From NCBI GenBank assembly GCA_947459635.1, contig CANHEA010000001.1, positions 1-64,000 of the forward strand: a stretch of 64,000 nucleotides of DNA. The letters run 5' to 3'. Below are positions 1 to 64,000 of the stretch, one piece after another. Under the pieces are notes generated by a model that worked only from the letters and a program-made list of their open reading frames with translations, had not been told where the DNA came from and did no database searches. Both the position numbers and the translations under genes were made by a program. The DNA comes from Flavobacteriaceae bacterium. Its GTDB lineage: Bacteria; Bacteroidota; Bacteroidia; Flavobacteriales; Flavobacteriaceae. The number at the start of each line of letters is the position of its first letter. Position 1 is the first letter of the stretch.

Positions 1-1119
1 ACCTGCAACTGCCACAATCTGCATGAGTTCTTTTGCCGATGGATTTTCTAGCATTGTTAGTGAAAATTTCACTAAAGGATGCAATGACGTCAATCCGCCG
101 ACGGTGCCTAATGCCAATGGAATTTCGATCCAAAAACTGAAAATTCCGTTTTCGATTTTGGCTGAGGAAAGACTTCGGTATTGTCCGTCTCTAGCGGCAT
201 AAGCGTGAATTCCGGCTTCTACAGCGCGAAAGTCGTTTCCTGTGGCAAGTACAACCGCGTCAATTCCGTTCATGATGCCTTTGTTATGCGTGACTGCGCG
301 AAATGGTTCCACTTGTGCAATTTGAATAGCGCGAACAAATTTTTCGGCAAACTCCTGTGGATTTTCGATTTTTTTCTCCGCTAATTCCTCGACTTTACAG
401 GAAACTTCAGCTCTGACAATGCAATTCGGAACGTAATTCGACAGGATGCTCATGACGATTTCGATGTTTTTTTCGGCATCGGAAAAGACGTCAAAGTGTA
501 GCGCTTCTTGCTTGAATGTTTTCGCAAACTGTTCTAAACAGGAATTGATAAAATTAGCGCCCATCGAATCTTGGGTGTCAAAAGTGGCGTGTAATTGGAA
601 ATAACCGGGTAATTTATCGGTTTGATTTCTGAGTTCAATGTTGAGAATGCCACCGCCACGGTGCCGCATATTTTTGGTGATGGCTTCGGTATTTGAAAAT
701 AATTGCGGTTTCACGTGAGCAAAGAACTGTTCTAGTTTTTTCGAATCGCCAGTATATATAAAGTGAACTTGACCAATTTTTTCGCTGTTGAGAACGGTGG
801 CTTTGAATCCGCCTCGCGTAGACCAGAATTTTGCCGATTTGGCAGCCGCAGCGACTACAGAACTTTCTTCGATGGCCATCGGAATCGTAACTTCTTTGCC
901 GTTGATGATAAAGTTTGGCGCAACTCCTAAAGGCAAATAGAAATTAGTAATCGTATTTTCTATGAAATCGTCATGTAGTTTTTGAACATTGGCGTCTGTG
1001 TTCCAATAATTTTTTAGCAATGTGATTGCCGCTGATGGTGTCGAAAAATAGCGGTTGGCAATCCAATTGATTTTTTCTTCTTTGGATAATTTAGAGAAAC
1101 CTGAAACGGCGTTATGCAT
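1..1119 (-). CDS. Hydroxymethylglutaryl-CoA reductase, class II/degradative type (partial, runs off the left edge)
   Basis: Not in the ORF track because it is truncated. Reverse-strand translation from ATG at 1119 gives MHNAVSGFSKLSKEEKINWIANRYF... and ...MNGIDAVVLATGNDFRAVEAGIHAYAARDGQYRSLS..., typical of HMG-CoA reductase. Confidence 0.88.
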   Translation of the reverse strand, partial: MHNAVSGFSKLSKEEKINWIANRYFSTPSAAITLLKNYWNTDANVQKLHDDFIENTITNFYLPLGVAPNFIINGKEVTIPMAIEESSVVAAAAKSAKFWSTRGGFKATVLNSEKIGQVHFIYTGDSKKLEQFFAHVKPQLFSNTEAITKNMRHRGGGILNIELRNQTDKLPGYFQLHATFDTQDSMGANFINSCLEQFAKTFKQEALHFDVFSDAEKNIEIVMSILSNYVPNCIVRAEVSCKVEELAEKKIENPQEFAEKFVRAIQIAQVEPFRAVTHNKGIMNGIDAVVLATGNDFRAVEAGIHAYAARDGQYRSLSSAKIENGIFSFWIEIPLALGTVGGLTSLHPLVKFSLTMLENPSAKELMQIVAVAG

Positions 1120-1295
1120 ACATTGGTTATTTGGTTCTGTCGGTGGTAAAGATACAGTTTCATTAAATTATTTACTAGAAATTTATCGACTTTGACGGTG
1201 CTTGTTTGGGATGTTATTTTGCATTTAACAGAAAAAAATGCCGTTAATTGTAATTTTTTCACTAAAATTGACAGTTCTAATTTGCTAATTTATTT

Positions 1296-3467
1296 ATGAA
1301 ATCAAACCAACTTCTTGCCTTTTTCCTTTTCATCTGCGTTGCTGCAGTAGCACAACAAAAAATTACCGTTGAAGATATTTATAGTGGCGCATTCCGTGCC
1401 AAAGGAATGGATGAATTGCAATCCTTAAAGAATACCAATCAATACACAGTGCTCAACTTTGATCGTGCTTCTCGTACGATGCAAATCGATTTGTACGATT
1501 TTGCGACTTTAAACAAAGTAGCTACGTTGATTGATACCAAGAATCACAAGGAATTGGCAGATGGCATTGATAGTTACAGCTTTAGCGCTGATGAGAAGAT
1601 GATTTTGATTGCCGCAAATTCGAACCAAATTTTCCGCCATTCTTTTACGGCGGACTATTATTTATTTAACACGGTTTCGAAAGAATTGACAAAATTGTTT
1701 GATAGTCAAGTGCAAGAACCTTCATTTTCGCCAGATGGAAAAATGATTGCTTATGCTAAAGAAAACAATCTCTTTATTTATGATATTTCGGCAAAGAAAT
1801 CGACTGCCATTACTAACGACGGAAAGAAAAACGCTATCATTAACGGAATCACGGATTGGGTTTACGAAGAAGAATTTGCCTTTGTGAGAGCGTTTGATTG
1901 GAGTAAAGACAGCAAGAAAATTGCTTTTATACGATTTGATGAAAGTCAAGTGCCGGAATTTTCGATGTCGGTTTTCCACAAAGATTTATATCCAACCATA
2001 GAAACTTTCAAATATCCGAAGGCTGGAGAAAAAAATTCGGAGGTTTCGTTGCACATTTACGATGTAGCGACGGCTTCAAAAAAAGACGTCAACCTAAGTA
2101 ATTACTCGGATTTTTATATCGCGAGAATGAAATGGACGAATGATGCCAATGTATTATGCGCGCAAGTATTGAATCGCCACCAAGACAATCTGGATTTATT
2201 GTTTATTGACGGAACGACAGCGGCATCTAAAGTGGCATTGAATGAAAAAGACAAAGCGTATATTGATGTGACGGACAATCTCACCTTTTTGAAAGACAAT
2301 AGTTTTATTTGGACTAGTGAAAAGGACGGATTCAACCATATTTATCTGTATGACAACACGGGGAAATTGAAAAACCAAGTTACCAAGGGCAATTGGGAAG
2401 TGACGAACTATTATGGTTTTGATGAGAAAAACAAAACGATTTATTATCAATCGGTAGAAAATGGGTCAATCAATCGAGATGTATATCGCATCCAATTAGA
2501 CGGAAAGAACAAAGTGCGATTGACTTCACAAACGGGAACGAATGCGGCTACTTTTAGTCCAAATTTTCAGTTCTTCATCAACAGTTATTCGAGTGCGACG
2601 CAAGCGACCATTTATTCTTTGAACGAATCGAAATCTGGTAAAGTGGTGAAAGTTATTGAAAACAATGAAGCTTTGATGACTAAATTGAAAGGATATAATT
2701 TGCCTTCCAAGGAGTTTTTTGTTTTGAAAACAGAAAAAGGACATAACCTGAATGCTTGGATGATCAAGCCGAAGGACTTTGACGCAACCAAAAAATATCC
2801 GGTTTTTATGTATCAGTATTCCGGTCCAGGTTCGCAGCAAGTGAACAATGATTGGAACGGTTACGACGATTATTGGTTTATGATGTTAACGCAACAAGGT
2901 TATATTGTGGCTTGCGTTGATGGAAGAGGAACGGGTTTTAAAGGCGCCGAATTTAAAAAATGTACGCAGAAAGATTTAGGGAAGTTCGAGGTAGAAGATC
3001 AAATAGATGCTGCGAAAGTATTCGGAAGTTATGCTTATGTTGACAAGGCTAGAATTGGAATCTTCGGTTGGAGTTATGGTGGATTTATGTCATCAAATTG
3101 TTTGTTTAAAGGCAATGATTTTTTCAAAATGGCGATAGCGGTGGCGCCAGTTACGAATTGGCGTTTTTATGATAGTATTTATACCGAAAGATATTTGCAA
3201 ACGCCACAAGAAAATGCGAGTGGCTATGATTTGAATTCACCGATTAATTATGTTGATAAATTGAAAGGGAAATTCCTTTTGATTCACGGATCTGCCGATG
3301 ACAATGTGCATGTGCAAAATTCGATGCAAATGATAGAAGCCTTAATTCAAGCTAATAAGCAATTCGATTCACAGATTTATCCAGACAAAAATCACGGAAT
3401 TTATGGTGGAAAAACGCGGATTCAGTTGTATAACAAAATGACGAATTTCATTAAAGATAATTTATAA
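1296..3467 (+). CDS. S9 family peptidase, dipeptidyl peptidase IV-like
   Basis: 723 aa; signal peptide; DPP4 beta-propeller N-terminus and GWSYGGF catalytic serine motif; HGSADDNVH and KNHGI near the C-terminus. Confidence 0.93.
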   Translation: MKSNQLLAFFLFICVAAVAQQKITVEDIYSGAFRAKGMDELQSLKNTNQYTVLNFDRASRTMQIDLYDFATLNKVATLIDTKNHKELADGIDSYSFSADEKMILIAANSNQIFRHSFTADYYLFNTVSKELTKLFDSQVQEPSFSPDGKMIAYAKENNLFIYDISAKKSTAITNDGKKNAIINGITDWVYEEEFAFVRAFDWSKDSKKIAFIRFDESQVPEFSMSVFHKDLYPTIETFKYPKAGEKNSEVSLHIYDVATASKKDVNLSNYSDFYIARMKWTNDANVLCAQVLNRHQDNLDLLFIDGTTAASKVALNEKDKAYIDVTDNLTFLKDNSFIWTSEKDGFNHIYLYDNTGKLKNQVTKGNWEVTNYYGFDEKNKTIYYQSVENGSINRDVYRIQLDGKNKVRLTSQTGTNAATFSPNFQFFINSYSSATQATIYSLNESKSGKVVKVIENNEALMTKLKGYNLPSKEFFVLKTEKGHNLNAWMIKPKDFDATKKYPVFMYQYSGPGSQQVNNDWNGYDDYWFMMLTQQGYIVACVDGRGTGFKGAEFKKCTQKDLGKFEVEDQIDAAKVFGSYAYVDKARIGIFGWSYGGFMSSNCLFKGNDFFKMAIAVAPVTNWRFYDSIYTERYLQTPQENASGYDLNSPINYVDKLKGKFLLIHGSADDNVHVQNSMQMIEALIQANKQFDSQIYPDKNHGIYGGKTRIQLYNKMTNFIKDNL

Positions 3468-3492
3468 AACCAAAACTAAAACTCTAAATACA

Positions 3493-5040
3493 ATGACAGA
3501 AACTCAAGTAAAAACAGGACATCCAAAGGGACTCTATTTCTTATTCTTTACAGAAATGTGGGAACGATTTAGTTATTATGGAATGAGAGCGATTTTCATT
3601 CTTTTTATGACTGACAAAATAGTAGGATTAGCTATGAATGATGCTGATGCGTCACAAATCTATGGAAGTTACACCGGATTGGTCTATTTGACACCGCTGT
3701 TAGGAGGCTATTTATGTGATAAGTATTTAGGAAATAGAAGAAGTATTATCATCGGCGGATTGTTGATGGCTTTGGGCCAGTTTTGTATGTTCTTAAGCGC
3801 TTCCGCAGGAGCTGACGGTGGAATTTCTATTATGTGGGCTGGACTTACAGCCATTATTATTGGAAACGGTTTTTTTAAGCCAAATATTTCCACCATGGTG
3901 GGGCAATTGTACCCAGCGAATGACAGAAGAATTGATAGCGCTTTTACCATCTTTTATATGGGAATTAACTTAGGGGCCTTTTTCTCTCCTTTAGTTTGTG
4001 GCTCGATGGATTTCAAATGGGGATTCTTGGCGGCATGTGTTGGAATGTTATTAGGTTTAGTAACTTTTATTATGTACCAAAAGAAATATTTGATTTCTGA
4101 GGAAGGAAAAGAAATCGGTTTGATGGTGAAAAAATTGGATGCAAAAAGCATTGGAACTATTGTAGGATCTATTGCTATTATATTCTTTATGTTGAATTTC
4201 AAGCAAATGTTCAAAAGTGATGTTGATATCATTAGCTACTTCATTTATGGCGCTATGATCTTGATGCCGGTGATTATTTTTAGTGATAAGAGCTTGACAA
4301 AAATTGAGATTCAAAGGATTTCCGTTATTTTCATTTTGGTGTTTTTCGTAATTTTCTTCTGGGGCGCTTTTGAGCAAGCGGGAGCATCATTAACTTTATT
4401 TGCCGAAAGACAAACAGAAAGAACAATTTTTGGTTGGGAAATGCCAGCTTCTTATTTTCAATCTGTAAATCCGCTAGCTGTTATTGCATTAGCGCCTATA
4501 TTTACAATCATCTGGGGATTCTTATACATCAGAAAATTAGAACCATCATCACCTAAGAAAATGGCGATTGGTTTGGCATTGGTTGCTTTAGGATATGTTG
4601 TAATTGCGATTGCTGTAAAAGGACTTGGTGTTGAAGATAAAGTATCGATGTGGTGGCTAATTGCGTTGTACATAATTCACACTATGGGTGAGTTATGTTT
4701 GTCTCCAATCGGATTGTCGATGGTTTCTAAATTAGCGCCTTTACGTTTATCCTCTTTGATGATGGGAACTTGGTTCTTAGGAAATGCTGCTGCTAATAAG
4801 TTTGCAGGAACGTTAAGCGCCTTGATTCCACCTACAGCAGGTGCGGATGTTGCGGCAGGCCCGTTAGTTTATCCAACATTTTTAGGATTTGAAATTACAA
4901 ACTTATATGAATTTTTTATGTTGTTTATTATCATGACTGGTACAGCGGCAGCAATATTGTTTGTTTTGAGTTCATGGTTACAAAAAATGATGCACAACGA
5001 TCACGTGGAAGGAATTGATTTGTCTGTAGAAAATAGATAA
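3493..5040 (+). CDS. POT family peptide MFS transporter (paralog 1)
   Basis: EMWERFSYYGMRAI (ExxER motif), GNGFFKPNIS, GELCLSPIGLSMVSKLAP. Confidence 0.93.
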   Translation: MTETQVKTGHPKGLYFLFFTEMWERFSYYGMRAIFILFMTDKIVGLAMNDADASQIYGSYTGLVYLTPLLGGYLCDKYLGNRRSIIIGGLLMALGQFCMFLSASAGADGGISIMWAGLTAIIIGNGFFKPNISTMVGQLYPANDRRIDSAFTIFYMGINLGAFFSPLVCGSMDFKWGFLAACVGMLLGLVTFIMYQKKYLISEEGKEIGLMVKKLDAKSIGTIVGSIAIIFFMLNFKQMFKSDVDIISYFIYGAMILMPVIIFSDKSLTKIEIQRISVIFILVFFVIFFWGAFEQAGASLTLFAERQTERTIFGWEMPASYFQSVNPLAVIALAPIFTIIWGFLYIRKLEPSSPKKMAIGLALVALGYVVIAIAVKGLGVEDKVSMWWLIALYIIHTMGELCLSPIGLSMVSKLAPLRLSSLMMGTWFLGNAAANKFAGTLSALIPPTAGADVAAGPLVYPTFLGFEITNLYEFFMLFIIMTGTAAAILFVLSSWLQKMMHNDHVEGIDLSVENR

Positions 5041-5054
5041 TAATCTTCCTGACT

Positions 5055-6713
5055 ATGTGGAATAAACATCCAAAGGCCTTACCTTATTTATTTTTATCCG
5101 AAATGTGGGAGCGTTTCGGATATTATTTAATGATTGGGATTTTTACGCTTTATCTCAAAGATGTAGAAGCGGGTTTTGCGATGACCGAAAAGGAAGCTGC
5201 TGATTTATATGGAACTTTCATTGCATTGGTATTTTTGACTCCATTTATAGGTGGATTGGTGGCTGATCGTTATTTGGGTTATCGCACATCTATTATTATC
5301 GGTGGATTGTTAATGGGCGTTGGTTACTTCATGATGGGTGTTCACAACATTACCATACTCTATATTGCAATGACTTTTGTAATTGTTGGAAACGGTTTTT
5401 TTAAACCGAACATTTCAACTTTACTGGGTAATTTCTACTCCAAAGAAGAATACAAAGACAAGAAAGACGAAGGCTACAATATTTTTTACATGGGAATCAA
5501 TATTGGCGCTTTTATCTGTAATTTCTTTGGTGCTGCACTGCAAATTCTCTTAGGTTGGCAATATGCTTTTATGGCAGCTGGTGTCGGGATGTTTGTAGGT
5601 GTTTTGGTTTTTATTCTTGGAACCAAACACTATGTCGGGTATGATCAGAAGAAAGGAACACAAGAAGGAGATATGCCTTTTTATAAAATTGTACTCTTTA
5701 TTTTGCTACCATCAGTAGTTTTTGGAATTATTGGTTGGATGCTAAAAGGGGTAACGTCTGAAGCAAATCCTGACAGTTATATTTTTGGATCAGACAGTAC
5801 TGACGCCTTTATTTTTGCCTGTATTCCAGTGATTTTCTTTTATGCAAGTTTGTATTTCAAAGCCAAACCCGACGATAAAAGACCTATTGGTGCTTTATTG
5901 TCGATTTTCGCTGTAGTGATTTTGTTTTGGGCAGTTTTCAAATTGAATGGCTCAGCCCTTAATACTTGGGCGGATCGTTATACGGATAGAGAAATTACTG
6001 GAACAACCAAAGCCGTTTTCAATGGTTTGAAATTATCGAAGGAAACCGAATACAAAAAAGACTCAGTAGAATTGTACGATGCTAGTTTTCGACTTCAAAA
6101 AGAAAATGGAGTTGTTAAAAAAGTAGTCGATTACCCTGTCTATTTCAGAAATGTTGCGAAAGATAAGTTGCCCGAAGAAAATTCGAAAGTGAGTTTATGG
6201 GCGACAAATTTAAGTCAATCTATCAATCCAGGTTGGGTGATTATTCTAACACCATTAGTAGTTGCCTTTTTCACTTTCTTGAGAGGACGAAAAAAAGAAC
6301 CGTCTACACCAACCAAAATCGCATTCGGATTATTAATCTCTGCGTTGTCTGTATTGGTGATGGTGGCAGCGGTAAAAATGGGAGGCAATGGCTCTGAAAA
6401 AGTAAGTGTGTGGTGGCTCGTTGCCAATTACGGAATTATAACTATTGGAGAACTATTTCTGAGTCCAATGGGATTGTCTGTGGTTTCGAAATTGAGCCCA
6501 ACCAATATTACCTCTTTGATGATGGGAGGTTGGTTCTTATCGACTTCCATCGGAAATAAACTAAGCGGTGTATTGGCTAGTTTGTGGGATACTTACGAAG
6601 ACAAAACCGATTTCTTTTGGATCAACTTTTCCCTATTAATATTTGCAACGTCGTTGATGTTTATTTTACTCAAGCAACTCAATAAAGTCATGCAAGAAAA
6701 AGGAATCAAATAA
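5055..6713 (+). CDS. POT family peptide MFS transporter (paralog 2, with extra central loop)
   Basis: EMWERFGYYLMIGI, GNGFFKPNIS, GELFLSPMGLSVVSKLSP; about 60 aa additional loop after TM7. Confidence 0.92.
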   Translation: MWNKHPKALPYLFLSEMWERFGYYLMIGIFTLYLKDVEAGFAMTEKEAADLYGTFIALVFLTPFIGGLVADRYLGYRTSIIIGGLLMGVGYFMMGVHNITILYIAMTFVIVGNGFFKPNISTLLGNFYSKEEYKDKKDEGYNIFYMGINIGAFICNFFGAALQILLGWQYAFMAAGVGMFVGVLVFILGTKHYVGYDQKKGTQEGDMPFYKIVLFILLPSVVFGIIGWMLKGVTSEANPDSYIFGSDSTDAFIFACIPVIFFYASLYFKAKPDDKRPIGALLSIFAVVILFWAVFKLNGSALNTWADRYTDREITGTTKAVFNGLKLSKETEYKKDSVELYDASFRLQKENGVVKKVVDYPVYFRNVAKDKLPEENSKVSLWATNLSQSINPGWVIILTPLVVAFFTFLRGRKKEPSTPTKIAFGLLISALSVLVMVAAVKMGGNGSEKVSVWWLVANYGIITIGELFLSPMGLSVVSKLSPTNITSLMMGGWFLSTSIGNKLSGVLASLWDTYEDKTDFFWINFSLLIFATSLMFILLKQLNKVMQEKGIK

Positions 6714-6721
6714 AACTTACT

Positions 6722-8221
6722 ATGGAACAAAATCTAACATTAGATCAGATTCAAAATTTTGAAGGTAAATATCCTAAACAACTTTGGTATTTATTCTTAG
6801 TAGAGATGTGGGAACGTTTTTGTTTCTATGGAATGCGTGGTGTTTTGACCATTTTTATGGCGGATCAGGTTTTGGGATTATCGCTGTCTGACAAAGAAGC
6901 AAATCTAAAGTATGGCGCCATTCAAGCATTTGTTTATGCCTTTACCTTTATTGGAGGAATTTTCGCCGATAAGATTTTGGGTTTCAAAAAGTCGCTTGTC
7001 TTTGGTGGAATTGTCATGATAGCGGGAAACCTCTTAATTGCTTTTTCTCCGCAAGAGATGTTTTATTTGGGAATCACTTTATCTATCATAGGAACAGGTT
7101 TCTTTAAGCCGAATATTTCATCTATGGTTGGTGAATTATATAAAGAAGGCGACAGTAGAAGAGATGCCGGTTTTGGCTTGTTTTATTCTGGAATCAATAT
7201 CGGGGCTTTATTAGGAGGCGCTGTCTGCGTTTATTTTGGAACTAGCAAGGATTATGGTTGGAGCTATTCGTTCTTATCCGCTGCCGTTGTAATGCTAATT
7301 GGATTGGTAACTTTTATGTTGACCAAAAAATCTTTAGGTCCAATCGGTGACTCTCCTTTGTTGGAACTGCCTAAATCCAAAAGAACTACGAAAGAGATTG
7401 CGGTTTATATTGGTTCTATCATCAGTATTCCACTTATTTTCATGATGATCAAAAATACCGATTACACCGATTATTTTATGTACACTATTGGACCTTTGTC
7501 CATTTTCTATTTCTTATATGAAACTTATAAGGAGAAGGAACTTAAGTCGCAGAAGAAATTGATTGCGGCGTTTATTTTCATTATCTTTTCCATTATTTTT
7601 TGGGCATTTTTCGAACAAAGTGGAGGTTCATTGGCGCTTTTTGCCCAAAACAACTTACATCAAAATTTGTTGTTCTTCGAAATCAATCCAAATATTGTAA
7701 ATAATACGTCCAATTCTTTATTTGTAATCATTTTTAGTCCAATTCTAGGGTTGCTTTGGTTGGCAATGGCAAAAAGAAAATTAGAGCCCAATACAGTCAT
7801 TAAATTTGGACTAGGATTTTTGTTTCTAGCAGCAGCTTTTTATGTTTTTTATTACACGAAATTCTTTGCCGATGCTCAAGGTTTGACGTCATTGAATATA
7901 TTTACTTTGGCCTATTTAGTCATTACGTTTGGAGAACTTTGCTTATCACCAATCGGATTATCAATTATGACCAAATTGTCACCAAAAAGATTGTCAGGGA
8001 TGATGATGGGGATGTGGTTTTTGGCTAGTGCTTACGGTCAGTATGCAGCAGGTTTATTGGGTGCTGGAATGTCATCTCCAGACGAAAACGCTTCTTTAGT
8101 TACCAAGCTGCAAGGATACACAGATGGTTATTACCAGTTAGCAGTTTATGCCTTAATTTCGGGAGCAGTATTGATCATCTTCACACCATTAATCAAAAAA
8201 TTGATGCAAGAAGTAAAATAA
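6722..8221 (+). CDS. POT family peptide MFS transporter (paralog 3)
   Basis: EMWERFCFYGMRGV, GTGFFKPNISSMVGELY, GELCLSPIGLSIMTKLSP. Confidence 0.92.
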   Translation: MEQNLTLDQIQNFEGKYPKQLWYLFLVEMWERFCFYGMRGVLTIFMADQVLGLSLSDKEANLKYGAIQAFVYAFTFIGGIFADKILGFKKSLVFGGIVMIAGNLLIAFSPQEMFYLGITLSIIGTGFFKPNISSMVGELYKEGDSRRDAGFGLFYSGINIGALLGGAVCVYFGTSKDYGWSYSFLSAAVVMLIGLVTFMLTKKSLGPIGDSPLLELPKSKRTTKEIAVYIGSIISIPLIFMMIKNTDYTDYFMYTIGPLSIFYFLYETYKEKELKSQKKLIAAFIFIIFSIIFWAFFEQSGGSLALFAQNNLHQNLLFFEINPNIVNNTSNSLFVIIFSPILGLLWLAMAKRKLEPNTVIKFGLGFLFLAAAFYVFYYTKFFADAQGLTSLNIFTLAYLVITFGELCLSPIGLSIMTKLSPKRLSGMMMGMWFLASAYGQYAAGLLGAGMSSPDENASLVTKLQGYTDGYYQLAVYALISGAVLIIFTPLIKKLMQEVK

Positions 8222-8279
8222 TTTTAGTACTTTCGGCATTGTTTTTGTCAAATGAGAGAACCTTAAATAAAAAAATATT

Positions 8280-8741
8280 ATGAAAAAGATACTTATTGTA
8301 GCGCTACTAATTCTAGGTTCAGCAACTGTTGGAGCTCAAGAATTAAAGTGGGAAACCAACTTAGAACAGGCATCACAAATTGCTATGAAAACTAAGAAAC
8401 CATTATTGATGTTTTTTACTGGTAGTGACTGGTGCGGCTGGTGTATTCGTTTGCAAAACGAAGTATTGAAAAAGCCAGAGTTCGCTGCATGGGCAAAGGA
8501 AAATGTGGTTTTGTTAGAACTAGATTTCCCAAGAAGAAGTCCCCAATTGCCTGAAATTCAAAAGCAAAATATGGAGTTACAGCAAATCTTCGAAGTGAGA
8601 GGATATCCTACTGTTTGGTTTGCAAACCCGACAAAGAAAGACGGAAAGACTAATTTAGAGAAATTAGGAAGTACGGGCTATGTTGCTGGAGGTCCGGAAA
8701 AATGGCTTGATGGAGCAAATCAAATTATTGCAAAAAAATAA
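8280..8741 (+). CDS. Secreted thioredoxin-fold protein
   Basis: Signal peptide; FFTGSDWCGWCIRL (CxxC motif), RGYPTVWF. Confidence 0.88.
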   Translation: MKKILIVALLILGSATVGAQELKWETNLEQASQIAMKTKKPLLMFFTGSDWCGWCIRLQNEVLKKPEFAAWAKENVVLLELDFPRRSPQLPEIQKQNMELQQIFEVRGYPTVWFANPTKKDGKTNLEKLGSTGYVAGGPEKWLDGANQIIAKK

Positions 8742-8743
8742 AA

Positions 8744-10771
8744 CTAGTTTTCCAATTTATAGAATCCCTTTTCATACGTGTTGTGAAAAGGGATTTTTTC
8801 TTTTAAGCAAGTGGCTTTCCACAACGAAACGTAGGATTTGAAGTTACTTACATCAGCAATCACTAATCGTGGCTTGCAGGTTTGAAAAACCCGATTGAGA
8901 TTGATTTTGGGTGACTGTCGCAGCAAAAGAATATCTGGTTTCGTATTTTTAGGATACGCTCTCGAACTGTCTATAAGTACAATCTTCTTATTTAGCGCAT
9001 ACATCAACTTCGGCAACGCTTTTTTCTTAATAACCTTTGAAAAATTAGCAGTAATGTATGGCTGAATTGGATTGTTTTTGCCTAAAGTTGAATTGGTAAA
9101 CACAACAACATTATTTCCATTTCTTTCGGCAATTAACGTTGCCTTTTTGATATTAAAAACAAGGAGTTCATTTTTGTTTTGATTTGTCCATCGCGTATAA
9201 AAAAAACTTCCTTGAATGAGAATTATTGTGATAAAAGCAAAGGCAAGCTTTTGGTACGAGGGTTTTTTAAAATATACAATGACAGCAATAAGAAATGTGT
9301 ATAGGCATAAGACTAATAGGATATTAATAGGAATCTCCTTAATTACCAGTTGGTCAAACGATGCAATCTTATGGATGATGTAGTTTAATACATAGATTAA
9401 TCTCTCTACGATTCGAACTAGAAAAAGTGGCGTCATGCCAAAGAGCACAAGAATCACAAGTCCTAACCCCAAAGCCATAATGGCGCTTAAAAACGGAATT
9501 ACAATTACATTTGTCACAAAAAACAGCCCAGGAAATTGATGAAAGTAATAAATACTTATGGGTAATGTACCGATTTGAGCCGCAAAGGATACGGTGAGAA
9601 TATCCCAAAAATACTTCGTGATTTGGTATTCAGGTTCCCAAATAGAACCTAATAACGGCTGCAACCAAAGAATAAAAAACAACGCCAAGTAGCTAAGTTG
9701 AAATCCTACATCAAATAGAAAAGATGGCTCAAATAGCAAAATCATCAAAAGAGAAACCAACAAGGTATGGAACATATTCGTTTTTCGTTTCAAGTGCAAA
9801 CCGATGGCAACAAAGGAAAACATGGTAACCGATCGAATTACAGAAGGAGAAAGACCAGCAATAAAGGCAAATCCCCAAAGTGAAACTAAAATAAAAGCCA
9901 ATTTAAAGTAGCTAACCCATTTTGTTTTCGGGAGCCATTTCAAAATGAATCCCAGAAAGATTACAATAAAACCAACATGTAAACCCGAAACAGAAAGAAT
10001 ATGTATGGCGCCCGCCATTTGATAATCACGAACAATGTCTTGAGAAATGTCTTGTTGTTGCCCCAAAATCAAGGCGGCTAGCACGTTTAATTCGACCGAC
10101 TTAAAATGTGCTTTTTGCAGTCCAAGTAGTATTTTGGATCGAAACAAGTCGGAGTAGTAGAACGCGTCTTTCACCAATTGATGCTGAACGCTAAACTGCG
10201 ATTTTTCAACGTAAGCTTGCGCCAAAATGGACTTGGTCGCTAAGTATTTTCCATAGTCAAATTGATCCGGATTTAATGGTGGTTTGTGCGGAATAATGGT
10301 GGTAAATAACCGGAGTCTTGTCCCAATTTGAACATTATTGCCTAGACAATTATTCTTAAAATTGAGCATAATTTTGCCCGAACAGTTTTTGTTGTCTATT
10401 TGATTAACAAGGGCAATGTATCTTTGACCATATCGTGTGTTCTTTAGTTTTTCTCGCAGTACAATTTCAGTTTGATGTGGAATATCAAATGAATGAATTT
10501 GATGGACATAATTATCCTTTTGATTCCAACTAGAATGAATCATCAAAGCATAAATTCCAATACAAAAAGAAAAGAAATAAGTCGCAATCCCGAAAAAACT
10601 ATTTTGGATAAATTGCCGTTGCGTCCAAAAATAAACGCCGCAAAAAGTAGCAAAGGAAAAGGCAATAAGAATGTTGGCCCAAATAAAATCTATATTGCTA
10701 AAGTGGGCAACTAAGATTCCGAAAATAAAGGCAATTGTAACTCGGCTTAAAGGAAATTGAATGGCGTTCAC
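8744..10771 (-). CDS. comEC: ComEC/Rec2 family competence protein
   Basis: 675 aa; HILSVSGLHVGFI and GLSPSVIRSVTMF motifs; multi-TM. Confidence 0.9.
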   Translation of the reverse strand: MNAIQFPLSRVTIAFIFGILVAHFSNIDFIWANILIAFSFATFCGVYFWTQRQFIQNSFFGIATYFFSFCIGIYALMIHSSWNQKDNYVHQIHSFDIPHQTEIVLREKLKNTRYGQRYIALVNQIDNKNCSGKIMLNFKNNCLGNNVQIGTRLRLFTTIIPHKPPLNPDQFDYGKYLATKSILAQAYVEKSQFSVQHQLVKDAFYYSDLFRSKILLGLQKAHFKSVELNVLAALILGQQQDISQDIVRDYQMAGAIHILSVSGLHVGFIVIFLGFILKWLPKTKWVSYFKLAFILVSLWGFAFIAGLSPSVIRSVTMFSFVAIGLHLKRKTNMFHTLLVSLLMILLFEPSFLFDVGFQLSYLALFFILWLQPLLGSIWEPEYQITKYFWDILTVSFAAQIGTLPISIYYFHQFPGLFFVTNVIVIPFLSAIMALGLGLVILVLFGMTPLFLVRIVERLIYVLNYIIHKIASFDQLVIKEIPINILLVLCLYTFLIAVIVYFKKPSYQKLAFAFITIILIQGSFFYTRWTNQNKNELLVFNIKKATLIAERNGNNVVVFTNSTLGKNNPIQPYITANFSKVIKKKALPKLMYALNKKIVLIDSSRAYPKNTKPDILLLRQSPKINLNRVFQTCKPRLVIADVSNFKSYVSLWKATCLKEKIPFHNTYEKGFYKLEN
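8763..8800 (+). terminator. Terminator for the thioredoxin-fold gene, embedded in the 3' coding end of comEC
   Basis: Perfect 12-bp arms AATCCCTTTTCA / TGAAAAGGGATT followed by TTTTCTTTT. Confidence 0.85.
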
Positions 10772-10811
10772 GCCTCTAAAGTATTCAATTATAACGAATA
10801 AGCCAAATAAA

Positions 10812-11441
10812 TTATTCTAAAATTCGATTGGCTTGCGCAAAGTTTTTTCCGTAGTAAGGTTCTTTGGTCGATGAAATAATAACACCTTTTTGCGTAGAGG
10901 AATGGACGAATTTGATTTCATCATCGGTCACTTCTGTTACCATGCCGACATGATTAATCACACTTTTTCCGTTGGTTCTAAAGAAGATCAAGTCGCCTTT
11001 TCTAATGTCATTTTCATTTAATATCCTACCTATTTTCGCCATATCTACAGAAGACCGTGGCAACGTAATGTCGAATTTCTTAAAGGTACTAAACATCAAC
11101 CCAGAACAATCAAAACCTTCCGGTGTTGTGCCGCCCGCTTTATATTTGGCGCCCAAGTTATCCGAGGCGGTATTAATAAGTTGTTTTACAAGATAACTAG
11201 AGTCGTCAACGCTGATCACATAATCATCATCATTCTTATCGTTGATTCGACTGCCTACAGCTGCCTTTTTAACCTCTTGTTTCTTTTGTTGCGCGCGCGC
11301 TTTATCAGCTATTTTTTTATTTTCGGGTAACGTATAAATGCCACGTTTCATGGCTTCAGATTTAGAAGTAATAATACTTGAAGTTGGTTTACAACTTACA
11401 AAGAAGGCGGCAATCAAGAGCAGTGATAATATTGATTTCAA
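10812..11441 (-). CDS. NlpC/P60 family cell-wall hydrolase, lipoprotein; probable TTG start at 11441
   Basis: GFDCSGLMFSTFKKF, RKGDLIFF, NHVGMV motifs; from the TTG the N-terminus is (M)KSILSLLLIAAFFVSC, a lipobox signal peptide. The listed ORF (to 11531) would overlap lpxB. Confidence 0.85.
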   Translation of the reverse strand: MKSILSLLLIAAFFVSCKPTSSIITSKSEAMKRGIYTLPENKKIADKARAQQKKQEVKKAAVGSRINDKNDDDYVISVDDSSYLVKQLINTASDNLGAKYKAGGTTPEGFDCSGLMFSTFKKFDITLPRSSVDMAKIGRILNENDIRKGDLIFFRTNGKSVINHVGMVTEVTDDEIKFVHSSTQKGVIISSTKEPYYGKNFAQANRILE

Positions 11442-11475
11442 TGGATTTTTTTTAAATGAATAGTAGAAAATAACG

Positions 11476-12591
11476 TTATTTTGACAAACTTCGTACAATG
11501 AGTTGTGCTGTTTTTTGACTGGCGCCACCACCGCCTAGTTGCTCTTCTAGCTTCGCGTAATTTGCTAAAAGTACTTTTCTGTAGTCAGGACTAAGAATTT
11601 TTTGTAGTTCAGTCTTAATGTTTTGGGTATTGCATTCCTCTTGAATCAACTCCGTAACTACTTCTTGATCCATAATCAAATTGACTAAAGAAATGTACTT
11701 CAACGTAATGATGCGCTTGGCGATCTGATACGACGCCCAACTGCCCTTATAGCAAACAACTTCCGGCACTTTGAACAAAGCGGTTTCTAAGGTTGCAGTA
11801 CCCGAAGTAACCAAGGCAGCCGTGGCGTGACTTAATAGTTCATAGGTCTTATTAGAAATAAAATGCACGTTTTTAGATTTCAAAAATGGCAAATAAAAGG
11901 AATGTTCTTGACTCGGGGCTCCAGCAATGACAAATTGATACTCTTGAAAATCATCGACAACGCTCAGCATTACAGAGAGCATCTTGCTGATTTCTTGTTT
12001 GCGACTTCCAGGCAACAATGCAATGATGGGCTTGTCTTCTAATTTGTTTGCTTTGATAAAATCTTCCCGTGAAATCACGGTTTGATTGTGAATAGCATCA
12101 ATTAAAGGATGCCCAACAAATGCAACAGGAAATTGATGTTTAACTTCATAAAATTCCTTTTCAAATGGCAGGATCACATACAAATGATCAAAATCTCTTT
12201 TGACGGCAGTAATGCGGTTCTCTTTCCACGCCCAGATTTGCGGCGAAATATAATAGTGCGTTGGAATTCCACGTTCTTTAGCCCACTTCGCAATACGCAT
12301 ATTAAATCCAGGATAGTCGATAAATATAATCGCATCAGGTTGGAACGCCGCAATGTCTTTTTTGCAAAATCTAATGTTATTGAGGATGGTTTTCAAATTA
12401 AAAACCACTTCAATAAATCCCATAAAAGCCAATTCACGGTAGTGCTTTAACAAAGTTCCTCCCACGTTTTTCATCAAGTCGCCGCCCCAAAATCGGATGT
12501 CCGCTTTCGGATCTTCTTTTAGAAGTGCCTTCATCAAATTCGAGCCGTGCAAATCACCTGAAGCCTCGCCAGCAATAATATAGTATTTCAT
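11476..12591 (-). CDS. lpxB: Lipid-A-disaccharide synthase
   Basis: MKYYIIAGEASGDLHGSNLMKAL; ALLPGSRKQEI; SGTATLETAL. Confidence 0.95.
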   Translation of the reverse strand: MKYYIIAGEASGDLHGSNLMKALLKEDPKADIRFWGGDLMKNVGGTLLKHYRELAFMGFIEVVFNLKTILNNIRFCKKDIAAFQPDAIIFIDYPGFNMRIAKWAKERGIPTHYYISPQIWAWKENRITAVKRDFDHLYVILPFEKEFYEVKHQFPVAFVGHPLIDAIHNQTVISREDFIKANKLEDKPIIALLPGSRKQEISKMLSVMLSVVDDFQEYQFVIAGAPSQEHSFYLPFLKSKNVHFISNKTYELLSHATAALVTSGTATLETALFKVPEVVCYKGSWASYQIAKRIITLKYISLVNLIMDQEVVTELIQEECNTQNIKTELQKILSPDYRKVLLANYAKLEEQLGGGGASQKTAQLIVRSLSK

Positions 12592-12612
12592 TGAAATGAA
12601 TTCGTATTTAAT

Positions 12613-12924
12613 TTATACAAAAAGCGTTATGATCGTCAGTAAAATCATCCCCAATATGACGCCTCGCGCTATGAAATCTTTGTTTTTCTTGAGCAAAACA
12701 AAAAACACGATCAGATTCAAAATGGCACCTAACGTGATTATTTTTCCCAACAATCCATGGGTTCTGTAGAATTCCAATCCACGGTAGAAATCCATGCCCG
12801 TGAAAAATTCAATAAAAACAAAACTTCCGATGCCACAGGTCAAAATCGCTATTAATACACCAATAATCAAATGGCTACTTTTCATCTCTTTTCTTTTAGT
12901 TGTAATTATTGATTCAAATTCCAT
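12613..12924 (-). CDS. Small conserved membrane protein of unknown function
   Basis: 103 aa ORF with three hydrophobic segments between surE and lpxB; overlaps the surE 3' end by 19 bp, suggesting coupling. True start may be internal (MKSSHLIIGVL). Confidence 0.65.
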   Translation of the reverse strand: MEFESIITTKRKEMKSSHLIIGVLIAILTCGIGSFVFIEFFTGMDFYRGLEFYRTHGLLGKIITLGAILNLIVFFVLLKKNKDFIARGVILGMILLTIITLFV

Positions 12925-13682
12925 GAATTCAATTGCTGAATCGCATGATGTGCGGTCATATCAAATTGAATCGGAACCACCGAAACATATCCTTGCTCTA
13001 AAGCCCATTCATCGGTATCTTCGCCTTTATCTTCATTGACAAATTCTCCCGTCAGCCAATAGTAATCTTTTCCTTGTGGCGTTTTTCTTTTGTCAAATTT
13101 TTCCATCCACAAGGCTTTTGCTTGTCGACAAATCTTAATTCCTTTAATGTCTTTTTCAGACAATTTCGGGAAATTGACATTCAAAACGGTGCCTTCCGGT
13201 AAGCCACTTTTCAATGTTTGCAGGGCAATCTTCTTGACGAATGACCTGATCGGATTGAAATCGGCGTTCCAATCATAATCCAAAAGCGAAAATCCAATCG
13301 CGGGAATTCCCTCAATACCAGCTTCTACAGCAGCACTCATCGTACCCGAATAAATCACATTAATGGACGAATTTGAACCGTGATTAATCCCAGAAACACA
13401 CAAATCTGGCTTTCTTTTGAGGATTTCATTAACTGCCAATTTCACGCAATCTACAGGAGTTCCGGAACAATTGTATTCGGTAACTACTGCATTTTCTAGA
13501 GAAATCTTATTCAAATATAAAGTGCTATTAATTGTAATCGCATGCCCCATGGCACTTTGGGGTTTATCGGGAGCCACTACGACAACTTCGCCAATTTCTG
13601 CCATAACTTCTACTAAAGTACGTATTCCAGGCGCAGAAATTCCGTCGTCATTGGTCACTAAAATCAAGGGCTTTTTAATCAT
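12906..13682 (-). CDS. surE: 5'/3'-nucleotidase SurE
   Basis: ILVTNDDGISAPGIRTL; GINHGSNSSINVIYSGTMSAAVEA. Confidence 0.96.
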   Translation of the reverse strand: MIKKPLILVTNDDGISAPGIRTLVEVMAEIGEVVVVAPDKPQSAMGHAITINSTLYLNKISLENAVVTEYNCSGTPVDCVKLAVNEILKRKPDLCVSGINHGSNSSINVIYSGTMSAAVEAGIEGIPAIGFSLLDYDWNADFNPIRSFVKKIALQTLKSGLPEGTVLNVNFPKLSEKDIKGIKICRQAKALWMEKFDKRKTPQGKDYYWLTGEFVNEDKGEDTDEWALEQGYVSVVPIQFDMTAHHAIQQLNSWNLNQ

Positions 13683-13697
13683 AATTTTCTTTTTTCT

Positions 13698-13800
13698 GGG
13701 AGCTGCTTCCTGCTGTCCATTCTATCTTTTGTGCCTGTCAAGTTGCGTAAAATAAAACATAAAACTGGGCACAAAAGGATGCCATTACCATCAGGGCTAG
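13698..13800 (+). repeat. Dispersed structured repeat, copy D
   Basis: GGGAGCTGCTTCCTGCTGTCCATTCTATCTTTTGTGCC...GGGCACAAAAGGATGCCATTACCATCAGGGCTAG in the surE/prc divergent gap. Confidence 0.85.
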
Positions 13801-13973
13801 GCTTCGGTTTCCAATCCAAATTCAGTCAAATATTGCCGAAACGGGTTCAAATAATTCCCCGCAAAAATAAGCATTTTTAATAGGAAGTTCTTATTTTAGC
13901 ATCTTTAACAAAATATTAGCCTCGGAATAAAAGCGGCGCTTTACTTTTTGTGTAATTTAGACCTAAAAAATTA

Positions 13974-16205
13974 ATGAATCTTTTAATTCAATATATGAAA
14001 AGGAATTACAAATTAATATTGTTAGTTGTTGCTGTTTCTATGGGGTTATTTGCCTTTAAGGGTGTTTTGCAACCACAAGGCGATCCTGAAAAAGACAAAA
14101 TGCTGTTGGAGTTGTTGACGTTTGTAATCGAAAGAGGTCATTATGACCCAGCGGTAATTGACGATAATTTTTCTAAAGGAATCTACAAAGATTATGTAGA
14201 AGCACTCGATCCTTCAAAACGCTTTTTTATCCAATCTGACATCGACGAATTTGCTGTTTACGAAACTCAAATTGATGATCAAATCAAAAATAAAGATTTG
14301 ACTTTCTTCAATTTGACCTATGAGCGATTGATGAAAAGGTTGTCTGAAAGCAAAGAATTTTACAAAGATATTTTGGCAAAGCCATTCGATTATAATGTCA
14401 AAGAAGAATTCAATACGGATTATGAAAAATTGCCTTACGCTAAAAATGTTGCGGAACTAAAGGAAAAGTGGCGTAAACAAATTAAGTTGTCTACACTTTC
14501 TTCGTTGACAGATAAGCTGAAAATGCAAGAAGACAAGAAAAATGGGGTAGCTCCAGAAAAGAAAGAAAAGGACGAAAGCGAAGCTTTTAAGAAAGACGAA
14601 GTTGTTGACAATTCGCCACCTAAATCATTCGAACAATTAGAAAAAGAAACTCGTGAGAGTTCCCTAAAATCGCTCAATGAGTATTTCGATTTTATAAGTG
14701 ATTTAGATCAAAACGATTGGTTTTCGGTTTTTGTAAATGCCATCGCAACACGATTTGACCCTCATACGAACTACTTTCCACCAGATGAAAAAGAACGTTT
14801 TGACGTGAGTATGAGTGGAAAATTGGAAGGAATTGGTGCTCGACTTCAAAAGAAAAATGACTACACAGAAATCTCTGAGTTGATTTCCGGCGGTCCGGCG
14901 TGGAGAGGCAAAGAATTAGAATCAGGAGATATAATTTTAAAAGTCGCACAAGGCAATGCTGAACCTGTTGAGGTTGTGGGCATGCACTTGGATGATGTAG
15001 TAAAGAAAATCAAAGGGCCAAAAGGAACAGAAGTTCGTCTTACGGTTAAGAAAGTAGACGGAACGATTAAGATAATTTCGATTATTAGAGATATTGTTGA
15101 GATAGAAGAAACGTACGCCAAATCAAGTATTGTTGAGAAAAATGGTTTGAAATACGGTATCATTTATTTGCCAAAGTTCTACATCGATTTTGAAAATAAC
15201 GACAGCCGTGATGCTGGAAAAGACATTGCCGTTGAAGTGGATAGATTGAAGAATGCTGGTGTACAGGGAATTATCATGGATTTGCGTGACAATGGCGGTG
15301 GCTCTTTAAAAACAGTAGTTGATATTGCCGGATTATTTATAGAAGACGGTCCAGTGGTTCAGATTAAATCTGCCGGAAAAAAACAAGAAGTGTTGTATGA
15401 CAAAGACAAGAAAATTCAATGGGACGGTCCGTTGGTAGTGATGCAAAACAGCTTTTCAGCTTCAGCTTCGGAGATTTTTGCAGCTGCGATACAAGACTAC
15501 CGACGTGGAATTATCATTGGAAGTAAACAATCTTATGGTAAAGGAACTGTTCAAAACGTGATTGATTTGAATCAGTTTGTGCGCGGAAGTAGTGTTGGCG
15601 ATCTGGGTGCATTGAAAACTACCACACAAAAATTCTATAGAATTACAGGCGGTTCAACCCAATTGGAAGGTGTTAGCAGCGATGTTGCCATTCCGGATCG
15701 TTACGCTTATTTGAAAATGGGAGAGCGCGATATTGACAATGCAATGCCTTGGGATAAAATTGAACCTGCTCAATTTAAGTTTTGGGACAAACAAAACAAC
15801 TTTGATGCTGCAATAGATAATAGCAAGAAACGTATAGCAAGTAATGAGAAGTTCAAGCTAATCGAAGAAAATGCAAAATGGATTGACCAACGCAACAAAG
15901 AAAATGTATACAGCTTAAACATCGATCAGTTTAAAGCGGAACAGAAAGCCATTGAAGAAAAAGCCAAGAAATACAAATCAATAGCTGATTACAAAAATAG
16001 CTTGCAGTTTTCGTCTTTGCCTTATGAAGAAGAAGCAATGAAAACCGATGTTTCCTTGAAAGAAAAGAGAGAAAGATGGCATGAAAGCCTTTCAAAAGAC
16101 ATCTACGTAGAAGAAGCAATTAATGTTCTAGATGACTTGCAGCCAAAAGAAATTAAGAAAGGTGTGGACAACAAATTGAAAAAAGACAAAGTCGTTAAAT
16201 CTTAG
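13974..16205 (+). CDS. Carboxy-terminal processing peptidase (S41, Prc/Tsp type)
   Basis: PDZ domain plus NGGGSLKTVVDIAGLFI and SASASEIFAAAIQDYRRGIIIGSKQSYGKGTVQ; N-terminal ALDPSKRFF and C-terminal domain. Confidence 0.95.
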   Translation: MNLLIQYMKRNYKLILLVVAVSMGLFAFKGVLQPQGDPEKDKMLLELLTFVIERGHYDPAVIDDNFSKGIYKDYVEALDPSKRFFIQSDIDEFAVYETQIDDQIKNKDLTFFNLTYERLMKRLSESKEFYKDILAKPFDYNVKEEFNTDYEKLPYAKNVAELKEKWRKQIKLSTLSSLTDKLKMQEDKKNGVAPEKKEKDESEAFKKDEVVDNSPPKSFEQLEKETRESSLKSLNEYFDFISDLDQNDWFSVFVNAIATRFDPHTNYFPPDEKERFDVSMSGKLEGIGARLQKKNDYTEISELISGGPAWRGKELESGDIILKVAQGNAEPVEVVGMHLDDVVKKIKGPKGTEVRLTVKKVDGTIKIISIIRDIVEIEETYAKSSIVEKNGLKYGIIYLPKFYIDFENNDSRDAGKDIAVEVDRLKNAGVQGIIMDLRDNGGGSLKTVVDIAGLFIEDGPVVQIKSAGKKQEVLYDKDKKIQWDGPLVVMQNSFSASASEIFAAAIQDYRRGIIIGSKQSYGKGTVQNVIDLNQFVRGSSVGDLGALKTTTQKFYRITGGSTQLEGVSSDVAIPDRYAYLKMGERDIDNAMPWDKIEPAQFKFWDKQNNFDAAIDNSKKRIASNEKFKLIEENAKWIDQRNKENVYSLNIDQFKAEQKAIEEKAKKYKSIADYKNSLQFSSLPYEEEAMKTDVSLKEKRERWHESLSKDIYVEEAINVLDDLQPKEIKKGVDNKLKKDKVVKS

Positions 16206-16222
16206 TGAACTGATAATAAATG

Positions 16223-16267
16223 AAAAAAGCCTCAAAAGTCACGTTTGATTTTTGAGGCCTTTTTTTA
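16223..16267. terminator. Bidirectional rho-independent-like terminator between prc and rodA (convergent)
   Basis: gAAAAAAGCCTCAAAA...TTTTTGAGGCCTTTTTTT hairpin with A/T runs on both flanks. Confidence 0.85.
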
Positions 16268-16289
16268 TGTTAAGATGTAGGAATCAAGC

Positions 16290-17546
16290 TTACCACTCAT
16301 TTACCTTATTGGCATCCATTTTTAGGAAAATGAAAAGCAAAATGGTAAAGCCCCAAAGTCCAGATCCGCCATATGAAAAGAAAGGTAGTGGTACTCCAAT
16401 AGTTGGAAATATACCAGCCACCATAGCGATGTTAACAAAGAAATGTATAAATAAAATGCAAGCTACACAATAACCGTAAACCCTGCTAAATTTGGTCTTC
16501 TGCCGTTCTGCGAGATAAATTGTTCTAAATATTAAACCAACAAAAAGCGCAATTACAATTAACGATCCTAGAAAACCCCATTCTTCGCCGACTGTCGTAA
16601 ATATATAGTCTGTGTGTTGCTCTGGCACGAATCCTCCTTTGGTTTGGGTGCCTTCTAGAAATCCTTTGCCAAACCAGCCACCTGAACCAATCGCAATTTC
16701 GGATTGATTCGTGTTGTATCCAATACCTTTCATGTCGACCTCTTTCCCTAGCAGAATGTTAAAACGATCTCGATGGTGTTGTTTGAATACCGATTCGAAG
16801 ACATAATCTACAGAAAAGACAAAACCAGAAATAAGTACCATGGCAATCGCGCTGGCGATAATGTTACGATCGATAATTCGACTTCGATAGTAGATGAGAA
16901 CAGTAACAATAAAGGCTATTAAAATGACAGCCCATGGTTCGAAAACCAACGCCATTACGAATAGAACGATAGCAATTAATCCAGTCCACAAATACCAAGG
17001 CGGTAACCCTTCTCGATATAAAACGAAGAAAAAAACCATAAAGATTAAGGCGCTTCCAGGGTCATGAACTACAATTAGAAGGACGGGAAGAAAAATGATT
17101 CCTAACGCTTGAATTTGCCGATTGACGTCTTTTAGATTGACTTGTACATCACTTAGGTATTTTGCTAATGCGAGCGCAGTTGCGGCCTTAACAAATTCAG
17201 AGGGCTGTAAACCAAAAGCTCCAAATGAATACCAGTTAGCTTGCCCTTTAATGGTTTTACCAAAAACAAACAAACCAGCCAAGGAAAGAAGTCCAATGAT
17301 ATATATTATACTCGAGAATTTTTCATAAAATTTACCATCAACGGACAACACCACAAATATTAATGGAATCGCTAAGGCAATACTTAAAAGTTGTTTGCCG
17401 TAAAACTGTGTTAGATCTAAAGTAAATGGTTCGTCTGATAGGGACAACGAAGAAGAATAAATATTCAACCAACCCATAATAACCAGTACAATGTATATAA
17501 TTACACTGATCCAGTCGAGATTATTGGTTACACTTTGGTTTTTCAT
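16290..17546 (-). CDS. rodA: Rod shape-determining protein RodA
   Basis: SEDS family; LGLQPSEFVK-like (FGLQPSEFVKAATALALAKY), GVPLPFFSYGGSGLWGF. Confidence 0.95.
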   Translation of the reverse strand: MKNQSVTNNLDWISVIIYIVLVIMGWLNIYSSSLSLSDEPFTLDLTQFYGKQLLSIALAIPLIFVVLSVDGKFYEKFSSIIYIIGLLSLAGLFVFGKTIKGQANWYSFGAFGLQPSEFVKAATALALAKYLSDVQVNLKDVNRQIQALGIIFLPVLLIVVHDPGSALIFMVFFFVLYREGLPPWYLWTGLIAIVLFVMALVFEPWAVILIAFIVTVLIYYRSRIIDRNIIASAIAMVLISGFVFSVDYVFESVFKQHHRDRFNILLGKEVDMKGIGYNTNQSEIAIGSGGWFGKGFLEGTQTKGGFVPEQHTDYIFTTVGEEWGFLGSLIVIALFVGLIFRTIYLAERQKTKFSRVYGYCVACILFIHFFVNIAMVAGIFPTIGVPLPFFSYGGSGLWGFTILLFIFLKMDANKVNEW

Positions 17547-17551
17547 TGTAA

Positions 17552-19453
17552 TTAGTTTTCAGTTGCCTCTTCGGGATTTACAGCTTTGGGTTTTAACAGC
17601 AAACTATCGACTTCTTTCTTACCGGTGTATTTAGCATATTCTCCTTGCAGACTGCCTTCTAACATTCTTTTTTCTAAATCGGTTCGAGTGATTTTTTTAC
17701 GAATATACTTCTCAATCATCAAACTGGTAATTGGGCCTGCCCATCTAGCACCCCAGTAACCGTTTTCTACTAAAACTGCGATCGCAATTTTAGGATTATC
17801 TTTCGGTGCGAATGCCACAAATATTGAGTGATCTTGCAGTTTTACTCGCTTACCATTTATTTTGGCAAAGTTTTCCGCAGTTCCGGTTTTTCCACAGATT
17901 TCAATGCCGTCTACTTGTAGCGCATGTGCTGTCCCTAAATTATATACATCAAATAATCCTTCAATCATTGGTTGGAAATACTTCCTGTCCACGGTCGTTA
18001 CGTGCTTGGTTCTATATTTCTTATCAATTGGTTGTCCTTTGATCGATTTGATGATATGAGGCGTATAATAAAACCCGTGATTGGCTACTGCAGCCATCAT
18101 GTTGGCCAACTGAATTGGGGTCATTAAAACTTCCCCTTGACCAATCGCATTCGACACAATTGCAGTACTTCTCCAACCTCCATTTGGATAGATTTTTTTG
18201 TAGGTTTTTGATGTGGGCGCTTTTCCTCTTCTCCCAGTTGGTAAGTCATAACCCATAAATTCACCTAATCCAAAACTTTTTAAGTGACTACTCCAAACAT
18301 CGACGCCATCTGCGGGTCGCAGATACTTATTGATGGTTTTCATGTAAACGGTTCCAAAATAAGCATTGCAGGACTCGTAGATACCACGATGCAATTGCTG
18401 AGCTCCACCATGACAGTGACATTTCATAAAACGACCTCGAGCATAACTAAAACCATGATTACAAACTACGGTGGTTTGTTCGTCAATTACTTGTTCCTGG
18501 AGTGCGATTAGACCTGTTAGAATCTTAAATGGAGAACCAGGCGGATATTCTGCAAGTAGTCCGCGGTCATACAAAGGTTTTGCTATGGAATCACGGTATA
18601 ACTTGGTGTAATTTCTAGATCGTTGTCGACCTACCAAGATTGCGGGATCATAGGATGGAGCAGTCACCAAAGCAAGGATTTCGCCAGTTTTTGGTTCAAT
18701 AGCTACAATACCACCTCTTTTGTTAACCATCAATTCTTCACCATATTTTTGAAGTTCTGCGTCTATGGAAAGATGGATGTCTTTTCCTTGAACAGCGATG
18801 GTGTCGTATTTCCCTTCTTTGTAGGAACCAATTTCCCGATTGTATTTGTCTTTTTGAATGTATTTGACCCCTTTGATTCCACGTAAAGTAGTTTCATAAC
18901 TTTCCTCAACCCCTTGTTTTCCTAATAAGTCGCCACTGTTGTAATAAGGATTTTTTAGAACAGTTTTTTCGTTTGCTTGCGTAATAAATCCAAATACGTT
19001 GGCGCCAAATTTCACTTGATAATCGCGCAAGGATCTTTTTTGAATATAAAATCCTTGAAACTTTCGAATCTTTTCTTGGAAGGCGGCGTACTCTAATTTG
19101 TTTAGTTGTGGTAAGAAAACGGATGGTAACCGTGGGCTATAAACCTTGGCTTTTGCGATTATTTTTATGAAGTCTTCTTTGGTAATATTTAATAAGTGGC
19201 AAAATTCCAAGGTGTCGATATTCTTCATATCCTTCGGAATAACCATGATGTCATAGGAAGGTTGATTAGCCACTAATAATGCGCCATTTCGATCATAGAT
19301 ATAGCCTCTCTCAGGATAGTCATATTGAATTTTGATCGCGTTATTGTCTGATTTTAGCTTGAAAGAGTCGTCAACAATTTGCAAGTAAAAGAGCCTTAAT
19401 ACCAGCAATATTGTTGCGATGATAATGACCGTAGGCAGTAATACTTTTCTCAT
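17552..19453 (-). CDS. mrdA: Penicillin-binding protein 2
   Basis: PERGYIYDRNGALLVANQPSYD; YPPGSPFKILTG; GICGKTGTAEN-like (EICGKTGTAENF). Confidence 0.95.
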   Translation of the reverse strand: MRKVLLPTVIIIATILLVLRLFYLQIVDDSFKLKSDNNAIKIQYDYPERGYIYDRNGALLVANQPSYDIMVIPKDMKNIDTLEFCHLLNITKEDFIKIIAKAKVYSPRLPSVFLPQLNKLEYAAFQEKIRKFQGFYIQKRSLRDYQVKFGANVFGFITQANEKTVLKNPYYNSGDLLGKQGVEESYETTLRGIKGVKYIQKDKYNREIGSYKEGKYDTIAVQGKDIHLSIDAELQKYGEELMVNKRGGIVAIEPKTGEILALVTAPSYDPAILVGRQRSRNYTKLYRDSIAKPLYDRGLLAEYPPGSPFKILTGLIALQEQVIDEQTTVVCNHGFSYARGRFMKCHCHGGAQQLHRGIYESCNAYFGTVYMKTINKYLRPADGVDVWSSHLKSFGLGEFMGYDLPTGRRGKAPTSKTYKKIYPNGGWRSTAIVSNAIGQGEVLMTPIQLANMMAAVANHGFYYTPHIIKSIKGQPIDKKYRTKHVTTVDRKYFQPMIEGLFDVYNLGTAHALQVDGIEICGKTGTAENFAKINGKRVKLQDHSIFVAFAPKDNPKIAIAVLVENGYWGARWAGPITSLMIEKYIRKKITRTDLEKRMLEGSLQGEYAKYTGKKEVDSLLLKPKAVNPEEATEN

Positions 19454-19956
19454 CTTTTGTTTGGCTTGATTAGGTAGATGATAAGAATGCAGACAATCAA
19501 AGTGAAAATTGTACTTACAATGGTCTTGAGAAGGATTTCAAGTATAAAGCTCATTCGAAAAACTTCCAAAATGAATAACACAAAATGGTGCAAGACAACG
19601 GCAATGGCAAGGAATGAAAATCGCTCTGGCGTTAAGACATCATTTAGTTTTACCGTTTGATATTCGTAACTTAAACCGAATGAAAATTTAAAAATATAGG
19701 GACGATAATAAGCCAAAAGCAAAGAGGCGGCCGCATGAACGCCACCAGAATTACAAAACATATCTAAGATCAATCCGAGGAAAAAGCTAGCCAAAAGTAA
19801 GCCGGTCTTATTTCCATTTACCGGATATAAAATAATAAATAAGATATAAGGGTAAGGATTGATGTACCCCAAGAAATCCAAATTATTGAAAATAAGAATT
19901 TGAGCCGCTAAAAGCAGTAGAAATCGCGCGATATTTACAAAAATGGCGCTATTCAT
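19450..19956 (-). CDS. mreD: Rod shape-determining protein MreD
   Basis: Hydrophobic 168 aa protein between mreC and mrdA; LGLILDMFCNSGGVHAAASLLLAY. Confidence 0.88.
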   Translation of the reverse strand: MNSAIFVNIARFLLLLAAQILIFNNLDFLGYINPYPYILFIILYPVNGNKTGLLLASFFLGLILDMFCNSGGVHAAASLLLAYYRPYIFKFSFGLSYEYQTVKLNDVLTPERFSFLAIAVVLHHFVLFILEVFRMSFILEILLKTIVSTIFTLIVCILIIYLIKPNKR

Positions 19957-20770
19957 TATCTTTCTTTTCTAGATTTAATATTTCCTCTCGGTCTTTACTT
20001 TTGATGATATAAACATGTCCCAAATTGGTCATATCATTAAAAAGTTTGATGTTCAAAGTATAATAATTTGTTTTATTATCGATGTAGATATTATTGATCG
20101 TTCCGATGCCAATGTTTTCAGGAAAGATGACCGACTGTCCACCAGTTACTATAGTATCTCCTTTTCTCACCGAAGCCAGTCGAGGAACATCAATCAACTG
20201 AACAAAACCAGTGCTTTTGCCGTTCCATACTAGGGAACCAAAATGATTGGACTTCTTAATTTTTGCGTTGATTTGAGATTTAACGTTCAAAATGCTAATA
20301 ACCGTTGCGTAGTTTTTTGAAGTTCGATCGACAATACCAATGATTCCTGAACTATTAATGACGCCCATATCTGACTTGACGCCAGCAGCACTTCCGCTAT
20401 TAATAGTCAAATAGTTTTCGTAGACGTTATAGGAATTGTGGATGACTTTTGAAACAATGATGTCGGCATTTCTTACGCCTTTAATGGAATCAATTTTCGG
20501 GAAAGTTGTCGTGTCTTTAGCATTGAAAATGATGCTTTTTAGTCGTGCATTTTCAATCGCTAATTCCTCGTTTTGATTTTTTAGGTTTAAATATTCGCTG
20601 ATGTTATTAATGCGTTCATACACGCCACCGCTTAAGAAATTAGCTGAACTAATCACTTTACTTCTGTGATAAGAATGCGATTGAATTGTGAACACTAACG
20701 AAACCACCAAAAGCAGCAAAAACAGCAATCGATAGCTGTTTTTAAATATAAAAATAAATATTTGCTGCAT
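19949..20770 (-). CDS. mreC: Rod shape-determining protein MreC
   Basis: N-terminal TM, coiled coil, beta-barrel domain (VINSSGIIGIVDRTSKNYATVISILN); position in mre operon. Confidence 0.93.
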   Translation of the reverse strand: MQQIFIFIFKNSYRLLFLLLLVVSLVFTIQSHSYHRSKVISSANFLSGGVYERINNISEYLNLKNQNEELAIENARLKSIIFNAKDTTTFPKIDSIKGVRNADIIVSKVIHNSYNVYENYLTINSGSAAGVKSDMGVINSSGIIGIVDRTSKNYATVISILNVKSQINAKIKKSNHFGSLVWNGKSTGFVQLIDVPRLASVRKGDTIVTGGQSVIFPENIGIGTINNIYIDNKTNYYTLNIKLFNDMTNLGHVYIIKSKDREEILNLEKKDNE

Positions 20771-20834
20771 TTTCTAATGTATAAAATGTGAGGTTGTTTT
20801 TTGAAACAAATCACTAACCACTAATTTCTGACTC

Positions 20835-21863
20835 TTATTTTATAAGGATGCTTCTAAATTTTGGAATGTTTTTCAACGCCATTCCAGTTCCACGAACTAC
20901 CGCTCTTAACGGATCTTCCGCAATATAAACTGGCAAATCTGTTTTTTGAGAAATACGTTTGTCTAAACCTCTTAACATAGAACCTCCACCTGCTAAATAA
21001 ATACCAGTGTTGTAGATGTCCGCGGCCAATTCTGGCGGCGTTTGAGATAAAGTTTCCATAACAGCGTCTTCGATTCGTTGAATGGATTTGTCTAAGGCTT
21101 TTGCAATTTCTCTATAGGAAACTTCCACTTGTTTTGGTTTTCCGGTCAATAAATCTCGACCTTGAACTGACATATCTTCTGGCGCAGTTTCTAATTCTTC
21201 GAGTGCAGCACCGACAGTAATTTTGATTTTTTCAGCAGTACTTTCTCCAACAAATAAATTGTGCTGTGTACGCATGTAGTAAACAATATCATTGGTGAAA
21301 ACATCACCCGCAATTTTTACAGATTTATCACATACAATTCCACCCAATGCAATAACCGCAATTTCAGTAGTTCCACCACCAATATCAACAATCATATTTC
21401 CTTTCGGTTGCATAATATCGATGCCAATACCGATAGCTGCTGCCATTGGCTCATGTATCAAATAAACTTCTTTTCCGTTTACGCGTTCGCAAGATTCCTT
21501 TACCGCTCGCATCTCTACTTCTGTAATTCCGGATGGTATACAAACTACCATTCGCAAGGCAGGAGTAAACATTCTTTTCTTTAAGGCTGGAATGCTTTTA
21601 ATAAACATGCTGATCATCTTCTCAGAAGCATCGAAATCTGCGATAACCCCATCTTTAAGTGGACGAATGGTTTTAATGTTTTCATGGGTTTTACCTTGCA
21701 TCATATTCGCCTCTTTTCCAACGGCAATTATTTTACCTGATATGCGATCACGAGCTACGATCGACGGACTGTCAATGACTACTTTGTCATTGTGAATAAT
21801 AAGCGTATTAGCGGTACCAAGATCTATCGCAATATCCTCGGTCATGAAATCAAAAAATCCCAT
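20835..21863 (-). CDS. mreB: Rod shape-determining protein MreB
   Basis: DIAIDLGTANTLI; MIVDIGGGTTEIAVIALGGIV; YLAGGGSMLRGLDKRI. Confidence 0.97.
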   Translation of the reverse strand: MGFFDFMTEDIAIDLGTANTLIIHNDKVVIDSPSIVARDRISGKIIAVGKEANMMQGKTHENIKTIRPLKDGVIADFDASEKMISMFIKSIPALKKRMFTPALRMVVCIPSGITEVEMRAVKESCERVNGKEVYLIHEPMAAAIGIGIDIMQPKGNMIVDIGGGTTEIAVIALGGIVCDKSVKIAGDVFTNDIVYYMRTQHNLFVGESTAEKIKITVGAALEELETAPEDMSVQGRDLLTGKPKQVEVSYREIAKALDKSIQRIEDAVMETLSQTPPELAADIYNTGIYLAGGGSMLRGLDKRISQKTDLPVYIAEDPLRAVVRGTGMALKNIPKFRSILIK

Positions 21864-21920
21864 AAGTCTTTTAAGGGTTTATTATGTTTATATAAAATTT
21901 AGTGCACAAAGTTAAACAAA

Positions 21921-23447
21921 TTAATGTTTAAAATGACGCGTTCCAGTAAATACCATTGCAACTTTATTTTCGTTGCAATAATCGATACTTAACGCATCTT
22001 TTATCGAACCTCCAGGTTGAATTACCGCAGTAATACCTGCCTCTTTCGCAATCTCAACACAATCAGGAAATGGAAAAAAAGCATCACTTGCCATGACTGA
22101 ACCGTTCAAATCAAATCCAAAAGTGTGTGCTTTTTCAATGGCTTGTCGCAAAGCGTCTACTCTCGAAGTTTGTCCAGTTCCTGAAGCAATCAAAGTGTTG
22201 TTTTTTGCCAAAACAATCGTATTCGATTTAGTGTTTTTACATATTTTAGAAGCAAAGATCAAATCTTCAATTTCTTCAGCACTTGGCTCCGTTATGGTAA
22301 CGGTTTTTAAATGCTCTTTATTGTCGGTAATGTTGTTTTTATCTTGAACCAAAAATCCATTTAAACAAGTTCTTACTTGTCTTTGCGGCAAGGCTACTTC
22401 ATTTTGAATTAGGATAATTCGGTTCTTCTTTTCGGATAAAATTGAAATTGCCTCAGCATCATAACTTGGCGCAATTACAACTTCGCAGAAAAGCGCATTA
22501 ATTTCGTTGGCAGTTTCGACATCAATCTTCAGATTGGCAATAAGAACGCCACCAAAAGCTGAGGTTGGATCGCCTGCCAATGCAGCCAAATACGCTTCTT
22601 TCATAGATTTTCTCGTTGCTAATCCACAGGCGTTATTGTGTTTCAAAATAGCAAAAGTCGGCGCTTCATTCTTAAATTCTAGAATCAAATTGACAGCTGC
22701 ATCAACGTCTAGCAAATTATTATAGGATAGTTCTTTGCCGTGTATTTTTTGGAACATAGAATCAAAGTCACCAAAGAAAAATCCCTTTTGATGCGGGTTC
22801 TCGCCATAGCGCAAAATTTGTCCGTGAGCAATACTCTCTTTGTAGATCGTCTCGTCCTGATTAAAATAATTGAAAATAGCCGTATCATAATGAGAGGAAA
22901 CGTGAAATGCTTTCGTCGCTAGTAGTCTTCTATTTTCAAGCGTCGTTGCTCCACTTTGAGACGTGATCAAATCAAGTAATATCGCATATTCATCTACCGA
23001 AGCCACAATCACGGTGTCTTTAAAATTTTTAGCAGCGGCTCGTATTAATGAAATGCCGCCAATGTCAATTTTTTCAATGATGTCAATTTCTGACGCACCT
23101 GAAGCAACGGTTTTTTCAAAAGGATACAAATCAACAATCACCAAGTCGATTTGTGGAATTTGAAATTCTTCCATTTGTTGCACATCGGTTTCGTTGTCTT
23201 GACGATTTAGAATTCCGCCGAAAATTTTCGGATGCAAAGTCTTAACGCGGCCACCCAAAATGGAAGGATAAGACGTAATATCTTCAACCGCGACCACCGG
23301 TATGCCGAGATTTTTAATAAATTCTTCAGTGCCACCAGTCGAATACAGAATTACATTTTGTTCGTGTAGTTTTCGAACAAGAGGCTCTAATCCATCTTTT
23401 GAAAAAACAGAAATTAAGGCCGATTTGATTGTTTTTGAAGTGCTCAT
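21921..23447 (-). CDS. purH: Bifunctional AICAR formyltransferase/IMP cyclohydrolase
   Basis: ALISVFSKDGLEPLVRKL; STGGTEEFI; LRYGENPHQKGFFF; KHNNACGLA. Confidence 0.96.
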   Translation of the reverse strand: MSTSKTIKSALISVFSKDGLEPLVRKLHEQNVILYSTGGTEEFIKNLGIPVVAVEDITSYPSILGGRVKTLHPKIFGGILNRQDNETDVQQMEEFQIPQIDLVIVDLYPFEKTVASGASEIDIIEKIDIGGISLIRAAAKNFKDTVIVASVDEYAILLDLITSQSGATTLENRRLLATKAFHVSSHYDTAIFNYFNQDETIYKESIAHGQILRYGENPHQKGFFFGDFDSMFQKIHGKELSYNNLLDVDAAVNLILEFKNEAPTFAILKHNNACGLATRKSMKEAYLAALAGDPTSAFGGVLIANLKIDVETANEINALFCEVVIAPSYDAEAISILSEKKNRIILIQNEVALPQRQVRTCLNGFLVQDKNNITDNKEHLKTVTITEPSAEEIEDLIFASKICKNTKSNTIVLAKNNTLIASGTGQTSRVDALRQAIEKAHTFGFDLNGSVMASDAFFPFPDCVEIAKEAGITAVIQPGGSIKDALSIDYCNENKVAMVFTGTRHFKH

Positions 23448-23607
23448 AAAGTAGTTGTGTTTGTAGCTGCAAAAGTAGTTTTTTTGAAACTAAAATTCAA
23501 CTGATTACTGTAACAATATTGCAGAAAGTCCTACAAATCGGCAAGTCCATTTTTATTAGGATGCTGATGAAAAAATGCGGATTTTTACTTTTCCAAAATT
23601 CAAGTCT

Positions 23608-24864
23608 ATGATTGTTTATTTCCGGCTGTTATCTGAGAGTTTTAGTTTTGCGTTGAACGCGCTACGCAATAATAAATTGCGAACTTTATTGTCACTTTTA
23701 GGGGTAACGATCGGAATTTTTTCAATTATCGCAGTTCTTGCTGCAGTCGATTCTTTGGATAGGAAGATAAAAAGCGATTTGAGCACATTAGACAAGAACA
23801 CCATTTATTTGACTAGTGTGTCATTTGGCCCCACCGATATTCCGGAATGGAAGAGAGAACAATTTCCGAAAGTAAATTACGAAGAATACCAATATTTAAA
23901 GGAAAACCTAAGTCACACTGAGCATGTTTGTTATCAATTTTTCACCAATCGGGAAAGTGTGAAGTTTGAAAAAAAGGTGATGACTGATGTAAATATTGTG
24001 CCTGTAACCCATGAGTTTGTAGATATTCAGCGACTAGAGTTTTCGGAAGGTCGTTTTTTTAATGAATCTGAATCGAATTCTGGTCGACCAGTAGTTGTTT
24101 TAGGTTATGAAATTGCAAAAGGTCTTTTTGATGACGCAGATCCCATTGGAAAAACCGTCCGACTATATGGTCAACGTTTTTTAGTAATTGGAATGACCAA
24201 AAAGAAAGGTGAGTCTGGAATTGACATGGGAGGTGGAGATGATACTTCCGTATTTTTACCAACTAATTTCTTAAGGCAATTGTACGGCGATAACAATGAA
24301 ATGATGCTTCCAGTAATTATCATCAAACCAGAAAAAGGCGCTGACATTCCTGAATTGAGAGGAGAAATTGGACAAAAGTTAAGAAATATGCGCGGCGTAA
24401 AAACAGATGAAATTAACAATTTTTTCGTCAATATTCTTTCGGGATTTACGGACTTAATAGACGGAATTGTCTCTCAAATGAATATGATTGGTTGGATTAT
24501 TAGTGGATTCTCATTGTTGGTTGGTGGATTTGGAATTGCGAATATAATGTTTGTTTCTGTTAAGGAGCGAACGAATTTGATTGGTATTCAAAAATCGCTA
24601 GGCGCCAAAAACAAGTTTATCTTATTTCAATTCCTTTTTGAATCAATAATATTGTCTTTGATTGGCGGCGTTTTTGGATTGCTTTTGGTTTGGATTATCT
24701 CGATTGTACTTACCAATGCACTTGATTTTGAATTTGTCCTAGGTTTTTGGAATATTGTATTGGGAACCGGGTTATCTGCCTTTATCGGACTTTTATCTGG
24801 AATTCTACCTGCAATTTCAGCGTCGCGTTTGGATCCTGTTGAGGCAATCCGAACTGGAATGTAA
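23608..24864 (+). CDS. ABC transporter permease, MacB-like (FtsX domain)
   Basis: ALNALRNNKLRTLLSLLGVTIGIFSIIAV; GGFGIANIMFVSVKERTNLIGIQKSLGAK; likely start ATG at 23608 rather than 23575. Confidence 0.92.
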   Translation: MIVYFRLLSESFSFALNALRNNKLRTLLSLLGVTIGIFSIIAVLAAVDSLDRKIKSDLSTLDKNTIYLTSVSFGPTDIPEWKREQFPKVNYEEYQYLKENLSHTEHVCYQFFTNRESVKFEKKVMTDVNIVPVTHEFVDIQRLEFSEGRFFNESESNSGRPVVVLGYEIAKGLFDDADPIGKTVRLYGQRFLVIGMTKKKGESGIDMGGGDDTSVFLPTNFLRQLYGDNNEMMLPVIIIKPEKGADIPELRGEIGQKLRNMRGVKTDEINNFFVNILSGFTDLIDGIVSQMNMIGWIISGFSLLVGGFGIANIMFVSVKERTNLIGIQKSLGAKNKFILFQFLFESIILSLIGGVFGLLLVWIISIVLTNALDFEFVLGFWNIVLGTGLSAFIGLLSGILPAISASRLDPVEAIRTGM

Positions 24865-24873
24865 TGAACAAAA

Positions 24874-24899
24874 AAAATCCCGAAAATGATCGGGATTTT
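24874..24899. terminator. Bidirectional terminator between ABC permease and accD
   Basis: AAAAAAATCCCGAAAATGATCGGGATTTTA hairpin between convergent genes. Confidence 0.75.
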
Positions 24900-24902
24900 A
24901 AT

Positions 24903-25757
24903 TTATCGTATTTCGTTATTTTCAATTAAGTCAATAAATAAATTGATTTTGTCTTTCAGTTCCTTTCTTGGTGTAATAAAATCTAGGAAGCCATGTTCTA
25001 AGACAAATTCTGCAGTTTGAAATCCCTCTGGCAAGTCTTTTCCCGTTGTGTCTTTTACTACACGTGGACCTGCAAAACCAATCAAAGCTCCAGGTTCTGA
25101 AATGTTGACATCACCTAACATGGCATAGGAAGCTGTAGTTCCTCCTGTTGTTGGATCGGTACACAAGGAAATATAAGGAATTCCCGCTTCGGCCAATTGC
25201 GCCAGTTTTGCTGAGGTTTTTGCCAATTGCATTAAAGAATAGGCAGCTTCCATCATACGTGCACCACCAGATTTTGAAATCATCACAAATGGTATTTTGT
25301 TCTTGATAGAATGATCAATTCCGCGTGCGATTTTTTCGCCAACAACCGCTCCCATAGAACCGCCAATGAATGCAAAATCCATACAGCAAATCACTAGGTC
25401 TTTCCCTTTTGATTTTCCAACGGCAGTTCGAACCGCATCTTTTAGATTTGTTTTCTCCATCACTTCCTTCAAACGGTCAGAATATTTCTTCGTGTCTTCG
25501 AAATGCAACGGGTCTTTGGAGGTCATTTTAGCATCGAGTTCTTTAAACTCATTGTTGTCGAAAAGTATTGAAAAATACTCAGCACTCCCTATTCTCACGT
25601 GAAATCCGTCTTCTGGGCTCACCCATAGATTGCGTTCTAACTCATCTGCATCGACAATTTTTCCTGTTGGAGATTTATACCATAGTCCTTTAGGTACATC
25701 TTTCTTATCTTCAGTCGCGGTGGTAATTCCTTTTTCTGTTCTTTTAAACCAAGCCAT
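24903..25757 (-). CDS. accD: Acetyl-CoA carboxylase carboxyltransferase subunit beta
   Basis: [51 protein letters not shown]. No Cys4 zinc ribbon was seen at the N-terminus. Confidence 0.94.
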
Positions 25758-25777
25758 AGTTATGTTTGATTTTGGAA

Positions 25778-25826
25778 ATACGATTCACGATATACGATTT
25801 GGTCGAATATCGGCTATCGAAAATCC
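25778..25826. repeat. Degenerate micro-repeat tract (ATACGATT-type) with hairpin potential
   Basis: ATACGATTCACGATATACGATTTGGTCGAATATCGGCTATCGAAAATCC; arms CGATATACGA / TCGAATATCG pair 9/10. Confidence 0.6.
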
Positions 25827-25831
25827 TAAAT

Positions 25832-26899
25832 TTATAATGTGTTTACGTTGTTCAAATCAGCAAATGCTTGTTCCAATCTCTTGTTGAATGTCATTTCGCC
25901 TTCGCGAACCCATTTTCTTGGGTCGTAGTGTTTTTTGTTCGGTGACTCAGGACCATCTGGACTTCCGATTTGGGTTCTTAAATAGTCAATATTATTCACC
26001 ATATAATCACGAATTCCTTCAGTAAAAGCAAACTGTAAATCCGTGTCGATATTCATTTTGATTACACCATAGCTGATGCCTTCTCTAATTTCCTCAAGCG
26101 TTGATCCAGATCCTCCATGAAAGACAAAATCAACTGGATTGTGTCCTGTATTGAATTTGTTCTGCACATAATCTTGAGAATTTTTAAGAATTTTTGGCGT
26201 TAATTTTACGTTTCCTGGTTTGTAAACACCATGTACATTTCCAAATGCGGCTGCAATGGTAAAACGTGGACTTACTTTCATCAATTCTTCGTAAGCATAC
26301 GCTACTTCATCAGGCTGTGTGTAAAGCTTTGAGCTGTCTACATCTGAATTATCAACACCATCTTCTTCACCGCCTGTAATTCCAAGTTCAATTTCAAGTG
26401 TCATACCCATTTTGCTCATACGTTTTAAGTATTGTGCGCAGATTTCGATGTTTTCGTGAAGCGGTTCTTCAGACAAATCAATCATGTGAGAGCTGAATAA
26501 CGGTTTTCCTGTTTCAGCGAAGTGTTTTTCGCTTGCGTCTAGCAAACCGTCTAACCAAGGTAACAATTTCTTAGCGCAGTGATCCGTATGTAATATTACT
26601 GTTGCACCATAGGCTTCAGCAAGGGTATGAATGTGCTTCGCGCCTGCAATACCTCCAGCTATAGCCGCTTTCTCATTGGCATTAGACAAACCTTTTCCTG
26701 CATTAAAAATGGCACCTCCGTTAGAAAATTGAATAATAACTGGAGCATTAAGCTTTGCGGCAGTCTCCAAAACACCATTAATGGTACTAGAACCTGTTAC
26801 ATTTACTGCAGGTAAAGCAAAACCTTTTTCTTTTGCGTACTGGAATATTTCTTGAACTTGATCGCCTGTGGCAACGCCAGGTTTGATGCTATGAGCCAT
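25832..26899 (-). CDS. fbaA: Class II fructose-bisphosphate aldolase
   Basis: ALPAVNVTGSSTINGVLE; HTDHCAKKLLPWLDGLL; FHGGSGSTLEEI. Confidence 0.95.
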   Translation of the reverse strand: MAHSIKPGVATGDQVQEIFQYAKEKGFALPAVNVTGSSTINGVLETAAKLNAPVIIQFSNGGAIFNAGKGLSNANEKAAIAGGIAGAKHIHTLAEAYGATVILHTDHCAKKLLPWLDGLLDASEKHFAETGKPLFSSHMIDLSEEPLHENIEICAQYLKRMSKMGMTLEIELGITGGEEDGVDNSDVDSSKLYTQPDEVAYAYEELMKVSPRFTIAAAFGNVHGVYKPGNVKLTPKILKNSQDYVQNKFNTGHNPVDFVFHGGSGSTLEEIREGISYGVIKMNIDTDLQFAFTEGIRDYMVNNIDYLRTQIGSPDGPESPNKKHYDPRKWVREGEMTFNKRLEQAFADLNNVNTL

Positions 26900-26946
26900 G
26901 TGAGTTATTTTAGGGTTAAGGACTACAAAAATAATAATTAATAAAT

Positions 26947-29496
26947 TTAGAAAGGATAATTTATTCCAATATTTACAACTGAGTTGGCAAAATTATAATC
27001 TCTAAACCATTTCTTATTTGAGGTGTCCGACGGATTGTAAGTCTTAAACCCAAAGTCCATGCGCAAAACGAAGAAACTTAAATCATATCGGAGTCCAAAG
27101 CCCGAACCAACCGCGGTATCTTGTAATGATTTTAGCCCTTGAAAAACGGCTTCTTCAGATTTGATATTATCAAATACATTCCATATGTTACCCGTGTCTA
27201 CAAATAATCCACCATTGAATTTTTCAAAAAAGTTAAATCTAAATTCAGCACTTACTGCAATCTTAAAATTCGCTTCGTTGAAATCTCGTTTTGCGGAGGT
27301 TCGTCCAGGACCAAGTGAGTAGGACTGCCATGCTCTATTGTCGTTCGAGCCGCCGGCAAAATAACTACGAGAAAACGGGACGCTTTCCGAATTACCGTAA
27401 GGAACAGCAAGCCCCGCAAAACTCCTAAAAGCAAGTACTTTTTTGTAGTTTAAGTCCCAATGTTTAATATATTCCAATTCTATTTTATAGTACTGTGAGT
27501 AGGCAACCTCGAATATTTTTTTGCTTTCGTTCTGAGTTCCGGTTTGCTTTGAAAGGTTTGCTAAAACGGATAATAAATTCCCCGCAGATTCTAATTTTGA
27601 TCTAAATATGTGAAAACTTTCGTCGTTCAAATCTTTTTTTGTTGATTTTGAAATTGAAAAACTAGAAGCAAAAATCAAGTTGTTTTCAGCAAGACGGATG
27701 GCGCGTTCGGCAACACTTCTTATGGCGTCATAGTCGTTTGAACTAAGCGTAATCACATTATTGGCAACGTCGCTAATAAAGCTATTAATACCGCTAGGAA
27801 CCATTAAATTGTTACTAGCATCAAAATAACTGGGATTTGCATTGTACGTCTTCGCTAAATTATTTAGCACATCATAGGACGATTTGTAGACATTAAAATA
27901 ATTGTCCGGATTCAGATTCTTTACATACTGAATATTAAACAAATCAAAACGTAGGGAGGTGTTGCGATTTAGCGTCCAATTATAAGTCATCGCGCCAGTA
28001 AAATTTTCTTTGTCTAACCCAATATTTATCTGTTTTGAAAAACCCATTGTAATCTGTGTTGACGGGATCATCCGTTTCGGAATGATTCCGTCTGTATTAA
28101 AAAACATAAAGATCCTCGGGAAATTTAATTTTAAATCTACACCATAATCACTCACATTAAAAAATCGATCGTCAGGATTGGCCAAGTCTCGAGAGGAACC
28201 TAAGTTGCCACGGGTGACCACTTCAAAAGTCTCAGCTCCGTTGAAAACGTTTCTAATCAAAAACGATAGATTTCCTGAAATACCAAAGTCTTGAATATTT
28301 GAATGGGTGAAATCAATTCCGTAACCAAAACTGTATTTTTCTCTTTGAATCAGATAGATATCCGCAATGAGCGACTCATGAATCGAATCGTTCGGATTGA
28401 TTTTATATTTAATTGTAGGATAATTAAAAACCCTCAAGTTACTGAGATATCTAGTGCTTAGATTGGTTTTCGTATCAGAATATAAACTCCCTTTTGTAAT
28501 AAAAACGGCGTCGGTAATGGCTTTTGGTTTGTATTTTAGTTTGCCTTTACTAAACAAATTAAAATTAGAAAAAGTAGTCTTTTTTTCTGCAACCTTCGCG
28601 GTGTCTTTTGGGTTAAAGTCTGTGTAAATATTGACTTCACTGATTGGATATAAATTGAAAGGCTTTGTTTTGATAGAGTCGCCCTCGCTGTAGGTGAAAT
28701 TTTCAATTTTCAAATTGACATTGGTTTTGTAATTGCCATTTAGCGTGTCAATATCAAAATTGATAAAGGTAGGCTGAAAATCATAGGCGCCATTATTTCG
28801 AAAGTGCGATGTAATTCGACTTCTTTCCTCTTCAAAATCCGATGTTTTATACTGTTTTCCTGATTTCAATAAAGATGCGCTTCTGTTGGTATTGTATAAA
28901 GAATCCAATGCTGGCGTGAGAATCGTCGTTTTGATGGTATCAAGCATAAACGGTTTCCCGGTTGTCAATGTGTATTTGACCTTCGCTTTTTTAGCACTGA
29001 TTGAATCTATTTTAAAGGTAGATTTAACATTAAAATAGCCTTGATTAAAGTAATGTGATTTGATACGAAGATTAGATTTTTCGATGCTTTTTTGTTCAAC
29101 AAGGGCAGGCGGTTCTCCGGTTTTTTTCAAAAATTCGTGGATTCCAGAATACCAAAAAGACTTGCCCAATCGATTCACTTGTTTCGCCGATAGCAATCTA
29201 GACATTCGTTTGTACTTTTCAGGGTCCTTTGTAAACTTTGCTTGATATAAAGAATCATGCTTAAGGTTAGCAAGATTGTACAAGTTTAGTCTTAATCGAT
29301 AACCCAAAATGGATGAGTTGGGTTTTTGATAAATTAATCCGGTAATGCTCTCTGAATTTATTTTTTTATCATTGACAAAAATCTCGTTTTTAGTCAGCAA
29401 CTTTTTATTTGGCGGAACCCTCTTTAAGGTATTACATGCTGTAATAATAATCCCTATTAGAATAAATAATGATATTTTTGTTGCAGCGTTTCTCAA
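26947..29496 (-). CDS. BamA/TamA-family outer membrane protein (TamL-like lipoprotein)
   Basis: 849 aa; lipobox ITACNTLKRVPPNKKLLTKN; C-terminal barrel with FAGGSNDNRAW, LGPG, terminal GINYPF. Confidence 0.9.
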   Translation of the reverse strand: MRNAATKISLFILIGIIITACNTLKRVPPNKKLLTKNEIFVNDKKINSESITGLIYQKPNSSILGYRLRLNLYNLANLKHDSLYQAKFTKDPEKYKRMSRLLSAKQVNRLGKSFWYSGIHEFLKKTGEPPALVEQKSIEKSNLRIKSHYFNQGYFNVKSTFKIDSISAKKAKVKYTLTTGKPFMLDTIKTTILTPALDSLYNTNRSASLLKSGKQYKTSDFEEERSRITSHFRNNGAYDFQPTFINFDIDTLNGNYKTNVNLKIENFTYSEGDSIKTKPFNLYPISEVNIYTDFNPKDTAKVAEKKTTFSNFNLFSKGKLKYKPKAITDAVFITKGSLYSDTKTNLSTRYLSNLRVFNYPTIKYKINPNDSIHESLIADIYLIQREKYSFGYGIDFTHSNIQDFGISGNLSFLIRNVFNGAETFEVVTRGNLGSSRDLANPDDRFFNVSDYGVDLKLNFPRIFMFFNTDGIIPKRMIPSTQITMGFSKQINIGLDKENFTGAMTYNWTLNRNTSLRFDLFNIQYVKNLNPDNYFNVYKSSYDVLNNLAKTYNANPSYFDASNNLMVPSGINSFISDVANNVITLSSNDYDAIRSVAERAIRLAENNLIFASSFSISKSTKKDLNDESFHIFRSKLESAGNLLSVLANLSKQTGTQNESKKIFEVAYSQYYKIELEYIKHWDLNYKKVLAFRSFAGLAVPYGNSESVPFSRSYFAGGSNDNRAWQSYSLGPGRTSAKRDFNEANFKIAVSAEFRFNFFEKFNGGLFVDTGNIWNVFDNIKSEEAVFQGLKSLQDTAVGSGFGLRYDLSFFVLRMDFGFKTYNPSDTSNKKWFRDYNFANSVVNIGINYPF

Positions 29497-29534
29497 GGGT
29501 TGTGAAATATTTGAATCAAAAGTACATTTTTTCT

Positions 29535-30269
29535 ATGGTTAGTAAAAACCAAATAAAATTAATAACGAGTTTACAACAAAAAAAATACCGTACTATTCAC
29601 GGTTTGTTTGTCGCAGAAGGCGTTAAAGTGATTCAAGAATTATTGCAATCTAACTTTGAATTACATGCGCTTTACCAGACAGAAGCGCTATTTGAGTCTG
29701 TTCCAAATGAATTAAAGTCAATAATTTCCAACGCTGAATTAAGTAAGATATCTGCGCTGACGACAGCAAACAATTGTTTGGCCCTCTTTAAAATTCCTGC
29801 TACGGAGCCTATAAAAGAGCAAGGACTGATTGTGGCACTAGACGATGTCAGAGATCCGGGTAATTTAGGGACTATTTTGAGATTATGTGATTGGTTTGGG
29901 GTAGCGCAATTGGTGTGTTCAAAGGAAACCGTGGATTTGTATAATCCAAAAGTTGTTCAAGCTACGATGGGTTCTATTTCAAGAGTAAAGGTGAGCTACA
30001 TCGATCTATTAGAATGGATTAATCGGACTACAATGCCCGTATACGGTGCTCTTATGGATGGCGAAAACATTTATAAAGGAACCTTTCCTAAGGAAGCAAT
30101 AATTGTATTGGGTAATGAAGCCAACGGAATCCATGCCGCGTTGGAAAAAAGCATTAAAAATCGAATTACAATTCCGCGATTTGGCAAACTACAACAAACC
30201 GAAAGTTTGAATGTTGCCAACGCTACGGCGATCATCTTAAGTGAATTTTGTAGAAGCCAAGTGCTTTAG
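29535..30269 (+). CDS. TrmH/SpoU-family RNA methyltransferase
   Basis: LDDVRDPGNLGTILRLCDWFG; VLGNEANGI; ESLNVANATAIILSEF; start ATG at 29535 (MVSKNQIKLI) preferred over 29469. Confidence 0.93.
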   Translation: MVSKNQIKLITSLQQKKYRTIHGLFVAEGVKVIQELLQSNFELHALYQTEALFESVPNELKSIISNAELSKISALTTANNCLALFKIPATEPIKEQGLIVALDDVRDPGNLGTILRLCDWFGVAQLVCSKETVDLYNPKVVQATMGSISRVKVSYIDLLEWINRTTMPVYGALMDGENIYKGTFPKEAIIVLGNEANGIHAALEKSIKNRITIPRFGKLQQTESLNVANATAIILSEFCRSQVL

Positions 30270-30280
30270 AAGTAAGTTTT

Positions 30281-30985
30281 CTAGTGGAAGGTAAAGTTAA
30301 TCAAAATGGCGCGCGTCGACATCGAATTGATGTTTCCTGTCCATGGGCTGTTCGGATCTTTATCTCTAATTAATTCATCTCCAGTACCAAATACACCACG
30401 TATCGATGGAGAAAATTTGAAGTACTCTAAATACAAATCAATCCCAAATCCTAATTCATAATTACTGGTCCAAGGCTTGACCCGAAATTTCTGTTGGGAA
30501 TTGTCATCTTCTGACTTGGAATTACTAGCTAGATTAAGCGTTCTAGAAAGACCTGCCAATAAATAAGGTCTAATATTTCCGGTTCGAACGGACGAGAATT
30601 TTAATAATAACGGGAAATGAATATAAGTAGCGGGTACTTCTCTTTTGGCGTCTAAATCTCTAGTAAAATTTGAGTAAGTAAGATTTCTTTGTGTATAAAA
30701 TAGTCCTGGTTCAAATCTCAAGTTGATAAAATTGGAAAGTCTCAAATCGCCAACAAGTCCAACGCTAAAGCCAAATGTTCGATCTACATTAATGTCTGGG
30801 CCATTTACTTTATAATCGAATTTATAATCAAAGCTATTGAATCCCAAAAAATAACCCCAATATACGCGTTGCTTGTCAAAATTCTCCAAATTAATTAGAG
30901 GGTCTTTTCCAAAAACTTTTTGTCCGTGTTGCGCATTTGCAAGCAGGACAAAAAACAAAAGGGCAAAAGTAATTCTCTGTTTCAT
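30281..30985 (-). CDS. porT: PorT-family outer membrane protein (type IX secretion-associated)
   Basis: 234 aa beta-barrel; GLVGDLRLSNFINLRFEPGLFYTQRNLTYSN; adjacent to ubiE. Confidence 0.85.
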   Translation of the reverse strand: MKQRITFALLFFVLLANAQHGQKVFGKDPLINLENFDKQRVYWGYFLGFNSFDYKFDYKVNGPDINVDRTFGFSVGLVGDLRLSNFINLRFEPGLFYTQRNLTYSNFTRDLDAKREVPATYIHFPLLLKFSSVRTGNIRPYLLAGLSRTLNLASNSKSEDDNSQQKFRVKPWTSNYELGFGIDLYLEYFKFSPSIRGVFGTGDELIRDKDPNSPWTGNINSMSTRAILINFTFH

Positions 30986-30994
30986 TTTTAACTC

Positions 30995-31726
30995 TTATTT
31001 TTTGGAAGCTGTATAAATAGTTGCCACACCAAAAGTTTGCGGTTCTGCAAGCACATCTATAAACCCGTTTTTTCTCAAAATATTGTTGAGCGCTTCTCCA
31101 AAAGGAAAAACAGCAGCAGATTCCGATAGATATTGGTAGGCTACTTTGTCTTTAGAAAAGAGTCGGCCAATGACTGGCAAAATATATTTTGTGTAAACGA
31201 AATATCCTTGTTTATAGGGAACTTTAGTCGGATTAGATGTTTCCAATATGACAAAAATTCCATTAGGCTTCAAAACTCTATATATTTCAGAAAGTCCTTT
31301 GTCTAAGTGCTCAAAATTTCGAATTCCAAAAGCTACGGTAATGGCATCAAAGGTGTTATCTTCAAAAGACATCGCTTCTGAGTCGGCTAGCATCATTTCG
31401 ATTTTATCAGACAAATTCGCGTTTGCAATTTTTTTCTTACCAACATCAAGCATCCCTGGAGAAATATCTAATCCAATAATCTTTTCCGCTGAAGTGTCAG
31501 CTAGCAATATCGCGAGGTCTCCCGTTCCAGTTGCAATATCTAAAACGCTTTTCGGATTTTTTGCGGCAACGAGTTGGATTACTTTGTTGCGCCATTTGAC
31601 ATCAATACCAAAAGAAATGACACGATTTAAACCGTCATAATTGTTGGAAATCGCATCGAACATTTGAGAGACTTGCTCTTTTTTGCTCAGTTTTGATGAT
31701 TTGTATGGATTGATATTGCTAGACAT
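30995..31726 (-). CDS. ubiE: Menaquinone/ubiquinone biosynthesis methyltransferase
   Basis: MFDAISNNYDGLNRVISFGIDVKWR; VLDIATGTGDLAI; likely start MSSNINPYKSS. Confidence 0.95.
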   Translation of the reverse strand: MSSNINPYKSSKLSKKEQVSQMFDAISNNYDGLNRVISFGIDVKWRNKVIQLVAAKNPKSVLDIATGTGDLAILLADTSAEKIIGLDISPGMLDVGKKKIANANLSDKIEMMLADSEAMSFEDNTFDAITVAFGIRNFEHLDKGLSEIYRVLKPNGIFVILETSNPTKVPYKQGYFVYTKYILPVIGRLFSKDKVAYQYLSESAAVFPFGEALNNILRKNGFIDVLAEPQTFGVATIYTASKK

Positions 31727-31837
31727 CTTAATTTTCGACAAATATACTATAAACAATATAATATGAGAATGTCGCTCCTCATAATAAGTTTGATTTGATA
31801 ATTTGGATGGTGATTTAGCTCGATTTTCAACTAGCTA

Positions 31838-32350
31838 CTATTTTCTTACATAGGATTCAAACGTAAAACCGTAGGTGTGTTTTTCGTCTTTTGGATGATA
31901 TTCTTCTCCGACTAGTTGCCACTGTGTGCTTTCTAGTGGGGGAAAGAAAGTATCGGCGTCAAAATCGGCATGAACTCGGGTCAGTTCAATCTTATCTGCG
32001 ATTGGCAGCGCTAGTAAATAGATTTCTCCGCCTCCAATGATATATGAATCTTCATTTTGGGGAACTTTTTTTAAGGCTTCGTTCAAATCTCCAACGACAA
32101 TAACGCCGTCAGGGTGGTAATTGGCTTGACGAGTTATGACAATATGTGTTCGATTCGGCAATGGTTTAGGGAAACTTTCGAAGGTTTTCCGTCCCATAAT
32201 GATAAAATGGTTGGTCGTTAACTGCTTGAATCTTTTGAAGTCATCAGGAAGATGCCAAAGCAAATCATTGTCTTTTCCTAGCGCATTGTTTTTGCCTGCT
32301 GCAGCAATCATTATTGTCATTTTCGATTCAGATTTATTAAGGATTTTCAC
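31838..32350 (-). CDS. folA: Dihydrofolate reductase
   Basis: IAAAGKNNALGKDNDLLWHLPDDFKRFKQLT; IMGRKTFESFPKPLPNRTHIVITR; likely start at internal MTIMIAAAGKN. Confidence 0.95.
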   Translation of the reverse strand: MKILNKSESKMTIMIAAAGKNNALGKDNDLLWHLPDDFKRFKQLTTNHFIIMGRKTFESFPKPLPNRTHIVITRQANYHPDGVIVVGDLNEALKKVPQNEDSYIIGGGEIYLLALPIADKIELTRVHADFDADTFFPPLESTQWQLVGEEYHPKDEKHTYGFTFESYVRK

Positions 32351-32663
32351 TATTTTTTTCGGACAATTCCGAGATTTTGTTTTTTTGTTTTTGAATCAGC
32401 CGATCAATTTGTTCGCGTTCCCAATCTTTATTCATAAAGCGGTCAGTGATAAAAACTTTGATGAAGTGAAGAATAAAAATAAAAACCCAAACGGTACAAA
32501 CCCAAATATACCAATGATTAGGTGCTCCGTATTTGAGGAAAACGTTGGCAATAAAGAGGAACAAACTTCCCACGACCAAAAAAACAAAGTGATAGTACAA
32601 GACCTTTTTTTGTTTTAATCTTCGACGGGCATTCTCATATAATTCGTGTTGTTGTTGATCCAT
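32337..32663 (-). CDS. 2TM domain-containing small membrane protein
   Basis: YENARRRLKQKKVLYYHFVFLVVGSLFLFIANVF...WYIWVCTVWVFIFILHFIKVF. Confidence 0.8.
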   Translation of the reverse strand: MDQQQHELYENARRRLKQKKVLYYHFVFLVVGSLFLFIANVFLKYGAPNHWYIWVCTVWVFIFILHFIKVFITDRFMNKDWEREQIDRLIQKQKNKISELSEKNSENP

Positions 32664-32779
32664 TTTTGATGTAGTGCTCTTGAACGGTTACTTCCATTTT
32701 GATAGACCAACAAATTTACATTTTAATATTCAAACTTTATGACTGTTTTTTTTTACCTTTAAGCCACAAAAAAAATTGG

Positions 32780-33478
32780 ATGCGTAGATTTACTATTGGC
32801 TTTCTTTTCTTTCATATTGCACTTGTTTTTTCTCAGGAAACAAAACTGCCGTATCCAATGATAGCGGTTGACTCGCTTTATCGGGAAGATCAGTTTTATT
32901 TTGCGTTTACCTATAACACACTTGCAAATGCACCAACAGGAATTACTACAAATAAGTTTTCCGCAGGTTTCAAAGCGGGTGTTATGCGAGATATGCCACT
33001 AAACAAGGAAAGAAACGTGTCGATTGCCCCAGGGCTTGGCTTGTCGTATGCAAATTATTTTCAAAAGTTGTTTATATTTCGAGAAAATGGAGAAGCTGTT
33101 TATAGCACAAATACAATAGGAACAAGTTACAGTAAAAACAAATTTGAGCAGGTTTTTATTGATGTTCCCATAGAATTTAGATGGAGAACCTCTGTGCCAG
33201 AAACCCACAAATTTTGGAGAATTTACACGGGATTACAGTTAAGTTATTTGGCTTATTCGAAATCTAGTTATACCGACGAAATAGCTGATATAGCTGTATC
33301 GAATAATAAAGATTTTAATAAATTTCAGGCGGGTGTTTATCTCGTTGTTGGCTATAATACATGGAATTTCTACTCTTATTATGGTTTAGTTCCAATTTTT
33401 TCCTCTGCTGCTCGAGTTAATGATGAACGGATAAAAATGAATGCTCTTCATTTTGGAATGATGTTTTATATCCTATAA
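32780..33478 (+). CDS. Porin/PorT-like outer membrane protein of unknown function
   Basis: Signal peptide from ATG at 32780 (MRRFTIGFLFFHIALVFSQ); beta-barrel-like alternation. Confidence 0.7.
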   Translation: MRRFTIGFLFFHIALVFSQETKLPYPMIAVDSLYREDQFYFAFTYNTLANAPTGITTNKFSAGFKAGVMRDMPLNKERNVSIAPGLGLSYANYFQKLFIFRENGEAVYSTNTIGTSYSKNKFEQVFIDVPIEFRWRTSVPETHKFWRIYTGLQLSYLAYSKSSYTDEIADIAVSNNKDFNKFQAGVYLVVGYNTWNFYSYYGLVPIFSSAARVNDERIKMNALHFGMMFYIL

Positions 33479-34078
33479 CCAAAATCGCAACAATACCAGT
33501 TGCGGAAATATTCCTAAAGCAAACCCCAATAGCAGTTCTTTGGAAGTGTGCGCATTCAGATAAAGTCTAGAAGAAGTGACAACACCATTGAGTACAATTA
33601 GGATTGCAATTCCGTAAATCCAATTGGTAGTGTTGTGAATACTTAATGCGGCACAGAATACCGTTAGTGAACTGATTCCCAACGTATGAATGCTTGCTTT
33701 TACATTAAAAAACAGAAAAACAAAAGCCATCAGGGCGCTCAGGACGCCACCAAAGTAGAAAAAGAATAATGGTGTTACGGTTGTATAAGTCACACTTTTA
33801 TTAAGTAAGAGCACCATCAAGAATATCTGAATCATGAGCGGAATCTTGCGCTGTGATGTTTCTGAAACCATAATTGAATCGACTTTACCTATGACTTTCA
33901 AGAAGTAAATCATACTCAATGGAATCAAAATGGTAATGATACAGATTTGGGTCAGGAGTAAGAATTTTGGTAAAGTGTCGAGATAATTGTCGGTGTAAAA
34001 CAAGTACACTAAAGCCCCAAAAAACGGAATAAAAATAGGGTGTAGGAGATAGGAAGAAAGAACAAGTATCTTTTTCAA
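33473..34078 (-). CDS. Conserved integral membrane protein (PAP2-like C-terminus)
   Basis: 201 aa, ~6 TM; SSRLYLNAHTSKELLLGFALG resembles the PAP2 SRxxxxxH...G segment. Confidence 0.6.
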   Translation of the reverse strand: MKKILVLSSYLLHPIFIPFFGALVYLFYTDNYLDTLPKFLLLTQICIITILIPLSMIYFLKVIGKVDSIMVSETSQRKIPLMIQIFLMVLLLNKSVTYTTVTPLFFFYFGGVLSALMAFVFLFFNVKASIHTLGISSLTVFCAALSIHNTTNWIYGIAILIVLNGVVTSSRLYLNAHTSKELLLGFALGIFPQLVLLRFWL

Positions 34079-34100
34079 GGGGTGTAGTGTTTAGAAATGA

Positions 34101-35561
34101 TTACATTTTTCTTCGCAGTCTCGCAACAGGAATATCGAGTTGTTCTCGGTATTTTGCGATTGTTCTTCGAGCAATTGGATAACCTTTTTCTTTCAAAAGT
34201 TCCGCCAATTGGTCATCTGGCAAAGGTTTGTGTTTGTCTTCTTCTTCTAAAATGTTTTTTAATATCTTCTTAATCTCTAAGGTCGACACATCTTCCCCTT
34301 GATCATTTTTCATGGCTTCTGAGAAAAATTCCTTAATCAATTTAGTGCCGTATGGTGTTTCTACATATTTGCTGTTTGCAACTCGAGAAATAGTTGAAAT
34401 GTCCATGCCGACCATTTCAGAAATGTCCTTTAAAATCATCGGACGTAATTTCGTTTCGTCACCATCTAAAAAATATTCTTGCTGGTAATGCATGATAGCA
34501 TTCATGGTCACCCATAAGGTTTCTTGACGTTGTCTGATTGCATCAATAAACCATTTCGCTGCATCCAATTTTTGTTTGATAAATTGAACAGCATCTTTTT
34601 GTGCATTCGATTTGTCTTTGGACACTTTATAAGTCTGCAACATTTCCTGATAATCCTTAGAAACGTGAAGGGTCGGGGCATTTCTGCCATTTAATGTCAA
34701 TTCTAACTCGCCATCCACAATTCGAATGGCAAAATCAGGAACTACATTTTCTGTGATTTTATTCGCTCCGGTAAAAGCGCCGCCTGGCTTTGGATTTAGT
34801 TTTTCGATTTCATGAACCGCTTTCTTGAGTTGTTCATTAGAAACATTGAATTTGTGTTGCAACTTATCATAGTGCTTCTTACTAAAAGCATCAAATTGCG
34901 TTTCAATAATAGACGTCGCTAGCGCCACATATTCTGATGGTGTCTTGTGTTTTAATTGCAATAACAAACATTCCTGCAAATCGCGGGCGCCAACTCCTGA
35001 AGGCTCGAGTTCGTGAATGATATGCAAAATACGTTCGACGGTTTTCTCATCCGTATAAATACCTTGCGTAAAAGCCATATCATCGACAATATCTGCAATA
35101 CTTCGGCGGATATAGCCCATATCGTCAATACTGCCCACCAAAAATTCGGCAATTTCGCGTTCTTCATCACTTAAGATAAAAGTATTTAGTTGATTGATCA
35201 AGTCTTGGTGAAAACTGACCGGAGAAGCCAAAGGAGACTCGCGATGTTCATCGTCATCGCTATAGTTGTTGGCTTGTGTTTTATATTCTGGGGTTTCGTC
35301 GTTGCTTAAGTATTCATCGATATTGATGTCATCGGTCTCGATAGTTTCGTTGTCATCAAAATCATCAAATTCTTCGTTGTCGAATTCGTCTTTTTCGTAC
35401 TCTTCCTCTTCTTTCCCAGCTTCTAGTGCTGGATTTTCATTCATTTCTTCCTTCAATCTTTGCTCAAAGGCTTGCGTCGGCAACTGAATTAACTTCATCA
35501 ACTGAATTTGTTGTGGAGATAACTTTTGAGTTAATTTGAGATTTAGAAATTGTTTTAGCAT
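34101..35561 (-). CDS. rpoN: RNA polymerase sigma-54 factor
   Basis: LTQKLSPQQIQLMKLIQLPT; GVGARDLQECLLLQL; DISTISRVANSKYVETPYGTKLIKEFFS; ARRTIAKYREQLDIPVARLRR. Confidence 0.97.
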   Translation of the reverse strand: MLKQFLNLKLTQKLSPQQIQLMKLIQLPTQAFEQRLKEEMNENPALEAGKEEEEYEKDEFDNEEFDDFDDNETIETDDINIDEYLSNDETPEYKTQANNYSDDDEHRESPLASPVSFHQDLINQLNTFILSDEEREIAEFLVGSIDDMGYIRRSIADIVDDMAFTQGIYTDEKTVERILHIIHELEPSGVGARDLQECLLLQLKHKTPSEYVALATSIIETQFDAFSKKHYDKLQHKFNVSNEQLKKAVHEIEKLNPKPGGAFTGANKITENVVPDFAIRIVDGELELTLNGRNAPTLHVSKDYQEMLQTYKVSKDKSNAQKDAVQFIKQKLDAAKWFIDAIRQRQETLWVTMNAIMHYQQEYFLDGDETKLRPMILKDISEMVGMDISTISRVANSKYVETPYGTKLIKEFFSEAMKNDQGEDVSTLEIKKILKNILEEEDKHKPLPDDQLAELLKEKGYPIARRTIAKYREQLDIPVARLRRKM

Positions 35562-35564
35562 AAC

Positions 35565-35604
35565 AGAGTTGCTAGGTTGCTGAGTAGCTGAGCTACTGAG
35601 TTCC
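35565..35604. repeat. Micro-repeat tract, CTGAG family, left arm
   Basis: AGAGTTGCTAGGTTGCTGAGTAGCTGAGCTACTGAGTTCC; inverted relative to 35673-35710. Confidence 0.75.
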
Positions 35605-35672
35605 CCGTCTTGATAGTTTATAATTACACAAAAATTTGAATTTGAAACTGTTTTCCAAGTTTAAAAATTTTT

Positions 35673-35710
35673 AAGCTCAGAAACTTAGTAGCTCAGAAAC
35701 TCAGTTACTT
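35673..35710. repeat. Micro-repeat tract, CTCAG family, right arm
   Basis: AAGCTCAGAAACTTAGTAGCTCAGAAACTCAGTTACTT; reverse complement shares CTGAGCTACTRAGTT with the left arm. Confidence 0.75.
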
Positions 35711-35714
35711 TTTA

Positions 35715-37148
35715 CTAAAATTCCGCATTCATCGGTGTTCTAGGAAACGGAATTACATCACGAATATTACTCATACCAGTTACAAATAAAACCAATCGTT
35801 CAAATCCTAATCCGAAGCCTGAGTGCACTGCAGTTCCAAATCGCCGTGTATCCAAATACCACCACAATTCTTCTTCATCGATGCCTAATGCTTTCATCTT
35901 TTCGATTAAAACATCATGACGTTCTTCTCTTTGTGAACCACCCACAATTTCACCTATTCCCGGGAACAAGATGTCCATCGCACGAACGGTTTTGCCATCT
36001 TCATTCAATCGCATATAGAAAGCTTTGATGTTGGCTGGATAATCGAACAAAATCACTGGACATTTGAAATGCTTTTCGACCAAGAATCTCTCGTGCTCAC
36101 TTTGTAAGTCAGCGCCCCATTCGTTGATGATATAATTGAATTTTTTCTTCTTATTAGGGGTCGAATCTCTTAAAATATCAATCGCTTCTGTGTAAGAAAC
36201 GCGTTTAAAGTCGTTTTCTAAGACAAAATTCAATTTCTCCAACAAGCTCATTTCACTGCGTTCTGCTTGTGGCTTCGATTTTTCTTCCTCCATTAATCTT
36301 CCATCCAAAAACTTCAAATCTTCAGCACATTTGTCAACAGTATATTTTACAACATATTTGATAAAATCTTCCGCCAAATCCATATTGTCGTTGAGGTCGT
36401 TGAAGGCAACTTCCGGCTCAATCATCCAAAATTCTGCTAAGTGGCGAGATGTATTGGAGTTTTCCGCTCTAAAAGTTGGTCCAAAAGTATAAACCTGACC
36501 CAACGCCATCGCAAATGTTTCTGCCTCTAATTGCCCTGAAACGGTAAGGTTGGTTTCTTTGCCGAAGAAATCTTCTTTAAAATTAACTTTTCCTTCTTCT
36601 GTTCTTGGCGTTCCATCAAAAGGTAGCGCGGTAACTCTAAACATTTCACCTGCGCCTTCCGCATCTGAACCCGTAATTATGGGCGTATTCACATACACAA
36701 AACCTCTTTCCTGAAAATATTGGTGTACTGCAAAAGACAACACCGAACGCACGCGCATAATCGCTCCGAAAGCGTTTGTACGAACTCGTAGGTGTGCATT
36801 CTCACGCAAAAATTCAAGCGAATGTTTCTTAGGTTGCATCGGAAATTTCTCCGCATCCGAATCGCCTAAAATTTCTAATTTCGAAACTTGAATTTCATAT
36901 TTCTGGCCAGCACCTTGACTTTCAGCCAATGCTCCAGTTACTGAAATAGCAGCGCCTGTCGTAATTCGTTTTAGCGTTTCTTCCGGCGTATTTTCAAAGT
37001 CAACAACGCATTGAATATTTTGAAGCGTTGAACCGTCATTCAAGGCAATAAATTGATTGTTTCTAAAAGTTCTTACCCAACCTTTGGCATTTACTTCGGC
37101 AATAGTGGCAGTACTTTGTAGTAAGTCTTTTACTTTGGTATGTTTCAT
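35715..37148 (-). CDS. asnS: Asparaginyl-tRNA synthetase
   Basis: [11 protein letters not shown]... start at 37148; [49 protein letters not shown]. The longer ORF (to 37313) is an artefact through a repeat and the neighbouring gene. Confidence 0.96.
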
Positions 37149-37154
37149 CTTGAA

Positions 37155-37186
37155 GATTTCAGATTTGTGATTTATGATTTCAGATT
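37155..37186. repeat. Micro-repeat tract, GATTTCAGATTTGTGATTTATGATTT family
   Basis: GATTTCAGATTTGTGATTTATGATTTCAGATT in the 5' UTR of asnS. Confidence 0.75.
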
Positions 37187-37204
37187 GCAAATATAATCGA
37201 ATTG

Positions 37205-39568
37205 TTAGTTCTTTTTTTCTTCCACTTCTTGTAGCGCTTTCTTCTTTTCGAATGTGAGTACAAGTGCTGGCAGCACTAATAAATTTGCGAACATGGCAAA
37301 AAGTAACGTACACGATATCAATCCACCCAGCGCTATAGTTCCCACAAAACTAGATAAGGTAAAAATGGCAAAACCAAAAATAAGTACGACAGAAGTATAA
37401 AATGTACTGATGCCTGTTTCGCGCAATGAACTAATGACAGATTTATGAACCAGACCATTGTTTGCGATTAAGTCGTGTCGGTATTTCGCCATAAATTGAA
37501 TGGCATTGTCCACAGAAATTCCAAATGCAATGCTAAAAACCAAAATCGTCGATGGTTTTAATGGAATTCCGAAATAGCCCATCAATCCTGACGTAATACA
37601 CAATGGCAGCACATTCGTAATCACCGAAGCCATCACCATTTTTACCGATCGGAACAAATAAGCCATCAATCCGGCAATCACCAAGATGGCAAAAATGAGC
37701 GAAATAATTAAGTTGTCAATCAAATAGGAAGTTCCTTTTTGAAAGACTAATGCTTTTCCGGTAAGGGTTACCGTAAATCGATCTTTCGGAAATAATTCGT
37801 CAATTTTTGCTTGCAATTGGTGCTCGACTTTCGCCATTTCTTCCGTACCAATATCTTTCATAAATGTCGTAATTCGGGCATATTGACCAGTTTTATCGAC
37901 ATAGCTTTTCATCAGATTGTCTTTGCTGTTTTTGGTAGCGTTCTTGGCGTAGGAAAGAATAAAAGCTTGCTCTTGCGAATTCGGCAATTCATAGAAATCT
38001 GGATTGCCGTTATAGAACGCTTGTTTAGAATATTTAACCAAATTGACCACTGAAACTGCTGGAGAAAGTTCAGGAATCTCCTTGATGGTCTCCTGAAGTT
38101 CATCCATTTTTTTCATCATCGATAATTTCATCACGCCTTTTTTGCGGTGCGTATCTATCATGATCTCAAGTGGCATTACGCCGTGAAATTCCTTTTCATA
38201 GAAGAGAATGTCTTTAAAAAAGGAGGCGCTTTTCGGCATTTCACCAATCAAACTTCCAGACACTTTCATTTGCGTAACACCGATGACGCTAAAAATCATG
38301 AGTAACCCGTAGATGACATAGATTCTGGTTCGCTTATATCGAACGAGGTGCTCGACCCAACTCAATAACGCGGAAATATAGTTTTTACTCAAATGATACA
38401 AGTGCTTTTCTTTCGGTAGCGGCATAAAACTGTACACGATGGGAACAATGCACAAGGTCAAGAGATAAACCGTCATAACATTAATAGCGGTTACCAAACC
38501 AAATTCGTAGAGCAAGTCATTATTGGTAATCATAAACGTCGCAAACCCAACCGCGGTAGTCAGATTGGTCATCAAAGTAGAAACGCCGATTTTCGAAATA
38601 ACACGCTGTAAAGCTTTTGCTTGATTTTTATGAATTTTAATTTCCTGTTGATACTTATTGATCAAGAAAATGCAGTTGCAAATTCCAATAACAATAATCA
38701 AAGGTGGAATAATTGCCGTGAGAATGGTAATTTTATAATGGAAAAGCCCTAAAGTCCCAAAAGACCAAACAACGCCCAATAAAAGAATACTGATCGAAAT
38801 AAACGTGGCGCGGTAGGATCGGAAGAAAAGGAAGAAAATAAACGACGTCATAAACAAAGCGGCGCCGATAAAAAGACCAATTTCGCCTTTCATATTTTCC
38901 GCATTGATTGTTCGGATATAAGGCATTCCGGACACACGCAAATCAATGCCAGTTGTTTTTTCAAACTTTTCGACTTTCGGCACTAGATTTTCAAGAATGA
39001 ATGTTTTTCTCGCCTCAGTATTGACAATGCTCTTTCTTAAATAAACGGCAGAGCGGATACTTCCGGATTCTTTATTGAATAGCAATCCTTCGTAGAAAGG
39101 TAGTCTGTCGAATAACTCTGCTTTTATTTTCTTGAGGTACTCCAGTTTATTCGTTTGCGTAGAATCGATTAAGGAAACCAACTTAAATTTTTGTGCAATC
39201 GTGTCTTTTTCTAATTTTTTCAAATCATTTAAGGACACGACCAAATCAACTTCATTCGCTTTTTTGAGGCCAGTCATCAATTCGTTCCAGGCAGCGAAAG
39301 CCTTTGGTGTAAAGAATGTCTTGTCGTTAAATCCGATTACGATGAGGTTTCCTTCCTCGCCAAATTTATCTAAGAAATCCTGATATTGTTGATTAACAAT
39401 GTGTTTTTTGGGCAATAGATTGGCTTCAGTATACGTCATACTCAAATTTCTCCATTGAAATCCTAGAAAAATAGTGAGCGCTACAATAGCGACGATAATG
39501 GCGTTTCTGTTTTTAAGTATAATTCTGGCTAATCCTTCCCAGAATCCTACTTGATGCGTGTTTTTCAT
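37205..39568 (-). CDS. MMPL/RND-superfamily transporter (hydrophobe exporter-like)
   Basis: 787 aa; two 6-TM halves; [34 protein letters not shown]. Confidence 0.92.
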
Positions 39569-39766
39569 ATGAGTTTAAAAACAAGTCGCAAAGGTATATA
39601 AAACAAGAGAAATTCAAGTCATATGAATGCGTGTTTTCACAAAAAAGTTACCTTTTTTTAAACCAGAAGAAATTTTTATTCGCTATTTTTTTTGCTAATT
39701 TAATTTCTATATTTGGGTTCAAATCAATCCGACGGCAAAACAAAGTCAATAAGTAACGAAAACGCT

Positions 39767-42040
39767 ATGAAGAATTTCAAGAATTCTATTTTTTACGTCA
39801 TTGTAACTGGAGGTTTTTCCGCTTTGATTTATTGGATACTTTCGCAAGGGAAGTTTTTAGAAATCGGGAGAAATGTAGTTGTTGTTAGTTCAAGAAAAAC
39901 ACAATGGACTGAGTTTTTAGCTTCACTAGTACACAATGTAAAGCATCCTCTAGCCATCCTTCTAGCGCAAATCATTACCATCATCATTGTCGCTAGGTTT
40001 TTTGGTTGGATGTTTCGAAAAATTGGCCAACCGACTGTGATTGGTGAAATCATCGCAGGAATTGTATTAGGACCCTCTTTACTTGGATTGTATTTTCCCG
40101 AGTTTTCACACGCACTATTTCCTGTCGAATCATTAGGCAATTTGCAGTTTTTAAGTCAAATTGGCTTGATACTTTTTATGTTCGTCATCGGGATGGAACT
40201 CGATTTAAAAGTATTAAAAAACAAAGCCAATGAAGCGCTTGTAATCAGTCACGCAAGTATCATCATTCCTTTTTCTCTTGGTGTTGGCTTGGCTTATTTT
40301 ATCTACCATCGCTTTGCACCTCTGGGCGTAGAGTTTTTGTCATTTAGTCTATTTATGGGAATTGCGATGAGTATCACAGCCTTTCCTGTTTTAGCTCGAA
40401 TTGTACAAGAAAGAGGTATTCACAAAACTAAAATTGGGACCATTGTAATCACCTGTGCCGCAACAGACGACATTACCGCGTGGTGTATTCTAGCAGCAGT
40501 TATTGCCATTGTCAAAGCGGGCTCATTCGTGAGTTCATTATATATCATTGGACTTGCATTCGCCTATGTCATGATGATGATCTTTGTTGTCAAGCCTTTT
40601 TTGAAAAGAATTGGAGATTTATATGGCACGAAGAATAAATTAAATAAGCCAGTCGTTGCGATTTTCTTTTTGACTTTAATTCTATCTTCCTACGTAACGG
40701 AAATTATCGGTATTCACGCCCTTTTCGGTGCTTTTATGACTGGCGCGATTATGCCAGATATCTCAAAATTTAGAGCTATTTTTATTAATAAAGTAGAAGA
40801 CGTTTCTGTTATTTTACTGTTGCCGCTGTTTTTTGTATTCACAGGTTTAAGAACGGAAATTGGCTTGATCAATGATTCCTATTTATGGGAAATTACGGGC
40901 TGGATTATCCTTGTTGCAGTTGCTGGAAAATTTCTAGGAAGTGCCTTGGCCGCTCGGTTTGTTGGTCAAAATTGGGAAGAAAGCTTCACCATTGGCGCCT
41001 TGATGAATACGAGAGGTTTGATGGAATTGGTCGTTTTGAATATTGGTTATGATTTGGGTGTTTTGACATCGGAAATTTTCACGATGATGGTCATTATGGC
41101 ATTAGTAACTACATTTATGACTGGACCAGCGCTTGACTTAATCAATTATATTTTTAAAACCAAAGACAAATTTATCCCTGATGAAATCGAACATGATGGG
41201 AATAAATACAAGATTCTTATTTCCTTTGGAAACAACGAAAAAGGCAAGTCATTACTGCGATTAGCTAATAGTTTTGTGTCCAAACAGCAAGATACTTCGA
41301 GCATCACAGCGATGCATTTGTCTTTAAGCGACGAAATGCATTCCTACAATTTAGAAGAGCAAGAGAAGAAGAGATTTACCCCTATTTTGGAAGAATCTAA
41401 AATGCTAAAGCAAGAAATTACAACCATTTTTAAAGCAACAGTAGATATAGAAACGGACATTTCGGACATTGCAAATCAAGGAGATTATGACCTACTGTTG
41501 GTTGGATTAGGGAAGTCGATTTTCGAAGGGACACTATTAGGGAAAGTACTTGGATTTACAACGCGAATCATCAATCCGGATCGTTTGATTGATAAATTTA
41601 CCGGTAAAGAAGGACTCTTTGAAAATTCTCCTTTTGATGAAAGAACCCGGCAAATTATCTCTAAAAGCAAAATGCCATTGGGTGTCTTAATTGATAAGGA
41701 TTTGCAACAAGTGGCGAATGTATTTGTTCCAATCTTTTCCTCGGAAGATGCTTTCTTAATCGATTATTTTCAAAAGTTGATTTACAACAGCGATTCCAAC
41801 ATTTCGCTTTTAGACAGCAATAACTTAGTCACTAATAATTTCGTAATGGGAAGTGCCATTCACTCTTTGGAAGACAAGTATCCCGACAACATTACAGTAT
41901 TGCAAGAACGAATCATGAAAAAGGAATTCCTGTCGAAGCAAGATCTGATGATTATCAGTTTAGAAAGTTGGAAGAAACTCGTAGACTCGCAAAGTTTGTG
42001 GTTGAGTCACGTGCCTTCGGTGCTGATTTTAAAACCCTAG
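39767..42040 (+). CDS. Cation:proton antiporter (CPA2/Kef type) with C-terminal universal-stress-like region
   Basis: GQPTVIGEIIAGIVLGPSLLG; GMSITAFPVLARI-like (AMSITAFPVLARIVQERG); TRGLMELVVLNIGYDLGVL. Confidence 0.92.
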   Translation: MKNFKNSIFYVIVTGGFSALIYWILSQGKFLEIGRNVVVVSSRKTQWTEFLASLVHNVKHPLAILLAQIITIIIVARFFGWMFRKIGQPTVIGEIIAGIVLGPSLLGLYFPEFSHALFPVESLGNLQFLSQIGLILFMFVIGMELDLKVLKNKANEALVISHASIIIPFSLGVGLAYFIYHRFAPLGVEFLSFSLFMGIAMSITAFPVLARIVQERGIHKTKIGTIVITCAATDDITAWCILAAVIAIVKAGSFVSSLYIIGLAFAYVMMMIFVVKPFLKRIGDLYGTKNKLNKPVVAIFFLTLILSSYVTEIIGIHALFGAFMTGAIMPDISKFRAIFINKVEDVSVILLLPLFFVFTGLRTEIGLINDSYLWEITGWIILVAVAGKFLGSALAARFVGQNWEESFTIGALMNTRGLMELVVLNIGYDLGVLTSEIFTMMVIMALVTTFMTGPALDLINYIFKTKDKFIPDEIEHDGNKYKILISFGNNEKGKSLLRLANSFVSKQQDTSSITAMHLSLSDEMHSYNLEEQEKKRFTPILEESKMLKQEITTIFKATVDIETDISDIANQGDYDLLLVGLGKSIFEGTLLGKVLGFTTRIINPDRLIDKFTGKEGLFENSPFDERTRQIISKSKMPLGVLIDKDLQQVANVFVPIFSSEDAFLIDYFQKLIYNSDSNISLLDSNNLVTNNFVMGSAIHSLEDKYPDNITVLQERIMKKEFLSKQDLMIISLESWKKLVDSQSLWLSHVPSVLILKP

Positions 42041-44524
42041 GTTCAAAATAAAAGATAACTTAATCGCAAGATTGTCCTCTATTTTTGGCAATTGATATGG
42101 TCCGTAACGGTAAAAAGCAGTAAGTCCAAATCCGCTATAGATTTGGTTCAATTCAAATCCAGATTCGTAATAGCCTTTTTCTAAGGTGTTGAATTCCAGT
42201 CCAACGTGACGTTCTCTATTTTTCATATTTCCCCAGGCTGCCCGAGTCACCAATACGAAAGCCGGTTTTACTTTTCTAAAAATTTCAACCCTTTTGAATC
42301 CGTGTTTGATGTGGATCATCGCAAATTCACTCGAGAAAAATTCGTTAAAAAACATGGTTTCAAAACTGTTTTTCCCAGCAATCGTAACACGTTCAATAAG
42401 TTTTTCATTGGTCAAGTTGTTAGGAGAAGTGTTGTATAAATGCGTTAAGGGAATATCTCCGATGGCGCTGCCACTCTCCAATAGAACAGCGGTTTTTTGA
42501 CCGTTTAGATAGCTTTTTTCGTATTCTAGGCGGAAGTCGATTTTTCTAAAACTGAAATCATTCTCAAGGAATTTCGGAATGGTCTGCGTGTATTGAAAGG
42601 TAAATCTCGGAAAGCGCTTCTTCACTTCAAATCGTCCGTCTTCGGTTTGTAAATAATCACTAAATGGGTTCCATTGCAATGAGAACTGCGCGGTTGTCAT
42701 CGTATATTTTTCATAGGATTTTGCTGCAAGATTGTATCGATAGTCAAATAATGGGTCTATTTTCGTCTGCATCATTTGCCAAATGCTCTCGGTCTTGGGA
42801 AGTAGTTTGGTTTCGAAATACAAGCGCCAACTTTGATAATCGTAGAAGGTTTTTAAATTGATGGGACGCGGATCATACAATTTGAAGTTTCTCTTGTCAA
42901 TGGCAAAAGTGCTACTCGCGATTTCACGAATGTCGTCGGTGTATGAGGCACCAATCCACGAATTTGAATGTCCATCGATGAGGGTTGATAATCCGAGGTT
43001 GTATTTGTATTGCTCGTCCTTTAGTCCGTATGCCGTGTAGCCGTCAATTCGGAAAACTTTTGAAAAAAGATCGCTTGTTTTTCCGCCTAATCCAAAGCGA
43101 AATCCTTCGTAATTGTTGAAACTAATCAAATAGCGTAAGTCCATATCAAAGTACCCAAAGGGGACATAGCCATTAAGTATCTTTCTCCCTTGAAATAGCC
43201 TCTTTTCTATCTTGTTCTTCGTCGCTACGCTGTCTAAAGCAAAATAGGTTCTTTGACTTCGTAAATCTAAGGTGTCGGTTCGGTAGCGATTCCAGAATGT
43301 CTCGTCTTGGCGCTCCGCATCTTTTTTCACTTCCATATATTGGAAAGGGTTTTTGATGTCGACCGGATTGTTATACTTTACATCAAATAAGCGGGTTTCA
43401 GAAATCAAACAAGTGTAATCAGAAGCGCTTTTCTTTCTCGAATTGCTGTCGCTTTCACCTGAATCAAAGGCCAAAGTTTCTCCTAGGATTCTAATGTCGT
43501 AGTTGTTCTTGCCTTTAACAATCTTAAACATTTTTTGGGTCGGAAACCACAAATGCTCTTCTGGGGAAAAACTAAATTCGTGCGTTCCGCTGACATCTAA
43601 AAGTCCCTTGATTCGCATGATTGCTTTGCAGATGGCAAAATTCTCGGCATCTACATACAGCACGCCTTCTAATCCTGCGGCATTACTTTTCTTTTTGTTT
43701 TTAAAATAAATCAAATAGGATTTTCTGTCTTGAATCGAGGTACTATCTAAGAGCTTGAATCGATATTCTTGGTAAGAAGTGTTTGAAATGGGACTTTTAT
43801 ACCGTGTTTCAAACAATTCGTATTGATTGTCGTAAACGGAAAACGACTGTAAATTGACAGACAAGATTTCATAAATTGGCTGCTTGAATCCCGCCATTTT
43901 TGTTCCTAAGATGGTTTCCTTTAGTTCTTTTCCTCGGTACTGAAATTGAGAAACCCGTTCGGTTTGAAACAAATGTTGTTTGGAAATGATTTTCTTGAAT
44001 TTATAGCCCGAAGAATCTATTTTGATGTGCTTTCCTTTAATGGCTTTTTTGACAAAAATGCTGTCAATGTTACCATCAATAGAATCAGGATTGGCAGTAA
44101 TAACTAGTCGGTTATAGGCTTTAAATTCGAAACTTTGTAGTTTTTTCTGCGGGTCATTTTGAGGCTTTCTTGAGATGACTTTTCGAATGATTTCGAGTCC
44201 TTTGGTATTGCTCGACACTACAACTTCCTTAAGTTCGTCCGTCTGCGGATTGAGTCCAATAGTATAATACTGAGCATTATTTTCTAATAGAATTTCTGTA
44301 GAAGTATAACCGATATAGGAAACTATTAACGAGAGTGAAGGCGTTGCGGCCACGAGTGTAAATTTACCATCTAAATCACTGATGGTTTGAATCCCCGTAC
44401 TAGTATAGATAGTAGCAAATGGTAACGAGTTTTTCGAATTGTTATCTCTAATTATCCCAGTAAATTGATACTGTGCTTGCGACACAAGTGAACAAAGCAA
44501 TAGGAGAAGATAACATTTTTTCAT
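42029..44524 (-). CDS. DUF5686/carboxypeptidase-like regulatory domain outer membrane protein
   Basis: 831 aa; signal peptide; N-terminal CarboxypepD_reg-like domain (FTGIIRDNNSKNSLPFATIY...GYTSTEILL), long barrel. Confidence 0.88.
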   Translation of the reverse strand: MKKCYLLLLLCSLVSQAQYQFTGIIRDNNSKNSLPFATIYTSTGIQTISDLDGKFTLVAATPSLSLIVSYIGYTSTEILLENNAQYYTIGLNPQTDELKEVVVSSNTKGLEIIRKVISRKPQNDPQKKLQSFEFKAYNRLVITANPDSIDGNIDSIFVKKAIKGKHIKIDSSGYKFKKIISKQHLFQTERVSQFQYRGKELKETILGTKMAGFKQPIYEILSVNLQSFSVYDNQYELFETRYKSPISNTSYQEYRFKLLDSTSIQDRKSYLIYFKNKKKSNAAGLEGVLYVDAENFAICKAIMRIKGLLDVSGTHEFSFSPEEHLWFPTQKMFKIVKGKNNYDIRILGETLAFDSGESDSNSRKKSASDYTCLISETRLFDVKYNNPVDIKNPFQYMEVKKDAERQDETFWNRYRTDTLDLRSQRTYFALDSVATKNKIEKRLFQGRKILNGYVPFGYFDMDLRYLISFNNYEGFRFGLGGKTSDLFSKVFRIDGYTAYGLKDEQYKYNLGLSTLIDGHSNSWIGASYTDDIREIASSTFAIDKRNFKLYDPRPINLKTFYDYQSWRLYFETKLLPKTESIWQMMQTKIDPLFDYRYNLAAKSYEKYTMTTAQFSLQWNPFSDYLQTEDGRFEVKKRFPRFTFQYTQTIPKFLENDFSFRKIDFRLEYEKSYLNGQKTAVLLESGSAIGDIPLTHLYNTSPNNLTNEKLIERVTIAGKNSFETMFFNEFFSSEFAMIHIKHGFKRVEIFRKVKPAFVLVTRAAWGNMKNRERHVGLEFNTLEKGYYESGFELNQIYSGFGLTAFYRYGPYQLPKIEDNLAIKLSFILNLGF

Positions 44525-44571
44525 TCGTTTGAATTACAAAATTCATGAGAAGGCTAAAGATAAGCAAAATA

Positions 44572-44606
44572 AAAATCCGCCTTGTTACGAAAACGAGACG
44601 GATTCT
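44572..44606 (-). terminator. Possible terminator downstream of frr
   Basis: AAAATCCGCCTTGTTACGAAAACGAGACGGATT imperfect hairpin. Confidence 0.5.
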
Positions 44607-44625
44607 TGATTATTATTTCATCGAC

Positions 44626-45189
44626 TTATACTTTCATAATTTCAGCTTCTTTGTGCGCTAAAATATCATCGATTTTTTTAATAAAAGCATTCGTAAGATT
44701 TTGCACTTCATCTTCTGCAGTTTTACAAATATCCTCTGATGTTCCTTCTTTTTCTAATTTCTTGATGTCGGTATTGGCATCTTTTCGTGCATTTCTAACA
44801 CCAATTTTGGCGTCTTCTGCTTCCGCTTTCGCTTGTTTGGTCAAATCCCGACGGCGCTCTTCGGTAAGTGGCGGCACAGAGATAATGATGACATCACCAT
44901 TGTTCATTGGGTTAAAACCAATATTAGCGACCATGATTGCTTTTTCAATCGGTTGCAACATGCTTTTTTCATAAGGCTGAATGGTGATTGTTCTCGCGTC
45001 TGGCACATTCAGGTTGGCAATTTGCGCTAATGGCGTTTGCGATCCGTAATAATCTACAAACACACTTCCTAACATGGCTGGCGAAGCTTTCCCAGCACGA
45101 ATATTCAAAAACGATTTTTCTAAATGCGCTATCGAACCGTTCATCGATTCTTTAGTACTGTCTATAATAAATTCAATTTCTTCAGTCAT
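44626..45189 (-). CDS. frr: Ribosome recycling factor
   Basis: SMNGSIAHLEKSFLNIRAGKASPAML; ISVPPLTEERRRDLTKQAK. Confidence 0.96.
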   Translation of the reverse strand: MTEEIEFIIDSTKESMNGSIAHLEKSFLNIRAGKASPAMLGSVFVDYYGSQTPLAQIANLNVPDARTITIQPYEKSMLQPIEKAIMVANIGFNPMNNGDVIIISVPPLTEERRRDLTKQAKAEAEDAKIGVRNARKDANTDIKKLEKEGTSEDICKTAEDEVQNLTNAFIKKIDDILAHKEAEIMKV

Positions 45190-45201
45190 ATTTTGGATTT
45201 T

Positions 45202-45287
45202 AAGACTGTGAGACTTTAGGACTGTGAGACTTTAAGATTTTAGCAAAGTCAATCTTATCGTCTTGTAATCTTATCGTCTTACAATCT
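45202..45287. repeat. Micro-repeat tracts (16-bp tandem x2 in each orientation) between frr and pyrH
   Basis: GACTGTGAGACTTTAG-GACTGTGAGACTTTAA at 45204-45235 and AATCTTATCGTCTTGT-AATCTTATCGTCTTAC-AATCT at 45251-45287. Confidence 0.85.
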
Positions 45288-45288
45288 A

Positions 45289-45996
45289 TTATACATTTAC
45301 TACTGTTCCAACAGTTTCTCCTTCACAAATTTTCAACAAATTCCCTCTTTTGTTCATATCAAAAACAAGGATCGGCAGTTGATTTTCTTGGCTTAAGGTA
45401 AAAGCCGTCGTGTCCATTACATTCAATCCTTTTTTGATGACGTCATCAAATGAAATAAAATCAAACTTGGTTGCATTCGGATCTTTTTCAGGATCTGAAG
45501 TATAAATGCCGTCTACTCTTGTACCTTTCAAAATAACATCAGCATGAATTTCAACACCTCTTAAAACAGCAGCAGTATCCGTAGTGAAATACGGATTTCC
45601 CGTTCCCGCTCCGAAAATAACAATGCGCCCTTTTTCTAAGTGACGAACCGCTCTTCTCTTGATATAAGGTTCTGCAATCGCTTCAATTTTTAATGCAGTT
45701 TGCAAACGTGTCAACATCCCGTGATCTTCTAAAGCACCTTGAAGTGCCATTCCATTAATCACAGTTGCCAACATTCCCATATAATCACCTTGAACGCGAT
45801 CCATACCGTTGCTCGCACCAGAAACTCCTCTAAAAATATTTCCGCCTCCAATCACAATGGCAATTTCAACGCCTCGGTCATGAATTTGTTTTATTTCTTC
45901 AGCATATTCGGCTAAACGAGCTGGGTCAATTCCATATTGTCGGTTGCCCATCAATGCTTCACCGCTTAATTTTAGAAGAATTCTTTTGTATTTCAT
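45289..45996 (-). CDS. pyrH: UMP kinase
   Basis: [44 protein letters not shown]. Confidence 0.97.
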
Positions 45997-46164
45997 TACT
46001 TTGTTTTATTGAGTTGTGCAAATATAGTTATATTCTCTTTTTGTGAAATAGTCTAAATGAAAAAAAGGAGTGAATTTCGAAGGTTAATTTATTTGATTTT
46101 GGTGATGAATGTCACCTATTTATCCCGAAGTAAGCCTTAAATTTGTGTATAAAATAAATATATT

Positions 46165-46788
46165 ATGAAAGTTGCAGTTGCTCAAGGACTCGTAAATAGT
46201 CATTCTTACCTTCAATATCGATCTATAATTACCAACGCACTTGCTCATGGAAAAGTTACCGGTGATGAACAATCTCCAGCACTACTTCATTATTCCGAAT
46301 TAAATGAAGTTCGGATGAATCGGTTAGATAAAAAGATGGAAATCACCGAAGAAAATATTCAAAAGTTATTGGGTCTCAAGAGAAAATACGTTTGGTTGGT
46401 GCTATCTGAAGGTTGGTGCGGAGACGCTGCTCAAATATTACCCATTCTCAACAAAATGGATTCTTATTCACAGCATATTGAACTTCGAATCGCTTTCCGC
46501 GACGAAAACGAAGCCTTGATGAATTTATTCCTGACCAACGGAACCAAAAGTATTCCCAAAGTCATCGTCTTGGATAAGAAATCAGAAGAGGTTCTAGGAA
46601 GTTGGGGCCCACGACCCAAAGGCGCTACCAATCTCATTAAGAGCTACAAAGAACAATATGGCGTGGTAGATGAAACGGCAAAAACGGAATTACAATTATG
46701 GTATTTGCACGATAAAGGCGTCAGCACTCAAAACGAAATCCTTGAACTTACGTTGCAGTGCGAACAATTGAATCATCAAACGATGTAA
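46165..46788 (+). CDS. Thioredoxin-family protein
   Basis: WLVLSEGWCGDAAQILPILNKM; SIPKVIVLD; WGPRPKGA. Confidence 0.85.
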   Translation: MKVAVAQGLVNSHSYLQYRSIITNALAHGKVTGDEQSPALLHYSELNEVRMNRLDKKMEITEENIQKLLGLKRKYVWLVLSEGWCGDAAQILPILNKMDSYSQHIELRIAFRDENEALMNLFLTNGTKSIPKVIVLDKKSEEVLGSWGPRPKGATNLIKSYKEQYGVVDETAKTELQLWYLHDKGVSTQNEILELTLQCEQLNHQTM

Positions 46789-47446
46789 TGTCCATCGCGT
46801 TTTCTACATCGTAGTTGCCAATTTTGGTTCGGCGTAACGCAATTAAGTGCGCGCCTGAACCCAAAGCTTTTCCAAAATCAAAAGCCAAGGAACGAATGTA
46901 AGTTCCTTTGCTGCAAACCACTCTAAAATCGATTTCCGGCAAAGCAATTCTTGTGATTTCAAACTCGTGAATGGTCGTTTTTCGAAAGGCAATTTCTACT
47001 GTTTCTCCGGCGCGTGCATGATCATACAGCCGAACACCATCTTTCTTGATTGCGGAAAAAATGGGTGGTTTTTGATCGATTTCGCCAAGAAACTGCTTTA
47101 CGGTTTCGTGAATTAATGCGTCGTTTATATGTGAAGTGGGAAAAGTTTGATCAATCTCGGTTTCTAAATCGTACGATGGAGTAGTTGCACCAATATAAAA
47201 AGTACCTGTATATTCTTTGGCTTGTCCTTGTAATTCTTCAATTCTTTTGGTGAATTTGCCGGTGCAAACGAGTAAAAGTCCAGTGGCTAAGGGATCGAGT
47301 GTGCCAGCATGACCAATTTTGATTTTCTTCAAACCCAATTTACTTTTCAAAATCCATTTCATCTTATTGACCGCTTGAAAGGACGTCCAATGCAAAGCCT
47401 TGTCAATCAATAAAATTTGTCCGTTTTGAAAATCTTCTGCCGTCAT
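46748..47446 (-). CDS. truB: tRNA pseudouridine(55) synthase
   Basis: LLIDKALHWTSFQAVNKMK; KIGHAGTLDPLATGLL; CSKGTYIRSLAFDFG. Confidence 0.96.
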   Translation of the reverse strand: MTAEDFQNGQILLIDKALHWTSFQAVNKMKWILKSKLGLKKIKIGHAGTLDPLATGLLLVCTGKFTKRIEELQGQAKEYTGTFYIGATTPSYDLETEIDQTFPTSHINDALIHETVKQFLGEIDQKPPIFSAIKKDGVRLYDHARAGETVEIAFRKTTIHEFEITRIALPEIDFRVVCSKGTYIRSLAFDFGKALGSGAHLIALRRTKIGNYDVENAMDITSFDDSIVRTAT

Positions 47447-48231
47447 TAAATTACACTCAACGGATGAATAAAGAAGTGAATCAATAATAGCGCAGCGCCT
47501 ACAATAATGCGATAGTAACCAAATACTTTAAAGCCGTGTTTGGTCAAAAATCCGATAAAACTTTTGATGGCTAAGAGCGCGACAATAAACGCCACAACAT
47601 TACCAATCACCAACAAATTGATTTGATCGCTGGTCAAGACATAACCATCTTTATAAAAATCGTAACATTTCTTCACTGTCGCACCCAACATCGTCGGAAC
47701 CGCCAAAAAGAAGGAGAATTCTGCCGCCGCAGTTCGCGATAGATTTTGTGACATTCCGCCAACAATACTGGCGCCACTTCTTGATATTCCTGGAATCATA
47801 GCCAAACATTGAAAAAATCCAATCTTAATTCCTTTCGCATAAGTGACCTCTGTATTTTCAGAATTACCAAACCAATCGTCAACTTTCAAAAGAATGATAC
47901 CGCCTAACAACAACGAAACCGCAACGGTAACTGGATTTTCTAATAATGCGTCTATTTTTTTACTAAAAAGTAATCCCAAAACTACCGCTGGAATAAACGC
48001 CGCGAGCAATTTGAAATAGAACTCTATAGTTTGAAAAAAACGTTTAAAATACAAAACGACCACCGACAATATCGCTCCCAGTTGAATGACAATCGTAAAC
48101 AATTTAGTAAACTCATCGTGCTCGATGCCGAAAAATGTACTGCCGAGAATTAAGTGGCCTGTAGAAGAAACTGGTAAAAATTCAGTGATGCCTTCAATGA
48201 TGGCGAGAATAATAGATTGGAGTGTATTCAT
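47446..48231 (-). CDS. uppP: Undecaprenyl-diphosphate phosphatase
   Basis: [32 protein letters not shown]. Confidence 0.96.
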
Positions 48232-48235
48232 GGAT

Positions 48236-48314
48236 GAGATTTTGGGATCTTAGATTTTTAGACCAGCATTCGAAAAACGAATCCTACAATCTTAAAGTCT
48301 TACAATCTAATTAG
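48236..48314. repeat. Micro-repeat tracts in inverted orientation around a hairpin (uppP/DUF3098 gap)
   Basis: GAGATTTTGGGATCTTAGATTTTTAGACC - ATTCGaaaaaCGAAT - TACAATCTTAAAGTCTTACAATCTAATTAG. Confidence 0.75.
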
Positions 48315-48555
48315 TTTTCTTAGGGTTTTTCAAAATGGAGTAAATCGTAATCCCAAATCCAATTAATACCATGGTTGGAGCCAAACGAATTCTTTGAAAA
48401 TTAAAGACGGATTCATTAAACACTTTTGGATCATCGCTACCGCCACCAGACATCAAAATAAAGCCAAGTACAATCACACCAATTCCAATCAAAAGAATTT
48501 TATAATTGATTTTCTCAAAAAGGAACTCCTGTTTTTCTTGTTCGTTGTCTTTCAT
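48307..48555 (-). CDS. DUF3098-like small membrane protein
   Basis: 82 aa; two TM; INYKILLIGIGVIVLGFILMSGGGSDDPKVFNESVFNFQRIRLAPTMVLIGFGI. Confidence 0.85.
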   Translation of the reverse strand: MKDNEQEKQEFLFEKINYKILLIGIGVIVLGFILMSGGGSDDPKVFNESVFNFQRIRLAPTMVLIGFGITIYSILKNPKKTN

Positions 48556-48595
48556 AATCTTAAAATCTTATAGTCTTGCTGTCTTACAGTCTAAT
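48556..48595. repeat. Micro-repeat tract, AATCTTAAAATCTTATAGTCTT family
   Basis: AATCTTAAAATCTTATAGTCTTGCTGTCTTACAGTCTAAT between DUF3098 and ftsX. Confidence 0.75.
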
Positions 48596-49466
48596 ACAAA
48601 TCGTCTGTTCTTAAATTCAAGTATTTTTGAGTCGCAAAAAAGGTGCTGACCCAAGTAATCAAAATCCCAACGGCGAGAACGCCTAACAATACAAGAACAA
48701 CCATCAATTGGTCTTCTAAAATATTCAGGCTCGGGAAACTATTGTCAATATAAATCAACGTTCCAATCAAAGCTATAATCGCCAACACAGCGCCAATCAC
48801 GCCCAATCGAATGCTTCTCCAAATAAACGGTTTTCGGATAAACGATTTCGTCGCGCCCACCATTTGCATGGTTTTGATGATAAATCGATTCGAATAAATC
48901 GACAAACGCATCGAGCTGTTAATCAACAACACCGCAATCAATGCCAAAATGCCGCTGATGATCAAAATCCACATGCTCACTTTCTTGATATTGTCATTCA
49001 CCAAATTCACCAATTGCTTGTCGTAGACTACGTCGGCAATCATGTCGTTGGCTAAAAATCGACTTTCAATCTTGCGAATATTTTCCGTGTCGATATAGTC
49101 TGCTTTCAAATGAATGTCGTAAGAATTCTGCAACGGATTCGCACCCAAAAAGGTCATGAAATCCTCGCCGATGATGTCCGTGTGCATCTTTGCCGCTTGT
49201 TCTTTCGTCACATAATCACTCGATTTGACGAATTTCGCAACTTTCAATTCCTGTCCAAATGCCGCCATCGTGCTGTCTGTCGCTTCGTTTTTGAAGAAAA
49301 CAGTCATCACAATTTCTTCTTTAAAATCGTCCGACAATTTCTTAGAATTAATCACGAAAAAGCCTAAAATACCCAAAAGGAAAAGTACCAAAAACATACT
49401 CAGTACCACAGAAAAATAAGAAGAAATAAGCCGACGCTTTTGAAATTTTTCGAAAGAAGAACTCAT
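48591..49466 (-). CDS. ftsX: Cell division protein FtsX
   Basis: 291 aa; FFVINSKKLSDDFKEEIVMTVFFKNEA; 4-TM permease; MQMVGATKSFIRKPFIWRSIRLG. Confidence 0.94.
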   Translation of the reverse strand: MSSSFEKFQKRRLISSYFSVVLSMFLVLFLLGILGFFVINSKKLSDDFKEEIVMTVFFKNEATDSTMAAFGQELKVAKFVKSSDYVTKEQAAKMHTDIIGEDFMTFLGANPLQNSYDIHLKADYIDTENIRKIESRFLANDMIADVVYDKQLVNLVNDNIKKVSMWILIISGILALIAVLLINSSMRLSIYSNRFIIKTMQMVGATKSFIRKPFIWRSIRLGVIGAVLAIIALIGTLIYIDNSFPSLNILEDQLMVVLVLLGVLAVGILITWVSTFFATQKYLNLRTDDLY

Positions 49467-49576
49467 AAATGTTAGTAATTATGGCGTAAAAATAATAAAG
49501 AAATTGTTTAATCATAGTTTATAACGAGCAAAGTTTTGACTTTCGTACAATAAACGTAAATTTGCCCTCAGTTTTT

Positions 49577-49710
49577 AGGAGCACTACAATTGTTTTCCTT
49601 AGAACAGTCGTCCCGCTTTCGCCTTTATCTTTTTTGTTTTTGTCACCCTGAGCGCAGTCGAAGGGCATTTTTATAAAAACAAAAAAAGATACCGGCTCTA
49701 TCGGGGCTAA
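49577..49710 (+). repeat. Dispersed structured repeat, copy B (contains a nested REP-like palindrome)
   Basis: AGGAGC...TCCCGCTTTCGCCTTTATCTTTTTTGTTTTTGT...ATAAAAACAAAAAAAGATACCGGCTCTATCGGGGCTAA. Confidence 0.8.
49646..49665. repeat. REP-like palindrome CCCTGAGCGCAGTCGAAGGG
   Basis: Imperfect 20-bp palindrome; second, related copy inside leuS at 50736-50753. Confidence 0.75.
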
Positions 49711-49774
49711 TTTTTGAACGTATTTTGCTACCATCAAGCAGCCAAGATTCGCCAACCAAACAACATCACATTCG

Positions 49775-49802
49775 CTTTGCGCCTCTGTGCCTTTGCGAGC
49801 AA
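49775..49802. repeat. Micro-repeat tract, CTTTGCGCCTCTGTGCCTTTGCG family
   Basis: CTTTGCGCCTCTGTGCCTTTGCGAGCAA; related tract at 52733-52759. Confidence 0.75.
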
Positions 49803-49816
49803 AAAATAAAAACAAA

Positions 49817-49852
49817 AACTCAGCAACTCAGTTTCTCAGCAACTCAGTCACT
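49817..49852. repeat. Micro-repeat tract, CTCAG family
   Basis: AACTCAGCAACTCAGTTTCTCAGCAACTCAGTCACT immediately upstream of leuS; same family as 35673-35710. Confidence 0.8.
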
Positions 49853-49857
49853 TCAAT

Positions 49858-52731
49858 ATGAAATACAATCCAAACCAAATAGAAGCCAAATGGCAAAAAT
49901 ACTGGGCCGACAACCAAACTTTCGCCGCCAGTAATACATCGGATAAGCCTAAATATTACGTATTAGACATGTTTCCTTATCCATCCGGAGCAGGTTTGCA
50001 TGTCGGACATCCGCTAGGTTATATCGCGTCCGATATTTATGCACGATTCAAACGCCACCAAGGTTTCAACGTGTTGCATCCGCAAGGCTACGACAGTTTC
50101 GGTTTGCCCGCAGAGCAATACGCCATCCAAACCGGACAACATCCAGATAAAACCACCAAAGAAAATATCGCGCGTTACCGAGAACAACTAGATAAAATTG
50201 GTTTTTCCTTCGATTGGAGTCGAGAAGTGCGAACGTCCAACGCTGATTATTACAAACACACCCAATGGATTTTCATTCAATTATTCAATTCCTGGTATAA
50301 CAAAACTTCAGATAAAGCCGAAGATATTTCGACACTAATCACCGAATTCGAACAAAACGGAAACGCCAACGTCAATGCAGTTTGCGACGACAACATTACA
50401 CCGTTTTCAGCATCAGATTGGAAAGCTCTTTCATCAGAACAACAACAAGAAATACTACTACAATACCGTTTAACTTATTTAGCGGAAACCGAAGTCAATT
50501 GGTGTCCAGCGCTCGGGACTGTGCTCGCCAACGATGAAATTGTCAATGGCGTTTCAGAACGCGGCGGACATCCAGTCATTCGTAAAAAAATGACCCAATG
50601 GAGCATGCGCATTTCCGCTTTTGCAGAACGTTTGTTGCAAGGTTTAGACACCATCGATTGGAGCGAAAGCATCAAAGAAAGCCAACGCAACTGGATTGGA
50701 AAATCCGTTGGAGCTATGGTGACTTTCAATGTCCTCCCGAGCGCAGTCGAGGGACAACCGACAACCGATAACCGACAACCGACAACCATAGAAGTTTTCA
50801 CCACGCGTCCCGATACCATCTTCGGAGTTACCTTTATGACACTCGCACCCGAACACGAATTGGTTGCTCAAATCACAACAGCCGACCAAAAAGAAGCCGT
50901 TGCAGCGTACATCGAAAAAACAGCCAAACGTTCCGAACGTGAACGAATGGCAGATGTCAAAACGATTTCTGGGGTTTTCACCGGAGCGTATGCCGAACAT
51001 CCATTTACTAAAGAACCGATCCCAGTTTGGATAGGCGATTACGTTTTGGCGGGTTACGGAACTGGTGCAGTGATGGCGGTTCCATGTGGCGACGAACGCG
51101 ATTATGCTTTTGCCAATTTCTTTAAAGGTGAAAATGGGATGTCAGACATCAAAAACATTTTTGCCAATGTCGATATATCACAGGAAGCTTATGGTTCGAA
51201 AGACAATGTAGAAATTGCCAATTCGGATTTCCTAAATGGACTCAATTATAAAGAAGCGACGAAAAAAGTGATCGTTGAACTAGAAAAAATAAACCAAGGC
51301 AAAGGCAAAACCAATTACCGTTTGCGCGACGCTGTGTTTTCGAGACAGCGGTATTGGGGCGAACCTTTCCCGGTATATTACATCAATGACTTGCCACAAA
51401 TGATCGATGCGAAACATTTGCCGATTGTGTTGCCGGAAGTCGAAAAATATTTGCCAACCGAAGATGGTCAACCGCCTTTAGGAAATGCAACAACTTGGGC
51501 TTGGGATGTAGAGAAGTTGTCGGTTGTGAGTTGTCAGTTGATAGATCATAAAACTGTTTTTCCTTTAGAACTCAACACCATGCCAGGTTGGGCAGGAAGT
51601 TCATGGTACTGGATGCGCTATATGGATGCACACAACGAAACCGAATTTGCAAGCCAAGCCGCATTAGATTATTGGCAAAACGTTGATTTGTATATAGGCG
51701 GAAGCGAACACGCAACCGGACATTTGTTGTACTCGCGTTTCTGGAACAAATTTCTTAAAGACAAAGGATTTGCTCCAACCGAAGAACCGTTTAAAAAGTT
51801 AATCAATCAGGGGATGATTTTGGGGATGAGTGCGTTTGTATATCGCAGCGAAGATTCCAAAAAGTTGTATTCAAAAGGAATGGTTCAAAGTGAGATTGTG
51901 CACCCAATCCACGTTGATTTAGCTGTGATCAATGATATGACTAATGAATTAGATATCGAAAAATTCAAATCACATCCATTATATTCTGATTATAAAGACG
52001 CCGAATTCATATTAGAAAATGGCAAATATAATGTTGGACGTGAAGTCGAAAAAATGTCAAAATCAAAATACAACGTGGTCAATCCGGATGACATTTGCAA
52101 CGAATACGGCGCCGATACTTTAAGATTATACGAAATGTTTCTCGGTCCGCTTGAGCAAGCCAAACCGTGGAATACTGCGGGAATTACTGGTGTATTCGGG
52201 TTCCTCAAAAAATTGTGGCGTTTGTATTTTGATGACAATGGTTTGATTGTGACGAACAACGAACCTTCTAAAGACAGTTTGAAAACACTACACAAAACGA
52301 TTAAGAAAGTAGGCGAGGACATCACCAACTTTTCTTTCAATACCTCGGTGAGTCAGTTTATGATTTGCGTCAATGAATTGTCGACGCAAAATTGTCATGA
52401 GCGTGCGATTCTCGAACCATTAGCGGCTTTGATTTCACCTTATGCACCTCATATCGCGGAAGAATTGTGGAGTCAATTAGGAAATTCAGGTTCGATTTCA
52501 ACCGTGGCTTTTCCAGAATTTGATGCCAAACAGCTGGTAGAAAGCAGCAAAGAATATCCAGTTTCTTTTAATGGGAAAATGCGATTTACATTGGAGTTGC
52601 CCCTCGATTTAACCGTGGCGCAAATTGAAGAAATTGTCATGAAAGACGAGCGCACCATCAAACAATTGGAAGGACGAACTCCGAACAAAGTGATTATTGT
52701 TCCCGGAAAGATTATCAATCTTGTAGGCTAA
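49858..52731 (+). CDS. leuS: Leucyl-tRNA synthetase
   Basis: MFPYPSGAGLHVGHPLGYIASDI; TTRPDTIFGVTFM; MSKSKYNVVNPDD; carries two repeat-derived in-frame segments. Confidence 0.97.
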   Translation: MKYNPNQIEAKWQKYWADNQTFAASNTSDKPKYYVLDMFPYPSGAGLHVGHPLGYIASDIYARFKRHQGFNVLHPQGYDSFGLPAEQYAIQTGQHPDKTTKENIARYREQLDKIGFSFDWSREVRTSNADYYKHTQWIFIQLFNSWYNKTSDKAEDISTLITEFEQNGNANVNAVCDDNITPFSASDWKALSSEQQQEILLQYRLTYLAETEVNWCPALGTVLANDEIVNGVSERGGHPVIRKKMTQWSMRISAFAERLLQGLDTIDWSESIKESQRNWIGKSVGAMVTFNVLPSAVEGQPTTDNRQPTTIEVFTTRPDTIFGVTFMTLAPEHELVAQITTADQKEAVAAYIEKTAKRSERERMADVKTISGVFTGAYAEHPFTKEPIPVWIGDYVLAGYGTGAVMAVPCGDERDYAFANFFKGENGMSDIKNIFANVDISQEAYGSKDNVEIANSDFLNGLNYKEATKKVIVELEKINQGKGKTNYRLRDAVFSRQRYWGEPFPVYYINDLPQMIDAKHLPIVLPEVEKYLPTEDGQPPLGNATTWAWDVEKLSVVSCQLIDHKTVFPLELNTMPGWAGSSWYWMRYMDAHNETEFASQAALDYWQNVDLYIGGSEHATGHLLYSRFWNKFLKDKGFAPTEEPFKKLINQGMILGMSAFVYRSEDSKKLYSKGMVQSEIVHPIHVDLAVINDMTNELDIEKFKSHPLYSDYKDAEFILENGKYNVGREVEKMSKSKYNVVNPDDICNEYGADTLRLYEMFLGPLEQAKPWNTAGITGVFGFLKKLWRLYFDDNGLIVTNNEPSKDSLKTLHKTIKKVGEDITNFSFNTSVSQFMICVNELSTQNCHERAILEPLAALISPYAPHIAEELWSQLGNSGSISTVAFPEFDAKQLVESSKEYPVSFNGKMRFTLELPLDLTVAQIEEIVMKDERTIKQLEGRTPNKVIIVPGKIINLVG
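50734..50788. repeat. Intragenic REP-like palindrome plus 7-bp x5 tandem tract within leuS
   Basis: CTCCCGAGCGCAGTCGAGGG followed by ACAACCG-ACAACCG-ATAACCG-ACAACCG-ACAACCA, read as LPSAVEGQPTTDNRQPTT. Confidence 0.85.
51515..51541. repeat. Intragenic micro-repeat tract within leuS, same family in inverse orientation
   Basis: AGTTGTCGGTTGTGAGTTGTCAGTTGA, read as KLSVVSCQL; near reverse complement of the ACAACCG tract. Confidence 0.7.
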
Positions 52732-52732
52732 T

Positions 52733-52759
52733 CTTTGTGTCTTCGTGTCTTTGTGGCAA
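52733..52759. repeat. Micro-repeat tract, CTTTGTGTCTTCGTGTCTTTGTGGC family
   Basis: CTTTGTGTCTTCGTGTCTTTGTGGCAA, immediately after the leuS stop codon. Confidence 0.75.
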
Positions 52760-52863
52760 TAATTTCATGACAAAATAACACGAATGTTAACACAAAGCAA
52801 ATTGGCTTGTAAATTGAGAGGCAATTTGTACTTTTAAATTTTAAAACTAAAAAACAAAAAATT

Positions 52864-53535
52864 ATGTATTTGATATTAGCAGGTTTACTGATGTTGGTGA
52901 GTTGGTTGGTGAGCAATCGACTGAAAAACAAGTTCGAATTGTACTCGAAATTGCAATTGCAAAACGGCATGTCAGGGAAAGAAATCGCCGAAAGAATGTT
53001 GGCCGATCATGGCATTACAGATGTTCAAGTTATCTCTGTTGAAGGTCAATTGACAGACCATTACAATCCAGCAGACAAAACAGTCAATTTGAGTGAAGCG
53101 GTATACAACCAAAGAAATGCTGCTGCTGCTGCCGTTGCTGCTCACGAATGTGGTCACGCTGTGCAACATGCAACAGCTTATAGTTGGTTGGAAATGCGTT
53201 CCACTTTGGTTCCTGTGGTTTCGGTTGCGTCGAGTTATGTGCAATGGATTTTGATTGGGGGTATCTTTATGATGCGTACGTTTCCACAACTATTATTGGT
53301 TGGTATTGTACTTTTTGCCGCCACTACAATTTTTTCTATTATCACCTTACCAGTAGAATATGACGCTAGCAACAGAGCATTAGCTTGGTTAGAAAACAAA
53401 CAAATGTTGAATAGCGAAGAGCAAGACAGCGCGAAAGATGCCTTGAAATGGGCGGCTAGAACGTATGTGGTTGCTGCCATTGGCTCGATTGCCACTTTGT
53501 TGTATTATGTATCGATTTATTTGGGTAGAAGATAA
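52864..53535 (+). CDS. Zinc metallopeptidase (YugP-like membrane protease)
   Basis: HYNPADKTVNLSEAVYNQRNAAAAAVAAHECGHAVQHA; LPVEYDASNRAL. Confidence 0.93.
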   Translation: MYLILAGLLMLVSWLVSNRLKNKFELYSKLQLQNGMSGKEIAERMLADHGITDVQVISVEGQLTDHYNPADKTVNLSEAVYNQRNAAAAAVAAHECGHAVQHATAYSWLEMRSTLVPVVSVASSYVQWILIGGIFMMRTFPQLLLVGIVLFAATTIFSIITLPVEYDASNRALAWLENKQMLNSEEQDSAKDALKWAARTYVVAAIGSIATLLYYVSIYLGRR

Positions 53536-53538
53536 ATT

Positions 53539-53561
53539 GATTTGAAAATGAGATAATTTGA
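53539..53561. repeat. Left arm of perfect 23-bp inverted repeat
   Basis: GATTTGAAAATGAGATAATTTGA; exact reverse complement at 53710-53732. Confidence 0.9.
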
Positions 53562-53574
53562 TAATTTGAAAATA

Positions 53575-53606
53575 AAAACCCGTGATGAGAATTGCGGGTT
53601 TTTTTT
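53575..53606 (+). terminator. Terminator downstream of the zinc metallopeptidase
   Basis: AAAAACCCGTGATGAGAATTGCGGGTTTTTTTT. Confidence 0.75.
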
Positions 53607-53709
53607 ATTCCCCTTCTCTGTCGCGATGCCCAAAGGTTGGGGGGCTTTTCATCACAGCCGAAAAGAGCCAACTATTTAAGAAATTGCATCTTTACTACTA
53701 CCACCATTT

Positions 53710-53732
53710 TCAAATTATCTCATTTTCAAATC
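53710..53732. repeat. Right arm of perfect 23-bp inverted repeat
   Basis: TCAAATTATCTCATTTTCAAATC. Confidence 0.9.
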
Positions 53733-53738
53733 TTCAAA

Positions 53739-54209
53739 TTACAATTGAATCTGCCGGTCGATTTGTTGGTCTAAAGAAATAAAAGTTTCAGTTCTCGAAA
53801 CGCCTTCGATTGCTTGGATTTTGGTGTTGAGCAATTGCATCAAATGTTCGTTATCGCGGCAAATAATTTTGATGAGTATCGACCAATTTCCAGTGGTATA
53901 ATGACATTCCAGCACTTCTGGAATTTTTTTGAGTTCACGCACCGCTTCCGAATTACGAGCGGCTTTATCCAAATAAACGCCAACAAAAGCCATGGTGCTG
54001 TAGCCTAAAACTTTGGTATTGATGGTGAATTTAGATCCTGAAATGACGCCCGCCTGTTCTAGTTTTCGCAGTCTTTGGTGAATAGCAGCGCCGGAAATAC
54101 CGATTTTATTGGCAATCTGCAAAATGGGTTTACGCGCATCGTGCATGAGATCGCGAAGAATTTCTTTATCTATTCCATCAATCTCTATTTGTAGCTGGTT
54201 TATTTTCAT
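53739..54209 (-). CDS. Lrp/AsnC family transcriptional regulator
   Basis: DKEILRDLMHDARKPILQIANKIGISGAAIHQRLRKLEQAGVI; C-terminal RAM domain. Confidence 0.95.
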   Translation of the reverse strand: MKINQLQIEIDGIDKEILRDLMHDARKPILQIANKIGISGAAIHQRLRKLEQAGVISGSKFTINTKVLGYSTMAFVGVYLDKAARNSEAVRELKKIPEVLECHYTTGNWSILIKIICRDNEHLMQLLNTKIQAIEGVSRTETFISLDQQIDRQIQL

Positions 54210-54327
54210 TCGACTTTCTTATTGTTTTTTAAAGGACTCATGCAGTCGCTGTGCTCGTGTCATGGCTATAGATTTAAATCAAAAATACGATTTTGATTTT
54301 AGAATGAAAGTGAAAGTGTATAAATTA

Positions 54328-54358
54328 AACACGAATTTCGCGAATTGACACGAATTTG
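54328..54358. repeat. Micro-repeat tract, ACACGAATTTCGCGAATT family
   Basis: AACACGAATTTCGCGAATTGACACGAATTTG. Confidence 0.75.
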
Positions 54359-54377
54359 TTTTGATTAGTCAGAAACC

Positions 54378-54457
54378 CTAGCCCTGATGGAAGCGGCATC
54401 CTTTTGCGACGTTTTTTGGCGCAAAAGATAAAGCGGACAGCAGGTTCCCGGCTCCTA
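54378..54457 (-). repeat. Dispersed structured repeat, copy C (inverted orientation)
   Basis: Reverse complement: TAGGAGCCGGGAACCTGCTGTCCGCTTTATCTTTTGCGCCAAAAAACGTCGCAAAAGGATGCCGCTTCCATCAGGGCTAGG. Confidence 0.85.
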
Positions 54458-54463
54458 CAAATA

Positions 54464-55831
54464 TTAATGCTTGACGCGATCGGGATTGTAGCCGAGATAA
54501 TCCATTTGTTTTTCGTTGAAGATGACGCCGTAGGATTCGAGTTCCTCCAGAATGGGCAGGTAAACTTCTTTGTTGATTGGCAATTGTACTCCTGGCGTCT
54601 TGATTTTCCCGTTGAGGATTTGAAGTGTTGCCATCGCGACAGGAAGTCCAACGGTTTTAGCCATCGCGGTATAGGTTTGGTCGTCTCCGATGCAGACCAT
54701 TTTCGAATCGATTTGTTTTTGCACGCCGTTGATCTCGTAGCCGAATTTATGGTACATCACGATCATGTCTTTGTCGTGTTCTTCAAGCGTCCATTTATCG
54801 CTCAGGATTTTCTCTAGGATTTGCGCTGGAGAAGCATTTTTGAGTCCAACGATTTTATTCGCATTGAACAAATCAAGCTCCAACAGCTTATCCCACATAA
54901 TATCATCTTGTTCGATGCCCAGTTGCAAACGCAATTTGATTTCAACAGAATCCGTCGGATGATACGGCAAGAAGAGGTTGATAAATTCGCGATAGCTGAT
55001 TGTTTCAGAATTGTCTATTTGATAGCTGTCGTCGGTCATGCCCAGTTGCACGAACATATTCCATGCTTTGGAAAAACCGACACGACGAATGGTTCCTCTA
55101 TATAAGGTAAGCGCATCATCTAGACCGTAAACGGAGCGGTATTTCAGTGAATCGCGGTTGGCATACGCTTCAAATCGGCCGTAACCTTCGACTTCAAGAA
55201 ACTCCGTTCTTCGAAATAATTTGTGATATGGAATATATTTGTAGGTGCCTTCTTGAATAAATTTTGCGGCGCCACCTTGACCTGCTAATACTACATTTCT
55301 TGGTGCCCAAGTAAATTTGTAATTCCACAAATTATTATCGGATTCTGGTGCAACTAAGCCACCGCAAAACGATTCGAACAAGAGCATTTTCCCGCCTTGA
55401 TCTCTGATTTCATCAATAACTTTCATCGCGCTCATATGATCAATCCCAGGATCCAGTCCGATTTCGTTCATAAAGATGAGGTTGTTGGATTTGGCTTGTG
55501 CGTCGAGTTCTTGCATGGCATCGCTGACATAAGAAGCCGTGACCATGTGTTTTTTATAGGTAATGCAGTCTTTGGCGACTTCTATATGCAAATGAGCTGG
55601 CAACATCGAGATGACAATGTCGGCTTTTTGAATTTCGGTTTGACGTTGTGTTGCATCAAAAATATCCAACGCGATGGCAGTGGCATTCTTGTGATTATTG
55701 GTTTTTCGTTGTGCGAGTTCTTTTGATAAGTCGCCGATGGTGAGGTGCAGATGCTCATCTTCGGATTTGTTTAAAAGATATTGAATTAACGAAGAAGCCG
55801 AGCGTCCGGCGCCAATAATTAGTATATTTCT
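54464..55831 (-). CDS. Saccharopine dehydrogenase-like oxidoreductase
   Basis: MRNILIIGAGRSASSLIQYLL; NEIGLDPGIDHMSAMKVIDEI; SFCGGLVAPE. Confidence 0.93.
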   Translation of the reverse strand, partial: RNILIIGAGRSASSLIQYLLNKSEDEHLHLTIGDLSKELAQRKTNNHKNATAIALDIFDATQRQTEIQKADIVISMLPAHLHIEVAKDCITYKKHMVTASYVSDAMQELDAQAKSNNLIFMNEIGLDPGIDHMSAMKVIDEIRDQGGKMLLFESFCGGLVAPESDNNLWNYKFTWAPRNVVLAGQGGAAKFIQEGTYKYIPYHKLFRRTEFLEVEGYGRFEAYANRDSLKYRSVYGLDDALTLYRGTIRRVGFSKAWNMFVQLGMTDDSYQIDNSETISYREFINLFLPYHPTDSVEIKLRLQLGIEQDDIMWDKLLELDLFNANKIVGLKNASPAQILEKILSDKWTLEEHDKDMIVMYHKFGYEINGVQKQIDSKMVCIGDDQTYTAMAKTVGLPVAMATLQILNGKIKTPGVQLPINKEVYLPILEELESYGVIFNEKQMDYLGYNPDRVKH

Positions 55832-55877
55832 CATGATTTTTTGCAAATAGGTTCCAAAGGTATGAATTTGTTGACAT

Positions 55878-55909
55878 AAAAAAAGCCCACAGTGATGTGA
55901 GCTTTTTAA
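55878..55909 (-). terminator. Terminator for the 55923-57000 gene pair
   Basis: AAAAAAAGCCCACAGTGATGTGAGCTTTTT hairpin. Confidence 0.65.
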
Positions 55910-55922
55910 TAGGAAGAAGAAT

Positions 55923-56234
55923 TTATTCCAATCCTTCTAGATCTTTTAAATCTTCTTGTTTGGATTCGATTTTCTTTTGTTCAAATTGAACATCTTTTTC
56001 CACTTCATCTGGAATCAGACTACGAACAATGATGACTACCAAAATTGCGCCGGCAACAATCAGTAACCATTTTGGCACATTTCTGTTGGTAGCGTCTGAT
56101 TTCATATAGGCAATTCCTCCAAATACTAAAGACAATCCCACAGGCAAAACACCTAAAGTTCCCATTGGTAAAATGGCGAATACAATTCCAAGAATTGCGA
56201 AAATAAAAGCTAAAACAATCAATACTTTTCTCAT
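55923..56234 (-). CDS. Small membrane protein of unknown function
   Basis: 103 aa, 3 TM plus charged C-terminal tail; tightly follows the DUF3108 gene. Confidence 0.75.
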   Translation of the reverse strand: MRKVLIVLAFIFAILGIVFAILPMGTLGVLPVGLSLVFGGIAYMKSDATNRNVPKWLLIVAGAILVVIIVRSLIPDEVEKDVQFEQKKIESKQEDLKDLEGLE

Positions 56235-56235
56235 A

Positions 56236-57000
56236 TTAAATTCCAGTTGCGTTAGTTAATGTTAATTGTCCTGTTCCCACAGGAATGCTAAATTGAATTA
56301 ATGCAGGTACTTTCGCAGCATCTGCGGTTAAGTAAATGATATTCTTATCGGTTCCTCTTAATTTATTGGTTTTGGCTCCAATCGAGATTTTGTAACATAA
56401 TTTTTTTCCAAGGTTTCCAGCGTTTACGGTTTCTGTTCCTAGGAATTTCGCGGAAACACCCATTTCCTTTTCGTCAAAAACCACTACAAAACTTTTGATT
56501 TGACCTTTTTTAAACTTGCTAAAATCGATGGTTCTCATTTTATATAAAATTGATATTACATCTTGAGTTCCAGCATTTACTTTAAACAAGTTTTTAAATT
56601 CAGGCGTATTTTTTTTGTTGACGGTACTTTCAATGGTACGCCCGTCACTTTTAAAAATGTACTTTTCTCTTTTAGTATATTTTCCTTCAAAAATATCCCG
56701 TTTGTACAAACTCGGTCTTAAAGTGATAGGGTCAACATACGATTCGTATCGGTCACGAATTTTGAAGAAAGTGTCCCATTTGCTATAAGTCGTGGCTTCA
56801 CTTGCTAAATGTAAAAGCGTTCTTTTAGACGTTTTTACTGTTTCTGTTTCCATCGTAACTTGCGCTAATTGCGTCATCAATCCACTCATGTTATAGGACG
56901 CAGCGTAGATAAATTTCTCTCCAGACTTTACCGCTGTATTGCCTTGAGCGCTGCTATTTAAGCTGACAATTGCTGTTAAAATTAAAAAGATTTTTTTCAT
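56236..57000 (-). CDS. DUF3108 domain-containing protein
   Basis: GEKFIYAASYNMSGLMTQLAQVTMETE; YVDPITLRPSLYKRD. Confidence 0.85.
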   Translation of the reverse strand: MKKIFLILTAIVSLNSSAQGNTAVKSGEKFIYAASYNMSGLMTQLAQVTMETETVKTSKRTLLHLASEATTYSKWDTFFKIRDRYESYVDPITLRPSLYKRDIFEGKYTKREKYIFKSDGRTIESTVNKKNTPEFKNLFKVNAGTQDVISILYKMRTIDFSKFKKGQIKSFVVVFDEKEMGVSAKFLGTETVNAGNLGKKLCYKISIGAKTNKLRGTDKNIIYLTADAAKVPALIQFSIPVGTGQLTLTNATGI

Positions 57001-57041
57001 TTTTTTTCTGTTTTTTAAGGTGCAAATATACTATTTTTTTG

Positions 57042-57122
57042 TTAGGAGCTTCATCCCGTTTTCCGCTCTATCTTTTTCCGTTTAAAGAAACCGGAAAAAG
57101 GATGCCGCTGCAACCGGGGCTA
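57042..57122 (+). repeat. Dispersed structured repeat, copy A
   Basis: TTAGGAGCTTCATCCCGTTTTCCGCTCTATCTTTTTCCGTTTAAAGAAACCGGAAAAAGGATGCCGCTGCAACCGGGGCTAA. Confidence 0.88.
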
Positions 57123-57193
57123 AAAACAACACAATTTCTTTGACGTCTGATAGATAACAAATACTTTTACCATTTATTATAACAAACAAAATC

Positions 57194-57580
57194 ATGGAAA
57201 GAAAAATAGTTCGAATCGCGGCCATTCTCGGTATGTTGGCAATTATTCTTGGGGCGTTTGGCGCGCATGCTTTGAAGAAAGTGTTGACGGTTGAACAATT
57301 GGTTACGTTCGAAACTGGAGTGAAGTATCAAATGTACCATGCTTTGTTGCTGCTTTTAGTTGGATTATCTGCACAAGTAAGTGATGTAGCCAAAAAGCGC
57401 ATTTTCTATTTTGTTGTCACTGGCGTTTTATTCTTTTCAGGATCTATTTATTTATTGGCGACCAATGACTTAACTACATTCGACTTCAAACGGATTGGAT
57501 TTATTACCCCAATTGGCGGTCTGTTATTGATTGTCGGTTGGATGTGTCTCTTCATCGATTTTTTGAAGAAAAAATCATAA
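57194..57580 (+). CDS. DUF423 domain-containing membrane protein
   Basis: GAFGAHALKKVLTVEQLVTFETGVKYQMYHALLLLLVGL; ITPIGGLLLIVGW. Confidence 0.92.
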   Translation: MERKIVRIAAILGMLAIILGAFGAHALKKVLTVEQLVTFETGVKYQMYHALLLLLVGLSAQVSDVAKKRIFYFVVTGVLFFSGSIYLLATNDLTTFDFKRIGFITPIGGLLLIVGWMCLFIDFLKKKS

Positions 57581-57617
57581 TATTTCAAGTTTCTAAATCT
57601 AGGTAAAATATTATTTT

Positions 57618-57625
57618 TACTTTTG
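57618..57625 (+). promoter_or_regulatory. Candidate Bacteroidota -7 box (TAnnTTTG) for pckA
   Basis: TACTTTTG 35 bp upstream of the pckA ATG, matches the TAnnTTTG consensus; no clean -33 element identified. Confidence 0.4.
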
Positions 57626-57659
57626 TGCTTTAATTCAAACACAACACATTTACATTTCT

Positions 57660-59285
57660 ATGGAGAATTACGCCCAAATTACGAAATCGATTTCGTTGGA
57701 AAAGTACGGTATCAAAGACGCAGCGGAAGTTATCTACAATCCATCTTATGACTTTCTATATCAAGAAGAATTAAAGTCAACTTTAGAAGGTTACGAAAAA
57801 GGGCAGCTGACAGAATTAGGCGCAGTAAACGTAATGACAGGAGTTTTTACTGGTCGTTCCCCAAAAGACAAATATATCGTTGAAGACAGCATCACAAAGG
57901 ACACCATTTGGTGGAATTCTGAGAAGGCTGTTAATGACAATAAGCCCATTGCTCAAAACACATGGAATGCACTTAAAGAAACAACAGTCGCGCAATTATC
58001 TGGCAAAAGATTGTTTGTTATCGACGCGTTTTGCGGTGCCAATGAGAATACACGTCTAAAAGTTCGTTTTGTCATGGAAGTGGCTTGGCAAGCGCATTTC
58101 GTAAAGAATATGTTTATCCGCCCAACGGACGAAGAATTAGAAAATTTTGGCGAACCTGACTTTATTGTGATGAATGCGTCCAAAACTAGTTTTAAAGATT
58201 ATGCTGCTCACGGATTGAATTCGGAAGTTTATGTTGCCTTCAATCTAACCGAAAAAATCCAATTGATTGGCGGAACTTGGTATGGTGGTGAGATGAAAAA
58301 AGGTTTGTTCTCGATGATGAACTATTATTTGCCATTACAAGGAATCGCTTCTATGCATTGTTCAGCCAACAAAGGAAAAGACGGCGATGTGGCAGTTTTC
58401 TTTGGATTGTCAGGAACCGGAAAAACAACTTTATCAACTGATCCGAAAAGAGAATTAATTGGTGATGACGAACATGGTTGGGACAATGATGGCGTTTTCA
58501 ATTTTGAAGGCGGTTGCTATGCTAAAACCATTGATTTGAGTCGCGAAAACGAACCTGATATTTTTGAAGCCATCAAAAAAGACGCTTTATTAGAAAATGT
58601 CACGGTAGACGCCAATGGTAAAATTGATTTTAAAGATGGATCTGTGACGCAGAACACGCGTGTCTCTTATCCAATCAATCATATTCACAATATCGTAAAA
58701 CCTATTTCTAAAGCAGGTCATGCAACCAAAGTAATTTTCTTAACTGCCGATGCTTTTGGTGTAATGCCACCGGTTTCTAAATTAACTCCAGAACAAACTA
58801 AATATTACTTTCTTTCTGGGTTTACTGCTAAATTAGCAGGTACTGAAAGAGGTGTAACAGAACCTCAACCTACTTTTTCTGCTTGTTTTGGAAAAGCTTT
58901 CTTGTCCTTGCATCCAACCAAGTATGGAGAAGAATTGGTGAAGAAAATGGAACAACATAATGCAAAAGCCTACATGGTCAATACAGGTTGGAACGGAACT
59001 GGAAAGCGAATTTCAATAAAAGATACACGTGCTATTATCGATGCGATTTTAGACGGTTCTATTGAAAAAGCAGAAACCAAAGTAATTCCAGTTTTTGATT
59101 TTGAGGTGCCAACAGCGCTTCACGACGTAGACGCTTCGATTCTTGATCCTAGAGATACTTATGAGAACGTTTCGGAATGGAATACCAAAGCAGAAGATTT
59201 AGCGTCGAGATTTATTGCAAATTTCAAACAATATGCGGACAATGCTGAGGGACAAAACTTAGTTAATGCAGGTCCTAAAAATTAG
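57660..59285 (+). CDS. pckA: Phosphoenolpyruvate carboxykinase (ATP)
   Basis: [68 protein letters not shown]. Confidence 0.97.
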
Positions 59286-59312
59286 CGAATTATTTGTCCA
59301 TTTGCCATTTAT

Positions 59313-59365
59313 AAGTCGATTTTTGAATTAAATGCAGTCATTTTATTCAAAAATCGACTTTTTCT
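59313..59365 (+). terminator. Terminator downstream of pckA
   Basis: Perfect 16-bp arms AAGTCGATTTTTGAAT / ATTCAAAAATCGACTT followed by TTTCTTT. Confidence 0.85.
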
Positions 59366-59550
59366 TTAATAAAGATTGTTCAGAACTAAAACGTTTTCTG
59401 GTTTCAGATTAGGAAAATTATACCTTAATAATTAAGAATACGTGTATTATTGAAGCTAGATTTTGTCATTTCATCAAATCGTCTCTGCTGCGTTACATTG
59501 TAGCATAGAATTTATTTACTTTGTCCCATAACATTAAAAATGAAATAGTT

Positions 59551-59847
59551 ATGTCAGTAAAGAAACAATTTATAAAAACGAAACCTGTTTGCAAAGTAAC
59601 TTTTACAGTAGAAGCGAAAGAGGCAAATAACGCTGCAGTTGTTGGAGATTTTAACAACTGGAACCCAAAAGAAGGGGAAATGAGCAAACTTAAAAACGGT
59701 ACTTTTAAAGGTGTTTTCGATGTTACTAAAGATTCTTCTTATGAGTTCAAATATGTAATTGATGGTGCTTTTGTAAATGAAGTAGAAGCAGACTCATACA
59801 GATATAATGAATTTGCAGGTGCTGAAAACAGCGTATTGGAAGTTTAG
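59551..59847 (+). CDS. Stand-alone isoamylase early-set/CBM48-like domain protein
   Basis: VTFTVEAKEANNAAVVGDFNNWNPKEGEMSKLKNGTFKGVF...YEFKYVIDG; likely start ATG 59551. Confidence 0.88.
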   Translation: MSVKKQFIKTKPVCKVTFTVEAKEANNAAVVGDFNNWNPKEGEMSKLKNGTFKGVFDVTKDSSYEFKYVIDGAFVNEVEADSYRYNEFAGAENSVLEV

Positions 59848-59863
59848 TTTTATCAATAAATAT

Positions 59864-59894
59864 TAAAAGTCGCTCTCGTAGCGACTTTTTTTTT
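59864..59894. terminator. Bidirectional terminator between the CBM48 gene and pepE
   Basis: AAAAGTCGCTCTCGTAGCGACTTTTTTTTT. Confidence 0.88.
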
Positions 59895-59914
59895 ATCTAA
59901 TTTTTTCTCCTGTT

Positions 59915-60628
59915 TTATAGATTGGATAAGAAACTCAAATTGCTATTGCTTTCAAGTTCAATAGGTTCTTTATTTTGTCGAAACAACCGTGCTGGCAGGT
60001 TTCCTTTAAGCAATATTTCTTCTCCTTTTACTTCCAACCAACTGCCTTCTCGTAAGCCCAAAACGGGAACTGAATTGAAGGCGTGAAATTCTTTGATGCG
60101 CGTTTCTCTCGTTTCTCCCATATGGGTAGATTGCAAATCTGCATCAAGATAATGCGGATTCAAATTAAATGGAATCATGCCCAACGTCTGAAAACTTGGT
60201 GGATAAATGATGGGCATGTCATTGGTTGTTTGCATCGTTAATCCAGTGATATTACTACCTGCACTAGTTCCAAGGTACGGAGTTCCGTTTTTTAGGGTTT
60301 CTGCAAGAACGTCCATTATTTTGTTTTTATACAATTGAAAAACCAAAAGAAAGGTATTTCCGCCTCCCGTAAAAATGCCTTCTGCTTCTTTTATAGCTGC
60401 TATAGGATCATCAAATTCGTGAATGCCTTTCACTCCGATATTGATTGCAGTAAATGCACTTCGAACTTTTTCAGTGTATTCCTCATAAGAAATGCCACCT
60501 GGTCGCGCATACGGAATGAAAACAATAGACTTGCAGTTTTCAAAATGGGATTTCAAAATGGGCAAAATATAAGTGAGATAGCCTCCGCCATGCAGTGTCG
60601 ATGTACTTGCAATAATTAGATTTTTCAT
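59915..60628 (-). CDS. pepE: Dipeptidase E-like S51 peptidase
   Basis: IFTGGGNTFLLVFQL; YLGTSAGSNI; LGLREGSWLEV; start ATG at 60628 (MKNLIIASTSTLHGG). Confidence 0.92.
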   Translation of the reverse strand: MKNLIIASTSTLHGGGYLTYILPILKSHFENCKSIVFIPYARPGGISYEEYTEKVRSAFTAINIGVKGIHEFDDPIAAIKEAEGIFTGGGNTFLLVFQLYKNKIMDVLAETLKNGTPYLGTSAGSNITGLTMQTTNDMPIIYPPSFQTLGMIPFNLNPHYLDADLQSTHMGETRETRIKEFHAFNSVPVLGLREGSWLEVKGEEILLKGNLPARLFRQNKEPIELESNSNLSFLSNL

Positions 60629-60913
60629 ACAATATTCATTAATGGTGCTAAAGATAAAAAGCTTTTCCATTCAATTAGAAACTATGGGTTCCTAAAATTA
60701 ACATAGACTTACGAATATGTTGGCAAACAATTGGGATTGCCGATGCTTATTTTTGTTTTCACTCATAAATTGTTTGAGATCTAATAGAATAAATGGTTGT
60801 AATTGCTCAGAAAGCAGGGATAAATCACTAGCTTTGTTAGTAGTTGAAAATTGATTTTCTAGTTTGATTTTCAACTTTCAATAAACAGATATTCTAACTT
60901 AAATGGCTGCATT

Positions 60914-61669
60914 ATGAAAAGAACTTTCGGAATTTTTGCCTTACTTATTTTGACTCATATGGCTTACGCACAGGAATTGTCGAGAAGAATAGTTCATGGT
61001 CAGGCAGTAAACGATTCGATTAAAGTCGAGAATGTCATTGTTTTTAACGTAAGCGCTAAAGTAGGTGCTGTCGTTAAGGCGACTGGCTATTTCGATATCA
61101 AAGCTAGAGAAAACGATACTTTGGTTTTTTCGAGTTTACTTTTTAAGTCGAAAAGAATCGTATTGTCGGAGGCCGATATTAAAGCAGCAGAAATCAAAGT
61201 GAGATTACAAACATTCACCAATCAATTGGCGGAGGTGATTATCGAATCTAACAAAAATGTCACACCCATCAAAGGCAATAAGCAAGATATCGTTGATAAG
61301 AAATACGTTGATGATGCGCAATCTTCCCCAAAAAACACAGTGATGCCAACGAATGTGACCGAAAACGGAATGGACTTCGTTCGCATGTATAAAGATGTCA
61401 TGAGATTGATCAGAAAAAACAATCCCAATAAGAATGACTTAACGTCCTCTACTACATTTACTGAATTAGTGATGAAAAAAATAAAGTACTCGTTTTTTAA
61501 CAGCACTTTGAAACTTCAAGACGATGAAATCAAACTTTTTTTGCTCTACTGTGAAAACGACTCAAAAGTGGAAAAGGTCATGAAATCGAAATCTGAATTT
61601 GAATTGATGGATTTTTTAATTGAGGAAAATATTGACTTTAAGAAATTGACAGCTTTAGAAAAAAAATAG
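60914..61669 (+). CDS. Secreted carboxypeptidase-like regulatory-domain protein (copy 1)
   Basis: Signal peptide; RIVHGQAVNDSIKVENVIVFNVSAKVGAVVKATGYFDIKARENDTLVFSSLLFKSKRIVL. Confidence 0.8.
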   Translation: MKRTFGIFALLILTHMAYAQELSRRIVHGQAVNDSIKVENVIVFNVSAKVGAVVKATGYFDIKARENDTLVFSSLLFKSKRIVLSEADIKAAEIKVRLQTFTNQLAEVIIESNKNVTPIKGNKQDIVDKKYVDDAQSSPKNTVMPTNVTENGMDFVRMYKDVMRLIRKNNPNKNDLTSSTTFTELVMKKIKYSFFNSTLKLQDDEIKLFLLYCENDSKVEKVMKSKSEFELMDFLIEENIDFKKLTALEKK

Positions 61670-61676
61670 ATATTCA

Positions 61677-62399
61677 TTGACATTGCGAACCCTTTTCACC
61701 TTCCTCTTCTTCTTGTGTATTCAAGTAGTGTTCCCACAGAAATTGCTGTCGGGAAAAGTAATGGTTGAAGGTGCCGTAACTGAAAACGTCAACATTACTA
61801 ATGTTGCTAACAATGCATCCGTATCTACTAATCAAGAAGGCACTTTTTCAATACCAGTAAATATTGGTGACGCCTTGGTATTTTCCGCCGTAAATCTAGA
61901 AACAAAGAGAAAAGTGATTGCCGCTGAAGACTTAACTGATGCCTTTATGATTGTCAAGATGAGCGCTAGTATCACTCCATTAAACGAAGTTAAAGTCAAT
62001 GAAAATACTGGTATTACTGCAGAAAACTTAGGTATCATTCCACAAGGTCAAAAAAAATACTCGCCAGCTGAACGGCTGGTTCATGAAGCCACAACCGGCG
62101 GTGGATTGGTCCCGCTTAACCCAATTCTAAATGCCATTTCCGGACGGACAACCATGCTCAAAAAGGAAGTAGTTGCGGAAAAAAAAGAGCGATTGCTATT
62201 GCGGCTAGATGGATGGTTTGAGGAAAAATTTTACACAAATTCTCTTAAAATACCGCAAGAATATGTCAAAGGTTTTCATTATTTTTTAATTGAAGACAAC
62301 GATTTTGTCCGCGCTTTGAAAGCAAAAAACAAAACACTTACAAAGTTCCTCATGAGTAAGTTAGCCTTGAATTATAAGGAATCAATTTCGATACCATAG
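61677..62399 (+). CDS. Secreted carboxypeptidase-like regulatory-domain protein (copy 2, TTG start)
   Basis: LLSGKVMVEGAVTENVNITNVANNASVSTNQEGTFSIPVNIGDALVFSAVNLETKRKVI; parallels the preceding gene. Confidence 0.8.
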   Translation: MTLRTLFTFLFFLCIQVVFPQKLLSGKVMVEGAVTENVNITNVANNASVSTNQEGTFSIPVNIGDALVFSAVNLETKRKVIAAEDLTDAFMIVKMSASITPLNEVKVNENTGITAENLGIIPQGQKKYSPAERLVHEATTGGGLVPLNPILNAISGRTTMLKKEVVAEKKERLLLRLDGWFEEKFYTNSLKIPQEYVKGFHYFLIEDNDFVRALKAKNKTLTKFLMSKLALNYKESISIP

Positions 62400-62418
62400 A
62401 AATCACTATTTTTGACGT

Positions 62419-62913
62419 ATGAGAAGAATCGGTGTTATCTGTTTTTTATTATTTATTACGCTTAGTTCTTTTACTATTCACAAGTTTTATATCGCTATTT
62501 ACCAAATTAACTTTGTTCCAGACAAGAAGCGAATTGAGATTACTTCTAGAATTTTTGTAGATGATTTGAACGCTGCGTTAGAAAAACGCTTCAAAGTTAA
62601 AACGCACATTGGAGATGCCACAGAAACGACTGATGACGTTTCTAAAATGAACCAATATCTTCTGGAACATTTCAAAATCAAAGTAAACGGCGCGTCAAAA
62701 AACATCATTTTTATAAGCAAAGAAATGGAAAGCAACGTTGTCGTTGGCTATTATAAAATTGTCGAAGTTTCCAACGTCAAATCAATCTACGTTGAAAACA
62801 AATCGCTAATGGAGGTTTTCTCCGAACAGCAAAATATCATCCAAACAAACATCAATCGAAAAAAACAAAGTTTGTTATTAACTGCGGATAATTGGAGCGG
62901 GGTGTTAAAATAG
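62419..62913 (+). CDS. DUF6702-like family protein
   Basis: 164 aa; signal peptide; SSFTIHKFYIAIYQINFVPDKKRIEITSRIFVDDLNAALEKRF. Confidence 0.8.
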   Translation: MRRIGVICFLLFITLSSFTIHKFYIAIYQINFVPDKKRIEITSRIFVDDLNAALEKRFKVKTHIGDATETTDDVSKMNQYLLEHFKIKVNGASKNIIFISKEMESNVVVGYYKIVEVSNVKSIYVENKSLMEVFSEQQNIIQTNINRKKQSLLLTADNWSGVLK

Positions 62914-62923
62914 GTTCAAATCG

Positions 62924-62960
62924 AAAGTGCTCTAAAAAAAAACTTTATTTTTAGCGCTTT
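62924..62960 (+). terminator. Possible terminator between the DUF6702 gene and the M1 peptidase gene
   Basis: AAAGTGCTCTAAAAAAAAACTTTATTTTTAGCGCTTT hairpin. Confidence 0.5.
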
Positions 62961-62973
62961 AATAGCAAATTTT

Positions 62974-64000
62974 ATGAATAAAACGACATTTTTTAGTTTA
63001 GTGATTTTGACATTTTTTGTTTCGATTAATGCACAAGAGGTGGCAAAGCCAAAGCAAAAGGGACATGTTGACGAAAATAAATTCAGACAAATGTATGATT
63101 TGCTGGCGACACCTAATACCTACAGGACAGCATCAGGAGCGCCCGGTCCGGATTATTACCAGCAGCAAGCCGACTACAAAATTGACGTTGAACTCGATGA
63201 TAAAAATACAAAACTATATGGTGTCGAAACGGTTACTTACACCAATAACGCCAAAGAATCTTTAGATTACTTATGGATGCAGTTGGATCAAAATATAGCA
63301 GCGCGTACTTCTAAAACGCCATTAGTTGATAGCAATACGACCGATCCCGCGATGAGCACACAAGCTTTTTCTCGAAAGTACTTGGAAGAAAAGTTTGATG
63401 GCGGATTTAAAATTGACTATGTTAAAGACATCAAAGGAAATCCAATTTCGTATACTATAAACGAAACCATGATGCGAATCAATTTGGCAAAACCTTTAGC
63501 TCATGGTGAGAAGATGGTTTTGAATATCAAATGGAATTATAACATCAATAATTATATGCTTGATGGAGGTCGGTCTGGTTATGAGCACTTTGAAGACGGC
63601 AACAATTTATATGTATTGGCGCAATTTTATCCAAGAATGGCAGTCTATAATGATGTAGAAGGATGGCAAAATATGCAATTCTGGGGAAGCGGTGAATTCG
63701 CCTTGCCGTTTGGGAATTTTGAAGTTAATATAACAGTTCCCGCAGACCATATTATGGAAGCGACAGGCGTATTGCAAAATAGAGCTGAGGTGTTTACTGC
63801 TGAACAAGTAAAAAGATATGCGTTGGCAGAAAAGAGTTACGACAAACCGGTAATTATTGTAACCCAAGCAGAAGCGCAAGTGGCAGAAAAGGGATTTTCA
63901 ACACAGAAAAAAACATGGAAATTTAAGGCTGAAAATGTACGTGATTTCGGAATCTCTACTTCTAGAAAGTTTATTTTAGATGCTATGGCAGTAAAGTTTG
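62974..64000 (+). CDS. M1 family metallopeptidase (partial, runs off the right edge)
   Basis: Not in the ORF track because it is truncated. Translation from ATG 62974: MNKTTFFSLVILTFFVSINAQE...YYQQQADYKIDVELDDKNTKLYGVETVTYTNNAKESLDYLWMQLDQN, typical Bacteroidota M1 N-terminal domain. Confidence 0.9.
   Translation, partial: MNKTTFFSLVILTFFVSINAQEVAKPKQKGHVDENKFRQMYDLLATPNTYRTASGAPGPDYYQQQADYKIDVELDDKNTKLYGVETVTYTNNAKESLDYLWMQLDQNIAARTSKTPLVDSNTTDPAMSTQAFSRKYLEEKFDGGFKIDYVKDIKGNPISYTINETMMRINLAKPLAHGEKMVLNIKWNYNINNYMLDGGRSGYEHFEDGNNLYVLAQFYPRMAVYNDVEGWQNMQFWGSGEFALPFGNFEVNITVPADHIMEATGVLQNRAEVFTAEQVKRYALAEKSYDKPVIIVTQAEAQVAEKGFSTQKKTWKFKAENVRDFGISTSRKFILDAMAVKF

Follow-up and report, generated by a model that had tools for sequence, protein, structure and literature searches.

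A Flavo-1 element with a palindrome in its tip between ftsX and leuS of a Flavobacteriaceae bacterium

The cyanobacterial SDR/STRR systems comprise tiny mobile repeats nested in one another beside tandem tracts of 7–8 bases, and the palindromic elements of Rickettsia lie in frame within protein-coding genes. Flavo-1 (Rfam RF01705) was put forward as a structured RNA (PMC2864571). Its hits in F. psychrophilum fall in sense or antisense orientation indiscriminately, many of them outside transcribed regions and some overlapping such regions (PMC9723704). The CGTC/TGTC-tagged REPs form a super-family of short, high-copy palindromes with stems of 8–9 bp. REPs inside longer palindromes were described in A. 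variabilis, H. neapolitanus and T. roseum, and the spread of palindromes that lack a transposase was named as an open question (PMC3733652).

Here we describe the gap between ftsX and leuS in a 64-kb window, by which we mean the whole stretch of DNA analysed (64,000 nucleotides). The source genome is a draft assembly of 148 contigs with 85% completeness, its relatives are represented by one genome per species, and genome-wide counts rest on sequence searches and on a 464-kb sample of the source genome. The best explanation for the gap, to which we assign a probability of about 0.7, is that an old Flavo-1 DNA hairpin later received a palindrome in its tip, that the period-8 tracts (octads) are separate, and that the gap itself was not targeted.

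Layout of the ftsX–leuS gap

The divergent gap measures 391 bp and is flanked by ftsX (48591–49466, minus strand) and leuS (49858–52731, plus strand), as delimited by open reading frames and profile matches. On the ftsX side of the repeats, a block at 49476–49566 (plus strand) has a counterpart of 79–91% identity at the corresponding position of at least 12 congeners. This block contains a promoter-like TTTTG ... TAAATTTG on the plus strand, its box assigned by inspection to 49557–49564, which we take by resemblance to be a Bacteroidetes-type promoter for leuS. All modules listed for the gap by the sequence-only reading lie 3' of this block, presumably in the leuS leader, and all were recovered at the positions it gave: a structured repeat, the palindrome in its loop and two period-8 tracts. 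Another leader element, roughly GACTTGAGnnTGCGACAGCATGnCTCCATTAAAA, lies upstream of leuS in congeners (L011, L012, L013, L019 and L020), and an element of this kind is tandem in G019.

The structured repeat, termed copy B, belongs to Flavo-1. It matches RF01705 at 49605–49712 on the minus strand with 53.1 bits (E 1e-10; gathering threshold 42 bits), covering model positions 1–76. Alignment with other copies places the outer motifs AGGAGC ... ATCGGGGCTA of a long variant at 49577–49709 (minus strand; R1 57.5 bits). Its arms TTTTTTGTTTTT and AAAAACAAAAAA occupy 49630–49641 and 49675–49686, and the loop between them holds the palindrome CCCTGAGCGCAGTCGAAGGG (49646–49665), which together with its TGTC tag reads TGTCACCCTGAGCGCAGTCGAAGGG (49641–49665, plus strand).

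The first period-8 tract, CTTTGCGC CTCTGTGC CTTTGCGA GC (49775–49800, plus strand), had been read as a CTTTGCGCCTCTGTGCC tract. The second, the CTCAG tract CTCAGCAA CTCAGTTT CTCAGCAA CTCAGTCA CT (49819–49852, plus strand), ends 5 bp before the leuS ATG, and a further one, TCTTTGTG TCTTCGTG TCTTTGTG, is indeed present after the leuS stop, at 52730–52758 (plus strand). The window holds 10 period-8 tracts against 3.0 in shuffled sequence, and 4 period-7 tracts against 0.6. In the source genome, 3.7% of ORF starts have an octad in the 60 bp before them, and the rate after stops is similar. Several congeners, mostly from one clade, likewise have octads ahead of the leuS ATG, so this part of the arrangement did not arise recently in the source strain alone. 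The two octad tracts of the gap would belong to distinct families spread through the genome, whose tracts change by slippage and substitution and arise independently of both Flavo-1 and the palindrome.

Two further tracts had been proposed within leuS, and one of them holds as an insert. At 50730–50790 (plus strand; LeuS residues ~291–311), TGTC and a palindrome, TCCCGAGCGCAGTCGAGGGA, are followed in frame by GACAACC heptads, and the linker that holds this insert, which varies from one congener to the next, is ~12 residues longer than in the shortest congeners. The heptad-like stretch at 51523–51544 (plus strand) is no insertion, since LeuS has the same length there in nearly all congeners. 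The second leuS linker of G013 (L004) carries another in-frame insert, LCHAELDSASHNG in LeuS, whose DNA resembles a different TGTC palindrome. In-frame DUF559 (PF04480) nuclease-like domains are also found in leuS, in two copies, one of them at the same linker as the insert of the window. The DUF559 domain loci are L202 (G016:C58), L196, L198 and L200, and such domains also occur in frame in a methionine-synthase-like protein of two species and in a helicase-like protein, these hosts being named from their sequences. The domain borders read like translated palindromic repeats; our literature search on DUF559 returned nothing on in-frame inserts.

The concentration of modules had suggested a preferred target for insertion. 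Four modules do lie within 276 bp, and the sample contains a single comparable mixed cluster elsewhere (L155, 8937–9157). When the non-coding modules of the 464-kb sample were placed randomly in its non-coding DNA, however, clusters of at least three modules within 300 bp were as frequent as observed (2 observed, 2.2 expected; P = 0.68), so the gap is not special and the proposed preference fails. That the gap attracts repeats, with an open promoter or a cruciform as a conceivable cause, is therefore quite improbable in our judgement; the recurrence of octads before leuS would suit such attraction, yet the congeners concerned belong largely to one clade, and octads are about as common upstream of starts in general as after stops. 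The best explanation is that the modules meet here because the leader is among the few sites that tolerate them, and not through targeting.

Pairing and distribution of Flavo-1

Three other Flavo-1 copies lie in the window (13702–13802, 54376–54451 and 57048–57125), and the source genome contains at least 92. Our own model finds 26 in the 464-kb sample, sister elements counted, or about one per 18 kb. Most congeners have Flavo-1, in numbers from 0 to about 90, and it extends beyond its own family to three other families of the same order. In the closed genome G010, hits fall on both strands, and by eye, with no origin located, they follow no obvious replichore pattern. The sister element shares the inner stem and differs in its ends, GGGCGTG...GGGTCGGGCT / ATCCCTCACGC; examples are L090, L091, L100, L105 and L180, and in G010 L244–L246, L249, L252 and L254–L256. 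Three species have a long form of Flavo-1 in which an inner module around AAGAGCGACCnnAGGAAGCTCC is conserved (L240–L243 and L250 in G010, L142, and L184).

Of the cells given by 79 copies with 21 pairs each, 98.2% are paired, and covariation exceeds that of all controls. Changes in these copies are almost always two-sided (400 cells, against 8 one-sided), and G-U makes up 0.7% of the standard pairs. SRP RNA taken from related genomes within the order and handled in a similar way showed 9.0% G-U, with 70 double and 23 single changes. RNA helices use G-U intermediates, which DNA hairpins do not, and the near absence of G-U therefore points to Flavo-1 being a dispersed, strictly Watson-Crick DNA hairpin with a very variable tip, and not an RNA gene. 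Template-switch correction of quasi-palindromes, without transposition, could also yield Watson-Crick-only pairs; the constant internal mismatches of Flavo-1 speak against repair as the sole cause.

A functional RNA, as the Rfam entry implies and which would here be an antisense or leader RNA of leuS, could account for the strong covariation and for the F. psychrophilum hits that overlap transcribed regions. We regard it as improbable, because the pair changes avoid G-U to an extent that SRP RNA does not, because tips are freely swapped and copies appear and vanish between species, and because the F. psychrophilum hits show no preference for sense or antisense and are often placed outside transcribed regions (PMC9723704).

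Palindromes in the tip and order of events

The palindrome core GAGCGCAGTCGA has 41 exact copies in the genome, compared with none for the core read backwards. All 41 were classified: 30 lie in the tip of Flavo-1 or of the sister element, the latter contributing about a quarter of these, and 11 lie elsewhere. Two of these tips (L178 and L181) contain a palindrome within a palindrome. TGTC precedes most palindrome copies. In the 464-kb sample, which was chosen without bias, 7 of the 26 Flavo-1 or sister copies carry this palindrome, and other copies carry different ones. Tips of the 20 Flavo-1 copies read in G010 hold other modules, and this palindrome is absent from them. Flavo-1 tips seem to collect small palindromes genome-wide, and the evident target of the palindromes is the tip rather than the leuS gap. 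At four places (L079, L096, L104 and L177), a solitary palindrome is followed, directly or within ~40 bp, by an ACAACC-type heptad tract.

Orthologous sites give the order of events. Four species, including the source, have Flavo-1 in the ftsX–leuS gap, in one orientation throughout and with different tips: that of G001 lacks a palindrome, G014 has a short tip of its own, and G009 carries TGTCATTGCGAGTTTGCGAAGCAATC. The remaining congeners examined have no Flavo-1 in this gap, and the LeuS tree is compatible with either one old insertion or several for the four copies. Elsewhere, the L154 site has a 31-nt palindrome in the source genome (G000), and the element of G014 (L184), which matches it apart from the tip, has AAAGA instead; at the L106 site G023 has Flavo-1 in reversed orientation with TGTCATACTGAGCTTGTCGAAGTA in its tip. 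These comparisons place Flavo-1 first in the gap and indicate at least a few independent fillings of tips. They agree with the sequence-only reading that the palindrome entered after copy B; at the species level, with one genome each, the relatives do not share an identical arrangement. Several orthologous sites are without Flavo-1 in G001, G009 or G013, and by these alignments species differ through both gain and loss of Flavo-1. Neither a target duplication nor a clean boundary of Flavo-1 could be resolved at these sites.

Part of the 30 tip palindromes may nevertheless be copies of one composite and not separate insertions, since 22 of the 23 palindrome-bearing copies examined have a T6-type upper stem, which is a minority among palindrome-free copies. 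Taken further, a single entry into a T6-stem Flavo-1, followed by copying of the unit round the genome, would also fit the predominance of one orientation. We consider this rather unlikely, as the palindrome-bearing copies comprise seven outer-arm subtypes and their arms are scarcely more alike (0.733) than they are to those of palindrome-free copies (0.694). Palindromes also occupy the sister element, three Flavo-1 copies of opposite orientation and the interior of another palindrome, and the gap copies of G001 and G014 are free of them.

Tip insertion would suit an enzyme acting on single strands, and Y1_Tnp proteins occur in 24 of the 38 genomes searched. It is nonetheless very doubtful that RAYT or IS200-type tyrosine transposases move the palindromes or Flavo-1, as they do GTAG-tagged REPs. 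The 20 Y1_Tnp regions examined contain neither a palindrome of the family in the gap nor a Flavo-1 end (one region of G007 holds a different palindrome), the tag here is TGTC and not GTAG, and G004, G011, G012 and G016 have 12 to about 90 Flavo-1 copies without a Y1_Tnp match.

We return to the old hairpin with a later tip insertion. The gap would combine ordinary dispersed repeats, mosaic-like, in a tolerant 5' leader of leuS, with Flavo-1, spreading as a DNA hairpin, as its oldest module. The small TGTC-tagged palindrome would have entered the tip of this copy later, just as the same or other palindromes would have entered the tips of many other copies, and the insertion target was likely the hairpin tip as single-stranded or extruded DNA. 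A broader proposal, that Flavo-1, which ranks among the more abundant sRNA families of Rfam, is a mobile DNA hairpin whose single-stranded tip serves as a genome-wide landing site, where a putative single-strand-acting enzyme nests short TGTC-tagged palindromes, is one we advance tentatively and at less than even odds.

Comparison with known repeat families

The leuS gap itself is ordinary. If Flavo-1 is DNA, a Bacteroidetes-wide family annotated as sRNA would be wrongly classified and the hunt for what it does as an RNA misdirected, and the nested tips would offer natural pairs of empty and filled sites for studying how palindromes without a transposase spread. Copy B is a member of RF01705 (PMC2864571) by score and structure; that family is filed as RNA, whereas the pairing pattern and turnover described here fit a DNA hairpin, and the loop here holds a palindrome.

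The palindrome was also considered as a REP. As a GTAG-tagged REP with a RAYT it was rejected on its TGTC tag and on the 20 Y1_Tnp regions, none of which holds a copy. A strict search for TGTC- or CGTC-tagged 9-bp stems misses the palindrome of the gap, which lacks the 8–9-bp stem starting with A-T pairs and the 4–5-nt loop of the CGTC/TGTC-tagged super-family (PMC3733652) and is for this reason not assigned to it. It resembles that super-family in its TGTC tag, shortness and high copy number, and, as far as Y1_Tnp genes are concerned, in lacking a linked transposase. It differs in its stem of ~4 bp with G-A mismatches and in its host palindrome, which here is Flavo-1.

The nesting and the neighbouring tandem tracts recall cyanobacterial SDR/STRR, from which the phylum and the sequences differ. 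The leuS insert is likewise akin to the palindromic elements of Rickettsia in lying in frame within a protein-coding gene, and differs from them in being far shorter and joined to a heptad tract.
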